Shown here: piece after piece, positions 1 to 64,000 of the stretch
How positions within the stretch are numbered: the first letter of the stretch is position 1
How the letters are laid out: the number at the start of each line of letters is the position of its first letter
NCBI RefSeq assembly: GCF_007559335.1
Contig: NZ_VMBG01000002.1
Location: forward strand, 798,501 to 862,500
Origin: Rariglobus hedericola
GTDB taxonomy: Bacteria > Verrucomicrobiota > Verrucomicrobiia > Opitutales > Opitutaceae
DNA length: 64,000 nt
Direction of reading: 5' to 3'
Program-made: the position numbers and the translations under genes
The notes under the pieces: generated by a model
The model's database searches: none
Seen by the model: only the letters and a program-made list of their open reading frames with translations
What the model was told of the DNA's origin: nothing

Positions 1-967
1 CGTAAAAGTTGCTTTGATCAACTGGGCCGGAAGGAAGCGTGGCGCCGAGGGGATTGCCCGGGAGGAAGGCGGCGGGAAGGCCGGAGTCGGGGCGGTTGTC
101 CTGCTTCACATAAGAACCGGAGAGGATCAGGCGCGTGGGTGTGCCGAGTCCGAAAGCGAACGACGGCGCGACGCCGGTGCTGGTGTTCTCGACGTAATCG
201 CGACCGGGGACGCCGCTGTCCTGCGCCATGAGATTGAGGCGGAAGGCGGTGCCGGGGACCGGGCTCTTATCGAGCGCGATGTTGGTGTCGATGGCGGCGC
301 GGCTTTGGGGATCACCGCCACCCTCGGACAATCCGTAGCTAAGGGCTGCGGTGGTGAAGTTTTGAAGCGAAGGGGATTTGGTCGCGAGATTGACGTAACC
401 CGAGCTGCCGCCGCGGCCGTTGTCGGCACCGGCGGGACCCTTGGCGATTTCAACCTGTTCGATGTTGAAGACATCGCGGCTGAAGGCGCCGGTGTCGCGC
501 GTGCCATCGACGAAAATGCTGCCGGAGGAGTCGAAGCCGCGCATGGTGAAGGTATCACCGGAGGCAACGTTGCCGTTTTCGCCGGCGGTGAAGGTGATGC
601 CGGGCGTGTTGCGCAAGACGTCGCTGAGGGTGGTGGCGCCCTGCTGGTTGAAGATTTCCTTGGGCACGACGACGACCGTCTGGGGGGTGTCCAGGAGGGG
701 TTGCGTGAACTTCGGTGAAGACAGTTTGGGGGCTGCGGTGGCCTCGACCGTGACGGCGGGGAGTTCGACCACGTCAGAAGGCTTGGTGTTCTTTTGCGCG
801 TCCGTGTTAGCGGGGGCCGGAGCGGCCTCTTGGGCGCCGAGTGAACCGATCATCATCAGCGGGGACATAAACGCCAGAGTCTTGGCGAATGAGCCAAAGC
901 CCATGGGGCAATCGCTGGCGGCAGTGGAAGGGAGATCGCGGGAAGAGGAAAAAGATGAGGGATTCAT
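1..967 (-). CDS. TonB-dependent siderophore-type receptor, N-terminal part (runs off the left edge)
   Basis: The minus strand reads continuously from an ATG at 967 to the window edge, so about 322 residues of the N-terminus are present and the barrel is cut off. The N-terminus is long and signal-like, with a hydrophobic stretch ending near LGAQEA. A plug domain follows, with the typical features LLDTPQTVVVVP, TTLSDVLRNTPGITF and a TMRGFDSSGSIFVDGTRDTG-like segment, then IEQVEIAKGPAG and the glycine turn GRGGSSGYVNL. These match the plug of FhuA/FecA-type siderophore receptors, which take up ferric chelates across the outer membrane using TonB energy. No TonB box was firmly identified. An inverted repeat sits in the predicted promoter just upstream, which suggests metal-dependent repression. 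Substrate unknown. The longer plus-strand reading frames here are antisense shadows. Confidence 0.85.
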   Translation of the reverse strand, partial: MNPSSFSSSRDLPSTAASDCPMGFGSFAKTLAFMSPLMMIGSLGAQEAAPAPANTDAQKNTKPSDVVELPAVTVEATAAPKLSSPKFTQPLLDTPQTVVVVPKEIFNQQGATTLSDVLRNTPGITFTAGENGNVASGDTFTMRGFDSSGSIFVDGTRDTGAFSRDVFNIEQVEIAKGPAGADNGRGGSSGYVNLATKSPSLQNFTTAALSYGLSEGGGDPQSRAAIDTNIALDKSPVPGTAFRLNLMAQDSGVPGRDYVENTSTGVAPSFAFGLGTPTRLILSGSYVKQDNRPDSGLPAAFLPGNPLGATLPSGPVDQSNFY

Positions 968-979
968 CGGATGGGCGCT

Positions 980-1008
980 GTTAATGAGACTCCATCTCAT
1001 GCTGGCAA
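980..1008 (-). promoter_or_regulatory. Predicted promoter of the TonB receptor with an overlapping inverted repeat
   Basis: On the minus strand a -35-like TTGCCA (1003-1008) and a -10-like ATTAAC (980-985) are separated by 17 bases. An inverted repeat, ATGAGA-N5-TCTCAT (984-1000), fills the spacer and touches the -10. The start codon lies at 967. An operator in the spacer of a TonB receptor promoter is the classic position for a Fur-family repressor, but the half-site does not match the enterobacterial Fur box, so the regulator is inferred only by position. Confidence 0.45.
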
Positions 1009-1165
1009 GCACTATTTAATACTAGGTCTCAATTTCATTAAGCTGAGTGATCGTGGGTAAATGGTGAATGATTCGTATCAAATTAAATGTTAATTGGTTA
1101 GATGTTATGACGGGGATTCGGTCTTGCCGGAGCTAGATGAGACGATCAAAGAAATTCCCTAAATT

Positions 1166-2521
1166 ATGGATGATTCGCAGCCCCTAAGTATTGAGCAGGT
1201 GCAAGCCGAAGCGCGTGCGATGATCCATGCGTCGTCTGCTGCGTGGATGTCTCAGGACGCGGCCCAGATCACCGCGGCGTTGCAAGCGTGTGAACAGGTG
1301 CTGAAAGCCATGCCTCCAGAGAAAACCGTCCCGGAGTCAGGAGCACCGGATCCCACTGATGTATTGGCGACTGAGCGCGCATTGGCGTGGTTGTGGCGCG
1401 GGCGTTTTTTAGTGGCGGCGGACAACCCCGATTTAGTGGTGAAGGGCCTGCAAAGTCTCGATCAAGCCATCGCGCGGCTCGTTCTGGCGGGCAATGCCGA
1501 GGAGTCGCTGTCCATTGCGTGGATGAATCGCGGGAGCGGGTTGTTCCGGCTGGGCTCGCACGAGGCGCTGGCGGAGGCCGTGCGTTGTTATGAAAAGGCG
1601 ATCGAGTTGTTGGAGCGCGCACCCGACAACGCACGCAACGCACTCGGTGCGGCGTTCATGAACCGCGGGGTGGGTTTGATGCACCTCGATCACGTGAAGG
1701 ACTCGCCGGAATCGATCGAGACGCGTCTGGCTGAGGCGGTGCGTTCTCTGGAACGTGCGGTCGAAGTGTTGCAACCGCTGGCGTCCACGCAGGTCGCCGC
1801 ACAACGCAACCTCGCCTCGACGTGGGCTAATCTCGGCATGTTGCACACACGGCGTAAAAACACCGAAGCTGCGGAGGTCGCACACCGACAGGCCGTGGAA
1901 TTATTCCGCCCCATCGCCGCGCAGACGGGATCGCCCGGTGCGTTTGAACTCGCGGCGCGTTTGTTTAATTACGGTCAGGCCAGTGGTGAAGGCGGTCATA
2001 CGATCGAGGCGCTGGCGGCGGGACGCGAAGCCATCGTGCTGGCCGACAGCGTGGATGCGGCGGACCTGCAAGCGGCGGAGCTGGCCTTGCGCGCACGTCA
2101 CGCGGTGTGTGTGGTGCTCGGCGGGCTGCTGGCGGCCGGACGTGTTCAGACGCAGGACCCGGATCGAGCGGCGCGTCTCGAAGAAGCGGGCGATCTGGTC
2201 GAGGACGGACTCGCGCAGTTGATGGCGCGAAGTGAAACCACCGTGGGCATGATGGCGGCGGGTGCACGGCTCTATGAGTTTGGCGCGTGGCTTTATCGCA
2301 CGCAGCAACCGCAGTTTCTTGGTGAGTTTTTGCTGGAGCATCTCGGCGACGATCCGGTTCGCACGCAGATCGCGGAGGCATCGGTGCAAGCGGCGCGTCA
2401 GGCACTCGTGCAGCGCAATTTTAACGACCCGAGCCACGGCGGCATGGAACGCGTGCTGGATGTTTTGCAGTCACTCAGCGAAGTCGAAGCGCGTGTGAAG
2501 GAACGCAAGGCCGTCGTCTGA
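1166..2521 (+). CDS. TPR-like repeat protein of unknown function
   Basis: A 451-residue protein with no signal peptide or membrane segment, so probably cytoplasmic. It is almost wholly helical and Ala/Glu/Arg-rich. Several stretches look like degenerate tetratricopeptide repeats, for example AVRCYEKAIELLERA, ANLGMLHTRRKNTEAAEVAH and LERAVEVLQPLA, suggesting a scaffold for protein-protein contacts. It is the first gene of a tight same-strand cluster: the FMN dehydrogenase starts 24 bases after its stop, followed by a COG0523 GTPase and a DUF481 protein. The ATG follows an AT-rich leader without a clear Shine-Dalgarno. I do not recognise a specific family; the TPR assignment rests on pattern only. 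Confidence 0.7.
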   Translation: MDDSQPLSIEQVQAEARAMIHASSAAWMSQDAAQITAALQACEQVLKAMPPEKTVPESGAPDPTDVLATERALAWLWRGRFLVAADNPDLVVKGLQSLDQAIARLVLAGNAEESLSIAWMNRGSGLFRLGSHEALAEAVRCYEKAIELLERAPDNARNALGAAFMNRGVGLMHLDHVKDSPESIETRLAEAVRSLERAVEVLQPLASTQVAAQRNLASTWANLGMLHTRRKNTEAAEVAHRQAVELFRPIAAQTGSPGAFELAARLFNYGQASGEGGHTIEALAAGREAIVLADSVDAADLQAAELALRARHAVCVVLGGLLAAGRVQTQDPDRAARLEEAGDLVEDGLAQLMARSETTVGMMAAGARLYEFGAWLYRTQQPQFLGEFLLEHLGDDPVRTQIAEASVQAARQALVQRNFNDPSHGGMERVLDVLQSLSEVEARVKERKAVV

Positions 2522-2545
2522 TCGACGCGGACACGACTCGTTTTT

Positions 2546-3631
2546 ATGCAACCGCTGCTGACAACCATTCCTGCCGATGTCGTGGCGGTGGCTGATTACG
2601 AAGCGCTCGCACGTGAGCGGATGACACCCGAAGCCTGGGCGTATATCTCCGGTGGCGGCGCCGATGAACTCACGTTGCGATGGAACCGCGAGGCGTTTGA
2701 TCGCATCCGTTTGCGGAGTCGCGTGCTGGGCGGATTCACCGGTGGCGGACACACGCGCCTCTCCCTGTTCGGGCGCACCTGCGAGCACCCGATCCTGCTT
2801 GCCCCAGTGGCGCTGCACACGCTGGTGCATCCGGACGGCGAACGTGCCACGGTGCTCGGCGCGGCGGCGACCCAGGCGACGATGATCGTAAGCACACAGG
2901 CAGGCGTGGCGTTGGAGGACGTGGCGCGCGGCGCCGAGGGCGCGCCGTTGTGGTTTCAACTTTATATCCAACCGGATCGCGCGTTTACCGAGGCCTTGGT
3001 GCGGCGGGCCGAAGCGGCCGGTTATGAGGCACTCGTCGTCACGGTGGATGCTCCGGTGAACGGCATGCGCAACCGTGAACAACGTGCGCAATTCCGTCAG
3101 CCGCCCGGAGTCGAGATGGTGAACCTGCGCGGCTGCCGCCCGGCGGAAATGCCCGCTGCGGGACTGTGTGGCGGACTCATGGCTCTCGCGCCGACGTGGA
3201 GTGATCTCGCCTGGCTGCGCTCGCTCACCCGGTTGCCGATCATTCTAAAAGGCATCATGGATGCCGGCGATGTCGCGCGTGCGATCGAGGCGGGTGTTGA
3301 TGGTATCGTGGTGTCTAATCACGGCGGTCGCACGCTGGACACGTTACCCGCGACCATCGAGGTGTTGCCGCTCATTGTCGATGCGGTCGGTGGACGGTTG
3401 CCGGTGTTGTTGGATAGCGGTGTGCGACGTGGCACCGATGTATTAAAAGCGATGGCCTTGGGCGCGACCGCGGTGCTCGTGGGGCGTCCGTATATTTACG
3501 GTCTCGCGGCGGCGGGTGCGCCGGGCGTCGCCCATGTGGTGCGTATTCTGCGCGCCGAGTTGGAAGTGGCGATGGCACTCACCGGTTGCGCGACACCGGC
3601 GGATATCGACCGGTCCGTCCTATGGGAGTGA
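2546..3631 (+). CDS. FMN-dependent alpha-hydroxy-acid dehydrogenase/oxidase
   Basis: 361 residues, the usual length of the lactate/glycolate oxidase family, covering the complete (beta/alpha)8 barrel. Visible signatures are YYxSGG-like [12 protein letters not shown] near the N-terminus, [28 protein letters not shown], the FMN-phosphate/lysine segment [21 protein letters not shown], the active-site motif SNHGGRTLD, and [18 protein letters not shown] with VGRPYIYGL. The family oxidises 2-hydroxyacids such as lactate, glycolate or mandelate to 2-oxoacids with FMN as cofactor. Substrate and electron acceptor cannot be told from sequence. It sits between a TPR-like protein and a COG0523 GTPase whose start codon lies inside its last codons, implying translational coupling. 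Pairing with a metal-chaperone GTPase is not usual for this family. Confidence 0.9.
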
Positions 3632-4791
3632 ACACCCAACCGCCGGTCACGGTGTTGTGCGGGTTTCTTGGCGCGGGGAAAACCACGCTGCTCAACCACC
3701 TGTTGCGACAGGCCGAAGGCCGGCGTTGGGCCGCGGTGGTGAACGACGTGGCCGCGATCAATATCGATGCGGCGGTGGTGCGCGCGGGCGCGGAGACCGC
3801 CGCGACCCGTGACGTGGTCGAGCTCGGCAACGGCTGCGTGTGTTGCTCGTCAAAAGATGAACTGGCCGAGACCGTGGCGGAGCTCGCCGCATCGGGGAAC
3901 TACGAGCACATTCTCGTGGAAACGACCGGCGTGGCTGAGCCGCGCGGGATCGCTAATCTGTTCACGCGCAAGAATCCGTTTGGCCGGACGCTGGGCGAAT
4001 TCGCCACGCTCTCCGCGTTGGTGAGCGTGATCGACGCGGCGATGTTTCTTCGTGAGTGGGCGCGCTACCAAACGCGTGCGGTGGCGCGTGAGACGTTGGC
4101 CGGCGGCACGCGTCCGGTATTCGAGTTGATGCTGGAACAGGTGGAATGCGCCGACGTGATCCTGCTGAATAAATGCGATCTCGTGAGCGAGCAACAGGCC
4201 GTGCAAGTGGAGACGATTCTTCGCGGGTTGAATGCCCGCGCGGAACTGCTGCGGACGGAACAAGGGCAGGTCGCGAGTGAATTTTTGCTGGGTCGTGTGC
4301 GCTTTGACGCACTGGAAACTCCAGGTGCGGCGCGCTGGGTGCGGGCATTAAATGCGGTGGCGCCGGCGACGGGCGGTCTGGTCATGCGCCCGGTTGCGCC
4401 GAAGCAGCCCGCGCATGAAACGAAATACGGAATCACCTCGTTCGTGTATCAGGCGCGCCGACCCTTGGTGCGCGCGAAGTTTTATCAACTGATCGAGAGC
4501 GGGCTGCCGGGGATGTTGCGAGCGAAGGGATTTTTTTGGACCCGTGAGCAGCCGGACGAGATGGCGTTCCTCTCGGTGGCGGGCGGCGCGGTGCGCTACG
4601 ACACGCTTAATTATTGGTGGGCAGCGATGATCGAAAACGGCAAGGCGCGGCTCGAAGACCGGCCCGAGGCGATTCGCGCTTTGTGGGCCGAACCGCACGG
4701 CGACCGGCGGCAGGAACTGGTGTTTATCGGTGTGAATCTGGATGAAATCAAAATGCGCGCGGCGCTTGACGCATGCCTCGATGGGGCGTGA
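3622..4791 (+). CDS. COG0523 (CobW/ZigA/YciC-like) GTPase, putative metal chaperone
   Basis: I chose the ATG at 3622, which overlaps the stop of the previous gene by 10 bases; a longer frame begins at 3586. The 389-residue product has the G3E-family Walker A GFLGAGKT (residues 14-21), the metal-binding CVCC motif (72-75), TTGVAEP, and the guanine-specificity motif NKCD. The C-terminal CobW_C domain ends with [27 protein letters not shown], typical of the ZigA/YciC subgroup linked to zinc limitation in other bacteria. These GTPases deliver metal to client enzymes in the cytoplasm. It lacks the His-rich loop found in the second COG0523 protein of this window (46,396-47,850). Client unknown; the adjacent flavoenzyme is FMN-dependent and not an obvious metal client. 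Confidence 0.9.
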
Positions 4792-5874
4792 ATGGCGGCA
4801 GTGTTTTTTGTCCGCAGAAAAAATCTGAAACAATGCGCGGTCGGTCGCGTCAAAGTCCGCGTGCCGGTTGTTTTTAAAAAGCTGACGAGGGTCGCGAGCA
4901 TGATGCTGGCGATTGGTGTTTCCGCGCGTGCGCAAGGCGACGCGGAGGTGCTGCCGGTGCCCGATGTGCTGGTCTATCGCGATGGGGATCGCGTGCAGGG
5001 ACGACTGATCCGTCGCGAAGATGAGTTTCTGATTTTTAAGTCAGTTCGTTTTGGCGAATTACGCGTGTCGACCGCGGATGCCCGGATCGAGAATGCGGGG
5101 ACGACTGTGGTCGTAGCGGCGACGCCTGCGCCGGCCAAGGACGCGGTTGCGCCGGTGCCGCCGCTGGCGAGCAGTTCGCCGGATGAACTCACGAATTTAT
5201 TCCGCAATTTTTTTGGTCCGTGGCACGGCCGGTTCGCGCTGTCGTCGCAGGTGATCAGCGATACCAGCGACCGCGCGGACTTCATGACCGAAGCCCGGCT
5301 TAAACGTAAATGGACGAAGGACGAAGTCTCCGGCTCGATCCGCTACGATTACAGCAAGACCAATGACATCGTAACGACGGATATCATCAAGGGTAACGGG
5401 CTGTGGCGCCGCACGCTGCCCAAGCGTTTGTTCACCGTGTATCGTCCGGCCTATGAATGGAATCGCGCCTACAAGGACGACGGGGTAAATCGTGATTATA
5501 TCCTGCTACAGCAGGAAGTCGGTCTGGGCGTGAGAGCGGTGGATACGGAGAACTGGAAGGTGCGCGTGGGTGTGGCGGAAAATTTTTTCGACGCGTGGGA
5601 TACCTCGGCGGGCGGCCATACCAGTGCGCAGGTTGAATCGTTGTTTGCGGAGGCGGATCTCAAGTTGCCCTGGCGGATCATCGTCACGGAGCGCGCGGTT
5701 TATTACTACGCGATCAAAACCGGAAATGATGGTTTCGAGAACCAATTTGAGATTACCAAAAAACTTACCGACACGCTCAGTCTCGGTCTGCGCCACGAGG
5801 TGCGTTACAACGATCCTGATGTGCGTTCGCAGGATTACTCACTGCTGCGGTTTTTGATCGGCTTCGACTTCTAA
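4792..5874 (+). CDS. DUF481-type outer-membrane beta-barrel protein
   Basis: 360 residues. The ATG directly follows the stop of the COG0523 gene. The first 35 residues are basic and not signal-like, and the real start may be the GTG at 4861 or the ATG at 4900, because a signal peptide ending SARAQ lies at residues 37-48. A short N-terminal module (VLVYRDGDRVQGRLI) resembles the SH3-like region that precedes DUF481 in YdiY-type salt-induced proteins. After a Pro/Ala linker come alternating amphipathic strands (RADFMTEARLKRKWTK, EVSGSIRYDYSKTND, LSLGLRHEVRYND), ending in an aromatic LRFLIGFDF terminus as expected for outer-membrane assembly. Function of the family is unknown. It is the last gene of the operon and converges on a GNAT gene 23 bases away. 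Confidence 0.8.
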   Translation: MAAVFFVRRKNLKQCAVGRVKVRVPVVFKKLTRVASMMLAIGVSARAQGDAEVLPVPDVLVYRDGDRVQGRLIRREDEFLIFKSVRFGELRVSTADARIENAGTTVVVAATPAPAKDAVAPVPPLASSSPDELTNLFRNFFGPWHGRFALSSQVISDTSDRADFMTEARLKRKWTKDEVSGSIRYDYSKTNDIVTTDIIKGNGLWRRTLPKRLFTVYRPAYEWNRAYKDDGVNRDYILLQQEVGLGVRAVDTENWKVRVGVAENFFDAWDTSAGGHTSAQVESLFAEADLKLPWRIIVTERAVYYYAIKTGNDGFENQFEITKKLTDTLSLGLRHEVRYNDPDVRSQDYSLLRFLIGFDF

Positions 5875-5897
5875 GCGGTGCACGACCGCGTTCACAG

Positions 5898-6185
5898 TCA
5901 GGCCAATAAGTCGGCAAACTCAGTGTGGCGCTGGATAAACGTGGCGACGTAGGAGCAGGCGGGGACGACGCGGAAGTGATGCGCGCGAGCGTAGGCGAGG
6001 GCAGGGCGCACAAGTTGTTCGGCAACTCCGCGTCCGCGCAACTCGGGCGGGACGAAGGTGTGCGTGAAGATCATGCGCGTGCCGTCGAGCGTGTAGTCGG
6101 CGTGGGCGAGGTGTCCGTCGATCTCGGCGGCGAAGCGCGTATTCGCTTCGTCGTGGACCACGTTGACTGGCGAATGCGCGGACAT
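5898..6185 (-). CDS. Small GNAT-like N-acetyltransferase (YjdJ/PF14542 type)
   Basis: 95 residues from an ATG at 6185 that overlaps the TGA of the upstream WD40 gene by one base, so the two are translationally coupled; a longer start at 6197 is possible. The protein carries the hallmarks of the minimal GNAT family: FVPPELRGRGVAEQLV, which forms the acetyl-CoA pyrophosphate loop, then ALAYARAHHFRVVPACSYVATFI and a final RHTEF segment. The length equals the usual size of this family. Substrates of these small acetyltransferases are mostly unknown. Coupling with a WD40 protein suggests a shared role. Confidence 0.85.
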   Translation of the reverse strand: MSAHSPVNVVHDEANTRFAAEIDGHLAHADYTLDGTRMIFTHTFVPPELRGRGVAEQLVRPALAYARAHHFRVVPACSYVATFIQRHTEFADLLA

Positions 6186-7198
6186 CAGGCCTCGCACTTA
6201 AGGACGTAGACGACGCCCTTTTCGCTGCCGACGGCGAGGAATTGATCATCGGGCGACCAAGCCAGTTTCGTCGCGGGGACGGGCATCTTCACGGTGGCGC
6301 GAAGGGGCTTGGGACGCTCGGGGCTCCAGAGCTGCACGACGCCATCTTGCGACGCGGTGGCGAGGATGCCGTGCTTGTGCTGAAAGGCGACGGCGCAGAC
6401 GCGGGCTTCGTGCGGGAGCATGATGGGTTCGCGACCCTCGGGGCCGCCGCCGGTGCAGTCCCAGAGACAGGCGTCTTGTCCGCCACCGGTGGCGAGCCAG
6501 TGGGAATCTCGGTCGAAGGAGAGCTCCTTCACTTTGGATTCGTAGCCGCTCATATGGAACTCGTCGGTGGTGTCGGGGAGCCAGAGGTGGACGCTCGGGT
6601 CCTGGTTGCCGGAGACGAGCCAGCGGTTGTCGGGCGACCACACGAGCGCGTGAATACCGTTGGCGTAGGCAAATTCTTTTTGGGCGAAAAAATCATCCGC
6701 ATCCCAGAGGCAAACGCCGCCGAAATAGGCGGAGGCGAGACAACCGCCGGCGGGTTGCCAGGCGATCGCGCTGATGGTTTTGGGGGCGGGCTTGAAGGTG
6801 TGCTTCGTCGAACCATCGGCGTTGAGAAACGCGAGGTGACGTCCGGCGGCAGCGGCGAGAACTGAGGACGGACCAGACGAGGCGGGGCGCCAGGCGAGGT
6901 GTTCGATCCAAGAGCCGCCGACCTCGGCGGAGCCGGTGTGCTGGGCGGTGGAGGCGTCCCAGAATTTGACCTTCGCGTCCTGTCCGCCGGAGGCGAGGAG
7001 GAGTTGCGATGGATGCCAGGCGAGGCAGTTGGCGCCGTCGTCATGGCCGGGGAGATCGGTGCGCGCGCCGTCGGCGGTCGCGAAAAGAGAAAGCGGGCCG
7101 GAGGATGCGGCGGCGGCGAGGCGGGAGCCATCGGCCGACCAGCCGAGGTCGATCACGTAGTCTTCGAGCTGTGCGGCCCAGTGCTTGGTGAGTTGCAT
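6185..7198 (-). CDS. WD40-repeat beta-propeller protein
   Basis: 337 residues from the ATG at 7198; the same frame extends to 7651, but the extra sequence is Pro/Thr/Arg-rich and unlike a protein N-terminus. Seven to eight blades are recognisable by repeated Trp-Ser/His-Pro-Asp and terminal WD-like signatures: LAWHPSQLLLASGGQDAKV then FWD, LAWSPDDQFLAVG, LVWSPDNRWLVSGNQD, VAFQHKHGILATASQDG. There is no signal peptide, so it is probably a cytoplasmic scaffold. A good -10-like TATACT lies at 7241-7246 on the minus strand, but no convincing -35 was seen. It is followed by a one-base-overlapping GNAT gene. From memory, WD40-GNAT pairs occur near zinc-linked COG0523 GTPases elsewhere; a COG0523 gene lies 1.4 kb away here. 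Confidence 0.88.
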   Translation of the reverse strand: MQLTKHWAAQLEDYVIDLGWSADGSRLAAAASSGPLSLFATADGARTDLPGHDDGANCLAWHPSQLLLASGGQDAKVKFWDASTAQHTGSAEVGGSWIEHLAWRPASSGPSSVLAAAAGRHLAFLNADGSTKHTFKPAPKTISAIAWQPAGGCLASAYFGGVCLWDADDFFAQKEFAYANGIHALVWSPDNRWLVSGNQDPSVHLWLPDTTDEFHMSGYESKVKELSFDRDSHWLATGGGQDACLWDCTGGGPEGREPIMLPHEARVCAVAFQHKHGILATASQDGVVQLWSPERPKPLRATVKMPVPATKLAWSPDDQFLAVGSEKGVVYVLKCEA

Positions 7199-7461
7199 GA
7201 GAGGACAAGTGAGCGCGGCCAGGCGTTGCGCACAAGTGAAAGTATACGCGGCGTCACGTGCTTTTCGCACAGAAGCGCTCGGCAAGGTCCACTGCCTAGT
7301 GTGTTTGAGGTGAAAACCAGAAGAGGGAGTGGATTTTATTTCGCCATGGGAGAGGGACCGTCCTTCAATTTGCATATGGAAACCCCGACAGGCGCCGGCT
7401 CGGTTACGCTCTATCTGTTGAATGTCGCGCGGTGTGTTGTGCAGGCCTTGGTTTCGCGCGC

Positions 7462-10293
7462 GTGAAATCCTGCGGCTACAAATCGTGGTGCGTAGCGGCG
7501 GCTTATGTCGTGTTGCATGTGGTCGCGCATCTGTCGGCGCAGTGGTTTGAGGTGTCGCCGGGAATTTCGCTCTGGTATGTGCCGGGCGGGCTGGCGCTGG
7601 CCTTGGTGACGTTACTTGGGCCGCGTTATATGCCGCTGGTATTTGCGGCAAATTTCGTGACAGCGTGGCTTCCGACGACGGTCGCGTGGTGGATGGTGTG
7701 GTTTTTTCCGCTGCTGATCACCTTGGGTTATGGTGCGGCGGGCGTGCTGGTGCGCCGGCATTTGGGCGGAAAACTGCTGCCCGGCACGCCAAGGGAAACG
7801 CTGGGCTTTGTGCTCGTGGCCGGCTTGGCTCCGTTGGTCGTCGCGGTGATCGGCACGGCGGTGTATTATGTGAAGTCCAGCTTGGGGCAGGCTCCGTTCG
7901 GTGCGGACTTCTGGCCCTCGGTGATGAGTTGGTGGATCGGCGACACGAGCGGTATTCTTACGGTGGTGCCGGTGATCATGGTCTTCGTGGCTCCGTGGCT
8001 GGCGGGGGAGAAACCGGCGGTCGATCTGCGGCGGATGAATGCGCGGACGATCACTGCAGCGGTGGCACGTGCGTTGGTGCTCATGGGCACGATCGCGATC
8101 GTGGTGGGGTTGCCGGTCCTGCGCGATCATGACGCTTTCTACATTTGTTTTCTACCGCTGATTTGGATCTGCGTGCACCACGGTCTGCCCGGAGCCACGC
8201 TGGCCACGCTGCTTATCATGATGGTGGGCTTGGTGAGCATGCGGATGGCGGAGACGACGGTGGGATTTGCCCACGTGTTTCTTTTGTTTGAACTGGCGGT
8301 ATCGAGCGTGGGGCTCGGGCTGGGCACGATGGTGACGCGGCGCAACGAGGCGGAGCGCAAGCTCGCCGCCGCCGGCGCGAAAATGGACCGGGTTATTTCC
8401 GGCGCGCAACTCGGCCTGTGGGATCTGAATCTGGTGACCGGTGCGGTGGAGATCAACGAGCGGTATGCAGACATGATCGGATATGAGGCGGCGGAGCTGT
8501 TTCCGTTTCGCGAACGCTGGCCGGAGTTCATTCATGCCGAGGACCGCCTGCGCGTGGAAAACGCGATGATGACGCACCTCGAAGGACGCTCGGAGTTATT
8601 TGAGGTGGAGTTTCGCTTGCGCAAAAAAGACGGGCATTGGTGCTGGTTGCATTCGCGCGGTTCGATTGTGAAGCGGAGTGCGTCCGGCATGCCGCTGCAA
8701 GTTTCCGGCACGCAAGTCGACATCACCGCCCGCCGTCGCGTGCAGGCCGAAGTGGGGCGCCTGCTCCGCATCATCGAAGCGACGCCCGATCTCATCGTGA
8801 CCGCGGATGCGCAAGGCCGCGTGATCTACATGAACGAGGCGTTGCTCAAAGTCTGTGGCCAGTGCGACCGGGAGGGTGCGGGCAAAAACCTGCGCGATCT
8901 CCTCGCGGGCGAGGCGGCGACGCGTTTACTGGGCGAGGCGTTTCCCGCGGCGCTGGCCGCGGGCAGCTGGCATGGCGAGGCGACGATCGTGGACGCGGCG
9001 GGACGTTCGATTCCCACGTCGCAAGTCGTGCTCGCGCATCGTGACGAAGAGGATGATTCGTTCAGCTTTTCCGTGGTCATGCGTGATCTCTCCGATCAGC
9101 GGAGGGCGGAAACTGAACGCCGCCAACGCGACCGCGAACTGCTCCAGCTGCAGAAAGCCGAAAGCCTCGGCGTCATGGCTGGCGGCATCGCGCATGATTT
9201 CAACAACCTGCTCACCTCGGTGATGGGGCATGCGAATCTCGCTACGGTTGAACTTCCGCCGGGGGCACCGGCCTTGATGCATCTCGCGAAGATCGAGCAA
9301 GCGGCCACGTGCGCGGCCGCGCTTTGCCAGCAGATGCTGGCTTATGCGGGACGGAATCCGGTGTCGTTTTCAGAGATTGATCTCAACCAGCTCGTCGACG
9401 AGGCGAGCGGGTTGCTCGGTCCGAACATCGGTGGGAAAGTTGACGTGCGTCTCGATCTCGCGAAGCCCTTGTCGCCGATTCTCGCGGCGGGCACGCAGAT
9501 GCAGCAAGTGGTGATGAACCTCGTGCTCAACGCGGCCGAGGCGATCGGCACGGGCAACGAAGGCCGCGTGACGGTGCGGACGGGTGATTTCGAGTTGAGC
9601 GAGGCGGAGCTGGGACGGCAGTTTCCGGGACACATGGCGGCGGCGGGTGCGTATGTCGTGCTCGAAGTGGAAGACACGGGTTGCGGTATGTCGGTCGAGA
9701 CGCGTGCGCGGATTTTTGAGCCGTTTTTTACCACGAAATTCACGGGTCAAGGCCTGGGCCTCGCGGCTGTAGCCGGTGTGGTGAAGTCGCACCGTGGTGC
9801 GATTGCGGTGCGCAGTTCACCCGGCGCAGGGACGATCTTCCGCGTGGCCTTCCCCTCGCTGGCCAAAAAATCGGCACCGGTGATCATCCGTTACGAAGCG
9901 TTACCCGATACGTGGAAAGGCACCGGCACGATTCTCGTGGTGGACGACGATCACATCATCAGCGAGGTCACCGCGCATATTCTGCGGAGCTTTGGTTTTG
10001 CCACGCTGACGGCGGGCGATGGCCGCGAGGCGGTCGAGGTGTTTGGCCAGCATTCAGCTCATCTGGCCGGTGTGTTACTCGACCTCACCATGCCGGTGAT
10101 GGACGGGTTCGCGGCGCACGCGGAGATGCATCGAATCAATCCCTCGGTGCCCGTGATTCTGATGAGTGGCTTCTCGGAAAAACTCGAACATCTGCCGCCC
10201 GAGGCGATCCATCCGGCGGGCGTGCTGGCCAAGCCTTTTAATCGCAAACAACTCCGCGAACGCATCGCCTCGGTGATCCCGCAAGGCGGTTAG
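7462..10293 (+). CDS. MASE1-PAS-PAS hybrid sensor histidine kinase with C-terminal receiver
   Basis: The start is uncertain: GTG at 7462 gives an N-terminus beginning MKSCGYKSW, and the frame also opens with GTG at 7432. From 7462 the product is 943 residues. Order of parts: about eight hydrophobic segments forming a MASE1 sensory domain (residues about 8-290, with the WYVPGGLALAL and WWIGDTSGILTVVP signatures); a PAS/PAC domain (about 310-430); a second PAS domain (about 435-550); HisKA with the phospho-acceptor in GGIAHDFNN (His578); HATPase with N-box VVMNLVLNAAEAI, G1 DTGCGM, F-box FEPFFTTK and G2 GQGLGLAAV; and a receiver domain with VVDDDH, acceptor Asp874 in LLDLTMPVMDG, and KPF. It autophosphorylates in response to an unknown signal. 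No separate response-regulator gene is adjacent in the same orientation, so the partner is unknown. Confidence 0.93.
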   Translation: MKSCGYKSWCVAAAYVVLHVVAHLSAQWFEVSPGISLWYVPGGLALALVTLLGPRYMPLVFAANFVTAWLPTTVAWWMVWFFPLLITLGYGAAGVLVRRHLGGKLLPGTPRETLGFVLVAGLAPLVVAVIGTAVYYVKSSLGQAPFGADFWPSVMSWWIGDTSGILTVVPVIMVFVAPWLAGEKPAVDLRRMNARTITAAVARALVLMGTIAIVVGLPVLRDHDAFYICFLPLIWICVHHGLPGATLATLLIMMVGLVSMRMAETTVGFAHVFLLFELAVSSVGLGLGTMVTRRNEAERKLAAAGAKMDRVISGAQLGLWDLNLVTGAVEINERYADMIGYEAAELFPFRERWPEFIHAEDRLRVENAMMTHLEGRSELFEVEFRLRKKDGHWCWLHSRGSIVKRSASGMPLQVSGTQVDITARRRVQAEVGRLLRIIEATPDLIVTADAQGRVIYMNEALLKVCGQCDREGAGKNLRDLLAGEAATRLLGEAFPAALAAGSWHGEATIVDAAGRSIPTSQVVLAHRDEEDDSFSFSVVMRDLSDQRRAETERRQRDRELLQLQKAESLGVMAGGIAHDFNNLLTSVMGHANLATVELPPGAPALMHLAKIEQAATCAAALCQQMLAYAGRNPVSFSEIDLNQLVDEASGLLGPNIGGKVDVRLDLAKPLSPILAAGTQMQQVVMNLVLNAAEAIGTGNEGRVTVRTGDFELSEAELGRQFPGHMAAAGAYVVLEVEDTGCGMSVETRARIFEPFFTTKFTGQGLGLAAVAGVVKSHRGAIAVRSSPGAGTIFRVAFPSLAKKSAPVIIRYEALPDTWKGTGTILVVDDDHIISEVTAHILRSFGFATLTAGDGREAVEVFGQHSAHLAGVLLDLTMPVMDGFAAHAEMHRINPSVPVILMSGFSEKLEHLPPEAIHPAGVLAKPFNRKQLRERIASVIPQGG

Positions 10294-10383
10294 GCGAGGG
10301 CGCGGTGTATTCTGCGTTTCGTCCCGCGTCGTGCGACCCGTGTAGCGACACGTGCCACGCACCGCGCGCAGCCGCGCCACGCA

Positions 10384-11514
10384 TTACGAGGCTTCGAGTG
10401 AGCGGTAGAGCGGGGCGAGTTTGCCGCGGCTGGTAATGCCGAGCTTGCGGAAAATGTTGCGCAGATGAGTGCGCACGGTGCTTTCGCTCACGCTGAGCTT
10501 GCGCACGATCTCGGCGTTGTTGTCACCGGCGGCGGCGAGGCGGGCGACTTCACGCTCGCTGGTGGTGAGCTTGGAGAGTTTTTCGAGCACACGACCGGCC
10601 TCGGGCGTATCGGAGGGAGGCGGTGAAAATTGGATGACAAAGGACGGCTGCAGAGAACGGCCTGGCACGGGCTCGATCAATTGCACGGTGGCCTGAAAAC
10701 CGGTTTCCGTGTCATGATTCAGAAGCCGGATGTGTTGCAGACTGGCGAGCGTGTGGGTCTGCACGGCGCCCTGCCAGGCGGTCTTGAGTTCATTGCACGC
10801 GGCCAGCAAATCGGCGGGGAGTTTCTTGGAAACATCCGTCTTGAACACACGGGATGACTGCAAACCGTGACGCCATGCGGATATGGTTTCGCGGGCCGCG
10901 ACATTGGAGTAGTTAATAGCGAGATCCCAATCCACCCCGAGCATGGGAATGGGCAGGGAATGCACGGTGTGTTCGAGCGACGTGTGCGCGGCGGCACGTT
11001 TTTCGGAGGCGAGCAAACGCTCGACCGCGGCGTTAGCCAAGGGATGAAGCAGACGTAGCACGCCCATCTCCTCATCGGTAATATCGCCCTGCGCTTCGGT
11101 GCGGATGAGTGACAGCTGGCCGATGAACTCGCCTGACGACGACCAGAAGATCATGCCTGCCGAATACAACCATCCTTCGGGCTTCATGAATTCTTCGTAA
11201 AAAGGGAGGCCGGGTAGCGCTGCAAGCGGCAGGCCGTCGCTCATGCGCAGAGTGGTGACGCCGGGGTTGCGGGCGAGGTGGTCGGCGAGGGGTGCGACGG
11301 CATTCAGCCGCACAAAGTAAGTGTCGGGATCAGGCACCGGCAGGGTGGTGCGCAGGAAAACCGGCATGGTGCCGAGGCAAGGTAACCCGATGAGCACGTG
11401 ATAGACAGGCATTGCCGACCGCAGCAGTTGATTGGCTGCCTGCCACAACTCCTCGGGCGTGAGGGCGCGTTGCAAAGCGATGAGGGCGGTGTGGGTGTTT
11501 TCTGAATACGGCAT
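10384..11514 (-). CDS. LuxR-type transcriptional regulator with N-terminal sensory region
   Basis: 376 residues from the ATG at 11514; an in-frame start at 11547 would add 11 residues. The C-terminal 60 residues are a GerE/LuxR helix-turn-helix: LTTSEREVARLAAAGDNN, then EIVRKLSVSESTVRTHLRNI and FRKLGI. No receiver domain is present. The N-terminal 300 residues look like a GAF-type fold followed by a PAS-like segment (SLPIPMLGVDWDLAINYSN), so it probably senses a ligand directly. It is divergently oriented from the Ala/Lys-repeat operon at 11,681, and the intergenic region holds a perfect 22-bp palindrome. That arrangement makes it the likely regulator of itself and the operon, which is inference. 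Confidence 0.88.
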   Translation of the reverse strand: MPYSENTHTALIALQRALTPEELWQAANQLLRSAMPVYHVLIGLPCLGTMPVFLRTTLPVPDPDTYFVRLNAVAPLADHLARNPGVTTLRMSDGLPLAALPGLPFYEEFMKPEGWLYSAGMIFWSSSGEFIGQLSLIRTEAQGDITDEEMGVLRLLHPLANAAVERLLASEKRAAAHTSLEHTVHSLPIPMLGVDWDLAINYSNVAARETISAWRHGLQSSRVFKTDVSKKLPADLLAACNELKTAWQGAVQTHTLASLQHIRLLNHDTETGFQATVQLIEPVPGRSLQPSFVIQFSPPPSDTPEAGRVLEKLSKLTTSEREVARLAAAGDNNAEIVRKLSVSESTVRTHLRNIFRKLGITSRGKLAPLYRSLEAS

Positions 11515-11573
11515 GCGGCGAGGGTGGTGGCTTTCAGCACGGAGCACGCCGTGATCGACGCAAACTCAAAGCA

Positions 11574-11595
11574 ATATCGTCGGATCCGACGATAT
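11574..11595. promoter_or_regulatory. Perfect 22-bp palindrome between a LuxR-type gene and a divergent operon
   Basis: The half-site ATATCGTCGGA is followed directly by its exact reverse complement with no spacer. It lies 59 bases upstream of the regulator start (11514) and 85 bases upstream of the first repeat-protein gene (11681). A dyad of 18-22 bp is the usual shape of a LuxR-family operator. It is not followed by a T-tract and sits between two divergent starts, so it is not a terminator. Confidence 0.6.
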
Positions 11596-11680
11596 GCGGT
11601 GCCGGTAACAATCGCTATGATGCCGGCTTTCTCGTCCCTCCCCGCCCGGCGGCGTTCTCTGTAACCGCAAAATTTTCTCT

Positions 11681-13453
11681 ATGAAACCTACCCGCAGAGC
11701 CTTTTCGTTTTTGTTCGCACTGGGAGCAGTGGCCATGGCTGGCGTGGCCTTCGCGCAGGCACCGAATATTCCCAAGCAACCTCCGTCGGATGCTGCCGTG
11801 AAGAAGGCCGAGGCCGCTCAAAAATCCGCCGAGAAAGCGGAAGCCGCCAAGAAGGCTGCCGATAAAGCCGCCGCCGCGAGCGCCGCCTCTGACAAAGCCG
11901 AGGTGGCCAAGAAAGCCGCCGACAAAGCGGATGAAGCGTCGAAAGCGGCTGCGAAGGCCGCGGCTGCGCAGAGAGCGGCGGCCGCTGCTGAAGCCGCTCA
12001 GCGCACCATCCAGGCTCCGCCCAAGGAAGTGAAAGTCAAAGACGTGAAGGTGCCGGTGACGCCGCCGCCTGCCGTGGAGCGCGTGGTGGTTACTCCGAAG
12101 ATTCCAGTCGCCGCCAAGGTCGAGGTGCCGGCGGTAAAATTGATCAATCAGGACATCATCAACGCCCGCGCCGACAACGCGCCGCGCGAACCGGGCAAAG
12201 GGCCCAAGGCGGATATCCCCGGGATTGATCGCGACGCCGCTGCCAAGAAATCCGACAGCCTCAGTGCGGTGGTGGCTGGTTCGAAAGACCGGAACGCCAC
12301 GCTCGCGGATCGGTTTAACGACACCACGAGCAACGAGCAGGCCGCCGCAAATGCCGCGACCGGCGCACTGCAAGACGACCGCACGCGACGTCCCGCGTTT
12401 GACCAAGGTTTTGGCGACAAGCCCACGTTCACCCAAGATCAGGTCAACGATGTCAAAGACGCGTCCAACCCCATGGGCAGTCTCACCGGCGGCGGATTGC
12501 GCGGCGGTGTGGCGGACTCCGCCCGCAAGGATGACGGAGTGACCAGCATCGCCGAGCAGGGACGCGGTGCGATCAGCGATGGCGCGCTCGGCTCCTCATC
12601 GGGAGCGACGGTGAATCAATCCGGAGATGTCGAGGCCGTCACCAAGGCACCTCCGGGGAGCTCCAAGAGTTTTTGGCAAAAACTCGCGGGTGTCTTCACC
12701 GGCCAGTCGTCATTGAGCGGCCAGACCACCAACAATGGCGCCGCGCTCAACCAAGCCATCAACGAAATCGATGGAAAGGGAACGCCCGCGCCCGCCGGTC
12801 CCGCCGCCGGCGTTGAACCGGCTCCGCCCAAGGGCCCGGCCACCACGTCGTCTTCCGATGGTCGCAATGTCGTGGTAACCGATGCGGACGGCACGAAAAA
12901 CGTTTATGTGGATGGTAAGAAGGTGGGAGTCATCGAGCCTCCGTCCACGCCAGCGTCCACGCCCTCGGCCGGTCGTCCGGCCGAGCCCGTCACGCCGCTC
13001 AAATACGATATCGTCAACACCTCGACGGCCACGGCGCAGCTCCGCCAATCCAAGCTCGGCAAGGGAGAGGGCGTCACCAATCCCGATCGCAACGGCGAAA
13101 CCAATACGACCTCTGAGGCGTCGCGCGCCGCGACCTTGCAGGTGATCGAAGGCCAGGGCGTCGGCCGGCTCGGCCAGCCCGTGGGCGGCGGAAATCTGAA
13201 TGATCAAGGCGGTCGCGCGGGCAACGTGTTCACGGGTTCAAACGGTGCGGGCGCGATTAATCCCGGTGGTGATACGGTGATCACCACGGGCGGCATCGAA
13301 CAAAACCCCGGCGATGTTTTTAACACCGGCCCCGGTCCCGACCAACAGCTGCGCGCTCCGGGCTCTTCGTCGAGTTCGACCGAGCCGGCGGCGTCAGACT
13401 CCACGCAAACTTCGACGTCTTCCTCCTCAGACGATTCCAGCGATAAAAAATGA
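11681..13453 (+). CDS. Secreted Ala/Lys-repeat protein, first of a tandem pair, unknown function
   Basis: 590 residues. A clear signal peptide ends at VAFA before QAPNIPKQPP. Residues about 33-107 are a low-complexity Ala/Lys/Glu heptad-like array (KAEAAQKSAEKAEAAKKAA), likely a rigid helix resembling the TolA stalk in composition but with no transmembrane anchor. The rest is Pro/Gly/Ser/Asp-rich and largely disordered, with one beta-like module near NVVVTDADGTKNVYVDGKKV and a Ser/Asp-rich tail. There is no PEP-CTERM, lipobox or enzyme motif. The next gene, a longer relative with the same mature N-terminus, overlaps by the four bases ATGA. I do not recognise the family. Periplasmic or extracellular structural roles are both possible. 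Confidence 0.8.
   Translation: MKPTRRAFSFLFALGAVAMAGVAFAQAPNIPKQPPSDAAVKKAEAAQKSAEKAEAAKKAADKAAAASAASDKAEVAKKAADKADEASKAAAKAAAAQRAAAAAEAAQRTIQAPPKEVKVKDVKVPVTPPPAVERVVVTPKIPVAAKVEVPAVKLINQDIINARADNAPREPGKGPKADIPGIDRDAAAKKSDSLSAVVAGSKDRNATLADRFNDTTSNEQAAANAATGALQDDRTRRPAFDQGFGDKPTFTQDQVNDVKDASNPMGSLTGGGLRGGVADSARKDDGVTSIAEQGRGAISDGALGSSSGATVNQSGDVEAVTKAPPGSSKSFWQKLAGVFTGQSSLSGQTTNNGAALNQAINEIDGKGTPAPAGPAAGVEPAPPKGPATTSSSDGRNVVVTDADGTKNVYVDGKKVGVIEPPSTPASTPSAGRPAEPVTPLKYDIVNTSTATAQLRQSKLGKGEGVTNPDRNGETNTTSEASRAATLQVIEGQGVGRLGQPVGGGNLNDQGGRAGNVFTGSNGAGAINPGGDTVITTGGIEQNPGDVFNTGPGPDQQLRAPGSSSSSTEPAASDSTQTSTSSSSDDSSDKK
11777..12010 (+). repeat. Ala/Lys heptad-like coding repeat in the first repeat protein
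   Basis: Irregular short repeats of GCC, AAG and GAG codons encode runs such as AEKAEAAKKAADKAAAAS. The array begins in a segment that is nearly identical at DNA level to the start of the next gene's array, which indicates duplication. Confidence 0.75.
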
Positions 13454-16020
13454 AAACCCGACGCCGCTTTTTTTCCATTCTGTGCACGGTGGGAGCGCTC
13501 ACTTGGCCACTCGATGCCGCCTTTGCGCAGGTGCCCAACATCCCCAAGCAACCTCCGTCTGATGCTGCCGTGAAGAATGCCGAGGCCGCGCAAAAAGCGT
13601 CTGAAAAAGCCGAGGCGGCGAAGAAGGCTTCTGAAAAAGCAGCCGCTGCCAGCGCTTCGGCCGAAAAGGCGTCCGCTGCAGCCGCCAAAGCGGACGCAGT
13701 CAAAAAGTCATCGGATAAAGCCGCCGCTGCGAGTGCCGCGGCCGAGAAGGCCGAGGCAGCCCAAAAGCTGAGTGCCAAAGCGCAAAAATCCGCCGACAAA
13801 GCGGAAGCCGCCAGTGTCGTTGCGGACAAGGCGGCGGCCGCTCAGAAGTCGGCTGATAAAGCAGCGGCTGCGCAAAAAAGCTCCGCTCAGGCAGACGCCG
13901 CTCAAAAAGCCGCGGCCAAAGCGGAGGCTGCCCGCAAAGCATCCGATAAAGCTGCGTCAACGGCAGCGACCGAAAAGGCGGCCGTGCGCCAGGCTGCGGT
14001 TGAAAAATTAACCACCATCAACACGGCGACCGCCCAGGCGGACGCCGCGCGCAAAGCCTCGCAGAACGCCGCGAAAATTTCTTCCACCGCGACGGTTCCG
14101 ACCGCTGCGACGGATGTGACGCGCATTCGCCTGCTTAATCAGCCCGCGCCCGAGACGAAGGGCGGCGATGACAAAAAGACGCCCGATTTAACCGTGACGG
14201 GAGAGCCGCGTAATCCGATCGCTGATCGTAAAGCTCGCGAAGAGGCCGCGCGCTCCGTGCGTGTCCCCGAGGTTGCAGCGGCCGCTCCCGCTCCGACGGC
14301 GGCTGACGAAATCCGCTTAACGAAGGACATCGTGCGCGATGGCCTGGCCGATCTGGAGGTCGCACCGGAAGTCGCGAAAAAACTGGCCGATGATTTTGTC
14401 GATCCGGACAAAGCCCCGGCTACCCGTGTCCGCGTGGAAGAACTCGCCAACACCTCCTCCGATCTGCAACTCGTCTCGGTTCCCGAGGCGACTCGCCGGA
14501 AGATTATCGACGAAGTCAGTCGCAGCGCCGATCCGACTGCCACCGCCAACGAGAAAGTGGGCGAGGCCGCGACCGAGGAAGTGTTCGGAAAAGACGTGGC
14601 GGCTTTGGTGCCCGTCGACAAACGCGGCAAGTTTCGCGAGGTGTTTCAAAACCTCGCCGATCTCCGCTCGGGTTTGGAAACCATCGGCGCTTCGCAGGAC
14701 GATCCGGAAGTGATCGAAGCGGTTAAAGAAGGTGCGGCGAAAGGGGTCACTACGCGTGAAGAAACCCGCGCCATTTTTGAGGGTGCCGGTCAGAAAGTGC
14801 TGGATCGCCAGGGGTTCTCGCCCGCGAAGGTTGGCGAGGGTTTTGGCGCGCGTCTCGATCGCATTGCTGCGGATCAGAAAGTCGAAGTGGAGCGACTGAA
14901 GCGCCAGGCGAATTTGGATAAATCCGTGGTGCGGGCGGGTGCGGTCAATTCGAGGGCGCAAGCGGGTGCGGCCAACGCTTCCCAAGCGCGCTCCGTCGCG
15001 GGCAATGTGGCGCAGGCGGGTAATTTTACGGTTACCGGCGGTGATGGTGGTGGAGTGAGCGCAGGGCTTGAATCGACATTTGGGCGAAACCCGAAGGCGT
15101 CCCAAGTCGCTTCGTCTGGGGGCAAATTACGCGGCGATGGACATGGCGTCGGCAATGATGCCGCCAAGCCGGGTGGCGCCCCCGGCAGCTCCGGCAGTGG
15201 TGCCGGTTCCGGTGGTAACGGTGGTGGCAATGGCGGTGGTGCCGGCGCGGGCTCGGGTTCAGGCTCCGGCACGGGTGAAGGCGGAGGCGGCGGTGGTGCA
15301 GGTGGCGGCGGCGGAGCTGGAGGAGGCGGTGGTGGTGGTGGCGAGGGCGGCGGCGGCTCGGGTAAGAGCGATGATAAAAAAGACGGCGAAGGCGGTGGCG
15401 ATAGTGACGGCGGCACCGGCTCCACCGACAGCCACGACAAGGACAACATCGATCTCAGCGGCGATGGCATGACTTTTGAAACGAACCCCGATGAAGCGGC
15501 GAAAACCATCGGTTCCACCACCATCAATCCGCTCGACGACGGCGGTCGGAACCCCATGGCGCTCTCGGAAAAAACCGGCGGTCGCCTGGGCGGTGCCGAA
15601 GCACGGCGCCAACAACGTGCGCTGCAACTCGCGGGTTCCGGCGGTGGCGCCGGCGGGCCGAATCCCGATGGTGTGAACACAACCCCGACTTTGATGACGC
15701 CCGAAGAAGAGGCCAACGCGGCTCGCCTGATCGGCATGAAAACCGGCGGCGGCGTTACAAATCCGAACCCGAACAAAACGGGCGGCATGGCCGTCACCGA
15801 TCGCGATCTGAAAGAGCTTCATCTGCGCGGTAACGGCGGCGCGGCGGGACCGACCGACACGACGGCACCCGCACCGCCGCAAGATCCCAACAGCCCTGTG
15901 CCCGGACTCGCTCCCGGCCCCGCGCCGACGGGCGGCACGCGCATCAACGGAGTCCAGGCACCGGCGGTGCAGGTGGACCGAATCGATGTGAGCGGCCAGA
16001 TCCGCGAAAACACCCAATGA
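13450..16020 (+). CDS. Secreted Ala/Lys- and Gly-repeat protein, second of the tandem pair
   Basis: 856 residues, starting in the ATGA overlap with the upstream gene. A signal peptide ends at AAFA before QVPNIPKQPPSDAAVKNAEA, which matches the mature start of the first protein almost residue for residue. The Ala/Lys array is longer here (about residues 33-205). A helical globular-looking region (about 285-480, with LTKDIVRDGLADLEVAPEV and VDKRGKFREVFQNLADLRSG) follows and is absent from the first protein. Residues about 573-640 are nearly all Gly, Ala and Ser, and the C-terminus is Pro/Gly-rich and ends with VDRIDVSGQIRENTQ. There is no sorting signal or membrane segment after the leader. Its neighbours are an outer-membrane barrel and a PEP-CTERM protein. 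Function unknown. Confidence 0.82.
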   Translation: MKTRRRFFSILCTVGALTWPLDAAFAQVPNIPKQPPSDAAVKNAEAAQKASEKAEAAKKASEKAAAASASAEKASAAAAKADAVKKSSDKAAAASAAAEKAEAAQKLSAKAQKSADKAEAASVVADKAAAAQKSADKAAAAQKSSAQADAAQKAAAKAEAARKASDKAASTAATEKAAVRQAAVEKLTTINTATAQADAARKASQNAAKISSTATVPTAATDVTRIRLLNQPAPETKGGDDKKTPDLTVTGEPRNPIADRKAREEAARSVRVPEVAAAAPAPTAADEIRLTKDIVRDGLADLEVAPEVAKKLADDFVDPDKAPATRVRVEELANTSSDLQLVSVPEATRRKIIDEVSRSADPTATANEKVGEAATEEVFGKDVAALVPVDKRGKFREVFQNLADLRSGLETIGASQDDPEVIEAVKEGAAKGVTTREETRAIFEGAGQKVLDRQGFSPAKVGEGFGARLDRIAADQKVEVERLKRQANLDKSVVRAGAVNSRAQAGAANASQARSVAGNVAQAGNFTVTGGDGGGVSAGLESTFGRNPKASQVASSGGKLRGDGHGVGNDAAKPGGAPGSSGSGAGSGGNGGGNGGGAGAGSGSGSGTGEGGGGGGAGGGGGAGGGGGGGGEGGGGSGKSDDKKDGEGGGDSDGGTGSTDSHDKDNIDLSGDGMTFETNPDEAAKTIGSTTINPLDDGGRNPMALSEKTGGRLGGAEARRQQRALQLAGSGGGAGGPNPDGVNTTPTLMTPEEEANAARLIGMKTGGGVTNPNPNKTGGMAVTDRDLKELHLRGNGGAAGPTDTTAPAPPQDPNSPVPGLAPGPAPTGGTRINGVQAPAVQVDRIDVSGQIRENTQ
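13546..14065 (+). repeat. Long Ala/Lys coding repeat in the second repeat protein
   Basis: About 170 residues of imperfect 7- and 11-residue units (AAQKSADKA, KAEAAKKASEKAAAAS) written with alternating synonymous codons. Frames +2 and +3 stay open and yield artificial Lys/Arg-rich products because of the biased composition. Confidence 0.75.
15166..15366 (+). repeat. Gly-rich low-complexity coding segment
   Basis: A run of GGT, GGC, GGA and GCC codons encodes about 65 residues that are almost entirely Gly with Ala and Ser. It separates the helical middle of the second repeat protein from its C-terminal part and is probably a flexible linker. Confidence 0.8.
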
Positions 16021-16072
16021 CCCCTCGTTCCTTCATTCGACGCGCACTTTCTTCACTCCTTTTTTCGACCCT

Positions 16073-16978
16073 ATGAAATATCTGTCTGTTCTCCTGTTAG
16101 CCCTCCCGTTGTGCGCCGTGGCGCAGCCGTCACCGGCCGCGCTTGAAGCGATCGGTCGTCAGGACCCCACGGGAAGCGGCACATTTCACCGCATCGGCAT
16201 GTTGCGCGAGCAGGAGAACACCGTCTCCCGCCTTCAACAGATCACGGACAAACTGAGCGGACAGGTGCGTGCCAACACCATGCTCTTCGCGTCGGATAAT
16301 ATCTTCAATACGCCCAACAACCGGGAGTCCGACAGCCAGCTGGCCGAGTTTCTCGGTGCCAATCTTCGCGTGACGTTTAACGACGCGCTCAAACTCAACA
16401 GCAGCTATGACGCCGCTTTTTTTCGTCACAACAAGGACGCGAACAGCGGAAATGATTTCGATACGAGCACGTTTCGCCAGCAGCTTACTTACGAGACATT
16501 TATTCTGAACAACAAGGCGTCCGTGGGCATTCCGCTCTCGTGGCAATACTCGGAAGTTTACCGCACCGGCGGCGGCGATCCGCTTGCGCAAACCTGGACC
16601 TATTCCAGCGGTGTGGAGTTCTCGTGGTTTCCCAACAGCCGCGTGTTTCCCACGTTTTCCTACAACTACTTTTTGTCCGATCCCAAGACGGGCTCGGGTA
16701 AAAACAAACACGACTTCAACCTCGGCGTGACCTTGATTCCGTTTCAAGGGAAGCGCTTCTACGTCATCCCCTCGGTGCAATACAGCTACGAGGATTTCCG
16801 TAAGAGCAGTCGCACGGATAAGGCCTGGACGCCTACGCTGACCACGAGCTGGTCGCCGCTGACGTTCTTCGCGGTCGACGCGGTCGGCAGCTACACGGAT
16901 TCCGCGTCCAATGTGGGCACGTCCGAGTTCGAAGCCTTCACGGCCACGCTCTTCGCCCGCCTGTTTTGGAACTGGTAG
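16073..16978 (+). CDS. Outer-membrane beta-barrel protein of the repeat-protein operon
   Basis: 301 residues with a signal peptide (MKYLSVLLLALPLCAVAQ). A short helical segment (RIGMLREQENTVSRLQQITDKL) precedes repeated amphipathic beta strands with aromatic girdles: LNSSYDAAFFRHNKD, FRQQLTYETFILNNKASVGI, FPTFSYNYFLSD, HDFNLGVTLIPF, FYVIPSVQYSYEDF. The chain ends in TLFARLFWNW, a typical aromatic C-terminal strand recognised by the BAM complex. It starts 52 bases after the second Ala/Lys-repeat gene on the same strand. The barrel may anchor or export the two repeat proteins, which is inference from gene order. No named family is recognised. Confidence 0.8.
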   Translation: MKYLSVLLLALPLCAVAQPSPAALEAIGRQDPTGSGTFHRIGMLREQENTVSRLQQITDKLSGQVRANTMLFASDNIFNTPNNRESDSQLAEFLGANLRVTFNDALKLNSSYDAAFFRHNKDANSGNDFDTSTFRQQLTYETFILNNKASVGIPLSWQYSEVYRTGGGDPLAQTWTYSSGVEFSWFPNSRVFPTFSYNYFLSDPKTGSGKNKHDFNLGVTLIPFQGKRFYVIPSVQYSYEDFRKSSRTDKAWTPTLTTSWSPLTFFAVDAVGSYTDSASNVGTSEFEAFTATLFARLFWNW

Positions 16979-16990
16979 TCCGCTCTTTTT

Positions 16991-17875
16991 ATGAATCTCC
17001 ATTTTAATTCCCGGATTTTATGCCGATGCCTGCCCGCGCTCGGCGGTTTGCTGGTGGTGTCCGCGCTATTTACGGCGGAAGCGTCCGCTCAAGTTTACGT
17101 GCAGACGCACAACCTGCCGCAGCAAACGGGTGCGACGGTGGCCTCGCTCGAGTATTCGCATGCGGAGGTGAGCGAGGACCTTAAGAACTACCGGTTCAAT
17201 CAGGCCGAGGGCGTGGCGCGCATCGGGCATCTCGGCGTGTTTGCCGAGTCGGAGATCCGTGGTGAATGGAATACCGGCACGCTGGCACTGGCGGGTTTCC
17301 AGGACACGTTGACGATCAATGCGGCGGGGCTCACCGGCATGACGGGTTATTTCACCGCGCGGATGCGCGTGAGCGGCGTGTTGCTGGGCGATGCTAGCTA
17401 CAACGGGACGATCTATACCGGCTATGTTGAAACCAAGTTCTCCGCTTTGCTGGGTGGAAACGGCAGCTACTACACGAATCTTAGCGGCGACTATCGACGG
17501 AATTTCGAAGGCGATGGATTCGCCACGTCGGGAGACCTGCCCGGGCTGATGGAGGTGGAGATATCGTTTATCTTTGGCACGCCGTTTTTGTTGGAGGGGC
17601 AGTTGAAGGTGGATACCTATGCGCAAGGAACTTTGAACGTTGCGAATGTCTGGGCGCTGTCGCGCGCCGAGTTCGGCCACACGGCTTACGTCGAGGGAAT
17701 CGACGAGATATTCACGGAGGATGACGAAGCGGTCAGCGGGTTCACGATCACGAGTCTTTCGGGGGCGGACTACATCGAGGGCTTTGAAAATGCCGCCATT
17801 CCCGAGCCGGCGACGGGGTCTGCGTTGGCGGGCGCCGTGGCATTGATGGCCGTTCTGGTGCGGCGCAGGCGCTAG
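16991..17875 (+). CDS. PEP-CTERM sorting-domain surface protein
   Basis: 294 residues, 12 bases after the barrel gene. The N-terminal signal peptide ends near AEASAQ. The middle is a beta-rich, Gly/Asn/Thr-rich extracellular region without known catalytic motifs. The C-terminus carries the full tripartite PEP-CTERM signal: IPEPA, a hydrophobic helix (SALAGAVALMAVLV) and a basic RRRR tail, which is processed by an exosortase at the inner membrane before surface delivery. No exosortase gene lies in this window. Likely the last gene of the operon starting at 11,681. Confidence 0.88.
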   Translation: MNLHFNSRILCRCLPALGGLLVVSALFTAEASAQVYVQTHNLPQQTGATVASLEYSHAEVSEDLKNYRFNQAEGVARIGHLGVFAESEIRGEWNTGTLALAGFQDTLTINAAGLTGMTGYFTARMRVSGVLLGDASYNGTIYTGYVETKFSALLGGNGSYYTNLSGDYRRNFEGDGFATSGDLPGLMEVEISFIFGTPFLLEGQLKVDTYAQGTLNVANVWALSRAEFGHTAYVEGIDEIFTEDDEAVSGFTITSLSGADYIEGFENAAIPEPATGSALAGAVALMAVLVRRRR

Positions 17876-17970
17876 AACGAATGGCCCTTGAGGTCGTATG
17901 AGGAGAATGCCCTAGAAGGTGTCGGGAGTCCTATGCCACTCTTGATTTGAGGCGGTGTTTCGTATGAGTT

Positions 17971-17992
17971 TCGCGAATCCCATGGTTCGCGA
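17971..17992 (+). promoter_or_regulatory. Inverted repeat covering the translation-initiation region of the TonB receptor
   Basis: TCGCGAA (17971-17977) pairs perfectly with TTCGCGA (17986-17992) around the 8-base loop TCCCATGG. The repeat ends 9 bases before the start codon at 18002, exactly where a Shine-Dalgarno would lie. It could be a protein operator or an RNA hairpin that hides the ribosome-binding site. There is no downstream T-tract. Confidence 0.5.
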
Positions 17993-18001
17993 TTTACCTC
18001 A

Positions 18002-20266
18002 ATGACTTCACCTTGGGCTTTTTACCGCGCCGGCCTCCGCGCGCCGATCCGTCTATTCCTATGCACGGGGCTGGTCGTGCTAACCTTGGTTTCGAGTGTG
18101 GTTTTGCGGGCGGACGAAGATCCGGTGACGCTACAATCGGTCGAGGTCACGGCGCAAAGCGCGGAAGCGTCGCGGTTGGCCGTGCCGGGTGCGGTGACCG
18201 CTTATGATGGCAGTTTTTTGGTGGCCAACGGTATCAACGATTACGAACAACTGGCGCCGCTGGTGCCGGGGTTTTTTGCGACCAACCAATCGGTCGACAA
18301 CGTCTCGCTCAACCTTCGCGGCCTGACGTCCGATTCCAGTGATCCCCGCGTGCAGCCGCGGGTGTCGGTTTTCCAGGACGGCATCGGTCTGAACAATATC
18401 CACGGCAATAATGTCGCCTGGTTTGATCTGGATAGCGTGTCCGTGTTCAAGGGCCCGCAGCCGACGCGCTTCGGCGAAGGCGTGGAGACCGGCGCGGTTT
18501 CGATCACCAGTAATCGCGCGCGTAACGAATCGAGCGGTCATCTCACGGTCGGTTTTGGTGACTTTAACACGCGTCTCGCCGAAGCCGCCATCAACCGGCC
18601 GGTGGTGGCGGATAAGCTTTTTATCCGAGTCGCGGTGATGGTCGAAGAACGTGACGGCTACGTGAAGAATCTCGCGGACGGTTCCGATCTGCAAGGTGAC
18701 GGCACGGTGGGGTTCCGCACCAGTCTGCGCTGGCAACCGACGGCGGCGACCACCGTAGATTTGATTCTGAACTATCAACACGATGATACGTCCGGCACAG
18801 CCTTTAAGAGCGGCGTGATCGGAGTGCCGCCGGCATTCATCGACACCAATCCTTACACGCCGGCCAATCTTAACCGTGGTTCCGAACTCGGCATCGTGCG
18901 CGACGTCACCGGACTCACCGGCATCGTGCGGCATGAGGTCAACGAAACCTGGACGCTCACCTCGACCAGTGCGTGGCGCCAAGTGGACAACCGCGATGAA
19001 TTTGATGCCGATGGTTCCTTTCTTTATTTGCTCGAAGTCGGTGAGCGTTTCGATGGCCAACAACTCAGCCAGGAGCTGCGGCTCGACTATGATCGCGGCG
19101 GCCGCTTCACCGCTTCGACCGGTGTGCAGGTCGCGTGGTCTCGGGATGACCAGGAAGTGCTCGTTCGCACCAACGAAAATCTCCTCAATTTATTTTTGGG
19201 TAATCCGCCTGCGCCGGGGCTCAATCCGCGCTACATGGAGCGTCACACCCATGAAGCCGAGACGACTTCGGGGGATGTTTTCGGACGCGTGGATTACAAG
19301 CTGACCGACAAACTCAATGTCGGCGGCGGCTTGCGCGTCACGCAGGAACGCATCGTATCGCGCTATCAATCTTTCGCCGCGCCGGTTCCGGGTAATCTCG
19401 TGGGCGGACTGCCGACCTCGGGTGGCTCGAATAACTTTTTCCAAAACACAGCAGGAGAACTCACGAATTCCGCGGACGAGCAATCGTGGGCAGGGCAGCT
19501 CGATGCGCGGTATGCGTTCACGCCAAGATTCGCGACGTATGCCTCCGTGTCGCGGGGCCGCCGGCCGACCGTGGTGGATTTTAATGAAATGACGCTCGCC
19601 CCGCGCCAAGGCGCCGAGGAGTCGGTGTGGAATTATGAAGTGGGCATCAAGGGCGCGAGTGCGGGCCGGCGGATCCGTTATGATGCCTCGGTGTTTCAGT
19701 ATTACTTCGATCACTTCCAGACGCAGCGGGTGGTGTCGCCCGGAGTGATCGCGCCCTTCGACGGCGGACGCGCGCGCGGACAAGGTTTCGAGACCACGGT
19801 GGCGGCCGATGTGGCGCGGGAGCTGACGCTGTTTGCGGCCTATGGGTTCACGGATGCGAAGTTTTCCGCACAGGGCGAAAACGGACAGCCTCAGGCGTTT
19901 GCGGGAAACTCGTTCCGCATGACCTCTGAACATGTGGTGTCGCTGGGTGGCACGCTTTCGCTGCCGTTCGTGGACAAAGGCACGGTGTTTTTCACGCCGC
20001 TGCTGATGTATCGCTCGGCTTATTACTTCGAGGACGACAATGCCCAGAACGGCGGCATTCTGCGGCAGGGTGGATTCGCGCTGGTGAATCTGCGTGTCGG
20101 CTACCGTTCGCGCACGCAGCGCTGGGAAGTGGTCGGCTACATGAATAACGTATTTGAAAAACAATACCTGTTGGATGCCGGGAATATCGGCGGCGCGTAT
20201 GGAATCCCGACCTTCATTCCAGCCGCGCCGCGCACCGTCGGAATGAAGGCGACAATGCGGTTCTGA
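18002..20266 (+). CDS. TonB-dependent outer-membrane receptor
   Basis: 754 residues, full length for the family. A signal peptide (hydrophobic LFLCTGLVVLTLVSSVVLRA) is followed by a plug domain starting VTLQSVEVTAQSAEASRLAVPG, with LNLRGLTSDSSDPRVQPRV, VFQDGIGLNN, SVSVFKGPQPTRFGEGVETGAVSI. A 22-strand-type barrel follows, ending in RTVGMKATMRF with the required terminal aromatic residue. The ring of motifs (YEVGIKG, NVFEKQYLLDAGN) is normal for FepA/FecA-like transporters. Substrate not predictable. It is preceded by an inverted repeat at the ribosome-binding region and converges on a beta-strand-repeat protein gene 12 bases downstream. Confidence 0.9.
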   Translation: MTSPWAFYRAGLRAPIRLFLCTGLVVLTLVSSVVLRADEDPVTLQSVEVTAQSAEASRLAVPGAVTAYDGSFLVANGINDYEQLAPLVPGFFATNQSVDNVSLNLRGLTSDSSDPRVQPRVSVFQDGIGLNNIHGNNVAWFDLDSVSVFKGPQPTRFGEGVETGAVSITSNRARNESSGHLTVGFGDFNTRLAEAAINRPVVADKLFIRVAVMVEERDGYVKNLADGSDLQGDGTVGFRTSLRWQPTAATTVDLILNYQHDDTSGTAFKSGVIGVPPAFIDTNPYTPANLNRGSELGIVRDVTGLTGIVRHEVNETWTLTSTSAWRQVDNRDEFDADGSFLYLLEVGERFDGQQLSQELRLDYDRGGRFTASTGVQVAWSRDDQEVLVRTNENLLNLFLGNPPAPGLNPRYMERHTHEAETTSGDVFGRVDYKLTDKLNVGGGLRVTQERIVSRYQSFAAPVPGNLVGGLPTSGGSNNFFQNTAGELTNSADEQSWAGQLDARYAFTPRFATYASVSRGRRPTVVDFNEMTLAPRQGAEESVWNYEVGIKGASAGRRIRYDASVFQYYFDHFQTQRVVSPGVIAPFDGGRARGQGFETTVAADVARELTLFAAYGFTDAKFSAQGENGQPQAFAGNSFRMTSEHVVSLGGTLSLPFVDKGTVFFTPLLMYRSAYYFEDDNAQNGGILRQGGFALVNLRVGYRSRTQRWEVVGYMNNVFEKQYLLDAGNIGGAYGIPTFIPAAPRTVGMKATMRF

Positions 20267-20278
20267 TCGCTCCAAGGA

Positions 20279-22216
20279 CTAGCGGTGACGGCGGCGGATC
20301 ACCGCGAAGGTGAGGATGATCATACCCGCAAGCAGCGCGCAGGTGGAGGGCTCGGGGACGGCGGAGGCGGTGAGGAGGAATTGATTTCCGGCCTGCGAGA
20401 ACGTGTATCTGTAGCCGGCGATGACGGTGCCGAGTTCGAAGGACGTTGCACCGATGCTGGATAGCGTGGCGCCGGTGGCGTCGATCAGGGTGTAGGTGCC
20501 GGCCGTGAAGCCTCCGGAGTCGGTGAGGTTTACGGTGATGGCTCCGGAGCCGGGGCCGGTGAGCGTGCCGCCGGAGACGATGAGGGTATTAATCTGAGAA
20601 CCGAGGGAGTAGGAGAGGATGGCGTCTGTGTGGAGGATGAGGCCGTTGCTGAACGAGAGCACCCCGCCGGCATCGGGAGCGAGCGTGCCTCCGGTGTGGA
20701 CGGTGGTGAGGCCGCTGATCAAGTCATTGCCCGCGAGGGTTCCGCCGCTGTTGACGGTGACCTGACCGGTGCCGAGCGAGGAGGAACCGGCGAAGGCTCC
20801 GCGGGCGGCGAGGGTGCCGCCGTTGATGATCGTGCCGTGGGTGAAGGTGCTCGCGGCGGTGAGGACATTGTAGCCGGCGGTGTTGATGACCGTGGCATTG
20901 CCTTTAATCAGCACACCGGTGCCATCGGCAGTGCCGTCCCGCGTCAGGTGGAAGGGTGATGCGGCCGTCGCCGTGGTGTTGAGTTGAACGGTGCCGGTGC
21001 CGTCGAGTCCGGTCGTTATCTTGTCGGTGTCGAGCACGCCGCCCGCGGCCGCCGGTGCGGTGGCGGTGGCACCGATGTTGAGTGTGCCGGTCGAACCGTA
21101 GTAAGTGCCGAGAACCACTTTGCTGGCGCGGATCAAGGCGCCGTCGGAAACGGTCAGGATGCTGTCGCGCGCACTGGCGAAGTCACCGAGGGCAATCTCT
21201 TCGGAATGGGACCAAGTCGAGCCGGCACCGGTCACCGCTACCGTGCTCGCGCTGATCTGGGCGAACACCGCACTCATCGATCCCCCGTCGCGCAGGATCA
21301 GGCCGCCGCCGCCATCGATGACGGTGCCGCCGGTGTAGTTGCTGGTGCCGGTGAGCGTAAGGATGCCGGAGCCTGCTTTCCAGATGCTGCCATAATTGGT
21401 GATCGAGCCTGCGAAAGTGGTGTCTCGGTCATTGTCTATCGTGAGGGTGATGGCCTGATTGCCGAAAACGAGGGAGCCTGCACCCGAAAGGTTGCGAAGG
21501 GTCTGCTCGAAGCCGAAGACGCGGAGCGTGGCGCCGGCGGCGATGTTCACGCTTTCGGAGGAGGCGATGCTGCCGGTGTCGGCGATCCACACGGTGCCGG
21601 AAAGAAGGGTGGTGGCGCCGGAGTAAGTGTTTGCCCCGGCGAGGATGATGTCGCCGATGGGATTGGCACCTTCGTCAAAGGTGAGGGCGTGCGCACCGCT
21701 GATGATGCCGGAAATCGTCGAGTTGGCCCGGGGACTGGAATCCGGATTGGCGGAGGTGATCGTGATGTCGCCGGAGAGGATGACCGCGCCGGAGAGATTG
21801 GTGTAGCGGCCGAGAGTGAAGTCACCGTTGAGGATGACGTCATTTGAAAGGGTGCGACCGGCACCTTCGGCACGGACGGTGCCGCCGTTGATGGTGAGGG
21901 TGCCGGAGCCGAGGGCGTTGTCGGCGCCGAGGCCGAGGGTGCCGGCATTCAGCACGGTGCCGCCGGAGTAGGTGTTGGTCGCGGTGAGGGTGAGTTTGCC
22001 GTCGCCGTCTTTTACGACGGAGCCGGTGCCGCTGAGGACGCCGCTTTGCGTGGCTGAACCCGTGACGATGCCGAAGGTGAGCGGCGAGTTCGGCGAGGAG
22101 GTGTCGTAGGCGGTGGAGTTCGTCTGCTGGTCGTCGAGCGTGACCGTGGTCTGGGACCGCAGTGACAATGCGGCCAAGGGCAGGAGTGCGAGTGGGAGGA
22201 AGCGGGATGGGCGCAT
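20279..22216 (-). CDS. Autotransporter-associated beta-strand repeat protein with PEP-CTERM signal
   Basis: The ATG at 22216 gives 645 residues with a signal peptide MRPSRFLPLALLPLAALSLRSQ; the same frame extends upstream to 22447 but without signal character. The mature part consists of parallel beta-helix repeats of the AAR (PATR) type, for example KDGDGKLTLTATNTYSGGTV, EGANPIGDIILAGANTYSG, ILTLTGTSNYTGGT. The C-terminus shows VPEPS, a hydrophobic helix and a basic RRRH tail, a regular PEP-CTERM sorting signal, rather than an autotransporter barrel. Such proteins are surface-attached and of unknown function. It is divergent from the 7TMR-DISM kinase starting at 22,349, which may sense or control it. 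Confidence 0.88.
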   Translation of the reverse strand: MRPSRFLPLALLPLAALSLRSQTTVTLDDQQTNSTAYDTSSPNSPLTFGIVTGSATQSGVLSGTGSVVKDGDGKLTLTATNTYSGGTVLNAGTLGLGADNALGSGTLTINGGTVRAEGAGRTLSNDVILNGDFTLGRYTNLSGAVILSGDITITSANPDSSPRANSTISGIISGAHALTFDEGANPIGDIILAGANTYSGATTLLSGTVWIADTGSIASSESVNIAAGATLRVFGFEQTLRNLSGAGSLVFGNQAITLTIDNDRDTTFAGSITNYGSIWKAGSGILTLTGTSNYTGGTVIDGGGGLILRDGGSMSAVFAQISASTVAVTGAGSTWSHSEEIALGDFASARDSILTVSDGALIRASKVVLGTYYGSTGTLNIGATATAPAAAGGVLDTDKITTGLDGTGTVQLNTTATAASPFHLTRDGTADGTGVLIKGNATVINTAGYNVLTAASTFTHGTIINGGTLAARGAFAGSSSLGTGQVTVNSGGTLAGNDLISGLTTVHTGGTLAPDAGGVLSFSNGLILHTDAILSYSLGSQINTLIVSGGTLTGPGSGAITVNLTDSGGFTAGTYTLIDATGATLSSIGATSFELGTVIAGYRYTFSQAGNQFLLTASAVPEPSTCALLAGMIILTFAVIRRRHR

Positions 22217-22348
22217 GACGGAGGATCGTTGCGGGTAGTCCGGTGCGGGGTGGCGGAACGGGCAACGGGGCAAACCTCGTAGTTCTACCAGCTTTGAGTG
22301 GGAGAGGGGGCTTGCGGTGGCGGGGGGACGTGGGGTGGATTGACGAGA

Positions 22349-24349
22349 GTGAATTTTCCACAACTTAGCTCCCGACTTGGTCTTTTCGCGGGACTGGTGT
22401 GCGTGATGGCGGGGCTCGGCTGGCTGGTGTTTGGCGTGGCGGGCCATCGCGACGGCATGGAAATCCTGCCGAATAAGGCCGGGTCCACCGTTGAGTGGAT
22501 GAACGATCCGGGGGCACGACTGAGCTTTGAGGAAGTGGTCGCCACCTCACCGGCGGAATGGCGTGCGTGGGATGGCTTGGACTACCTTCGCGCGGTGCAG
22601 GGCGATGCGGTGTGGGTTCGTGCGACGGTGCGCAATCCGGGTGGGCGGGCGTTGCAGGGCGTGCTCGCGGACACCGAGTATTTCCCCGACCAGATTGATT
22701 TTTGGATACAGGACGACGCGGGAGCTTGGCAGCCGATGCGTTCGGGCGAGGCGGCGGACTCGAAAGTGAAACCGCTCTGGGGACGCACGGCGGCGTTTAC
22801 GCTGACGGTGCCGGCGGGCGGCGAACGGGTGGCCTACCTGAGGGCGGAGGATTATTTTAACGTGTATCTGCGGCCGCGGTGGTGGCCGGAGGTCGGGGAG
22901 TTTTTCGCGGAGCAAGTGCGCGATACGCTGGCGGAGGCGATTTGCTACGGCGGGGTGCTGGCGCTGTTGCTCTACAACGGAGTGTTGTGGGCGCGGCTGC
23001 GGTTTCCCGACACCGGGTGGTATGTGCTCTACGCGGGGACGATGGCGGGGTTTAATTTTATATCCAACGGTGGAGCGGCGCTGCTGGGCTTCGCAGTGGG
23101 ATCGCCCTGGAAGGAAATGCTGGTGACGGGGTTGTTGTCGGCGAGCGGACTTTTTCTGGTGCAGTTTGCCCGGGTGTTTTTGGGAACCGCCGCGCGGGTG
23201 CCCGGAACGGATCGCGTGTTGCGCGGACTGCGTTGGTTGCTGGCGGTGTTGCTGGCCGGGGTGGCGATGATGCCGTGGATGTCCGGTCTGCATTGGCTCG
23301 GAGCCGTGGTGATTGCGGTGAGCGCGACGCATCTCGTTTTGCTGGCGGTGGCGGTGGCCGGCTGGCGGGCGGGCGTGAGTCATGCGCGCTTCTTTGTGGC
23401 GGCCTTCGGGTTGTTGCTGGCCGGAGCGGCCCCGGCGGTGGTGACCTGGCTGAACCAGGATATCCTTTCCTGGGCGGCGATGTGCCTGCTGGCCGGTTCG
23501 ACGCTGGAGATGTTGGTGCTCTCGTTCGCGGTGGCCGACCGGTTTGCACGCATCCAGCGTGAACGTGCGGAAGCGCAGACGAAGTTGATCGACGAGACTG
23601 AACAACGCCGCGCCATCCAGGAAGCCTACGCGGATGAACTCGAAGTCGAAGTGCGTGAACGCACGCGCGAGCTGGTCGAGGCCAACGCCGATAAGGACCG
23701 GATGATCGCGGTGATCGGCCACGACCTGCGCAGTCCGTTGACCGCGCTCACCCGCACGGCGGAACACCTGGGCGCGGGCGAAACGGGGCAGACGCCGCAG
23801 GGGCGCTTCATCGGCGACGCGGCGCAGCTGGGGAGGCAGGTATTGTTGCTGATCGAGGATCTGGTGCTGTGGGCGCGTTTGCGCGCGGGCTCGAAGTTTC
23901 TCGTGGCGCAACCGGTGACGGGCTTGGTCTCGCCGGTGCTGGCGTTGTATCGTTCGCAGGCGGATCTCGCAGGGCTGGAGCTGCGCATGGTGGACGTGCC
24001 GGACGGTTTGAAGGCGACGACCGATCTGGTGCTTGCCCAGACGTTGATCCGCAACCTCGTGGCCAATGCGCTGCGTTATGCGCGATCGCGGGTGCACGTG
24101 ACCGCGACCGGCGTGCCGGACGGGGTGCGGATCACGGTGCGTGACGACGGTCCGGGGTTGCCGCCGGTGGTGGCGGCGCGGCTGGCATCCGATGCGGACG
24201 TGCCGGACTGGGCGGGCAACGGACTGGGGTTGCGACTGTGCCTGGAGATCGCGCGTGCGCTGGACGCGGGGCTGAGCGCAAAGCCGGTCGAAGGAGGCGG
24301 GACGGAATTCTCGTTCACGCTGCTGGCTGCTCCGGATAAATTAAAATAA
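22349..24349 (+). CDS. 7TMR-DISM receptor histidine kinase (HisKA type)
   Basis: I favour the GTG at 22349, just before the hydrophobic leader LGLFAGLVCVMAGLGWLVF; the frame opens with GTG at 22298. About 666 residues. Parts in order: an N-terminal anchor; a periplasmic 7TMR-DISMED2-like beta domain (about 40-185, with GDAVWVRATVRNP and VAYLRAEDYFNVYLRP); seven membrane helices of the 7TMR-DISM type (about 190-405); a coiled linker; HisKA with phospho-acceptor His458 in VIGHDLRSPL; and HATPase with N-box LIRNLVANALRYA, G1 DDGPGLP and G2 GNGLGLRLC. The DISMED2 domain is thought to bind carbohydrates or similar ligands. The NarL-type regulator 11 bases downstream is the obvious partner. The receptor half is paralogous to the LytS-type protein at 28,666-30,513. 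Confidence 0.9.
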   Translation: MNFPQLSSRLGLFAGLVCVMAGLGWLVFGVAGHRDGMEILPNKAGSTVEWMNDPGARLSFEEVVATSPAEWRAWDGLDYLRAVQGDAVWVRATVRNPGGRALQGVLADTEYFPDQIDFWIQDDAGAWQPMRSGEAADSKVKPLWGRTAAFTLTVPAGGERVAYLRAEDYFNVYLRPRWWPEVGEFFAEQVRDTLAEAICYGGVLALLLYNGVLWARLRFPDTGWYVLYAGTMAGFNFISNGGAALLGFAVGSPWKEMLVTGLLSASGLFLVQFARVFLGTAARVPGTDRVLRGLRWLLAVLLAGVAMMPWMSGLHWLGAVVIAVSATHLVLLAVAVAGWRAGVSHARFFVAAFGLLLAGAAPAVVTWLNQDILSWAAMCLLAGSTLEMLVLSFAVADRFARIQRERAEAQTKLIDETEQRRAIQEAYADELEVEVRERTRELVEANADKDRMIAVIGHDLRSPLTALTRTAEHLGAGETGQTPQGRFIGDAAQLGRQVLLLIEDLVLWARLRAGSKFLVAQPVTGLVSPVLALYRSQADLAGLELRMVDVPDGLKATTDLVLAQTLIRNLVANALRYARSRVHVTATGVPDGVRITVRDDGPGLPPVVAARLASDADVPDWAGNGLGLRLCLEIARALDAGLSAKPVEGGGTEFSFTLLAAPDKLK

Positions 24350-24360
24350 GTCGCCCTATT

Positions 24361-25017
24361 ATGAATACACGAATGGATGCGCTGACCTCCGCGCCGGTGC
24401 GCGTGCTGGTGGTCGAGGACATGGGGATGTTCCGTGCGTTGCTGACTGATTTGATCGCGGGCTGGGGACGCTACGCGGTCGTGGGCGTGGCGGGTTCGGG
24501 AGAGGATGCGCTGGCGCTGATGAGCGCGGTGCAGCCGGATGTTTTGATTGTCGATCTGCAGCTGCCCGGGATGGGCGGGCTGGAGTTTGTGCGGGCGGCG
24601 CGGCAGATACGGCCGCAGGTGCGGGCGCTGGTGTTGTCGTCGCTGGTGGATCCGCTGGCGCTGACGCGCGTGCGCGAGAGCGGCGTGGAAGGCTACATCG
24701 AGAAGGATGCTACGCCGGAGCAACTGGCCGAAGCGTTTGGCGCGGTGGCGGACGGACGGTTGTTCTACTCGGCGCGATTCAATGAGACGCTTGCTCGCGA
24801 AGGCGCGAAGTCGCTGGCGGTGGGGAAGATTTTGTCACGTCGCGAGCAGGAAGTGCTGACGCATGTGCTGGCCGGCCGCACGAGCCGTGAGACGGGCGAG
24901 GTGGTTGGTTTGAGCGCGCGCACGGTGGAGTTTCATCGTGCCAACCTCATGGCGAAACTGGGTGCGGCCAACGTCGCCGAGCTCCTCGTCAACGCGCGAC
25001 GTATGGAGCTGGGCTGA
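24361..25017 (+). CDS. NarL/FixJ-family response regulator
   Basis: 218 residues, the normal length. The receiver has the acidic pair VVEDMG, phospho-acceptor Asp65 in LIVDLQLPGMGG, and a Lys in YIEKDATPEQLAEAF. The C-terminal LuxR-type helix-turn-helix reads LSRREQEVLTHVLAGRTSRE then VGLSARTVEFHRANLMAKLG. It is 11 bases behind the 7TMR-DISM kinase on the same strand, so the two form a two-component system. Targets are unknown; the flanking convergent beta-strand-repeat genes are candidates by position. Confidence 0.92.
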   Translation: MNTRMDALTSAPVRVLVVEDMGMFRALLTDLIAGWGRYAVVGVAGSGEDALALMSAVQPDVLIVDLQLPGMGGLEFVRAARQIRPQVRALVLSSLVDPLALTRVRESGVEGYIEKDATPEQLAEAFGAVADGRLFYSARFNETLAREGAKSLAVGKILSRREQEVLTHVLAGRTSRETGEVVGLSARTVEFHRANLMAKLGAANVAELLVNARRMELG

Positions 25018-25040
25018 AAAATTGCGGATAGAAACCGTAT

Positions 25041-27764
25041 TCAGCGACGGCGGCGTCGGACGGCGGCGAAGACAAGAGTGGCTGCACCGAAAAGCTGGGC
25101 GACCGTGGTGGACTCGGGGATGACGGAGGCGGTGAGCACCAGCGTGCTGCCGGAGAACGCCAGCGCGTAATTATAGCCGGAAAGCGTGGAGCCCAGGACG
25201 AAGTCGGAGAGATCGAAACTGCTCAGGGTGGCGTTGGAGAAGTTAACGAGTGTGTAGGTGCCGGTGACAAAACCACCGGAGTCGGCGAGATTGATCGTGA
25301 TACCACCGGCGACCGCGGAGCCGGTTAGCGTGCCGCTGGAAACGCGGATCAGGTCGCTGGCCGTGCCGAGATCGAAATCGAGGATCGCCCCAGTGTTGAG
25401 CGAGAGACCGTTGGCAAACGTGAGCGTGCCCGAGGAAACGCCGGGAGCGAGGCGGGCTCCGGACTGGACGGTAGTTAATCCGCCAATACTGCCCGTTCCA
25501 CCGAGGGTGGAGTTGAGCTTCACGGTGACGGCCGTGTTGGCGATCGAACCGTTGACGAAAAGTTTGCCGGCATCGACGGACGTCGCCCCGGTGTAGGTGT
25601 TGGTGCCGGAGAGTGTGAGCGTGCCGGAACCCGCCTTGGTGAGTTTGCCGTTGGTTCCGCTGATAACGCCACCGAAGGATGAGTTCAGGTTGTTGTTGGT
25701 GTTGCCGATGGTGAGCGTATTGCTGCCGAGCGTGACGGTGCCGCCGGTGCCGTTGAGCGCACCCAGTGTCGGGACCGAGGCAATGGCGAGCGTGGCTCCT
25801 GAGGAGAGCGTGACGTTGGCGAGCGAGCCAAGTGCGGTGGCGTTGTTGAGATTGGTGACGCCGGCTTCGAGGTTGATGGCTGTGCCGTTGACCAGACTGG
25901 TGGCGGCCGAGGCGAGGGTGAGAGTGCCGGTGCCTTTTTTGGTGAGTGAACGCGCGGTGCCGTGGTCGTTGAGCGCACCGAGTGTGGTAACACCGATGCC
26001 GGAGCCGTTGACGTTGGTGAGGTCAAGTGTGGCGTTACCCGTCAGCGAAGTTGAGCCGAAGGTGACGGAGCCAGTCTGGTTGGTGCTGAAGTTAGAACCG
26101 CGGGCGATGGTCAAGGTATGGCTTCCGAGAGAAAGCGTGCCGAGGACATGAGTGATGCCGTTGCCGCTGCTGCTGGCGCGGGATGGCGTGAGCGTGGAAT
26201 TGGCGGTGACGGTGACGGCGCGGTTGAAGGTCGTCGCGGCGTTGTTGGCGAGACGTAGATTGCCGCCGGCGAGAGTGACGCTGCCGGAAGCATTTCCCAA
26301 GTTCGTGTTGTTGCTGACGGAGAGCGTTCCGCTGTTGATGCGAGTGCCGCCGGTGTAGGTATTGTCCGCAGAAAGCGTGAGCGTGTTCGAGCCGGTTTGG
26401 ACGACGGAGCCGTCGCCGGAAATGATACCGGCAAAGGCGAGGTTGTTGGAGCGGTTAAAGGCGAGGGCGGCTCCAGTGGCGATGGCGACGTTGCCGGTGA
26501 TCGAGCCGTCGCCGCTGCCGTTGCCGATCTGAACGGTGCCGGCGTTGATGAAAGTGCCGCCGGTGTAGGTATTGTCTGCGGTGAGGATGAGCGTGCCGGC
26601 GCCGGTTTTGGTGAGCGTGCCGACGTCCGTGGCGTCGCCGTAATACTGGGTGATCGGTGTGTTGAAGATGAGATTGTCTGTGAAGTTAAAGATCATGGCG
26701 CCCCGGTTGTTGACCATGCCTGCGGCTATCATGCCGGCGGTGCCGCCGGTGCCGATCGTCAGGGTGGCGCCGGGATCAAAATAGAGGCTTCCGTCGCCGG
26801 CGCTACCGATTCTAAGGGTGCCGCCATCGGCCACCGTAATGCTGTTGCCGGTAGCGATAGGGAAATAGGTGTCGGCGAGGGTGAATTGCGAGCCGGTGTC
26901 GCGCACGGTGATTGATCCGGTGCCGGCAGAGTGGGCGCCGACCGCGGGGCTGGCACCGGCGTAACCTACATTGATGAAACCAACGGAGACCGTGGCACCT
27001 TGTTCAACCGTGACCGATCCATGACTGCCGCCGTCGTAGGCCATTTGCAGCCTGCCGACTTCCCAAGTGGACCCGGCACCGGATACGAGCACCGCGCCGC
27101 TTCCCCAATAACCGACGGCGACGATGCTATTAATGGCGGAGGCACCGTCGCTGATGGTGAGCGTGCCGCTGCCGATGCCGCGAGTAGAGTAATCGCCGGA
27201 GCCGAGTGTGAGGCCCCAGTATCCGCCGGTCGCGGTATCGACCAAATGCGAACCCGCACCGGTGACGAGAATGTTACCTTGATTTACAGTGCCATTATCA
27301 GCGCTGCCAACGGTGAAGCTGCTGGCCGTTAATCCGCCTCCCGCAGACACGGTGATGTGGTTGGCATCGCTGTTGGCGTTGAGCGACACGGCCTCGGTGA
27401 CGGTCCAGGATGAACCGATGCCGGTAACGAGGAAGCGACCGTCCGAGTTCAGCTGGATCTGGCTGCTGGAGCCAGTGCCGCCGTTTTCGACGGTGAGCGA
27501 GCCGGAGTTGGCAAAGCCGATTAATAGGGAGTGTGCGACGGCTCCCGTAGAGGCGACAACGGCGGAGTGGTCGTTGTAGATGAATACGTCGTCGTCCGCG
27601 GTCGGAAGTTGTCCGGAATACCAGTTGTCGTCGTCGAACCAACTGTTGCCGTCCACCGACTGGAAGATGCTGGCTTGGGCACTGAGATGAGGCGAAAGCG
27701 TCGTCAGTAGAATAAAAAGCGTGGCAACGCTGCGGCGGCGGGAAATGGTGGACGAAGATTTCAT
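25041..27764 (-). CDS. Large autotransporter-associated beta-strand repeat protein with degenerate PEP-CTERM tail
   Basis: I take the start at 27764, which gives MKSSSTISRRRS plus a hydrophobic signal ending LSAQA; the frame begins five codons earlier at 27779. About 907 residues. The N-terminal third has right-handed beta-helix repeats (SLTVENGGTGSSSQIQLNSD, GTLTISDGASAINSIVAVGY), and the rest has AAR repeats (GAGTLILTADNTYTGGTFI, GSGTLTLSGTNTYTGATSV). The tail is IPESTTVAQLFGAATLVFAA plus RRRRR: the architecture of PEP-CTERM, but the motif reads P-E-S instead of P-E-P. Three phased direct repeats lie upstream of the gene, next to the LytTR regulator gene. Surface protein, function unknown. 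Confidence 0.87.
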   Translation of the reverse strand: MKSSSTISRRRSVATLFILLTTLSPHLSAQASIFQSVDGNSWFDDDNWYSGQLPTADDDVFIYNDHSAVVASTGAVAHSLLIGFANSGSLTVENGGTGSSSQIQLNSDGRFLVTGIGSSWTVTEAVSLNANSDANHITVSAGGGLTASSFTVGSADNGTVNQGNILVTGAGSHLVDTATGGYWGLTLGSGDYSTRGIGSGTLTISDGASAINSIVAVGYWGSGAVLVSGAGSTWEVGRLQMAYDGGSHGSVTVEQGATVSVGFINVGYAGASPAVGAHSAGTGSITVRDTGSQFTLADTYFPIATGNSITVADGGTLRIGSAGDGSLYFDPGATLTIGTGGTAGMIAAGMVNNRGAMIFNFTDNLIFNTPITQYYGDATDVGTLTKTGAGTLILTADNTYTGGTFINAGTVQIGNGSGDGSITGNVAIATGAALAFNRSNNLAFAGIISGDGSVVQTGSNTLTLSADNTYTGGTRINSGTLSVSNNTNLGNASGSVTLAGGNLRLANNAATTFNRAVTVTANSTLTPSRASSSGNGITHVLGTLSLGSHTLTIARGSNFSTNQTGSVTFGSTSLTGNATLDLTNVNGSGIGVTTLGALNDHGTARSLTKKGTGTLTLASAATSLVNGTAINLEAGVTNLNNATALGSLANVTLSSGATLAIASVPTLGALNGTGGTVTLGSNTLTIGNTNNNLNSSFGGVISGTNGKLTKAGSGTLTLSGTNTYTGATSVDAGKLFVNGSIANTAVTVKLNSTLGGTGSIGGLTTVQSGARLAPGVSSGTLTFANGLSLNTGAILDFDLGTASDLIRVSSGTLTGSAVAGGITINLADSGGFVTGTYTLVNFSNATLSSFDLSDFVLGSTLSGYNYALAFSGSTLVLTASVIPESTTVAQLFGAATLVFAAVRRRRR

Positions 27765-27796
27765 GGTCGGTGTGGGCACAGAGGTTCCCGCCCACG

Positions 27797-27866
27797 AACC
27801 GCAGGGCGGATGATGACGTCGCGCAAATCTCCCGTGACAACCGCAGGCATGTCGGTGACAACCGCA
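27797..27866 (-). promoter_or_regulatory. Three phased direct repeats, candidate LytTR-regulator binding sites
   Basis: AACCGCA occurs at 27797-27803, 27839-27845 and 27860-27866, so the spacings are 42 and 21 bases, exact multiples of two helical turns. The last two are part of a longer 12-base repeat GTGACAACCGCA. On the minus strand the core reads TGCGGTT. LytTR-family regulators such as AgrA bind pairs of 9-bp direct repeats with about 21-bp periodicity and a GTT core. The repeats lie 33-102 bases upstream of the beta-strand-repeat gene start at 27764. Confidence 0.5.
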
Positions 27867-27905
27867 CGGATACGCCCGCGCAAAACGTGCGACGCCCGCG
27901 TCCTG

Positions 27906-27934
27906 CCGTCGGCTTACCGTCGGTCTACCGTCGG
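27906..27934. repeat. Short tandem repeat, three CCGTCGG units with 11-base period
   Basis: CCGTCGG begins at 27906, 27917 and 27928; the last two are preceded by TA, giving the 9-base unit TACCGTCGG. The third unit runs into the end of the LytTR regulator gene (stop at 27925-27927). Origin may be slippage; a regulatory role is not shown. Confidence 0.5.
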
Positions 27935-28659
27935 CGATGGCGCGCGAGTGTCTCGCGCAGAGTTGGAAGGTAGCGGTAGCTCGCGGTCACAGGTTCGGTC
28001 GCCCCGTCGAGGAAGACGTGGCTGGTCGCTTCGGTGACGCGCTCGATGCGGGTGACGTGCGCGACGTTGACGATGGTCGTGCGATGCACGCGCCCGAATT
28101 GCTCTGACGGCAGTTCGGCTTCCCACGTAGCGAGTGTTTTACGCACGAGCACATGTTCGCCGCCCGCCAAGTGAACTTCGCTGTAGTTTTCGCAGGATAC
28201 AATCTGCTGGATGTCTGCCAGGCGCACGAAACGGTCGTTGCCCGAGCCGAGTTTCAGGAGTAGGCGATCGTCGATTGTGAGTGTCGGGGGCCGGTTGACG
28301 GGCTGTTGCGCAGGTGCGCCGAGGCGGGCGAGGGCTTGCGCGATTCGTGCCGGGGCGACGGGTTTCAGGAGGTAGTCGAGTGCGTTGACCTCGAAGGCGC
28401 GCAGGGCGTGTTGATCATAGGCGGTGACGAAGATGATGCGGGCCTCGGGCCGGACGTGAGGCACGAGATCGAAGCCGTTGCCGCCAATGAGTTGGATATC
28501 GAGAAAAACGAGGTCGTAGTCGGACGTCGCGAGACGCGTGCGGGCAGTGGCAACCGAGGCGGCATCGCCGACGATCACGACCTCGGGGTGTGCGGCGAGA
28601 AGACGGCGAAAATCTTCGCGGGCGGGTGCTTCGTCTTCAATTAAAAGGGCTCGGATCAT
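27925..28659 (-). CDS. LytTR-family response regulator
   Basis: 244 residues: CheY-like receiver (residues 1-115) with LIEDEAPARED, phospho-acceptor Asp54 in LVFLDIQLIGGNGFD, FVTAYDQHALRAFEVNALDYLLKP; then a LytTR DNA-binding domain (about 145-240) with FVRLADIQQIVSCENYSEVHL, LATWEAELPSEQFGRVHRTTIVNVAHVTRIE. This is the AlgR/LytT architecture. It lies 6 bases downstream of the matching LytS-type receptor kinase, so they are one operon. Its likely binding sites, direct repeats with 21-base phasing, lie 60-130 bases beyond its stop, in front of the beta-strand-repeat gene. Confidence 0.93.
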   Translation of the reverse strand: MIRALLIEDEAPAREDFRRLLAAHPEVVIVGDAASVATARTRLATSDYDLVFLDIQLIGGNGFDLVPHVRPEARIIFVTAYDQHALRAFEVNALDYLLKPVAPARIAQALARLGAPAQQPVNRPPTLTIDDRLLLKLGSGNDRFVRLADIQQIVSCENYSEVHLAGGEHVLVRKTLATWEAELPSEQFGRVHRTTIVNVAHVTRIERVTEATSHVFLDGATEPVTASYRYLPTLRETLARHRRR

Positions 28660-28665
28660 GGTGGA

Positions 28666-30513
28666 TCAGGTTACGGATGGTGCGGGTTGGGTCAGTCGCA
28701 GGCTGACGCGCACCCAGCCGTTGCTTTCTCCGGTGGTGAACTGGTGGCGGTCCGGATAGTAGCGGGCGAGGCGCTGGCGAAGATTGGTCAAACCTATGCC
28801 GGTGGACGTGGGTTCGCCCAGGGCGGGTGTGCCGACCCAGTGGCCGGTGTTGGCGACTTCGATGACGAGATTATGCGCATCGACGAGGAGAACGGTGATG
28901 ACCACCTCCACGGTTTCTTCGCTGGTGCGCGTGCCGTATTTGATGGCGTTCTCGACGAGCGGCAGGAGCAGGAAGGGCGGGACCTGCACGACGAGTGTGG
29001 CGGGCTCGGCGTCTATGCGGGTTTGCAGGCGTTCGCGCCAACGCGTGCGTTCCATGTCGAGATACGTGGAGATCAACTTGAGTTCATCGCCGAGTGTGCC
29101 GGTCGTGGCGGCGTCACGGGTGAGCGTCTGCCGGCAAAAATCGGCGAGCTGGATGGTCATCTCGTCGGCGGCTGCGGGGCGCGTGTGCACGAGTGAACGG
29201 ATCGAGCCGAGGACGTTGTAGAGGAAGTGCGGGTTGAGTTGATAGCGGAGCGTTTCCAGGCGCGCGCTCTCCTCGGCGAGTTTGGAGGCGAGGCTGTCGC
29301 TTTGGAGACGCGCGAAGCGGTCCGAGAGGGCGAGTGAAAGCAGCAGCATTTCCAGTGCGGAGCCCATGCGCAGTGCCTGGGCGGACATGCCGAGCGGGAT
29401 GGCGAGCAACCAGATCGCCGCGGTGGGCAGCACGCCGCCGAGTAGAACGCCGAACGAGAGCACGAAGTAGCGGGCGTAGTAGGAACCCGCGCGCCACGCC
29501 TGCACCGCCGCGGCAAAGAGCACGATGTGGGTGACAGAGAATGCTCCCACCGTGATGTGGAGAAGCAGGGTATTATTGCTCCACGGCAAGGTAAGGGCGA
29601 CGAGCAGCGTGCCCATGATGATCCGCATCACCCGCGCGGCCCAGTCCATGCGCGGTGTGAGTCGGGCGAGGTCGAGAAACACGCGGGCGAACTCGACGAG
29701 GAAAAAACCGCCTGCCGCCAGTGCGGTGGTCAGGATGGTCTCCATCGTGGGCGAGCCTATGGACAGACCGACGACCTGATGGGCCGAGCGGGAAAAGAAC
29801 ATGAACAGGCCGAGCGCGCAAAGGTAGCACAGGTAGTAGCCGAGATCACGGTGCTTCAGTCTCGCCCAGATGACGCAGTTGTAAACGAGCAGGGCGAGGA
29901 GCACTCCGAAGTAGCAGGCTTCGGAGACGATGTCGCGGATCTGCGAAGAGAGAAACGCGCGTTCTTCGCTCCACCAGACGGGGCGCAGCCACACGCCGAA
30001 GTAGTCTTGCAGGCGCAGGTAAACGACGCGTTCGCCGCGGGCGGGCACTTCGACAAAAAAAGCCGAGTCGCGTCCCCAAAGCGATTTCTCGTGGGCGGGT
30101 ATCCATTCGCCGGAAACCTGATGCCGCAAGCCATCGGGGTAGCTGTCGTCGGATGTCCAAAGGTCGATACGGTCGGTATAATATTCGGCGTCGGCCAGCA
30201 CACCGCGCGCGGAATGGTTGGACGGATTTTTAAGAACGAAGCGAACCCACACGGCCTCGCCGAAGAGAGCGCGGATGTAGCCGTGGCCGTCCCAACGGAG
30301 CCAGTCGGAATCGTGACGGGAGAGAACATCATCACGCGTCAGGGTGCCAACCGGATCGTGAAGCACGTCCACCGTGGAGCCGTGCGCATCGGGGAGCGCC
30401 TGCATGCCTTTGCGGTCGCCGGCGATGCCGAGGATGAGCCCGGCGATGCCGAAAGCTGCCAGCGTGAGCACGGCGGCAACGGGCAACCAGGAGGCGAAGC
30501 GCATGCGCGTCAT
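28666..30513 (-). CDS. 7TMR-DISM receptor histidine kinase (LytS/YehU type)
   Basis: I chose the ATG at 30513 (MTRMRFASW, then a membrane anchor); the frame extends to 30612 with non-signal sequence. 615 residues: N-terminal anchor; 7TMR-DISMED2-like periplasmic domain (AVWVRFVLKNPSNH, VVYLRLQDYFGVWLRP); seven-helix 7TMR-DISM module; then the His_kinase domain of the LytS family with phospho-acceptor His429 in LNPHFLYNVLGSIRSLVH, VPPFLLLPLVENAIKYG and STGIGLTNLRQRLARYYP. The receptor half aligns along its length with that of the HisKA kinase at 22,349 (shared LADxEYxxDxID and YFxVxLRPxWWxE-like segments), so one receptor has been joined to two different kinase cores. It pairs with the LytTR regulator 6 bases downstream. 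Confidence 0.92.
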   Translation of the reverse strand: MTRMRFASWLPVAAVLTLAAFGIAGLILGIAGDRKGMQALPDAHGSTVDVLHDPVGTLTRDDVLSRHDSDWLRWDGHGYIRALFGEAVWVRFVLKNPSNHSARGVLADAEYYTDRIDLWTSDDSYPDGLRHQVSGEWIPAHEKSLWGRDSAFFVEVPARGERVVYLRLQDYFGVWLRPVWWSEERAFLSSQIRDIVSEACYFGVLLALLVYNCVIWARLKHRDLGYYLCYLCALGLFMFFSRSAHQVVGLSIGSPTMETILTTALAAGGFFLVEFARVFLDLARLTPRMDWAARVMRIIMGTLLVALTLPWSNNTLLLHITVGAFSVTHIVLFAAAVQAWRAGSYYARYFVLSFGVLLGGVLPTAAIWLLAIPLGMSAQALRMGSALEMLLLSLALSDRFARLQSDSLASKLAEESARLETLRYQLNPHFLYNVLGSIRSLVHTRPAAADEMTIQLADFCRQTLTRDAATTGTLGDELKLISTYLDMERTRWRERLQTRIDAEPATLVVQVPPFLLLPLVENAIKYGTRTSEETVEVVITVLLVDAHNLVIEVANTGHWVGTPALGEPTSTGIGLTNLRQRLARYYPDRHQFTTGESNGWVRVSLRLTQPAPSVT

Positions 30514-30730
30514 GGCTTGCCGAATTGCCGGTCCGGTCGGTGCGCGGCAAGCATCATCTGGATGCGCGTGAGTGAACGTGTCGCCTCCCCGGCACCGGCG
30601 AAGGTAGCCCAATAGGTTACTTTCGCCGACGGCGACGGAGGGTGGCGGACGAGGGCGAGAAGTCCGGTAATAAAGGCAAGGCTTCTTGTAGAAAATAGAG
30701 CGCGGAGCGAAGCCTGAGCCGCAGCCAGGC

Positions 30731-33700
30731 CTACATTTGCAGCGGGGGGCTGACGGGGGCGGGTTTGGGAATGGAGGGCACGGGTTTGGGGATCGAGGGA
30801 GCGGGACTGGGTGCGGGCATTTCCTGGATAGAGAGGTCGGAGATGCGCAGGCCGGGTTGTCCGCTTACCCAGATGCGGAGGGCGACGGCTTCGGCGGGGA
30901 TTTTCTGGCGGTTGTTCATGTCGAGACGCCGGTCGGGTGCGAGAGTGAACAGGATCCGCTGCCAGCGGAAGTCACTGTTATCAGTGCCTTGAGCGGGACG
31001 GTTGTTGCCGAGGGCGTTGCCTTTGGCATCGAGAAATTCGATGCCGATCTGGGCGTATTCTTCGGGGAGCGAGTTTGCCCAGGCGCTGATCAAGTAGGTT
31101 TTATTGGGATCGACGGGGATGGGTGCGGTCCGGGTGATGCGCTCGTTGTTGTTATTGTTGATCGGGGTCGCGATGAAGGTGACCGTGCCTCCAACCGAGG
31201 GTCCTCCGGAATAATTGAGCGGGCGGATAGGCATGTTCCATCCGGGGATCTGTGCGGGAGCTCGTGTATCGGCCCGGGCCTCGGGGTTGGTGAGGAGGTT
31301 GGGCAGTGTGGAGTAGATTTGCGGTGCGAGCACGATGTCTTCGCCGCCATCACGGGGATGGAGCGTTGCACGGAAGAAACCGTTGGAAGGCGGGGAGTCG
31401 AGCCGGTGGCGTCCACGTGAAGCGACTGAAGGAAGATCCAGTTTGGCGAGAGGTTCGGACTTGGAGTTGGTGTCGGCGACGAATTCGACGAGCAGGTCGT
31501 AGGTGCCGTCGGTGGTAGAGGCGCGCGGGAGACCGAAGACGCGCGGGAGGGATTTGGCGTCGTTGTTTTTATCGGAGGCGAGGCGGGCGGCGACTTCCCA
31601 GTGAAGCTCGGCCGTGCCATTCGCAGAGGGTATGATCCAGGCGGCGAGCGCGGGTGCGGGCGCGTCGCCCTTGCCTTCGAGGGCATCGAGAAATTCAACG
31701 AGACGCTTGGCGCGGGTGTCGGTGGAATTGCGGTTACCTTGGCGGCGTTGGACGCGGACGAGAGTCGTGTCGTGCACGCGGCGGGCTTCGGTGACATCAC
31801 CGAGCGCGAGGAGGCGGCCGAGGATTTGGCTGGGCAGGCTTGAGTTCATCTGACGCGGATCCTGACGGCTGGCGGATTGGTTCAGATCGAGGAGGACCTG
31901 ACGGCTGCCGGCGGTGTCGCCGTGGGTCAGGAGATAATCGCCCCAGGCGAAACGCACACCGAACTCGGCCCACGGGTTGTTGAGGAACGCCGATTGGATG
32001 GTGGAGGGAGTCGAGATAACGTTCATGCCGCTGCGTTTCGGGAAGAGCAGGAAGGCGGAGCGGAAGGTGTCGGCGATGCGTTTGTCGGGGTCGGGCAGAC
32101 CGGAAACGCGTTCGAAGCAAGCCGGGAGGAAGCCGTTAAGCGGGTTGAATTGAGACTGATAGCCCTGGCGTTGAGCGGGGGGGAGTTTGGCCTGGGCGAC
32201 GGCGTCGTTCCAAAGCGTGGCGAAGGCGGCACCGGCACCGGGGTCACCGGCGCGGATCTTGAGGGCGAGATCGTAGCAACGGGGTTCCCAGCCGACGTCG
32301 GGTGCGGCGAGTCGAGGGGTGTTTTCGGAGATCAGTGCGCGGAGGAATTCGGGATCGTCGATGTTGTCGAGCAGGTTGAAGGCCGGAGAGATGAGTCGGC
32401 TGCCGGAGGAGCTGAAATTGGAATACCACGGTTGCTGGTAGTAGCGCTGCGCGAAGTCGTTGAAGACGGGCGCGGGTTTTTCTTCGGTGACCGGACGGCT
32501 GATGAAGTAGTCGCGAATGATGGGGATGGAACGGGTGCGGTTTTCCGCCGTGTCGGCGTCGAGTAGGGCGGCGACGAGTTCGCTGCGCACGGTGGAGGAC
32601 TGGTCGTCGCGGAGGACGGGGAGGATCTTTTCCCAGATCACGATGGCTGCGGTGGTGTCCCCCGATCGGTGCAGATTGCGGGCGAGTTCGAGAACTTGGT
32701 AATCGATTTGTGGATACTGGCCGGGGCGGGTGCCGGCGGTGATGGCGCGGCGGGTGACGTCATCGGCAAAAACTGTTAGCGTGCCCGCCTTGCGGTGGGC
32801 TTCGATCACCTGGCTGTTGGACGCGAAGCGCAGGAGCTGGTCCTGGTTTTCAGGGCGGGCGAGAAAAGCGAGTGCGTCGTCGGCGCGGCCGCTTTCGAAC
32901 AGGGTGTTGATGTAGCGATTGCGCAGTTGTTCGTCGCGGGGGCGGAGGGAAACGAGTTTGGCGAGGTAGCCCTGTGCGAGGCGCCCGGTGTAGCGGCGGG
33001 CATTGAAGGAGAGGGTGCCATCCTCGCCTCGAAGGAGGCTCACGCGGGGGAATTTATCGGTGGAGTCACGCAGGACGAGACCGCGCACGGCGGGCACGCG
33101 GATCTTGGGTGAGTCGGGTGCGTCGAGGACGACCTCAATCGAGGCGCCGTCTTCGAGCGGGGAGGCGAACGGATAAAAGACCACCGACTGGTCACCGACG
33201 CGGATGTTATCGCGCTTTTTGAAATCGTCGGCGGGAACGGGCTGGCCGGAGAAGCGGATGTCGTTGAAGAGTCCGGCGGTGAATTTACCGAAGTTTTGAT
33301 TACGCCCGGCCAGACCGGCGGGAGGCGAATCAAAATCGGCGAGGGTGACGGCGCCGAGATCGGTCCAAACGGGAGCGGGCGAAGGGGTGTCGGATGCAGT
33401 CACCGCGGGAAGGGCGGGATCGGCCGGCGCGGGGACGACGACCGGGGCGTAGCTGGCGGTGTAGGTATCGCCTTTGCGGACGAGGCGAAGACGGAGCGGA
33501 AGCGGCAGTGGAGCGGAGGAAGCCGCGACCGAAACGAGATTGCCCGAGGAGGAGTTTCCGGCGTTCTGACGGATGACGCTGTGGGCCTCGGAGAGCAGTT
33601 CAATGACGAGTGCGGAGTCGGGATTGCGGGCGAGCTGGGCATCGAGATCAGCGACATAGGCGTCCATGAGTCCGATGCGGATGTAGGCGGAGAGGGCGCT

Positions 33701-36700
33701 GCGGCGGCCGTAGTCGTTGCCCTGGCGGGCATCGGCCAACGAGGCATTGGCGAGCAGGCGGTTGGCGATGCGTTCGGCCGCGGGGAAGTCCTTCTTATTG
33801 AGGAGCTCGCTGAGTTCGTTGTTGAGACGGTTAATTTCTTCGTAGCGGTTTTGCTGGGCGTTGCGCTGCGGGCGCACGGCGGCGTTTACGGCGATGGCGG
33901 GCTTGAGCGTTTTCTCGAGGCCGAGTTCGCGGAGAATGGAGTTGAGATCGAGGTTGGGGAGGTAGGACGGGGGACGGAGGCGGACGAGGCGGGTGGCGGA
34001 GGCTTTGGCTGCCTCGGTGTCATCGGCAAGCAATGCGAGTTCGAGGAGGCGGCACTCGGCGGCCATGGTGATCGCACCGGCGTTGGCGGGGATGGCGGAG
34101 TAGCGGGCCTTGGCGATGTCGAGCTTTTCGGCGCGGAAGGAGAGTTCGGCGAGGTTGAAGAGGAGGGCTGGCTCGGGTTTGTCCGCGAGGAGCGTGGCCG
34201 ACAGCGTTTCGGCCTGAGTGGAGTCGTCGGCGGCGAAGGCGAACTGCAGGGCAAGCAAACGGGCGGAGGTGAGCGCGGCAGCACCACGCTTTTCGGCGAG
34301 AGCGAGCAGGCGGGTGACGAGCGGCACGCGATGCTGGGCAAAGACGGTGGCGTAATGCTTGAACTGGTAGTTCATGCCCGTGGCCTGTCCGCCGAGGGGG
34401 GCGCCTTGCTGGAAGATTGTTTGCAGTTCCTGCTGGAGGGCGGAGCTGGTGCCCATGCCACGATGCGAACTCATCTGGGCATAGTATTGTTGATTGAGCC
34501 CGGCGGGAACGGGCTTGGCGCTGGCATCGAGAATGAGATTCGCGAGCGTAGTGTAATCGGCTTCGGATACGGCGGGAGTTTTGCCGTCGGCATCGGCTTC
34601 GCGGTTCAGATAAGTCCCGACATAGTGCAGGATGGTATTCCCTTGGAAATTTGGATCGTCGGCGATGCATCGCGCCAAAAGTTTAAGGAACTCGTCCCAA
34701 TGTTTGGCCTGAAGGGAGAACTGGAGTGCGAGCGATTGAAGCTGGCGGCGCTCGTTTTCGGAAAGCCCCGGGCTGGCTTTGAGCTCGTTTAGGCCGGCGA
34801 TGGCCTCGTCGATTTTTTTGGAGCTGAGCAATTGATAGAGCTGTTGGACGCGCTGCTGGAACTGGCTGCCTGGGGGCGTGAGTTTGGCGAGGGCTTCGCT
34901 GAGCAGCTTGAGCTTGGCGGTGAGTTCGGGAGAGGGTTCGGGGCGGATGCCGTTGTAGGAATTCGGGCGATCGGGGATGAGGTTTTGAGCGATATAAAGC
35001 GCGGCGACCGAAGGTGCGGGCTCGGCGAGCACGGCGTCGAATTCGGCGAGGGCGGCTTCGCGGGCCTGGACCTTGGCATACTCGATGAAGCGTTCGGAAG
35101 CGGACAGGTTGCGGGAGTTCAGCTCGGTTTTGAGACGGGCGAGGAACTCGGCGGGTTTGTTTTGATTGACGGCGAGGGCGCCCAGATAGCCGAGGGCGGT
35201 GTCCTGATTGCCGGTGAGGCTCGGCGGGAGATTCATCCCGTAACCGCCGTAACTGCGGCTGCCGCTTCGGTAATAGCGACCGCCTGACTGGTTTTGAAGA
35301 AGCTGCAGGGCGCCCTGATAGGATTGGGCGGTGGTCTGGAGGGACTGCTGCGCGATCATGAACGGCTGGGGCGCCCGGTTGACGGCCATGAGCGAAGTGG
35401 TGGGCACGGGCTTGGCCGGCGCGGCGGCGGGAGTGGCGGCGGGGGCCGCGGGCGGACGGCGGTAAACATCCCAGAGCAGGCGCTCGGCGTTGGCGAAATC
35501 GCGGAGGGTGATGAACGCGGTGGCGAGGACGAGGTCGCGGTCGGATGGGTCGACGGCGGCTGCTGATTCCGCGCGCAGGCGGGCGATAAGTGGTTCCGAA
35601 AGATCCTGGGCAGCGAGGACGGGCAGGACGCGGCCGAGGAGAGTTGTATCCGAATAAAAATACGAAGCATTCGCCAGAAAAAGTTCGACGGCCTCGGGCG
35701 CGGCGTTGGTGGCAAGGAGGGCTTCGCCGAGCTCGATCCCGTTGACGGGAGTGGCTTCGCGCTCGTAGCGGAGGCGGGCGAGTTTGACGACCGACGTGCT
35801 GTCGCCGTTTTGGCGGGCGAGATCGAGGAGGCGGGCGATGAGACGCGGGTCGTCGCGTTTGAGTTCGAGGGCCCGGTTCCAGGATTCCTGGGCGCGGGCG
35901 TAGTCGCGGGCGTTGAAATAAATCTCGCCGAGCTCGATGTGGTAGGCGGCGGAGTCGCGGCGCGGGCGGTTGCGCTCGGCGAAGCGGATGAGCAGGCCGT
36001 CGAGGTCGCCGGCGATGACGGCGGACTCGGTCATGGGCGCGAGGAAAGCGCGGCGGGCGTTGTCGTCGGCAGCGGCATAAAAAGCCTCCTCGTAGATGGC
36101 GAGGGCGGCGGCGGGACGGTTTTGTTCGAGGTAGGCGCGGGCGAGACGGGAGCGGACCGGTGCGGGATCGGAGGCGAGACGGATGGCGCGCTGGAGGGCG
36201 GTGATGCCGGCATCGGGTTTGCCGGAGTCGAATTCGAGATCGGCGGCGAGGACGTGATTCTGGGCGTCGGCGGGGGCGAGCGCGATGAGTTCGGCGACGG
36301 CCTTGCGGGCGCCTTCGGTGTCGCCCTCAAAACGATACGTGCCGACGAGACGGCGGAGCCATTCGGCGGAGCGTTCGGGTCGGAGTGTGCCGAGGCGGCG
36401 AAGGGCGGTGATGCGTTCGGCGAGCGGAGCGGAGCGGTCGAGATAATCGGCTTCGAGCTGGGCGATGGAGAAGGAGTCGGGGAAATTTTTGCGTGCGGCG
36501 GCGAAGGCGGCGGTCACGTCGGCCGGCACCGGGAGTTGTTGGGCGAGGACGAGACGGATGTGGAGACGATGGTCGGCCTCGGTGAGTGCGGGGTCGGAGT
36601 CGGCGACGCGTTTGGCCAAGTCGGCGAGGGTCGAGTCGAGTTTGCCGGCGGAACGAAGCGCCTGGAGATGGCGGCTCTCGATGGTGTCGCGGGCAAAATC

Positions 36701-38350
36701 GCCCGGAGCCTGCGCGAGGAGGCGCGGGAAAAGCGCGAGGGCGTCGTCCCAGCGGAGGAGCTCGGCGAGAACCTGCCAGCGGAGTTCAAGCAACTCGTAG
36801 TTGTCGGGGGCAAGGGTGAGGCCACGGTCGATGGAAACGAGGGACTCGGCGAAGAGGGCGTTGCGTTTTTCGAGGGAGGCGAGGCGGCGGTATTGGCCGG
36901 CATCGGCGAGACCCTTGGGGCCACCGCGGGCGAGCGTCCAAGCCTCGTCGTCGCGTTTCATGGAGAGGAGTTGGAGGGCGAGGCGTTCGCGCAGATCGTA
37001 GGAGGCGGGTTCGACGGCGACCGCGCGGGCGAGCGTGGCGCGGGTTTCCTCGGCAAGATCGTGTGTGCGGTAGATTTCGGCGAGCGCGAGGAGATCGGTA
37101 ACGGGTGCGTCCTTGGGGGCGAGACCGGCCCACGTTTCGAGTGCGAGGGCGCGTTCGGAAGAAGCGGCGGCGGCATCGGCGGCGGTTTTTATACGGTCCC
37201 AGTGGAGCTGACCGAGGGTGTCGCGGTAGGAAGATTCCTTGGGGTAGCGTTTGACGAGCGTCTCAAGGAGAGGAAGCGCGTCGGCGTCTCGTTTGGCGGT
37301 GATGAGGGCGCGGATTTGGGCGAAGCGGAGAGCGTGGTCGTCGGGGGCCCAGCCGGTGGCCTTGTCGAACCATTCGAGGGCTTTGTCGGTGCGATCCAGT
37401 TCGATGAGCAGTTCGGCGAGACGGCGGGCCGCGGCCGGATCGCGCGAGGCACCGGAGAGGCGGCCCTCGTGAAACGCAATAAGGCCGTCGTAATCGCCAC
37501 GGTCGCGGAAGAGGGAGTCGACGCGGTTCTGGGCCTCGCGGTGGAGCCAGCTGTCGCGGTGGGTGCCGTCGAGGGCGGCGGAAAAACGGGCTAGCGCGGC
37601 TTCTTTGTCGCCTTTTTTGGCGGCGACCTCGCCGAGGCGAAGACGGGCGAGGACGGCGCGGTAGGCATCGCCGGAGGCAGCTTTTTCGAGAGACGTGAAG
37701 GTCGCGGCGGCATCATCGTAGGCGGCGGCGTCGAGCTGGGCCTGACCGACCTCCTCGAGGACGAGGGCGTCGTCGGGGAAACGGGCGGCAAGGTCTTTCC
37801 ACGCGGTGAGGGCGCCGGCTTCGTCGAAGGCGCGGGAACGGGTGCGGGCGAGATCGCGGAGGACGTCCTGGGCGTCGGCCGGACCCATATCAAGGACGAG
37901 GGCCTTCTCGAAAGCGGAGAGGGCGGCGGGGAGTTTTGCCTCGCGCAATTCGAGGCGGCCGAGGCGGTGGAGCGGGCGGAAATCCTTGGGCGCGGCGGTG
38001 GCGGCCTCGGTGTAACGGATGCGAGCGGTAGTAAAATCTCCGATACGTTCGGCGAGTTGTCCGAGGAGCAGGCCGTAGGCCGAGGCTTCGGCGGAACCGG
38101 CGGGGGATGCGTCGCGGGCGGCGGTCCAGCGGGCGGCGAGGGCGGCGGCGCCCTCGGTGGAGAAGTAGTGGGAGAAAACCTCGTCGAAGGCGCGGCCGGG
38201 ACCGGGTGAGCGGACGAGCATCTGCTCAAAACGGACGATTTTTTCGGGCGGCTCGGCGGACGTAGCGCCGGCGGGAGCGGGTTGGGCGCGGAGGAGCGGG
38301 ATGGGGGAGAGGCCGGCGAGGGCGAGGAGAAGAATGCGGGAGGGAGACAT
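30731..38350 (-). CDS. Giant secreted TPR protein (2,539 aa) of the MoxR/VWA operon
   Basis: Start at 38350 gives a signal peptide (MSPSRILLLALAGLSPIPLLRAQ); the frame continues upstream to 38839, but that part overlaps the VWA gene and is Pro/Ser-rich noise. Residues about 30-960 are tandem TPRs (FRPLHRLGRLELREAKLPAALSAFEKAL, DPRLIARLLDLARQNGDSTSVVKLAR). An Ala/Pro linker is near 970, with more helical repeats after it. A concanavalin/DUF1349-like segment (LRLRLVRKGDTYTASYAPVV) is near 1600, and another TPR stretch follows. A jelly-roll carbohydrate-binding-like domain (about 2355-2505, starting NLLTNPEARADTRAPAQIPG) and a Pro-rich tail close it. BatE-type TPR partners in Bat operons are usually only a few hundred residues, so this is exceptionally long. 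Probably periplasmic or extracellular. Last gene of the operon, 13 bases after the VWA gene. Confidence 0.88.
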   Translation of the reverse strand: MSPSRILLLALAGLSPIPLLRAQPAPAGATSAEPPEKIVRFEQMLVRSPGPGRAFDEVFSHYFSTEGAAALAARWTAARDASPAGSAEASAYGLLLGQLAERIGDFTTARIRYTEAATAAPKDFRPLHRLGRLELREAKLPAALSAFEKALVLDMGPADAQDVLRDLARTRSRAFDEAGALTAWKDLAARFPDDALVLEEVGQAQLDAAAYDDAAATFTSLEKAASGDAYRAVLARLRLGEVAAKKGDKEAALARFSAALDGTHRDSWLHREAQNRVDSLFRDRGDYDGLIAFHEGRLSGASRDPAAARRLAELLIELDRTDKALEWFDKATGWAPDDHALRFAQIRALITAKRDADALPLLETLVKRYPKESSYRDTLGQLHWDRIKTAADAAAASSERALALETWAGLAPKDAPVTDLLALAEIYRTHDLAEETRATLARAVAVEPASYDLRERLALQLLSMKRDDEAWTLARGGPKGLADAGQYRRLASLEKRNALFAESLVSIDRGLTLAPDNYELLELRWQVLAELLRWDDALALFPRLLAQAPGDFARDTIESRHLQALRSAGKLDSTLADLAKRVADSDPALTEADHRLHIRLVLAQQLPVPADVTAAFAAARKNFPDSFSIAQLEADYLDRSAPLAERITALRRLGTLRPERSAEWLRRLVGTYRFEGDTEGARKAVAELIALAPADAQNHVLAADLEFDSGKPDAGITALQRAIRLASDPAPVRSRLARAYLEQNRPAAALAIYEEAFYAAADDNARRAFLAPMTESAVIAGDLDGLLIRFAERNRPRRDSAAYHIELGEIYFNARDYARAQESWNRALELKRDDPRLIARLLDLARQNGDSTSVVKLARLRYEREATPVNGIELGEALLATNAAPEAVELFLANASYFYSDTTLLGRVLPVLAAQDLSEPLIARLRAESAAAVDPSDRDLVLATAFITLRDFANAERLLWDVYRRPPAAPAATPAAAPAKPVPTTSLMAVNRAPQPFMIAQQSLQTTAQSYQGALQLLQNQSGGRYYRSGSRSYGGYGMNLPPSLTGNQDTALGYLGALAVNQNKPAEFLARLKTELNSRNLSASERFIEYAKVQAREAALAEFDAVLAEPAPSVAALYIAQNLIPDRPNSYNGIRPEPSPELTAKLKLLSEALAKLTPPGSQFQQRVQQLYQLLSSKKIDEAIAGLNELKASPGLSENERRQLQSLALQFSLQAKHWDEFLKLLARCIADDPNFQGNTILHYVGTYLNREADADGKTPAVSEADYTTLANLILDASAKPVPAGLNQQYYAQMSSHRGMGTSSALQQELQTIFQQGAPLGGQATGMNYQFKHYATVFAQHRVPLVTRLLALAEKRGAAALTSARLLALQFAFAADDSTQAETLSATLLADKPEPALLFNLAELSFRAEKLDIAKARYSAIPANAGAITMAAECRLLELALLADDTEAAKASATRLVRLRPPSYLPNLDLNSILRELGLEKTLKPAIAVNAAVRPQRNAQQNRYEEINRLNNELSELLNKKDFPAAERIANRLLANASLADARQGNDYGRRSALSAYIRIGLMDAYVADLDAQLARNPDSALVIELLSEAHSVIRQNAGNSSSGNLVSVAASSAPLPLPLRLRLVRKGDTYTASYAPVVVPAPADPALPAVTASDTPSPAPVWTDLGAVTLADFDSPPAGLAGRNQNFGKFTAGLFNDIRFSGQPVPADDFKKRDNIRVGDQSVVFYPFASPLEDGASIEVVLDAPDSPKIRVPAVRGLVLRDSTDKFPRVSLLRGEDGTLSFNARRYTGRLAQGYLAKLVSLRPRDEQLRNRYINTLFESGRADDALAFLARPENQDQLLRFASNSQVIEAHRKAGTLTVFADDVTRRAITAGTRPGQYPQIDYQVLELARNLHRSGDTTAAIVIWEKILPVLRDDQSSTVRSELVAALLDADTAENRTRSIPIIRDYFISRPVTEEKPAPVFNDFAQRYYQQPWYSNFSSSGSRLISPAFNLLDNIDDPEFLRALISENTPRLAAPDVGWEPRCYDLALKIRAGDPGAGAAFATLWNDAVAQAKLPPAQRQGYQSQFNPLNGFLPACFERVSGLPDPDKRIADTFRSAFLLFPKRSGMNVISTPSTIQSAFLNNPWAEFGVRFAWGDYLLTHGDTAGSRQVLLDLNQSASRQDPRQMNSSLPSQILGRLLALGDVTEARRVHDTTLVRVQRRQGNRNSTDTRAKRLVEFLDALEGKGDAPAPALAAWIIPSANGTAELHWEVAARLASDKNNDAKSLPRVFGLPRASTTDGTYDLLVEFVADTNSKSEPLAKLDLPSVASRGRHRLDSPPSNGFFRATLHPRDGGEDIVLAPQIYSTLPNLLTNPEARADTRAPAQIPGWNMPIRPLNYSGGPSVGGTVTFIATPINNNNNERITRTAPIPVDPNKTYLISAWANSLPEEYAQIGIEFLDAKGNALGNNRPAQGTDNSDFRWQRILFTLAPDRRLDMNNRQKIPAEAVALRIWVSGQPGLRISDLSIQEMPAPSPAPSIPKPVPSIPKPAPVSPPLQM

Positions 38351-38363
38351 GGGGCGAAAAGTG

Positions 38364-40946
38364 TTAGGAGCGAAGGGGTGACGGGAGGCGTTTGAGGGCG
38401 ACGTCGATGAGGAAAGTGAAAAGGGCCGCGGCGGTGAGCCAGGGCCAGAGCGGGTGTTCGTGGCGGGCGCTACGCGGGTCGGCTGCAAGGAGAGCGGCGA
38501 GGTTGGCTGGGTTGAATTGTCCGCCGGTGGACGTGGCGAGACGCTTGAGAAGGTCGAGGTCGGGAGGGGCGAGCTTGTATTCGTCGGGGAAGGACGGGGC
38601 GGCGGCGGCGTAGGCACGGACGGCGCCGTCGGGAAAGGCCGGGGATTCGAGACGGATGTCGAAGTGGTGGTTGCCGCGGGCGGGTGCGGGGACGCGCACG
38701 GTGAAGCGACCGGGGCCGGCGGGCGCGAGATCGAGCGAGCGGCGTTCGCCAGTGGGATCGAGAACGAGGACGCGGCCGGAGGCCTGGGTGACGAATTCGC
38801 CGGCGGGATCAAGGGCGTCGAGCGTGATGCGGAAACCATCGCCGTCGGCGCCGGGCTCGGGGGTGACGTTCATGGCGAACGGCGCGGCGGCATCGGTGCG
38901 CATGAGATGGCGGACGGTTTGCGCCCAGAAGCGACCGTAGCCGTCCCAGCGAAGCCATTCGACGGCCCAGCGGGCGCGGGCGTCGGAGGTGAAAGCGCCG
39001 GCGCGACCGAGGCCGTGGCGCCACGTGGCGAGGAGCGGTTCGCCGCGTTCGGTGGAGAGCCAGAGCTCGGCCGTGGGCCGGAGTTCGGTGCGGACGTAAC
39101 CGTAGAGAAACGGTGCGGACGCGAAGTCGATGTCGTTGAGGAAATCGGCGGAGCGGACCCGGCGCGGGGCGAAGGGAAATTCCTGGAGGGCGGACTTGGC
39201 GGCGGTGACGGTTTCCTTGGCGAGGATTTGGGGGACGTCCTGGCTGTTGGCGGTGAAATAGTAGCGGCCGTTGCCGCGGCGGGCGATTTCCTGAAGCATC
39301 TCGACATCGATGCCGTCACCGAGACCGACGGTGGAAACGGTCATGCCGGCCTGGGCCATCTGCATGGCGATCTCCAGAATGTTGCCGGGCGAAGATTGGC
39401 CGTCGGAGAGAATGATGACGTGTTTCAGCTTGGCCGGAATCGGGGCGAGTCCGCGGTAGGCGAGGTCCATGGCGGGCGACAGATTGGTGCCGCCGTCGGC
39501 CTCGATGGAGGCGATGCGACGGCGAAAGTCATTGCGATCAACGACGGTCTGAATCTCGGCGGCCCAGGAGGCGTCACCGTCGAACACGACGACGCCGGCG
39601 TAGTCTTTGGGTGTGAGCAGGTCGATGGCGCCGGCGGCGGCGGCGCGGGCCATGGCGATGCGTTCGCCCCCCATGGAGCCGCTCTTGTCGATGATGAGGA
39701 CGAGGCCGAGGGCGGGAGCTTCTTCGTCGGCCTGGAATTCACTGCGGAGCGGAAGAACCTCGTCGATCGGCGTGCGGTGGTAACCGCCGAGACCGAAGCT
39801 TTGGTCGCCACCGAGCATGAGCAGACCGCCGCCGAAATCCGTGACGTAGGAGGCGTAAAGTTTCAGTTGAGGTGCGCCGAGCTCGACGGCGGAGACGTTG
39901 TCGAGAATGAGCAGCGCGTAGTTTTGGAGGTCGCCGAGAGAAAGCGGTGCGCCGCGGGCGGGACGGATGTCGAGGCGGATGCCCTCCTGTTTGAGCGCGT
40001 GGTCGAGATAGCGGGCTTGCGAAGGCGTGTCGGTGAGCAGCAAGACGCGTGGTTCGCCCTCGGCGCGAACCAGCGCGGTGAGCTCGTTGTTGTCGGCAAA
40101 TGTATCGTCGCGCGCTTCGACGCGGACGATGTATTCGGCGAGGGCGTCGGACTCGATGACCTGCGTGAACTCGAAGCGGTTGGAACCGACGGAGAGTTGC
40201 ACCGGCGAAGTATCGACCAGCACGCCGTTGCGGAAGACGCGCAGCGTGGCGGGTTGGGCGCGGTTGCTGGTGATGTCGGTCTGAATGCGGAACGGTTCAC
40301 GCTGCCGGACGCGGGCGGGGGCGCGCAGGGAGCGGACAAGAGTCTCCGGATCGTCGGGCGGGGCGACGGAGACGGGAATCACGCGGATGTCGTCGGCGGC
40401 GAGCGAGGCGACCAGCGAATCCCATGCGGCGGGTTCCGAGACGCCGTCGGTGAAAACGACAATGCTGCGGACGCGGTCGGCGGGAAGAGAGGCTTGGGCG
40501 AGGCGAAGGGCCGAAGCCAGATCGGTGCGCGAAGGAACGAGCGGACGCCGGTCGAGTTCGGTGAGCGCAGCGGGACCGGCGATGACTTGAGTGGAGCCGG
40601 CAAAGGCGAGCCAACGGGCGGAGTCGGGGTCGCGAGACGAGTCGGTGGACGTGAATGCGGGCGGAAGCGCGGCGGAGGCCTTGGTCGCGGCGGCGAGGGC
40701 GGAGGCACGCACGCTGTCGCTGGCGTCGACGAGAAACGCGACGGATTGTTGACGGGTGGTGCCCAGCCAGCGCGGGTCGGCCAGCGCGAACAGCAGCAGT
40801 GAAAAAAGGACGAGACGCGCGGCGAGGCTCGCGCGGCGGCGACGCGGCGAGAGCGGGGCGAGCGTGCGGTGGGATTGCCAGACGAGGAAAGCGGCGAGCG
40901 GGGCGAGGGCGAGCGCCCAAGGGTGCATGAATTCGAGCGGTATCAT
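38364..40946 (-). CDS. Membrane-anchored VWA protein with a glutamine-amidotransferase-like domain
   Basis: Starts at the ATG (40946) in an ATGA overlap with the upstream gene; 860 residues. Two N-terminal membrane helices (LALAPLAAFLVW, LVLFSLLLFALADP) are followed by a first VWA-like region (SVAFLVDASDSV and IVVFTDGVSEP). A flavodoxin-like class I amidotransferase-type segment follows (VLLLTDTPSQARYLDHALKQ, YVTDFGGGLLMLGGDQSF). Next comes a second VWA domain with an intact MIDAS: DKSGS, GGTNL and LSDGQS. A final membrane helix (LWPWLTAAALFTFLIDVAL) ends the chain. This is the layout of the large VWA membrane proteins found beside MoxR and DUF58. Metal-dependent protein contacts at the periplasmic face are likely. 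Confidence 0.9.
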   Translation of the reverse strand: MIPLEFMHPWALALAPLAAFLVWQSHRTLAPLSPRRRRASLAARLVLFSLLLFALADPRWLGTTRQQSVAFLVDASDSVRASALAAATKASAALPPAFTSTDSSRDPDSARWLAFAGSTQVIAGPAALTELDRRPLVPSRTDLASALRLAQASLPADRVRSIVVFTDGVSEPAAWDSLVASLAADDIRVIPVSVAPPDDPETLVRSLRAPARVRQREPFRIQTDITSNRAQPATLRVFRNGVLVDTSPVQLSVGSNRFEFTQVIESDALAEYIVRVEARDDTFADNNELTALVRAEGEPRVLLLTDTPSQARYLDHALKQEGIRLDIRPARGAPLSLGDLQNYALLILDNVSAVELGAPQLKLYASYVTDFGGGLLMLGGDQSFGLGGYHRTPIDEVLPLRSEFQADEEAPALGLVLIIDKSGSMGGERIAMARAAAAGAIDLLTPKDYAGVVVFDGDASWAAEIQTVVDRNDFRRRIASIEADGGTNLSPAMDLAYRGLAPIPAKLKHVIILSDGQSSPGNILEIAMQMAQAGMTVSTVGLGDGIDVEMLQEIARRGNGRYYFTANSQDVPQILAKETVTAAKSALQEFPFAPRRVRSADFLNDIDFASAPFLYGYVRTELRPTAELWLSTERGEPLLATWRHGLGRAGAFTSDARARWAVEWLRWDGYGRFWAQTVRHLMRTDAAAPFAMNVTPEPGADGDGFRITLDALDPAGEFVTQASGRVLVLDPTGERRSLDLAPAGPGRFTVRVPAPARGNHHFDIRLESPAFPDGAVRAYAAAAPSFPDEYKLAPPDLDLLKRLATSTGGQFNPANLAALLAADPRSARHEHPLWPWLTAAALFTFLIDVALKRLPSPLRS

Positions 40947-42628
40947 TCGGTCACGCGGCGGGAATAGAGACGCCACTCGATCAGGGTCCAGAGCAGGGCG
41001 ATGGAAACGAGGATGCGCCAGGGTTCGAGCGGAGGCAGCCAGGAGCGGGCGGGAGATGCGGTGACCGGCGTAGTGGTTGAATCACTACCGGCGGTCTTGG
41101 CCGAAGCGAGGCGACTGACCACTGGGCCGGGGAGCGGCGCGGAGGCGATGCCGCCATCGGCGGGTGCGTCTTGCAGAAGGTTGCTTAGGAAAATCGGGAA
41201 AGCGGTGCGGAAAACGAGGTTGCCGCCGGCGAGATCGAACGGGGCGACGAGCCAGTGCGAACGATCGTCCCAACGACCGAAGAGAATGGGAGTGCCGAAA
41301 CTCGCGGCGAAAATTTCGGCGTCGGCCGACGGTTGAAAAATACGGGTGGAGCCGGGGCGGACGCTGGAAAAATCGACATGGCGGAAAAGCGGGTGGGCGC
41401 GTTGCCAGTCGGTGACGAGAGGAGTGTCGGCGCGCCCGGCGTCGACGGCGGTTTTGCCCCAGAAACCGATTGATGCGGGCGGATCAAGGATCAGGACGTG
41501 ACGGGAGAGCTGGAAATTTTCAGGCGGGGTGACGCCGGAGAAAATCCAGAGCGAAGCAGGTGAGGACGTGGCGAGTGCGGAAGGATCGACGAAGGCGAAG
41601 TCCACCTCGGAGAGGGACGTGAGGGCGGCTTCGAGAAACGGCTGGCGGGCACCGACGATGCGGACCACGGGGTGAGGGAGCGCGGGAACGGTGAGCGAGG
41701 CAGATTTGTCGAGGGCGAGGCGGTGTCCGGCGGTTTTGTCGAGGACGAGTTGGTAGGTTGCGGAGGCGCGATTGTTTTCGGTCCACGCGTAGGTCCAGGT
41801 TCCGCCGGCGGGCAGATCGATTTCGCGGGCGTCGATGAGTTTACCATCACGGTGGAGGAGGGCTTCGCCGCGCCACGGTGCATGCGGGGAAACGACCACC
41901 TCGGCGGTGAGCGTGGCGGCACCGGGGGAAGAGTAGGAGCGGCGGGCGTCGAAGCGGGAGATGCCGGCGTTGGGGCCGGGGTGTGACAGGTTGACGACGG
42001 TGACCCCTTCAAGAAGTTCGGCGGACGGAGGGACAGCCCAGATCTTGTCGGTGAGGAAGACGATGCGGCTGCCTGCGGCGGTGGAGGCGAGTTCGCGAGC
42101 GAGGCGGAGCGCGGCGACGGGATCGGACGGTGTGTCGCCGGGGACGAGCGGAGCGAGCGCTTCGAGGGCGCGGCGGCGGTTGCCGGTCCACGAGCGGGCG
42201 ATTTCGGGTGCGGTGCCGGCGCGGATGATGGCGACGCGGTCGGAGGCGCGCAGGAAGGAGAGATTCTCGCGGGCGGCGGTGAGGAGATGATCCCAGGTGC
42301 GGGTGCCATCGGGGTCGGCCGCCTGCAGACTCGCGGAAGCATCAAGAATGAGAACGGTGGCGGTGGCTCCGGAGGATTGTCCCTCGCGTGCGGGCCGGGC
42401 GAGCACGGCGATCAGGAGGAGCAGACAGAGAAGTTGAAGAAGGTAAGAGAGCCAGCGGCGGAGACGTTGCCAGAGCGGGTGGGCGCGGAGCTGCGGCGTG
42501 AGGGCGTCCCAAAAGAGAAGAGTGCTGACGATGCGAGGACGCGGACGCTGGCGGACGAGGTAGAGCAGCAAGAGCGGGACAAAAGCGAGCAGGGCGAGCC
42601 ACCAGGCGCCGGGGGCGAGGAAGTTCAT
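40943..42628 (-). CDS. BatA-like N-terminal membrane domain / VWA protein
   Basis: Starts at 42628 in an ATGA overlap with the DUF58 gene; 561 residues. The N-terminus is the BatA signature: MNFLAPGAWWLALLAFVPLL, LYLVRQRPRPRIVSTLLFWD, and a second helix LLQLLCLLLLIAVLARP. A VWA-like domain begins VLILDASASLQA, with ASTAAGSRIVFLTDKIW as the later strand. A beta-rich region and a final membrane helix (ILVSIALLWTLIEWRLYS) follow. The MIDAS reads D-x-S-x-S, so it may bind a divalent metal. The four-base overlaps on both sides point to stoichiometric co-translation with DUF58 and the larger VWA protein. Confidence 0.9.
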   Translation of the reverse strand: MNFLAPGAWWLALLAFVPLLLLYLVRQRPRPRIVSTLLFWDALTPQLRAHPLWQRLRRWLSYLLQLLCLLLLIAVLARPAREGQSSGATATVLILDASASLQAADPDGTRTWDHLLTAARENLSFLRASDRVAIIRAGTAPEIARSWTGNRRRALEALAPLVPGDTPSDPVAALRLARELASTAAGSRIVFLTDKIWAVPPSAELLEGVTVVNLSHPGPNAGISRFDARRSYSSPGAATLTAEVVVSPHAPWRGEALLHRDGKLIDAREIDLPAGGTWTYAWTENNRASATYQLVLDKTAGHRLALDKSASLTVPALPHPVVRIVGARQPFLEAALTSLSEVDFAFVDPSALATSSPASLWIFSGVTPPENFQLSRHVLILDPPASIGFWGKTAVDAGRADTPLVTDWQRAHPLFRHVDFSSVRPGSTRIFQPSADAEIFAASFGTPILFGRWDDRSHWLVAPFDLAGGNLVFRTAFPIFLSNLLQDAPADGGIASAPLPGPVVSRLASAKTAGSDSTTTPVTASPARSWLPPLEPWRILVSIALLWTLIEWRLYSRRVTE

Positions 42629-43524
42629 TGCACGAACCCTTTCTCGCGGAGACTGCGGGTGAGGAGGGCGATTACGTCCTCGGAGGTTTCGGCTTTCAGA
42701 AGCGGGATCTGGTGGCGGCGGCAATGACGGCCGATCTCGTCAAGGTAGGCGGTGTAGCGCTCGCGGTAGGCGCGGCGTAGGGACTCGTCTACGACCACGT
42801 TGCGAAGGGCGCCGGTTTCGCGGTCGGTGAGTCGGTATTCGCCAGGCTCGCCGGGGTCGCCCTCGGTGGGATCGGCGATGTGGATGACGGCGAGTTCGTG
42901 GCGCGCGTAACGGAGACGGTCTAGGGCACGGATGGCGTCACCGGGATCGGAGCCCCAGAGATCGGTGACCCAGACGGCGAGCCCGCGATGGGGACGCGCG
43001 GCGATCCAGCGGCGGGCGGCGTCTTCGAGCGAGGCGGGAGTGTTGGTCGCGGTGCGGTCGGAGAGGAAACGGAGAACTCCCTGGAAACGGGAACGACCGC
43101 GACCCGGCGGGAGTGTGGCGGGTGAGGCGCCGTCGAGGGAAACGAGACCGAGGCGGTCTTGGTTGCAGAGCGCGATGTAGGCGAGACCGGCGATGACGCG
43201 ACGCGCGTGGTCGAATTTTTTCGGCGTGCCGAAGTCCATGGACGCGGTGGCGTCGAGCAGGAGATGCACGGGCAAGTCCTGTTCCTCGGAGTAGAGCTTG
43301 AGGACGAGCGTGCGCCAGCGGGCGTAGGCGTTCCAGTCGATGTGGCGCCAGTCGTCACCCGGGCCGAAGGGGCGGTATTCGGCGAACTCAATGCTGGCGC
43401 CGCGCTGGACGGAACGCCGCTCGGCGCGCTGGCGCGAGTTGACGAGCTGGCGCGCGAGCAAGGCGAGGCCTTCCAGACGGCGAAGAAAATCCTCGTCGAA
43501 GAGCGGGTCCGGTGCGGCGGGCAT
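42625..43524 (-). CDS. DUF58 domain protein
   Basis: 299 residues, typical length. The DUF58 core reads GASIEFAEYRPFGPGDDWRH, then IDWNAYARWRTLVLKLYSEE, followed by a VWA-like fold beginning VHLLLDATASMDFG. No membrane segments. DUF58 proteins are the constant partner of MoxR ATPases and VWA membrane proteins and are thought to act as adaptors between them. Here the gene sits between moxR (29 bases upstream) and the BatA-like gene (4-base overlap). Confidence 0.94.
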   Translation of the reverse strand: MPAAPDPLFDEDFLRRLEGLALLARQLVNSRQRAERRSVQRGASIEFAEYRPFGPGDDWRHIDWNAYARWRTLVLKLYSEEQDLPVHLLLDATASMDFGTPKKFDHARRVIAGLAYIALCNQDRLGLVSLDGASPATLPPGRGRSRFQGVLRFLSDRTATNTPASLEDAARRWIAARPHRGLAVWVTDLWGSDPGDAIRALDRLRYARHELAVIHIADPTEGDPGEPGEYRLTDRETGALRNVVVDESLRRAYRERYTAYLDEIGRHCRRHQIPLLKAETSEDVIALLTRSLREKGFVQ

Positions 43525-43553
43525 TGAGCGATGGGCGGGACGGAGGCCGGAGA

Positions 43554-44615
43554 TCAGACGCTCCAGGCGGCCTGGCGGGTCTTGATGAGCTCGGCGAGGA
43601 GCTGGTCAATGTTCACGCCGTCGGCCTGGGCTTCGAAGTTGAGGATGACGCGGTGATTGAGCACGGCGGGGGCGACTGCGATCACATCCTCGGTGGCGAC
43701 ATGGTAGCGGCCGGCCAGCACGGCGCGGACTTGGGCGGCGAGGAGACAGGCCTGGCCGGCGCGCGGGCTGGCGCCGTAGCGGGCGTAGCGTTTGAGGCCG
43801 GGCGAGGCGTATTCGGTTTCCGGATGCGTGCCCATGACGAGTTCCACCGTGCGGCGGCGGACGGTGTCCGGAATGGGGACGCGGCGGGCGAGCTGACCCA
43901 TGCGGACGAGCTCGGCGCCGTCGAAGACCGGCTGCACGCGAGCGGTGGTGGCGCCGGTGGTGCGGGCGAGGATGTTTTCGAATTCGGCGAAACTCGGGTA
44001 GGGGACGACGAGACGGAAAAAGAAGCGGTCGAGCTGGGCTTCGGGAAGCGGGTAGGTGCCCTCCTGTTCGAGTGGATTCTGGGTCGCGAGGACGAAGAAA
44101 GGCGCTTCGAGGCGGTGGGTTTCGCCGCCCGTGGTGACGGATTTTTCCTGCATGGCCTCGAGCAGGGCGGATTGGGTCTTGGGGGTGGCGCGGTTGATTT
44201 CGTCACCGAGGAGGAGGTTGCAGAAAAGGGGACCGCGGGAGAATTCGAAGCGGGCGGCGCCCTTGCCATCGTCGATGAAGATGCGCGTGCCGACGAGATC
44301 GGCGGGCATGAGATCGGGGGTGAACTGGACACGACCGAACTTGAGGTGAAGGGCGTCGGCGATGGTTTTGACGAGGAGTGTCTTGCCGAGACCGGGCACG
44401 CCCTCGAGGAGAACGTGGCCGCCGGCGACCATGGCGGTGAGGCAGTGGTCGATGATCGCATGTTGTCCGACGATGACCTGGCCGAGGGTTTCCTTGAGAA
44501 GTTTGAAGGCGTCGCGGAAGCGGGCCAGCTCGGCCTCGGTGGCGGGGTCGAGGTCGGGCGCGGGGACGACGGGATCGGGGTGTGACGCGGGCGGCGGAAG
44601 AAGCGGATCGGTCAT
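43554..44615 (-). CDS. moxR: MoxR-family AAA+ ATPase
   Basis: 353 residues, typical for MoxR. Walker A is GVPGLGKT, Walker B LLGDEINR, with the family-specific segments ATPKTQSALLEAMQEKSVT, FFVLATQNPLEQEGTYPLPEAQ and LDRFFFRL, and the C-terminal lid (GASPRAGQACLLAAQVRAVL). MoxR ATPases act as chaperones that activate or assemble VWA-containing complexes. It starts in an ATGA overlap with the upstream coiled-coil membrane protein gene, so all three are probably translated together. The client here is presumably the DUF58/VWA/TPR set downstream. Confidence 0.95.
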   Translation of the reverse strand: MTDPLLPPPASHPDPVVPAPDLDPATEAELARFRDAFKLLKETLGQVIVGQHAIIDHCLTAMVAGGHVLLEGVPGLGKTLLVKTIADALHLKFGRVQFTPDLMPADLVGTRIFIDDGKGAARFEFSRGPLFCNLLLGDEINRATPKTQSALLEAMQEKSVTTGGETHRLEAPFFVLATQNPLEQEGTYPLPEAQLDRFFFRLVVPYPSFAEFENILARTTGATTARVQPVFDGAELVRMGQLARRVPIPDTVRRRTVELVMGTHPETEYASPGLKRYARYGASPRAGQACLLAAQVRAVLAGRYHVATEDVIAVAPAVLNHRVILNFEAQADGVNIDQLLAELIKTRQAAWSV

Positions 44616-46195
44616 GGAGTTTTGGATACGGGAGACGGTGTTTCCTGGGAAGGGCGGATGAGCTGGAAATAGCGGTGGATCGAGCGGCGGTGCTCGAGCG
44701 GGAGGGACTCGTCCTCGACGGCCTCGCGGGATAGGCGGGTGAATTCGGCGATCTCGGCCTCGGTGGCATTGGCGGCTAGGGCCGGTGCGGCCTCGGAGGC
44801 CTTGATGGTGCGTTTGGTGCTCTCACCGTCGGCGTTGACGGTGCCGGTGAGTGACTCCTTGCGGGAGGCGGGATCGAGGGCGTTCTCCGCGCCAAGCGAG
44901 TGGTCGCCCGCGGCGTCGCCGATGCCCTTGCCGGACTGACCGCCGCCCGGGCCACGCCCGGGTTTGTCACCCTGCATTGCGAGCGACATGGGTTCGGTGG
45001 ATTCACCGGGCTTCTTGCCCTCGGCGAGCGCGAGACGGGCTTCGGAAAGGGAGCGGGAAACGGAGGCGAGGGAGGCGCGCGCGACGTCTTTGGCGGCGGC
45101 TTCGCGGGATTGTTCTGCTAGCGATGCGGAACCCTCGCCGGCGGATTTTTTGTCTCCAGTCTTGGCGGCTTCGCTGAGTTTCTTGGCGGTGTCGGCGAGT
45201 TTGGCGTCGCCCTTTTTGGCGGCTTTTTCGGACAGCTGGGCGAGGCGTTTGGCGGCCTCGGCGCCGGTGCCGTCTTTGAAGGCGAGTTTGGTGTCAGCCG
45301 AGGCGAGGGAAGCGGCGGCTTTGTCGAGTGCGGAAGCTGCGGCGGCAAGGTCACGCTCCTTGAGCGCCTTGGCGGCGGCTTCCATGCCCTCGATGCCGGC
45401 GAGCGCGTCGGCGAGATCCTCGGCATGGTTGGAGATGCCACTCTCGGCGACGGCGGCGGTGGCCTCGGCGAGTTTGGATTCAACTCGGGCAAGAGCGACG
45501 AGGAGTTCGCGTTCTGAGAGGTTTTGCTCGGCGAGTTTGGTTTGGAGTTCGGTGAGCGTTTCGCGGAAGGCATCCCACTCCTTGCCCTTCAAGTCATCGG
45601 CGGTTTTCTCCCAGGTTTTGGCGAGTTCGGCCAAGGCGGTGTGTTGTTCGGCGCGGAGGGCGGCGGCGGGATCAGGGCTGACGGGGACGGAGCGGGGTAA
45701 CAAGACGAGCGCGAGCAGGGCGGCGAGGATGGCGGAGCCGGTGGCAAAACCGGTGCGACGCGGCCAGCGGACGGGCCAGGCGATGTTCCAATCGGCGGAG
45801 GACGTGTGGGCGACCGCCTGACGGAGAATGGCGGCGCGCCAGGCGGGGGAGGTGCGATCGGCGAGCTCACGCGCGGCCAGAGCTTCATCGGCGAGACCGA
45901 ACTGGCGGTCGATGCGGGCGTGGATGACGGCGGGTGAGAGCGGACGAAGGTGACCGACGAGCCAACCGGCGGCCGGTGCGGCGACGGCGGCGGTGATCAG
46001 AGAAAGAGAGAAATCGGAGTTGAGCCCGGTCGCAGCGGAGCCGGCCGCGAGGGCGGCGAGCGGGACGGCGCAGAAAGCTCCCGAGACTAGGCCGGAGCGG
46101 GCGCGGGCCAGACGGATACGGGATTCGGCGCGGGCGATCAGGGACGTCCACGCCTGTTCAAGGGCGGCGGAATCGGGGTGATCGGGGGGCGACAT
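44612..46195 (-). CDS. Ala-rich coiled-coil membrane protein heading the MoxR operon
   Basis: 527 residues. Two hydrophobic segments near residues 38-85 and a third near 150-170 (TGFATGSAILAALLALVLLP) place the N-terminus in the membrane. A long helical, Ala/Lys/Glu-rich region (about 175-390: AKTWEKTADDLKGKEWDAFRETLTELQTKL, AEAAKRLAQLSEKAAKKGDA) is probably a periplasmic coiled coil. A Gly/Pro-rich linker leads to a C-terminal segment SLPLEHRRSIHRYFQLIRP, resembling the conserved end of large proteins that accompany MoxR-VWA operons in Planctomycetes and Verrucomicrobia. No enzymatic motif. First gene of a 15.5-kb operon; an inverted repeat lies about 100 bases upstream. Confidence 0.78.
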   Translation of the reverse strand: MSPPDHPDSAALEQAWTSLIARAESRIRLARARSGLVSGAFCAVPLAALAAGSAATGLNSDFSLSLITAAVAAPAAGWLVGHLRPLSPAVIHARIDRQFGLADEALAARELADRTSPAWRAAILRQAVAHTSSADWNIAWPVRWPRRTGFATGSAILAALLALVLLPRSVPVSPDPAAALRAEQHTALAELAKTWEKTADDLKGKEWDAFRETLTELQTKLAEQNLSERELLVALARVESKLAEATAAVAESGISNHAEDLADALAGIEGMEAAAKALKERDLAAAASALDKAAASLASADTKLAFKDGTGAEAAKRLAQLSEKAAKKGDAKLADTAKKLSEAAKTGDKKSAGEGSASLAEQSREAAAKDVARASLASVSRSLSEARLALAEGKKPGESTEPMSLAMQGDKPGRGPGGGQSGKGIGDAAGDHSLGAENALDPASRKESLTGTVNADGESTKRTIKASEAAPALAANATEAEIAEFTRLSREAVEDESLPLEHRRSIHRYFQLIRPSQETPSPVSKTP

Positions 46196-46296
46196 GGGGT
46201 AATCGGACCCGGTTGATCTATGCGAGGTTGCGTAGGACCGTCGGGCGAAAAGAGATCGAACGCAAAAAAGGTGCAGATCAATCCTTACCGTGTCAG

Positions 46297-46320
46297 GGCA
46301 TGTAAAATTAATGTCATGCC
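46297..46320. promoter_or_regulatory. Inverted repeat upstream of the MoxR/VWA operon
   Basis: GGCATG (46297-46302) and CATGCC (46315-46320) flank a 12-base AT-rich spacer, TAAAATTAATGT. It lies 102-125 bases upstream of the first gene (start 46195) and 76 bases beyond the COG0523 stop. The spacer composition and lack of a T-tract fit an operator better than a terminator. Confidence 0.4.
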
Positions 46321-46395
46321 TTGGCGTAAGGCAGGACGCTTATCCCCAAAGCAAGGGGGCTTCGGTGATGGAACCAAGGCCGCCCGAGCGATGAA

Positions 46396-47850
<1,455 letters not shown>

Positions 47851-47927
47851 GATTAAAGGAGAAGTGATGACTTAACCCAACAGACGATTGAAGCGCAAAC
47901 TGGGACGCGATTTGCGCGGCGCCGTGT

Positions 47928-48407
47928 TCAATGGCTGTGGCCGTGGGTGTCGTGGATGCCGTAGGCCCAGAGCGTATCGCGCCAGAGCACGCGGTCGCCC
48001 TGACGGAGGATGAGTTTCACCTTGGAGTGAGCGTAGGGATCGACGCGGAGTTTGCCCGGACCGAAGCGGCTGGCGGCGGCATCCCAGGCAAGCGTTTCGT
48101 TGCCGAAGTCGCCGGAGATTTCGAGGGTGGTGTCGGCGGCGGGCGCGGGGGAAATGGTGGCCGAAATAGCGGGGGCGACCCAGCCGAGCTCGATGGTGGC
48201 GGGAGCACCGGCGATCTTGATGTCGTAGAGCGCGCCTTGGGTGACGCCGCGACGGGCGTCGTGAGCTTCTTCGTCGAGGTTATGCTGGTAAACCGGGATG
48301 AACAGGATGCCACCGACGACCAACGCGACGAGAGTGATGGCGAGAAGCGCCTTGATCGACCAGCGACGGGTGGGGGCTACAAGAGTGGGTTCGTCGGAGT
48401 AGGACAT
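47928..48407 (-). CDS. Small single-span membrane protein with His-rich C-terminus
   Basis: 159 residues from the ATG at 48407 (MSYSDEPTL); upstream in-frame starts at 48425 or 48455 are possible. One membrane helix (LLAITLVALVVGGILFIPV, about residues 20-40) is followed by a beta-rich extracytoplasmic domain of about 110 residues (GALYDIKIAGAPATIELGWV, TTLEISGDFGNETLAWD, KVKLILRQGDRVLWRD). The tail GIHDTHGHSH can bind metal. No family recognised. It lies between the pseudopilin gene and the His-rich COG0523 gene, 77 bases before the latter, and probably belongs to the same metal-linked operon. Confidence 0.75.
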   Translation of the reverse strand: MSYSDEPTLVAPTRRWSIKALLAITLVALVVGGILFIPVYQHNLDEEAHDARRGVTQGALYDIKIAGAPATIELGWVAPAISATISPAPAADTTLEISGDFGNETLAWDAAASRFGPGKLRVDPYAHSKVKLILRQGDRVLWRDTLWAYGIHDTHGHSH

Positions 48408-48464
48408 GGGCAATGAATGACCCATGACGAATGTCCGCAGATCGTTGAAGAGCAAACTACGCTG

Positions 48465-49238
48465 TTACCATTCGGGGTAGTTGGGATTCCAGTAGCCGTT
48501 GTGGTCGGCGGGGCCGAACCAGCCGATGGCGAGGGCGCGACTGTCACCGCCGTAGTAGTTGGCGGTCTCGGCGGTGGAGTTGGGCAACTCGGCGGTCACG
48601 TGGCCGTCGCACCAGGCGATGTGGGCTTTGCCGTCGTGGCGGAAGTGGGTGCTGGGCTGGAGCGCGCCGTTGGGCTGGCCCGAAGGCGCGAGCGATTCGT
48701 AAGGCTCGGTGAAGGCGTATTCCTGCGGTCCGGTCGCGACGGCGAAAGCGGTGCTGGCAAACATCACGGTGCGTGCGGGACGCGGGAGGCGGTTGACGTA
48801 GGTCGGTTTGGTCCAGTCCTGCGGAGTGCCGCCTATGTAGGCGGAGTTGTAACCGTAGCCGCCGGTGCCGAGTTCGAAGGAGGTCGTTGATTTTTGCAGC
48901 AGATCGAAACGCGGGCAGTTTTTGACGCGGCCGCTTTCGCCGAGGTAGGGCGCGAGATAACCTTTTGAAGGATCGAACGGTTTGCTGCTGCTCTCGCGTT
49001 CGCCGTGCCAGCGTTTGCGGTTGTTGACCGAAGTGGCGGGCACGAATTGTCCACCGTGGTCGGAAGCGTAACCGAGGTTGGCCTGCGCGAGCTGGCGAAG
49101 ATTACTGAGACCGGTGATGCTTTGCGCGGATCCGCGAAGGCGACTGGTCAAGGGGATGATTATCACGGCGAGTATGCCGATGATGACCACCACCATGAGC
49201 AGCTCGATGAGCGTGAAGCCTTGGCGGGAGTTTTTCAC
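48465..49238 (-). CDS. Type II pseudopilin-like protein (prepilin N-methylation motif)
   Basis: I chose the GTG at 49238, which shares a GTGA overlap with the stop of the upstream PEP-CTERM gene; the frame also opens at 49268. About 257 residues. The N-terminus VKNSRQGFTLIELLMVVVII has the prepilin peptidase site G-FTLIEL with Glu at +5, followed by the hydrophobic helix. The C-terminal half resembles the H-X9-DG pseudopilins common in Planctomycetes and Verrucomicrobia: GGYGYNSAYIGG, and HFRHDGKAHIAWCDGHVTAE near the end. No secretion-machinery genes are adjacent. Placement inside a metal-linked surface-protein operon is unusual. Confidence 0.88.
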   Translation of the reverse strand: MKNSRQGFTLIELLMVVVIIGILAVIIIPLTSRLRGSAQSITGLSNLRQLAQANLGYASDHGGQFVPATSVNNRKRWHGERESSSKPFDPSKGYLAPYLGESGRVKNCPRFDLLQKSTTSFELGTGGYGYNSAYIGGTPQDWTKPTYVNRLPRPARTVMFASTAFAVATGPQEYAFTEPYESLAPSGQPNGALQPSTHFRHDGKAHIAWCDGHVTAELPNSTAETANYYGGDSRALAIGWFGPADHNGYWNPNYPEW

Positions 49239-50056
49239 GAACGGCGGCGGCGCGTCCCGATGAAGCACACGGATGCGAAACCGGCGAGCAGCGCGAGAGA
49301 CGCCGGTTCAGGAATGGCCTCGTAGCGAACACCGATCGCGTCGAGGTCGAAGCCGCCGGTGTTGAACGGCGTGGAGTAGGGATCGTTGATGATGTTGCCC
49401 AAGGAATCGTAACTCGCGTGGGCGGGATCGATGGTGCCGACGACATCCACGATGCGCACGTGAGTGATCGCGTTGATGTCGAGGAGTGAGCCGATGATGG
49501 AAAGCTCGGAGAGATCGAAACCGGTTCCCCAGCCGGTGCGGTATTTGCCGGCGAGGTTGTGAAGGTTGGTGGTGTCCACCGAGCCGAAGCCGCCGATTTG
49601 CGTGGTGACGGGTGTGAGCGAGACCGATTCGAAACGGAAAAAATCAATGCCGTTGGAACTGACCTCGACGAAGGCGAGTTCGAGGAAGGTATTGCTGAAA
49701 CCGTTTTCGAAAACGGCGAAATCCCAGCCCGCGCCGTTGGTGATGGGTTTGTCGAAAGTGAGGGTGATCCAGCCGCCGTCGCCAAGGCTGACGACTTCAT
49801 ACACGTCGTCTTCGCCATCGCCGCCGGGCGAACCGAGCGCGGAGTTTCCGGTGCCGAAAGACGCGTTGCCGAGACCGGGGTTGGCGATGTTAACGGGACC
49901 GCGCACGAGCTCGGATACGCCGGTCGCCCAAGCGGTGAACGCGGAGTCGTTCATGTGAATGGCCTCGGAGCCTTCGGTGCCGGCCGGACCCGAGTAAGGG
50001 CCACCGTGCGCGAGTGGAGCGAGGGCGAGAAACGAAATGATTACGGCGAGTTTCAT
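49235..50056 (-). CDS. PEP-CTERM surface protein
   Basis: 273 residues, signal peptide MKLAVIISFLALAPLAHG. The mature region is a beta-sandwich-like domain with GDGGWITLTFDKPITNGAGW, DFAVFENGFSNTFLELAFVE and ITHVRIVDVVG, reminiscent of secreted cell-surface proteins found with TonB uptake genes in Bacteroidota (from memory, not checked). The C-terminus is a canonical PEP-CTERM signal: IPEPAS, hydrophobic LALLAGFASVCFIG, RRRR. The start overlaps the end of the DUF4465 gene by ATGA, and the stop overlaps the pseudopilin start by GTGA, so three proteins are translationally coupled. Confidence 0.9.
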   Translation of the reverse strand: MKLAVIISFLALAPLAHGGPYSGPAGTEGSEAIHMNDSAFTAWATGVSELVRGPVNIANPGLGNASFGTGNSALGSPGGDGEDDVYEVVSLGDGGWITLTFDKPITNGAGWDFAVFENGFSNTFLELAFVEVSSNGIDFFRFESVSLTPVTTQIGGFGSVDTTNLHNLAGKYRTGWGTGFDLSELSIIGSLLDINAITHVRIVDVVGTIDPAHASYDSLGNIINDPYSTPFNTGGFDLDAIGVRYEAIPEPASLALLAGFASVCFIGTRRRRS

Positions 50057-50880
50057 GAGCGGCGGCGGCGGGTGAGTGCGAGGACGAGAGTGAACGCGCC
50101 GACGAGAGCGGCGTAGGCGGAGGGCTCGGGCACAGCGGTCACTCCGCCGAGCGCGAAGTAGCTGGGGGTGTTCATGCCGTAGTCGCCGCTATCGCTGGAG
50201 GTTAGTGTGAATTCCAGGGTGTGCACGCCGGTGCCGAGTCCGGTGAGATCAACGTCCGTCCAGTCGGTGATGATGTAGTCGAGTTCGTTGTCAGCGAAGC
50301 GGAAGTCGGCGAGGTAAAATTCGACCGAGCCGAGGGTGGCGTTGAACGCATCCTTGCCAGTGATGGTGAGCAGGAACCAGTCGGCATCGTTGCCGGAGAC
50401 GCCGCCGAATTTTTTGGCGAAGCTGTCGCCGTTGAGCATCGAGTCGTAGGCGTAGGTGGTATTGGTGAGCGTGAGCGACAGCGGGGTGTCGATACCGGCG
50501 GGAAGTGTGATCGTAGTGGGCCCGTCGTAGCTGGAGACGTAGGCGATGCCGTAGGGAGTGCCGGTGGTTAGAGCTCCGGGGAACGCACTGTATTGGTTGG
50601 CCATGCCCGCGGTGACGGAATCGGCGGTGGTCGAGTAAGCCCAGCCGGACCAGGAGCCCCAGTCGCTGTTGTAGTAGTTGACGAACTGCGCGCCGCCGCT
50701 CGTGAAGCCACCGGCCGAATCGGAGCCGTAGTAATATACGCCGTTGCCGGGGCCCTCGTAGGACTGGGCGGGACCGGATTCGGTCGAGGTGTTCACATCG
50801 AAAAAGTCGATGGTGAGCGCCGAAAGCGAAGTGGCGGCAGCTAGGAATACAGAACTGAAAAGCAGACGGATGACGTTCAT
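50053..50880 (-). CDS. DUF4465 PEP-CTERM surface protein
   Basis: 275 residues from the ATG at 50880 (MNVIRLLFSSVFLAAATSLS signal). The DUF4465 pattern is clear: early SYEGPGNGVYYYGSDSAG with GGAQFVNYYNSDWGSWSGWA, then GIAYVSSYDGPTTITLPAGI, NTTYAYDSMLNGD, FGGVSGNDADWFLLTITGKD and FYLADFRFADNELDYIITDW. The C-terminus VPEPSAYAALVGAFTLVLAL plus RRRR is a PEP-CTERM signal. DUF4465 proteins are secreted and of unknown function. It is the first gene of the operon, divergent from the Fur/Zur-like regulator, with an inverted repeat between them. Confidence 0.9.
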   Translation of the reverse strand: MNVIRLLFSSVFLAAATSLSALTIDFFDVNTSTESGPAQSYEGPGNGVYYYGSDSAGGFTSGGAQFVNYYNSDWGSWSGWAYSTTADSVTAGMANQYSAFPGALTTGTPYGIAYVSSYDGPTTITLPAGIDTPLSLTLTNTTYAYDSMLNGDSFAKKFGGVSGNDADWFLLTITGKDAFNATLGSVEFYLADFRFADNELDYIITDWTDVDLTGLGTGVHTLEFTLTSSDSGDYGMNTPSYFALGGVTAVPEPSAYAALVGAFTLVLALTRRRRS

Positions 50881-50916
50881 GAGCGGGCGTTGATGAACGC
50901 GCAGAGCAGGGTTGTG

Positions 50917-50944
50917 CAAATACAAAATGGCAGTGCGATGCCAA
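50917..50944 (-). promoter_or_regulatory. Predicted promoter with operator-like inverted repeat between DUF4465 and Fur-like genes
   Basis: On the minus strand a -35-like TTGGCA (50939-50944) and a -10-like TATTTG (50917-50922) are 16 bases apart. The inverted repeat TGGCA-N6-TGCCA (50928-50943) covers the spacer and the -35. Further out, TGCAAATAC and GTATTGTTGCA form a looser dyad with a two-base bulge. A repressor bound here would block the surface-protein operon. Confidence 0.45.
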
Positions 50945-51024
50945 ATTAAGTATTGTTGCAGAGCGTGTGAAGCGGAGATTGAGGCAGGTTGACGTGACTG
51001 CCGGACACGGGTTTATCGGTGGAT

Positions 51025-51459
51025 ATGCCCACCCCAGCCAAACGGATTCATGCCACGCGACAGCGGGTCGCGATCAACGCGGCGCTGGACGGTGCGAAAG
51101 GTCCGCTGACTGCGGAGGAAGTGTGGGTGCTCGCGAAGAAAGCGAAGCCGGGGCTGGGTTTGCGCACGGTGTTTCGGAATTTGCAGGAACAGGTGGACGA
51201 GCAGGCGTTGCTGCGCGTGGTGTTTCCAGGACAGCCGCCGCGCTACGAAAAACCTTCGCCGCGGCACCATCCGCATTTCGTGTGTTTGAAATGCACGGGG
51301 GTCTTCGATCTGCCGGGCGAGACGCCGGATGTGCGTGCGCAATGCGAACTGCCAGCCGGGTTCGAGGCGGTGGGCAGCGAGGTGACGCTGTTTGGTTATT
51401 GCGCGGACTGCCGGTCTGAGAAGACCGCACCGCGTGCGGCTCGCGCGAAGCAGGCATAA
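51025..51459 (+). CDS. Fur-family metalloregulator, probably Zur-like
   Basis: 144 residues from the ATG at 51025 (a GTG two codons earlier is possible). The N-terminal winged helix has ATRQRVAINAALDGAKGPLT and AEEVWVLAKKAKPGLGLRTV-FRNLQ, the Fur recognition region. The metal region has RHHPHFVCLKC followed by a second CxxC, YCADC, near the C-terminus, so the structural zinc site with four cysteines is intact. Fur, Zur and PerR are hard to separate by sequence. Divergence from an operon that ends in a His-rich COG0523 GTPase favours zinc. An inverted repeat in the shared promoter region is a likely operator and could also permit autoregulation. Confidence 0.88.
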   Translation: MPTPAKRIHATRQRVAINAALDGAKGPLTAEEVWVLAKKAKPGLGLRTVFRNLQEQVDEQALLRVVFPGQPPRYEKPSPRHHPHFVCLKCTGVFDLPGETPDVRAQCELPAGFEAVGSEVTLFGYCADCRSEKTAPRAARAKQA

Positions 51460-51488
51460 AAAAAGCGCGCCCGTTGAAGGGCGCGCTT
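51458..51488 (-). terminator. Rho-independent terminator of pyruvate kinase
   Basis: A perfect 10-bp stem AAGCGCGCCC / GGGCGCGCTT with the loop GTTGAA (51463-51488). On the minus strand it is followed by seven T residues (51464-51458), which overlap the stop codon of the Fur-like gene. It lies 36 bases past the pyk stop. On the plus strand there is no T-tract. Confidence 0.85.
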
Positions 51489-51523
51489 GATAGGGCGGAC
51501 GGTGAGGCCGACCGTTTCTGAAA

Positions 51524-52951
51524 TCAGCGAACGGTGCGGAGCTGCACGCTGTCGACGAGGCGGTCCTCGGTGAGGATGTCGGTGGCGACGATCAGCTTGT
51601 CACCGACCTGCACGCGGCCCTCGCGAACGAGGAGGGCGATGGCGTTTTCGATGGTCGCGTTGGGATCGCTTTCGAGCTCGAGGATGAACGGCTCGACGCT
51701 GCGCATGATGCGAAGCTGGCGAAGCGTCTCGATGGTGTTGGTCATCGCGTAGATCGTGGCGTGCGCGGGGCGGAGAGCGGCGAGACCGCCGGCCATGTTA
51801 CCGTGGCGGGTGAAGGTCAGGATGGCCGAGCCGGGGAACTGGTGCGCGAGCAACACGGCGGATTTGAGGAGCTTGATCTTATCGCCGGAGACATGCTCGG
51901 GCTCGGCGAACGGGAACGGGCCTTCGAGCTCGATGCGGCGGGCGATCTTGTCGAGGGTCTGCACGCATTCCATCGGGTATTTGCCGACGGTGGTCTCGCC
52001 GGAGAGCATGACGCAGTCGGCTTTTTCGTAAACGGCGTTGGCGACGTCGGTGATCTCGGCGCGGGTGGGGACCGGCGAACTGATCATCGATTCGAGCGTG
52101 TGCGTCGCGATGATCACGGGCTTGCCGTGATGGAAGCAGGCCTTGACGGCGCGGCGCTGGATGACGGGGAGATCCTCGAGCGGGCACTCGATGCCGAGGT
52201 CACCGCGGGCGACCATCAGGGAGTCGGTGGCCTTGATGATTTCATCGAGGTTGGCGATGGCGGTCTGATCCTCGATCTTGGCGATGATCTTCGCCTTGGA
52301 GCCGTTGTTGGCGATGAACTCGCGGAGCTGGACGATGTCCTTGGCTTCGCGGACGAAGGACAAGGCGACGAAGTCGATGCCTTCCTCGATGCCCATGAGG
52401 GTGTCGAGACGGTCCTTCTCGGTGAAGGAGGGAAGGTTCACCTTCACGCCGGGGAGATTGATGTGGCGGCGGGAGCTGAGGGCGCCGGGGGTGAGGACTT
52501 TGCAGCGGATGTGATTGTGATCCTTGGCGAGGACCTCGAAGCGCATGAGACCGCTGTCGACCAGAACGATGTCACCGACGTGGATGTCGTTGACGATGTC
52601 CTGATAGTTGACGTTCACGGAGCGGATTTCTTCGCCCTCGCGGTCGCTGGGTTTGACGGTGAAGTCGAAGGTCTCGCCGACCTTGAGCTCGATGGGGGCC
52701 TCGACGTCGCCGGTGCGGATTTCAGGACCTTTGATGTCCATCATGATGGCGATCTCGCGGCCGATCTTCTTGGAAACGGCGCGGATGCGGCGGATCACGG
52801 CGCGGGTCCATTCGTGGTTGCCGTGGGCCATGTTGAGGCGGGCGATGTCGGCGCCTCCCAAGATGAGCTTCTCCAGCATTTCCTCGCTTTGAGTGGCAGG
52901 GCCGAGCGTGAAGATGATCTTGGTGCGACGAAGGGACGTGGACGTATGCAT
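51524..52951 (-). CDS. pyk: Pyruvate kinase
   Basis: 475 residues from the ATG at 52951; the frame extends 13 codons further without a better start. Catalyses phosphoenolpyruvate + ADP to pyruvate + ATP in glycolysis. Recognisable segments: TKIIFTLGPATQSEEMLEKL, ARLNMAHGNHEW, IMMDIKGPEIRTG, the active-site loop KIIAKIEDQTAIANLDEIIK with catalytic Lys, MVARGDLGIECPLEDLPVIQ, PTRAEITDVANAVYEKADCV, MLSGETTVGKYP. The usual ATQMLESM reads ATHTLESM, a small departure. The C-terminal allosteric domain is present (SAILTFTRHGNMAGGLAALR). Monocistronic, with its own terminator. Confidence 0.96.
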   Translation of the reverse strand: MHTSTSLRRTKIIFTLGPATQSEEMLEKLILGGADIARLNMAHGNHEWTRAVIRRIRAVSKKIGREIAIMMDIKGPEIRTGDVEAPIELKVGETFDFTVKPSDREGEEIRSVNVNYQDIVNDIHVGDIVLVDSGLMRFEVLAKDHNHIRCKVLTPGALSSRRHINLPGVKVNLPSFTEKDRLDTLMGIEEGIDFVALSFVREAKDIVQLREFIANNGSKAKIIAKIEDQTAIANLDEIIKATDSLMVARGDLGIECPLEDLPVIQRRAVKACFHHGKPVIIATHTLESMISSPVPTRAEITDVANAVYEKADCVMLSGETTVGKYPMECVQTLDKIARRIELEGPFPFAEPEHVSGDKIKLLKSAVLLAHQFPGSAILTFTRHGNMAGGLAALRPAHATIYAMTNTIETLRQLRIMRSVEPFILELESDPNATIENAIALLVREGRVQVGDKLIVATDILTEDRLVDSVQLRTVR

Positions 52952-53046
52952 AAACAGAGGATTCAGGCCGTTCGGCTCACCGATGGTCAATCTTTCTAAG
53001 CAGGCCGTGCGCTTAAAGAGCTGCCCTAAATTGTATTAAATGCGAA

Positions 53047-53844
53047 TTACAGCTCGCAGACGGCCGTTCCCCCCCCCGAGGCGACGATGTTGAACTGGCA
53101 GGTCAGCCGTGCACGCAGGTCTATAAGCGCCTTGTCGATGGCCTCGTGGCTGTTGCAATCGCGTGACAAGTGCGTGAGGAAAATCTGGCTCCAGCGCGGG
53201 CTCGCGACGGCACCGAGCAAGTCGCACATGGCTTGGTTGGACAGATGACCGTGGCGGCCGGAGATGCGCTGCTTGGTCGGCCAGGGGCGTTTCACATCGG
53301 CTTCGAGCAGGCGCGGGCAGTGGTTGCTTTCGACGACAACCACATCGACGTCGCGGATGCGTTCATGGATGTGTTGCGGTGCGTGACCGAGGTCCGTCAG
53401 CCACGCGATCCGGCGGCGCGGGGTGAACAGATCCGCCTCGTGCCCGTGCGAAAAGGTAAAGCCCACCGGTTCCTGCGCGTCGTGCGGCACATGAAAACTC
53501 TCGATCTCCAAGTCGCGAAAATGGAAACGCGAACCGGTTTCGAAGATCTGCCATTCCACCTTGTGATCGACCTTGGCCTGCACGGCGCGGGCGGTGGCGG
53601 CGTTGGCGAAGACCTTGATATGCGGAAACTTTTTCAATCCCTCGATACCGGCGCAATGATCGCCATGTTCATGCGTGATAAACACCGCGTCGATCTGCTC
53701 CAGCGCCTCGCCCGCGTCGTGGAGGAGCTGGCGAAGTTTGCGTTGGGTGAAGCCGGCGTCGATCAGCACGCGCGCCTGATCGGTGCGCAGCACGGCGCAA
53801 TTGCCCGCACTGCCACTGCCCAGGATTCTGAAACGCATCGCCAT
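53047..53844 (-). CDS. MBL-fold metallo-hydrolase of the WalJ/YycJ type
   Basis: 265 residues from the ATG at 53844 (MAMRFRILGSGSAGNCAVL); an internal ATG at 53838 is equally possible. The frame continues upstream to 54135 over the divergent gene, which is discarded. The metallo-beta-lactamase motif is THEHGDHCAGIEGL, with later ligands in SFHVPHDA, AWLTDLGHA and THLSRDCN. The opening FRILGSGSAGNC and ESNHCPRLLE match the YycJ/WalJ group, proposed single- or double-strand DNA nucleases, and relatives that act on RNA or small phosphodiesters. Active-site histidines and aspartate appear intact, so it should bind two metals. Confidence 0.92.
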   Translation of the reverse strand: MAMRFRILGSGSAGNCAVLRTDQARVLIDAGFTQRKLRQLLHDAGEALEQIDAVFITHEHGDHCAGIEGLKKFPHIKVFANAATARAVQAKVDHKVEWQIFETGSRFHFRDLEIESFHVPHDAQEPVGFTFSHGHEADLFTPRRRIAWLTDLGHAPQHIHERIRDVDVVVVESNHCPRLLEADVKRPWPTKQRISGRHGHLSNQAMCDLLGAVASPRWSQIFLTHLSRDCNSHEAIDKALIDLRARLTCQFNIVASGGGTAVCEL

Positions 53845-53956
53845 GTAGTCACCGATGAAGGCTGCGCGGGGCGGACGCGCAAGGGGGTTTTTGCATCCGG
53901 CGCGTGCAGACTGCGTATCTGCCTGCGCGTGAATTGACCGCGAAGCGTTTTTGCGT

Positions 53957-54451
53957 ATGTCCTGTTTGCTCCACATGCCGAAGAAAGCCGCCAAATCCAA
54001 ACCTGCCGCTCCTGTCCTGCGCCCGATGAAAGGCGTGGTCACGATCACTCGCCAGGTGCATTTCAACTCGGCGCACCGTCTCTGGAATCCTACCAAGAGC
54101 CAGGCGTGGAACGAGAAACAGTTTGGTCTTTGCACGAATCCGCACTGGCACGGTCACAACTATGTGCTGGAGGTTTCCCTGCGCGGGCAGCCCGATCCCG
54201 ACACCGGTTGCATCATGGATCTCGGCGATCTCAAAGATCTCTTGAACACGCACGTCGTGGACAAGTGCGATCATCGCAACCTTAACGACCAGGTCGATTT
54301 CCTGCGCGGTATCATTCCCTCGACCGAAAATCTGGTCATCGCCTTCTGGAATGAACTCCAGCCGCACATTCCCGCCGGCCGCCTGTATTGCGTGAAGCTT
54401 TACGAAACCCCGCGCAACTTTGCCGAATACCACGGTCCGGATGTTTCTTAA
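53957..54451 (+). CDS. 6-pyruvoyltetrahydropterin synthase, BH4 (PTPS-II) type
   Basis: 164 residues if started at the ATG at 53957; a second ATG at 53975 is possible. The chain has [11 protein letters not shown] with the first zinc His. The motif [14 protein letters not shown] places Cys59 five residues before HGH. CX5HGH is the signature of PTPS-II, the tetrahydrobiopterin type, as in mammalian PTPS; QueD enzymes show CX3HGH. The DKCDHRNLN charge-relay Asp-His pair, [13 protein letters not shown], and [10 protein letters not shown] with the pterin-anchoring Glu are all present. It converts 7,8-dihydroneopterin triphosphate to 6-pyruvoyltetrahydropterin. FolE2 and an SDR reductase follow downstream, completing a possible BH4-like pathway. 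Confidence 0.9.
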
Positions 54452-54456
54452 TCACT

Positions 54457-54485
54457 AAGCGGGCGCGTCCACCCCGCGCTTTTTT
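54457..54485 (+). terminator. Terminator-like hairpin between the pterin synthase and folE2
   Basis: AAGCGGG (54457-54463) pairs with CCCGCGCTT (54473-54481) allowing a 2-base bulge, and a five-T run (54481-54485) follows. It starts 5 bases after the PTPS stop. With folE2 98 bases downstream, it may reduce read-through rather than end the transcript. Confidence 0.5.
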
Positions 54486-54549
54486 CAACTTTCAGCGTTT
54501 GCGAGCGGTTATCGTCACCCGCCGGACGCAGCAAAAAACAAAAACGAAT

Positions 54550-55533
54550 ATGCCGTCTTCCAAGAAAAAGCCCATGTATCTGCATCGCACCGCCGACGGT
54601 GCGGCCCCGCGCATCCAGCGCGGTTATGATACGAAGTTCAAAGTCACGCCCGCGTATCGCGCGTCGCTGCCCGACATGATGGAGACGGCCGAGGCGATCC
54701 CCGGCGCGCATGTGCCGATCCAGCAGGTCGGCATCTCAAATTTTAAACTGCCGCTCAAATACCGGACGAAGGACGGCAAGACGCTCACCCTCGAGACAAG
54801 CGTCACGGGAACGGTTTCGCTGCAAGCCGAGTTGAAGGGCATCAACATGAGCCGGATCATGCGCTCCTTCTACGATCACAAGGACGAGGTCACCACCGGC
54901 GAGTGGATGGGCAAGATTCTCAAAAGCTACTTGCGCAAGGTCGAGAGCAAGGCCGCGCGCTTGAAGATTCGTTTCTCGTATCCGATGACGCAGACCAGCC
55001 TGCGCAGCGGCTTGGACGGCTTTCAGTTTTACGACGTCGCTTTCGAAGGCGTGATGACGGCCGACGGACGTTACCGCCGGTTCATCCAGTTTGATTTTGT
55101 GTATTCGTCGGCCTGCCCGTGCTCGGCAGAGTTGTCGGAACATGCGCGAGATCAGCGCGGTGCCTACACCGTGCCGCATTCGCAGCGTAGCAAGGCGCGG
55201 CTGCTCATCGAGGAAGTCGAAGGCAAAAAAATCTGGATCGAGGACATCCATGCGCTGTGCGTGCGCGCGCTGCGGACCGAGACGCAGGTGATGGTGAAAC
55301 GTGAAGACGAGCAGGCGTTCGCCGAGCTCAACGGCGCGCACCTCAAGTTTGTCGAGGATGCCGCGCGCCTGCTCTACGCGGAACTCGCCAAGGACAAACG
55401 CATCGCGGACTTCCAGATCGCCTGCTCGCATCAGGAGTCGCTGCACTCGCATGACGCGGTGAGCGTCATCTGCAAAGGCGTGCCCGGCGGACTGGCGGCG
55501 GACTTCACCGAGTTTGGTCTGCTGCGTTGCTGA
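54550..55533 (+). CDS. folE2: GTP cyclohydrolase IB, zinc-independent (FolE2)
   Basis: 327 residues from the ATG at 54550; the frame extends upstream into the previous gene. Family features: [54 protein letters not shown], the active-site [20 protein letters not shown] with the catalytic Cys and the HSQRSKARL segment, KFVEDAAR with the conserved Glu, and [15 protein letters not shown]. It hydrolyses GTP to 7,8-dihydroneopterin triphosphate for folate, queuosine or biopterin. Unlike FolE it can use metals other than zinc, and in several bacteria it is induced by zinc starvation under Zur. A Zur-like gene lies 3 kb upstream, but no operator was recognised directly in front of folE2. Confidence 0.95.
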
Positions 55534-55544
55534 TTCCGCACTTT

Positions 55545-56258
55545 ATGAAATCTCCCGTCATTCTCATCACCGGCGCGTCGCAGGGCATCGGGGCAGCCAT
55601 CGCCAAAGTGTTTGCCAAGGAGATGGGCAAAGGGGCGCGGCTCGCGCTCGTGGCTCGCAACGCCCGCAACCTGTCGACCGTGGCGCGCGCCTGTGCGAAA
55701 GCCGGGGCAACCGTCGAAGTGTTTGCCTGCGATGTGACCGACGAAGAGGCGGTGTCGGCGATGGCGGCGGCAGTGGTGAAACGTTTTGGCGTGGTCGATG
55801 TGCTCATCAATAATGCGGGTGTTTTTGAAGCGGCTGCATTTACGAAGACCAAGGTGGCGACGTTTGACCGCATCCTGGCGGCGAACCTGCGTAGTGCGTT
55901 TTTGGTTACGCAGGTGTTCGTGCCGGCGATGATCGCCAAGAAACACGGCGACGTGTTTTTCATGAGTTCGATCGCCGGTCTCGAAGCGTATCCGAACAGC
56001 GCGGCGTATTGCGCGGCAAAATTCGGGGTTACCGGGCTGGCGAAAGTGTTGCGTGCCGAGACGCGCGAGCATGGCGTGCGCGTGTGTTGCGTGCATCCCG
56101 GTGCGACATGGTCACCGTCGTGGTCGTCGAGCGGCGTGCCCGAGGATCGCATCATGCCGGCCGAGGATGTGGCGCGGGCGTTTTTCGATATTTACCGGCT
56201 CAGCCGTAATACGGTGATCGAGGAAATCGTGCTGCGTCCGCAATTGGGGGACCTGTAA
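55545..56258 (+). CDS. Short-chain dehydrogenase/reductase of the pterin cluster
   Basis: 237 residues from the ATG at 55545, 11 bases after folE2. The nucleotide-binding TGASQGIG (9-16) and ACDVTD are classical SDR, followed by LINNAGVF and catalytic Ser/Tyr/Lys in FMSSIAGLE and YCAAKFGV. RNARNLSTVARA after the second beta strand suggests NADPH preference. Sequence alone does not fix the substrate, and 3-oxoacyl reductases look alike. The neighbours PTPS-II and FolE2 make sepiapterin or 6-pyruvoyltetrahydropterin reduction the leading guess, giving tetrahydrobiopterin; this is inference. Confidence 0.88.
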   Translation: MKSPVILITGASQGIGAAIAKVFAKEMGKGARLALVARNARNLSTVARACAKAGATVEVFACDVTDEEAVSAMAAAVVKRFGVVDVLINNAGVFEAAAFTKTKVATFDRILAANLRSAFLVTQVFVPAMIAKKHGDVFFMSSIAGLEAYPNSAAYCAAKFGVTGLAKVLRAETREHGVRVCCVHPGATWSPSWSSSGVPEDRIMPAEDVARAFFDIYRLSRNTVIEEIVLRPQLGDL

Positions 56259-56424
56259 TTTGGCGTCGCCGCAGGACTGCACGCTGCAAGGCGGGTGCAG
56301 GGTGGGTATTGCGATTTGCAAGAGGACTTTCCTCGGAACAAACCGAGCGCGGAAGTAAGGTGTTTGAAATGGGAGTGTTATATTTTGGCACCTAGGCTGG
56401 CACGCATCCGGCGATAGTGAGTGC

Positions 56425-56688
56425 ATGAACACGTCGAACGCATTTGCATTCATCATCACTGGGCTACTGGCGGAGGCCCTGCATTTTCTTCCTGAGGTCA
56501 CCGGTGTGCGCGAAATGTGGCTCATGCTTATGGGCGTAGTGCTCATGCTCACCGGCGGTGTGTATCTGGCCCAAGCGTCCTGCGTGTGGCTGATTCCCCG
56601 TATGGTCACGCCAATGCTGGCCTTGTTGCCGAGCCGGACCTCCACCGGAACGCGCAGTGTGCCCGAGGGCGATCAAGCCACGGTGTAA
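56425..56688 (+). CDS. Small hypothetical membrane protein
   Basis: 87 residues starting MNTSNAFAFIITGLLAEALHF. Two hydrophobic helices (about 3-20 and 29-50, the second with MWLMLMGVVLMLTGGVYLA), then a short amphipathic stretch and a polar tail. A strong bidirectional terminator follows 25 bases after the stop, and a separate 166-base leader precedes it, so it is probably transcribed alone. No family recognised. Coding status rests on the coherent hydrophobic pattern and the terminator placement. Confidence 0.6.
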   Translation: MNTSNAFAFIITGLLAEALHFLPEVTGVREMWLMLMGVVLMLTGGVYLAQASCVWLIPRMVTPMLALLPSRTSTGTRSVPEGDQATV

Positions 56689-56712
56689 CCTGGCCGGTCT
56701 TTTAATGAGGCG

Positions 56713-56749
56713 AAAAAGCCCCGCAGCCTTTGGTGCTGCGGGGCTTTTT
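56713..56749. terminator. Bidirectional rho-independent terminator
   Basis: A 15-bp perfect stem begins AAAAAGCCCCGCAGC (56713-56727), with a 7-base loop CTTTGGT and the complementary arm ending in five T residues (56735-56749). It has a T-tract on both strands, so it serves the small membrane protein gene on the plus strand and the sucrose/MscS operon on the minus strand, whose last stop is at 56764. Confidence 0.93.
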
Positions 56750-56763
56750 GTAATTACGAGGGT

Positions 56764-57345
56764 TTAAATTCGTGCGTGATCGGTCTTGTTGAGTTGTTCG
56801 GCCAGCGAATGAGCGGAGCGTAGGGTGGGCGCACGCCGCTTCATGACGCGTTGAAAAAACAGATTGTTCGGGATCTGCATGACGCCGGAGTCCTCGGTTT
56901 GAAGCGTGGTGAAGATGAAGTTCAAATTGACCACGCGGCCGCGGACTTCCTCGCCGACAAATTCCACCTCGTCGCCGATATCAAACGGGCGCGTGATCAA
57001 AATCACCAGCGTGCACAACCAGTTGGACAGGACGCTCCACACGGCGATGAAACCGATGGCAACCATGGCGAGCACGGTGGTAAGCATCGTCCAGAGTCCG
57101 CCCAAATTGAATCCGAATACACCGAGCAGCAGCACGAGCGTGGCGCCGGTGATGATCCAGTCGCCGATCTTGAGGAACGGGGCGACATCGCGGTGTTCGA
57201 GGCGGGTGCGGTCGGCGAGGAGCTTGAGTCCGCGGTTGAGGACGAAATGCAGGATGAATGCGCCGATGATGATGGCGATTGCGGCGGGCAGGCTGGTGAT
57301 GACGCGGGCGAGGGCGAGTTGGAGTTGCGGGAGGATGTTATCCAT
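56764..57345 (-). CDS. Small MscS-family mechanosensitive channel
   Basis: 193 residues, shorter than E. coli MscS (about 286). Three membrane helices: AAIAIIIGAFILHFVLN, IITGATLVLLLGVFGF, and pore-like LTTVLAMVAIGFIAVWSVLSNW. The MscS beta domain follows (PFDIGDEVEFVGEEVRGRVV, LNFIFTTLQTEDSGVMQIPNNLFFQ). The C-terminal alpha/beta cage is cut to about 25 residues. The channel releases solutes on hypo-osmotic shock. It starts 3 bases after the fructokinase stop and is the last gene of the sucrose operon, which fits release of accumulated sucrose. Co-operonic channel and compatible-solute genes are informative but not proof. Confidence 0.9.
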   Translation of the reverse strand: MDNILPQLQLALARVITSLPAAIAIIIGAFILHFVLNRGLKLLADRTRLEHRDVAPFLKIGDWIITGATLVLLLGVFGFNLGGLWTMLTTVLAMVAIGFIAVWSVLSNWLCTLVILITRPFDIGDEVEFVGEEVRGRVVNLNFIFTTLQTEDSGVMQIPNNLFFQRVMKRRAPTLRSAHSLAEQLNKTDHARI

Positions 57346-57348
57346 TAA

Positions 57349-58257
57349 TCAGTGTTTCAGGTGGGTTGATGACGAAGGGTAGGCCGGAGTCGCGCCGCGC
57401 TGGGACGCGACCCATTCACCCGTGCGGCAGGCGCGGGCGAGGCTCTCTTCGTCGGAGAGCCGGCGCTGGAGAAGATGAGTGAGTAACGAGGCTAGAAAAG
57501 AGTCGCCGGCACCGACCGTATCGACGACCTCGACGGGCCGGCCGGGCTCCCAGTGCCACACACCGTCGCGAAGAAGCCCTGCGCCGCGTGAACCTGCCGT
57601 GATGCAGATGATCGGGCATCCGGCGATGTGATGAAGGCTGCGCGCGTGGGTTTCTTCTTTGCCGGGGATCTCCTCCCATTCGCCGCAAAGGCGGGCGGCT
57701 TCCTCGGCGTTGAGTTTTAAGAGAGTCGCACGCGGGGCGAGTCCGCGCACGAGCTCCAAGTCGTCGTGCGGAGCGCGGAGGTTCACATCAAACACACGCC
57801 ACGCCTGGTCGCGGCCGGGCAGCACGTCGAAGATGCGGTTGAGAACCGTGCGGTTAAACGGCGAGCGTTGGGCGAGTGAACCGAATACGAGTGCCTGCGC
57901 CCCGACGGCGGCCTGGGCGACGTCCTGAGTCATGAAAATCTGATCCCAGGCAACGCTGGTCGTGATGTCGTAACGCGCATCGCCATTGTCACCAAGCACG
58001 GCGCGCACGTAACCGGTGGGCAGGCCGCTGTGACGGGTGATGAGCTCCGTATCCAAATCCCAGTTGCGCAGGCGCAGCAGAAGTTCCTCGCCGAGCAAGT
58101 CGCGGCCGATGGCGGAGACGAGGCGGACATCGGCACCGTGCTGTTTGAGGTGATAGCCCACGTTAAACGGTGCTCCGCCGGCGAAGAGACCGGCGGGGAG
58201 GAAATCCCAAAGGATTTCACCGAAGCAGAGGATGCGCGGAGGGACGGATGACGGCAT
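57349..58257 (-). CDS. PfkB-family sugar kinase, probably fructokinase
   Basis: 302 residues, family-typical length. N-terminal ILCFGEILWDFLPAGLFAGG and GAPFNVGYHLKQHGADVRLV, with GRDLLGEELLLRL, form the first PfkB signature. The second is VVDTVGAGDSFLASLLTHLL, which includes the catalytic Asp and anion hole (GAGDSF). A conserved PTGYVRAVLGDNGDARYDI sugar-site segment is like that of bacterial fructokinases. It probably makes fructose-6-phosphate from fructose released by the fused glycosidase upstream, recycling it to sucrose-phosphate synthase. It lies 57 bases downstream of the fusion gene and immediately ahead of mscS. Confidence 0.88.
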   Translation of the reverse strand: MPSSVPPRILCFGEILWDFLPAGLFAGGAPFNVGYHLKQHGADVRLVSAIGRDLLGEELLLRLRNWDLDTELITRHSGLPTGYVRAVLGDNGDARYDITTSVAWDQIFMTQDVAQAAVGAQALVFGSLAQRSPFNRTVLNRIFDVLPGRDQAWRVFDVNLRAPHDDLELVRGLAPRATLLKLNAEEAARLCGEWEEIPGKEETHARSLHHIAGCPIICITAGSRGAGLLRDGVWHWEPGRPVEVVDTVGAGDSFLASLLTHLLQRRLSDEESLARACRTGEWVASQRGATPAYPSSSTHLKH

Positions 58258-58314
58258 GGCGGAGGACGGAAGACGGAGGACAGAATACAGACGGAATACG
58301 GGGGACGGACGGAG

Positions 58315-60408
58315 TTAGTCGTTGGTGAGGTGGGCGGGGTCGGCTTCGATTTCCTGGCAGGCGCGGATGAAGCACGCGGCGGACCACGCCTGGTAGGCCT
58401 TGCCCATGGGGCGGCCGGTCTGGCCGTGGGCCCACTCGTTGAATTCCCATTCCTGGTCGCGGCCGAGCTGGTTGAGTTTGGCGAGGCGCACCAGTTCACG
58501 GCAGGCGACCTCGTGGAAGCCGAGCCGATGAATGAAGCGCACCCACATGCCGCCGATAAACGGCCAGATGCCGCCGTTGTGATAGTGATGCGGCAGGTTG
58601 AGAAGATTGACCGTGTAGTAGGCACGCCAGTCGGGATCGCCGGCTTGCACGACCGGGTAAAGGTTGGCGCCGGGGTGAGGCTCATTGACGCCGACGCCCC
58701 ACATGAAACGAAATGCGGTGCGGGCGCGGTCCGCATCCAGAAGGTTCATCAGGTAGGCGAGGATGTTGGCGTAAACATCGCAGCGCCAGTTGAAGGCAAA
58801 CGGCGTGATCTCGGCGATGAGGTATTGGGTGTCGCCCATGCCAAACTGGCGTGAAGCGAAACGATTCGGAGCTTTGTCGGCGGCGCTGGGAGCCGTGCTC
58901 GGCCAGAAAAGATCCAGCACGCGGCCGCGAATGTTCTGCGACCAGCGGAGATAATCAGTGGCGCGTTCGTAGTCGCCGAGGAATTCTAGCATGCGGCCGT
59001 AGCAGACGTTGGCGCGATACCAGAGCACCTCGTCGTAAAGGACGTTGTAACTGCGGCCGAAGAGATCGGTCCAATCACCGGCTTCGGGGATTTCGAGAAG
59101 GCCGTCGTTGTTGCTGTCGTGCGCGCTGAGCCAGTTCATGGCGAGCTGAAGACGCTCGGCGTGGTGGCGCAGGAAGTCGTGGTCGCCGGTCGTGGTTACG
59201 AAATTATAAAACGCGATGATCACCCACAGTCCGCTGTCGATGGAGCAAATGCTGCCGACGCCCGAGTAGTCGGGGATGCCATCGTCGATGCGAACGTTGG
59301 CGGGGATTTGTCCGGTGGGTGAGGCCGCGTTGAGCAACGTGTCGAGCGTGCGGCGCTGGCATTCGCGGATGTCGGCATCGTCGAGATCAAGGGTGTTGAT
59401 GACTGTGATCGCGCCGTCGCGGGCCCAGACGCTGCGATAATTCGCATCGGTGCCGGTCACGGTGTTGTCTTCCAGCGAACAGGCGGAGAAACCGATCGGC
59501 GTGATGTTTTTTCGAAGGGCGATAAGCGCCTTTTCGTAGGCGGTCTTCAAGAAGTCCTTCTCGCTGTTATCGAGGGAGCCGAGACGCGTGCCGGTGAACA
59601 GCATGCGGAAACCGGGGGTGGTTTCATGACCGGGTTGCGGCGTGGTCTGGCTGGAGGGCAACTCGGCGATCACTCCGTAATGACGCAAGCCGTCGAGCAC
59701 GCCGTCAGCCATGACGAGACGCGAACAGTAGGCGGGAACATCGACCGTGGCCTCGAAGAGTTCAGGCAATGCGTTTTCCACGATGATGCCTTTGATGCCG
59801 GGCAGGCGGAACATGCTGCTGTCGTTGCCGGTGTCGCCGGCGACGGCCACTTGGGCGAGCGGGATGGCAAGATGTCCCGCGAGCCACTGGAGTGCGCCGC
59901 CCTTGGTGGCGCGACGCGGCAGGATGTCCAGGTCACGATTACTTGAATACACGATGCAGGCCTCGATTCCGGCGGCGGAGAGATGTTGATCGATGCTGCG
60001 AAGGGTTTCCGGCGTGGCGCTGTCGAGATACCAGCTGGATTTGAACTCCTCCTGGAAGTCGGCGGGTTGAGGACGTATGCCCGGCGTGCGGGCGACGATC
60101 TCGATGGCGCGAGAGAGATCCCAACCGTGGCGGATGTGCGCGGAGAATTCCTCCATGGATTTCTTGGCGCGGGTTTGCTGGATGCGCGTGCCGACTCCGC
60201 CGATGTAGTAATCGGGCGCGGGGAGTTTTCCGTCGGCGACGAGTTGCTGCATGTCGGCGACGAGGCGACCGCTGTTATAAACCAACAGCGGGCGTTTTTC
60301 GGCGGACAGGGATTTCCACGCGGTGGCAAAACGACGGGCCGACTCGGAGTTGCCGAGCAGGGTGTTGTCGATGTCGCTGCAGAAAAGACGGATGGATTCA
60401 GTGCTCAT
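58315..60408 (-). CDS. Fusion of sucrose-phosphate phosphatase and an (alpha/alpha)6 glycoside hydrolase
   Basis: 697 residues. Residues 1-250 are a HAD-IIB phosphatase of the sucrose-phosphatase type: LFCSDIDNTLLGN (nucleophile Asp), LVYNSGRLVADM, RRATKGGALQWL with the conserved Lys, and GDTGNDSSMF. Residues about 270-697 are an (alpha/alpha)6-barrel hydrolase like GH100 invertases or the GDE debranching clan: NYRSVWARDGAITV, GQIPANVRIDDG, SICSIDSGLWVIIAFYNFVT, PEAGDWTDLFGRSYNVLYDEVLWY, NWRCDVYANILAYL, HHYHNGGIWPFIGGMW. The first half should turn sucrose-6-phosphate into sucrose; the second may cleave sucrose or another glucoside. It follows sucrose-phosphate synthase by 21 bases and precedes fructokinase. 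SPS-SPP fusions are known, but I know of no SPP-glycosidase fusion as standard. Confidence 0.88.
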   Translation of the reverse strand: MSTESIRLFCSDIDNTLLGNSESARRFATAWKSLSAEKRPLLVYNSGRLVADMQQLVADGKLPAPDYYIGGVGTRIQQTRAKKSMEEFSAHIRHGWDLSRAIEIVARTPGIRPQPADFQEEFKSSWYLDSATPETLRSIDQHLSAAGIEACIVYSSNRDLDILPRRATKGGALQWLAGHLAIPLAQVAVAGDTGNDSSMFRLPGIKGIIVENALPELFEATVDVPAYCSRLVMADGVLDGLRHYGVIAELPSSQTTPQPGHETTPGFRMLFTGTRLGSLDNSEKDFLKTAYEKALIALRKNITPIGFSACSLEDNTVTGTDANYRSVWARDGAITVINTLDLDDADIRECQRRTLDTLLNAASPTGQIPANVRIDDGIPDYSGVGSICSIDSGLWVIIAFYNFVTTTGDHDFLRHHAERLQLAMNWLSAHDSNNDGLLEIPEAGDWTDLFGRSYNVLYDEVLWYRANVCYGRMLEFLGDYERATDYLRWSQNIRGRVLDLFWPSTAPSAADKAPNRFASRQFGMGDTQYLIAEITPFAFNWRCDVYANILAYLMNLLDADRARTAFRFMWGVGVNEPHPGANLYPVVQAGDPDWRAYYTVNLLNLPHHYHNGGIWPFIGGMWVRFIHRLGFHEVACRELVRLAKLNQLGRDQEWEFNEWAHGQTGRPMGKAYQAWSAACFIRACQEIEADPAHLTND

Positions 60409-60429
60409 GGTTTTATCAGGGGACTTGGA

Positions 60430-61767
60430 TTAATCGCCGTCGTTCCACGGTTCTTCCCATTCGGTGTCGTTGAGGGCCTTCGGCATCGGCCGGCCCTCGA
60501 CGAGGCTGATGAGTTGCTGCGCGATGCCGGTCCAGGTGAACAGGCTGCGGGCCTTGTGCGCGCCCATGCGTGAAAGGCGGTTCCAGATTTTGGGATGACA
60601 GAACGGTTTCAGCATCATGATGCCGAGGTCTTCCTTGTCGAACGGGTCGCCGAAGAGCGCGTGGCGGCCGAAGGTGACGGCGCGGAAAAGTCCGCCGTGA
60701 ATCGTGACAACGGTTGGGCAACCGCAGGCCATCGATTCGATGGCGGTCATGCCAAACGGTTCGTAACGACTGCTCAACACGAAGAGATCGGCGGCGCGGT
60801 AGTAGTCGGCGAGATCTTCGTTGGCGATGTGACCGGCGAACTTCACGCGCTTGGTGAGGCCGAGTTTTTTGGTGAGAGCCTTGAGATCGGCCAGGATGCG
60901 TTTTTCCTGAGCGTCCATGCGTGTGCCGCCGACTGCCAGGTGGAGGATGATCTCGGGCGATCGTTTGGCGACGACCGCGAATGCTTTGATGAGGAGATCG
61001 TAGCCCTTGTTGGTCGCAAGCCGGCCGAGAGCGAGGATGGTGGGCTTGTTGAATTTGAGCCGGCGCCGGATCATTTGCCGCGAGGCTTCGCTCACGGGAT
61101 AGAAGCGGTTGTCGTCGTAACCCGGTGGGATCATGTGCACGCGCTCGGTGGGAATACCGTAGTCGGTGGTGACCATGTCGAGCTGCGGCGGAGTGGTGGC
61201 GACAACGAGATCGCAGGTGCGGTAGAGAATCGTCTCATGTTGGATGCGCTCGCTGAAGTTGAACTCCTTCTCAAACGACGCGGCTTTTTCCGGGTAGTCG
61301 GTCTCCATCTGTTGTTTTTTCCAGAGACCGAGCGAATGAGGAGTGTGCACGTGCGGGATGCTCAGCGCCTCGGAGAGACGCTGGCCGGCGACACCGGCAT
61401 CCCAGTAATGGGAGTTGATGAACTGGTAGGTGAGCCGGTTCTTTTTGATGAAACGCAGGGCGTTTTCGCACCACTCCATCAGATGGCGATGAAGGTATTC
61501 CTTGGGGATGAATTCATAGCCTCCGCAATTGGCGCGGATGACGCGGACGCGTGAGTTGACGATGTCGATCTCGGGCTGGCCCTCGAAGCGACGGGTCCAG
61601 ATGTCGACCTCGTGGCCGAGCTGGGCCAGTTTTTTTGCGAGCTCGATGACATAGACGACTTGACCGCCGGTATCTGCCGCGCCGAGAGGAGGATTGGCCG
61701 CGACATAACCATGGGTTGAAACCATGGCGATGCGCGGACGTTTTTTATCGGTATGTAACGTAGCCAT
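60430..61767 (-). CDS. Sucrose-phosphate synthase-type GT4 glycosyltransferase
   Basis: 445 residues, single GT4 unit. The N-domain has AMVSTHGYVAANPPLGAADT, then GGQVVYVIELAKKLAQLGHE, DIWTRRFEGQPEI, INSHYWDAG and HTPHSLGLWKKQQM, typical of sucrose synthase/sucrose-phosphate synthase glucosyltransferases. The C-domain has PPGYDDNRFYP, ALGRLATNKGYDLLIKAFA, and EPFGMTAIESMACGCP with the E-x7-E motif. It should form sucrose-6-phosphate from NDP-glucose and fructose-6-phosphate. First gene of the sucrose operon; two inverted repeats lie 59-134 bases upstream. Confidence 0.92.
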   Translation of the reverse strand: MATLHTDKKRPRIAMVSTHGYVAANPPLGAADTGGQVVYVIELAKKLAQLGHEVDIWTRRFEGQPEIDIVNSRVRVIRANCGGYEFIPKEYLHRHLMEWCENALRFIKKNRLTYQFINSHYWDAGVAGQRLSEALSIPHVHTPHSLGLWKKQQMETDYPEKAASFEKEFNFSERIQHETILYRTCDLVVATTPPQLDMVTTDYGIPTERVHMIPPGYDDNRFYPVSEASRQMIRRRLKFNKPTILALGRLATNKGYDLLIKAFAVVAKRSPEIILHLAVGGTRMDAQEKRILADLKALTKKLGLTKRVKFAGHIANEDLADYYRAADLFVLSSRYEPFGMTAIESMACGCPTVVTIHGGLFRAVTFGRHALFGDPFDKEDLGIMMLKPFCHPKIWNRLSRMGAHKARSLFTWTGIAQQLISLVEGRPMPKALNDTEWEEPWNDGD

Positions 61768-61825
61768 GAGTTCGAGTTTTTAAACCCACGGCGGGATGTG
61801 CAAGTCACGATGAAAGCAGCCGGTA

Positions 61826-61852
61826 ATTTGTAGTTGAAATAAAACTACAAAT
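61826..61852. promoter_or_regulatory. Perfect inverted repeat upstream of the sucrose operon
   Basis: ATTTGTAGTT (61826-61835) and AACTACAAAT (61843-61852) are exact reverse complements with a 7-base spacer GAAATAA. It is AT-rich and lies 59-85 bases before the sucrose-phosphate synthase start (61767). The position and size fit an operator for a dimeric regulator. Confidence 0.55.
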
Positions 61853-61882
61853 CGCGGTTTTTTACCACCGGAGGAAATTGGT

Positions 61883-61901
61883 TTTGGGGGATTCCCCCAA
61901 A
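61883..61901. repeat. GC hairpin between the esterase gene and the sucrose operon
   Basis: TTTGGGGG (61883-61890) and CCCCCAAA (61894-61901) form an 8-bp stem with the tri-loop ATT. It lies 25 bases past the esterase stop (61926) on the minus strand, but no T-tract follows in that direction. It may be a weak terminator or part of the sucrose promoter region. Confidence 0.45.
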
Positions 61902-61925
61902 TTTAAAAAAGCCTGGCGAGAAGCC

Positions 61926-62873
61926 TCAATTGACGGCCGGGGCGAGCCAGGTTCGCAGCGTTTTTTTGGAATCGGCGGGATGCGTCAGCAGAAAAAAATG
62001 GTCGGCGCCGGCGATGACCACGCCCTGATAACGCGCGGAGCGGGCGGTGAGTGATTTTGAATACGCGGCGAAGCCACCGTCCTTGACGTAGTATTCCTGT
62101 GCGCCCACGAGAAAACCGGCGCGTGCGGTTTTCGGCCAGGCGCGGTAGGCGTCGTCCGGCGGATACGCGGCCATCACGACGAGTTGTTGGTATCCGGCGG
62201 GATTGGCGGCGTAGACGCGCGTGGCCCCGAAACCTCCGGCGGAGAGCCCGACGAGCGAGGGCTTGGCCAGCGGATGTTTAAAGCGGACGGCGGCGGCGGC
62301 GAGGCATTCGCGTAAATAGGCGGCGGAGATTTCGGAGGGATCGATGCCGTAGGACGGGCAGAGGATGATGTGGTCGGGGAACCACTCGGCGAGCTGGTGT
62401 TGATACCAGATAAAACTGCCGCCGTAGCCGTGGAGAAAAAGAATGACGGGCGTCTGGGCGTTGCTTTGACGCGGCTGGTAAAGCAGCGCGAGGCCCTGGC
62501 GCGGGCGCGTCTCGGACAGGCAGTAATCGAGGGTGGAGGGAACGTTTTTAAAAACCGGACTGGCGGCGATCGCGGCGTAACGACGAGCGACGAGTTCGCT
62601 GAGTTTATCGGCATCGGCACCCGACATTCCGAAAACGGAGGACTGCGACAATGCGAGATTCACCAAGGCCGATTCCGGGAGGCGGCCGACACTGGCGCGC
62701 AGCATGGGCAGATATGGAGCCACTTCGGGCGTGGCCGAGGCGGGCGGCGCGGCATTGCGGGTGGGCCACGTGAGCTTGGTCACGGATTGCGCATGCAGAC
62801 CGGACGACAAGAAGACGGCGAACACGCAGCCGGTAATGATGAGCCGGTAAATGCTGCGGATCGACGTAAGCAT
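61926..62873 (-). CDS. Secreted alpha/beta-hydrolase (esterase-like)
   Basis: 315 residues from the ATG at 62873 with a signal peptide (LIITGCVFAVFLSSGLHAQ); the frame extends 59 codons further without signal character. The hydrolase core has ILFLHGYGGSFIWYQHQLAEW (oxyanion HG), nucleophile in VGLSAGGFGATRVYAAN (G-x-S-x-G, Ser at the elbow), and a late ADHFFLLTHP with the catalytic His region. It resembles secreted poly(hydroxyalkanoate)- or feruloyl-esterase-type proteins only loosely. Substrate unknown. It starts 31 bases after a MYG1-like gene on the same strand. Confidence 0.82.
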   Translation of the reverse strand: MLTSIRSIYRLIITGCVFAVFLSSGLHAQSVTKLTWPTRNAAPPASATPEVAPYLPMLRASVGRLPESALVNLALSQSSVFGMSGADADKLSELVARRYAAIAASPVFKNVPSTLDYCLSETRPRQGLALLYQPRQSNAQTPVILFLHGYGGSFIWYQHQLAEWFPDHIILCPSYGIDPSEISAAYLRECLAAAAVRFKHPLAKPSLVGLSAGGFGATRVYAANPAGYQQLVVMAAYPPDDAYRAWPKTARAGFLVGAQEYYVKDGGFAAYSKSLTARSARYQGVVIAGADHFFLLTHPADSKKTLRTWLAPAVN

Positions 62874-62904
62874 GATTGAATGACGCGGCGAAAAACCTTC
62901 GATG

Positions 62905-63786
62905 TTAATTGCTGTGCAGTGCGCGCAGCATGAGTTCGCGCAGGCGGTCGGGCTCGGTGGCGGACGTCTTGGCGACGAAGCCGCGGGCGTGGGCGAAGTG
63001 GACATCGGACTCGTTGGCGATGCGCGTGAAATCGAGGCGCGCGTTGTCACGATGACGGGCGAGCCCGTAACCGGTGTTGCGACGATCGGGCGAAATCAGG
63101 CCGATCACGCGATCACCCAAGCCGCGGCTTTCGACGTAACGCTCGATGGCGGCCGAGGGATCTTCGGGCATCGGGTCGGTGCGCGGGAGAAAAAGAACGG
63201 CGGGTGATCCGGGGACATCGTCGAGGGTCCACAGTTGGGCCGTGCGGGCGATGAAATCGAGACGCTCACGGAGTGAACGCACGTAAGTGAGAATATCCTC
63301 GCCGATCAGGCGCATCATTTCCCAGAGCGGTTCGCCGGGCTGCAGACGGGTGGTCTGGGCAAAGCGGCGCAGGAGGGTGCCGTCGATGGGGGAGTTGAGC
63401 TTGCCGATGACGTTGCGCTCCACACCGAGCCAACGCGCGGTGTCCATGGGACCGCGGCAGTCGAACCACTCGGCGGGTTCGAGCCAGTCGCAAAACTGGC
63501 GGGCATCCTCGTAGAGCCCCAGGTGGCGAAGCACGAGTGAGAGCGAGCACGTCGGAACGTGGTCGCGAGGGAGTTGGTGGTGATCGAAATTATTAAGCGC
63601 GGGATCGTGGCTGTGGCCGACATCGATCACCGCGATGGTGGAATCGGCGAGATCGGCGGGTGCAGGCTCGCGACGCACGATGGGCACGGGTTGCTCGGCG
63701 AGCAGCACGCAGCAGGCGAGGAACTCGTCTTTATGGGCGCCGCCAGGGTGCGTGAGAATCGTGGAAAACGGAGTGAAGGAAGACAT
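62905..63786 (-). CDS. MYG1/UPF0160-like metal-dependent hydrolase
   Basis: 293 residues. The N-terminus ILTHPGGAHKDEFLACCVLL carries the family motif THxGxxHxDE, with a further IAVIDVGHSHDPALNNFDHH resembling the DHH phosphoesterase metal motif. MYG1 proteins are putative Mn-dependent 3'-5' RNA exonucleases, conserved from bacteria to mammals. The C-terminal half has no clear motif except GFVAKTSATEPDRLRELM at the end. The gene diverges from the partial gene at 63,904 and shares 117 bases with it. Confidence 0.85.
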   Translation of the reverse strand: MSSFTPFSTILTHPGGAHKDEFLACCVLLAEQPVPIVRREPAPADLADSTIAVIDVGHSHDPALNNFDHHQLPRDHVPTCSLSLVLRHLGLYEDARQFCDWLEPAEWFDCRGPMDTARWLGVERNVIGKLNSPIDGTLLRRFAQTTRLQPGEPLWEMMRLIGEDILTYVRSLRERLDFIARTAQLWTLDDVPGSPAVLFLPRTDPMPEDPSAAIERYVESRGLGDRVIGLISPDRRNTGYGLARHRDNARLDFTRIANESDVHFAHARGFVAKTSATEPDRLRELMLRALHSN

Positions 63787-63903
63787 CTAGGGAGCGAACG
63801 TAACCGCATGTGCAGTCGCCGCAACCTCGCAAGGCTGCACGCCGCGGAGTTTTCAGATCGCGGTGGACGACACTGAAGCCGTCGTGCAAAACGAAGCCTC
63901 CCC

Positions 63904-64000
63904 ATGAAGCGACCCGACCTGCAGGCTGAAGTGCAACAATTGTTCGATGACCTTGTCGCCGCGAACGAAGAGCGTGGCTTGCAGGCGGCGGTGTATCTGC
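63904..64000 (+). CDS. Start of an unidentified gene (runs off the right edge)
   Basis: An ATG at 63904 opens a frame that stays open to the window edge for 32 residues: MKRPDLQAEVQQLFDDLVAA, then NEERGLQAAVYL. The opening resembles the N-terminus of class C beta-lactamase-like serine hydrolases, where a self-contained helix precedes the first beta strand, but there is too little to be sure. It is divergent from the MYG1-like gene. Confidence 0.5.
   Translation, partial: MKRPDLQAEVQQLFDDLVAANEERGLQAAVYL

Follow-up and report, generated by a model that had tools for sequence, protein, structure and literature searches.

We report a genuine, rare gene system of Verrucomicrobiota. Comparison of its loci shows a genetic coupling of a conserved, predicted outer-membrane barrel, which has an N-terminal motif, to Sec-type secreted proteins that share a leader and a basic rod and continue in exchangeable, largely disordered bodies. 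No published description of the system was found in the open-access papers searched. Our best explanation, offered tentatively, is that it might be a small envelope-display system, in which the barrel would export or anchor intrinsically disordered surface proteins known by their shared leader.

Organization of the locus

The window, the whole stretch of 64,000 nucleotides analysed here, sits in contig C2 of the 4.15-Mb genome of Rariglobus hedericola. As an earlier sequence-only reading had claimed, four same-strand ORFs are present at 11681-17875, with a divergent gene of the GerE/LuxR type:

10384..11547, minus strand: LuxR-type regulator; C-terminal GerE domain (Pfam), N-terminal part unassigned
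11572..11602, strand not applicable: conserved candidate operator block of 31 bp, a footprint across loci
11681..13453, plus strand: rep1, an ORF of 590 aa with signal peptide, leader, short Ala/Lys repeat, low-complexity body and a Ser-rich tail at the end
13450..16020, plus strand: rep2, an ORF of 856 aa with a homologue (P0002) in genome G016 and a C-terminal module also found in loci L050 and L051
16073..16978, plus strand: putative outer-membrane beta-barrel of ~12 strands with a C-terminal aromatic residue; 13 homologues aligned
16991..17875, plus strand: PEP-CTERM-type secreted protein, a neighbour outside the conserved core

The rep1 and rep2 ORFs overlap by 4 nt (ATGA), a gap of ~52 nt separates rep2 from the barrel gene, and the PEP-CTERM gene follows the latter after 12 nt. 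Homologues with dN/dS values of 0.1-0.3 speak for the coding frames. Across the loci compared, the ratio is 0.05-0.18 for the barrel (0.18 for the gene of the window) and 0.1-0.4 for parts of rep2, some of the synonymous distances being near saturation; this indicates that both are under purifying selection. The earlier view that only the sorting tail belongs to a recognizable family holds for rep1, rep2 and the barrel, none of which reached a Pfam or NCBIfam cut-off or showed a POTRA/ShlB barrel or autotransporter domain in these databases; PHROGs, too, gave no match. The sorting tail itself is marginally under the cut-offs (15.9 bits versus 16 for TIGR02595; 15.3 versus 20.7 for PF07589).

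Phyletic distribution and coupling of barrel and repeat proteins

Among 252 genomes of the family the barrel occurs in two, namely that of the window and G016, where a divergent LuxR gene (70% identical) is followed by a single rep2 homologue and the barrel. Since neither rep1 nor a PEP-CTERM gene adjoins the G016 locus, the conserved core comprises the regulator, rep2 and the barrel. When these two barrels were searched against 84,980 species genomes, four further loci (L049-L052) came up, all annotated as Verrucomicrobiaceae or Prosthecobacter and each encoding 1-3 secreted repeat proteins immediately downstream of the barrel. The barrel of G016 is 68% identical to that of the window, the full-length ones of L049-L051 ~53%. 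Plasmid records contained no barrel.

Repeat-protein homologues that lack the barrel would speak against the coupling. We therefore ran a five-row rep2 profile over three partly overlapping sets, of 388 genomes from the phylum, 252 from the family and 68 from the family of L050. It matched clearly in only five genomes, every one of which has the barrel adjacent, and this pairing spans two distant clades and four chromosomal contexts. We set aside weak matches in G126, G267, G072 and G010 (E 4e-4 to 8e-3), which lie in the low-complexity part and in some cases contain stops. The coupling thus stands in one direction, rep2-type proteins never being seen without the barrel, but not in the other: in eight Verrucomicrobiaceae a more diverged barrel, of 38-45% identity, stands without an adjacent repeat gene at a conserved site between FHA-like and flavin-reductase-like genes (assigned by reading), which suggests another or an older role of the barrel there. 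Given these barrel-only genomes and the restriction of rep2-type proteins to the side of a barrel, the latter is probably the older part of the system. In addition, G291 has a barrel match with E 1.5e-5 over 62 positions. An NADPH-dependent FMN-reductase-type gene lies near the G016 barrel (L005 5096-5716) and a similar one directly downstream of the barrel in the barrel-only Verrucomicrobiaceae loci L073-L080; this might be old synteny or chance.

Architecture of the repeat proteins

Both rep1 and rep2 open with a signal peptide and a common leader (13450-13560 in rep2; leader sequence AQVPNIPKQPPSDAAV), after which come 10-residue Ala/Lys repeats with 57% and 42% period-10 matches, respectively; a period of 10, not 7 or 11, rules out a canonical coiled coil. 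The two leaders share ~69% identity over 48 aa, with 152 nt at 80% DNA identity, but the bodies have no detectable similarity, so that the relatedness is limited to leader and repeat. Hence, of the pair of related secreted proteins with long Ala/Lys helices that had been proposed from the sequence, the signal peptides and the shared leader and repeat were borne out, whereas the bodies proved unrelated and the rep1 repeat short (~70 aa, up to about residue 108). On this comparison, rep1 is an additional copy of the leader carrying another body. A seeming similarity of that body to a 641-aa protein of L051 (14730-16655; blastp E 0.003) is at most suggestive and is not claimed, as 75 of 300 shuffles reach its score once the repeats are removed.

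In rep2, the Ala/Lys stretch at residues 38-208 (13561-14073) is predicted as one helix with pLDDT ~60. It is followed by a predicted central helical domain (residues 225-480, 14122-14889, with pLDDT up to 79 over residues 284-480), a Gly-rich, disordered linker and a conserved C-terminal module (residues 693-856, 15526-16017). The central domain and the C-terminal module are 63% and 61% identical to those of P0002, the remainder much less so, and the C-terminal module shares 48% identity over 96 aa with the L050 and L051 proteins. The latter have Lys-Val-Pro repeats (KVPVVKTPVAPKIP) in place of the Ala/Lys repeats of the window; this change of repeat type between the clades, with the flanking ends conserved, is as expected of a mechanical spacer. 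Both types of stretch carry a basic charge of +2 to +10 per 50 residues; distally the proteins turn acidic or neutral. The repeat proteins as a group are of low complexity, almost Cys-free and of mixed charge, with Gly/Ser/Asp-rich bodies, and their signal peptides look cleavable by eye (an AFA|Q-like site). Paralogues of one locus have the same leader and repeat type with unlike bodies; rep1 and the 409-, 641- and 259-aa paralogue types are without the C-terminal module of rep2. The L050 repeat protein also gave sub-threshold TPR matches.

Apparent exchange of bodies behind a resident leader

A common 4.1-kb block, starting upstream of the barrel, ending at the rep2 stop codon and containing an upstream small gene, the barrel and rep2, is found at different chromosomal sites in L050 (9990-14096) and L051 (9942-14051). 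Identity between the two is 75-90% across barrel, leader and repeat, and then ~98-100% across the whole rep2 body, the jump falling just after the repeat. At the same site, L049 and L050 are 82-95% identical in barrel and leader, ~60% in the rep2 body and again 90% downstream. An identity jump at the end of the repeat points to bodies exchanged behind the resident leader and, as read from these alignments, indicates a recent exchange between L050 and L051.

No LuxR gene of the window's type was seen at the Verrucomicrobiaceae loci. Most of their repeat genes, as well as some peptide ORFs, are preceded by an element around GCACAAGTT (TTTTCCACTTTCCGCACAAGTTCC-N9-GCGCATCCAG), with sites at 11303 and 14881 in L049, at 11304, 14187 and 15022 in L050, and at 11275, 14642, 16771 and 17888 in L051; it is likely to be a common promoter or regulator site. 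The peptides encoded behind it are of 41-45 aa (MNFSLRLTIAA...LAAAATFAKHRAQAA).

The barrel and its N-terminal motif

The proposal of an outer-membrane barrel held up: the predicted product has a signal peptide, a C-terminal aromatic residue and ~12 amphipathic strand candidates, and sub-threshold matches to BBP2_2 (PF10082) occur in 7 of the 13 homologues aligned (alignment A6; best E 0.0017). An AlphaFold model of the barrel built on two sequences has pLDDT 33, and strand number and pore are read from the sequence alone. In the one homologue whose alignment was displayed, the BBP2_2 match falls close to the C-terminal strands; however, the best match scores 17.7 bits against a cut-off of 23.7, the window barrel has no match at E 1, and the barrel here has a conserved N-terminal motif and a repeat-protein partner.

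This N-terminal periplasmic motif, GRQDPTGSGTFHRIGMLREQE (about 16145-16216), keeps 15-24 of its 24 positions where repeat proteins are present and 4-12 where none is adjacent, although its erosion in the barrel-only genomes may partly reflect the overall divergence of these barrels. It is a candidate site at which the repeat proteins might dock. Small secreted proteins of ~77-120 aa, with an Ala/Lys/Gln-rich tail, echo the motif and are encoded just upstream of the barrel in L051 (about 9947-10177), L073, L074, L077 and L078.

A LuxR-type regulator and its candidate operator

The LuxR-type gene matches Pfam GerE at 1.1e-14 (54.3 bits, cut-off 23.5); its wider family occurs in 69 of the 252 family genomes beside other neighbours. 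The stretch between it and rep1 contains a perfect palindrome of 22 bp, ATATCGTCGGATCCGACGATAT (11574-11595); G016 has 20 of the 22 bases in the corresponding position. The form ATCGTC-N6-GACGAT recurs in G187, there between a PEP-CTERM gene and the LuxR gene (52% identical) from which it diverges. It is present once per locus in these three loci and absent from 19 loci of more distant LuxR relatives (310 kb) and from shuffled window sequence. This phylogenetic footprint marks the palindrome as a candidate LuxR operator, and because it is conserved between the LuxR gene and the divergent gene, the regulator is probably dedicated, as had been supposed. The G187 arrangement thus resembles that of the window in regulator, operator form and divergent secreted protein, but what it would control (L029 4389-10709) is a ~2,000-aa PEP-CTERM protein with no other recognized domain and no recognized relation to rep1 or rep2.

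Proposed display at the cell surface and its alternatives

The display system that we tentatively favor would operate as follows. LuxR would control the operon via the palindrome; the repeat proteins would cross into the periplasm by Sec and remain extended; the shared leader and repeat would act as an address recognized by the barrel, probably through its N-terminal motif; the rod would bridge periplasm and peptidoglycan; and the body would be threaded through the barrel or held at it and shown outside, where diversifying selection would favor the exchange of bodies. The barrel might thereby work like the amyloid exporter FapF, with one dedicated barrel serving several disordered substrates. 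The roles suggested in the earlier reading, stalks or fibres for the repeat proteins and exporter or anchor for the barrel, are likewise conjectural. Several observations are consistent with this: the invariable proximity of rep2-type genes to the barrel in two clades and four contexts, the block common to L050 and L051 at different sites, paralogues alike in leader and repeat and unrelated in body, the recombination point just behind the repeat, the swap of Ala/Lys for Lys-Val-Pro between conserved ends, the retention of the barrel motif where repeat proteins occur, the operator footprint and the precedent of FapF. Against it stand the eight genomes with a barrel and no adjacent repeat gene, a rep2 composition little like that of known amyloids, and the lack of any recognized FapD- or FapA-like protease or chaperone near the cluster.

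FapF, a plugged barrel of 12 strands with a coiled coil at its N-terminus, exports unfolded substrates (PMC5557850). What the Fap system of Pseudomonas shares with the one described here is a dedicated barrel, here predicted to have ~12 strands, that bears an additional periplasmic segment at its N-terminus and is encoded alongside unfolded, repeat-bearing proteins secreted by Sec. However, the substrates here would consist of Ala/Lys or Lys/Val/Pro repeats joined to bodies that can be exchanged, and coiled coil and plug are those of FapF, the barrel here being known only as a sequence. A profile of the 13 barrels found no match at E up to 10 among PDB chains, which should include FapF, and neither a FapD C39 protease nor a FapA-like chaperone nor other fap genes were recognized among the ORFs that flank the cluster in the window and in G016 (some scanned with Pfam, the rest assessed by reading). 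On these comparisons the system does not appear to belong to Fap; it may work in a similar way without homology to FapF. A bolder form of the display explanation, namely a new class of Verrucomicrobiota outer-membrane machine in which one dedicated barrel reads leader and basic rod on several secreted proteins and presents horizontally exchanged bodies at the surface, the rod alternating between Ala/Lys helix and extended Lys-Val-Pro form with its function kept, seems to us unlikely.

The main rival of display is a periplasmic tether, a possibility that we regard as somewhat unlikely: the proteins would be TolA/TonB-like rods, with the basic repeat bound to peptidoglycan or the N-terminus anchored in a membrane, and the C-terminal module would dock on the N-terminal motif of the barrel, linking outer membrane and wall. 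The Ala/Lys helix of TolA and the Lys/Pro-rich stretch of TonB are two classic periplasm-spanning rod types, and the repeats resemble TolA domain II in one clade and the proline-rich region of TonB in the other. The tether is kept alive by such a swap of rods, which would suit a spacer across the periplasm just as well, and by the basic charge of the repeat region, the conservation of the rep2 C-terminal module in both clades and a barrel motif that follows the presence of rep2. On the other hand, rep1 and the three other paralogue types have no C-terminal module with which to dock, Pfam gave no match to TolA_C, TonB_C or OmpA-like peptidoglycan-binding domains, the signal peptides look cleavable, and several paralogues with differing bodies occur, an exchange of bodies being more typical of exposed proteins.

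We find it improbable that the cell instead releases the repeat proteins to form a polyelectrolyte matrix or adhesin outside it, with the barrel a general porin linked to them by chance. Their low-complexity, almost Cys-free, mixed-charge composition with Gly/Ser/Asp-rich bodies and the barrels standing alone in eight genomes agree with such a matrix; a co-occurrence in all five genomes across four contexts and the joint transfer of the 4.1-kb block do not.

How the outer envelope is built and linked in verrucomicrobia is poorly known, and the cluster offers a compact, testable module of one barrel, leader-sharing partners and an operator with a candidate regulator. It also constitutes a natural experiment, as a rod segment has changed its chemistry between flanking modules that stayed. 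Should the display explanation hold, leader and rod would serve as a tag addressing proteins to the surface, and the exchange of bodies would be a route of surface diversification.

The PEP-CTERM gene and further proteins of the window

The earlier inclusion of the PEP-CTERM protein in the system has to be dropped, for no such gene is found beside the G016 locus or in the mapped core of the Verrucomicrobiaceae loci L049-L051. A PEP-CTERM/exosortase surface operon of all four genes and LuxR, with this protein as surface component, is accordingly highly improbable in spite of the 12-nt spacing behind the barrel, the sorting-type tail and the PEP-CTERM protein seemingly driven by the related G187 regulator, the repeat proteins themselves being without a sorting tail. 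Further along the window, two minus-strand genes (20279-22447 and 25041-27779) encode proteins with passenger-associated repeats (PATR), the former with a PEP-CTERM-like tail at its end; they adjoin 7TMR-DISM histidine kinases and response regulators.
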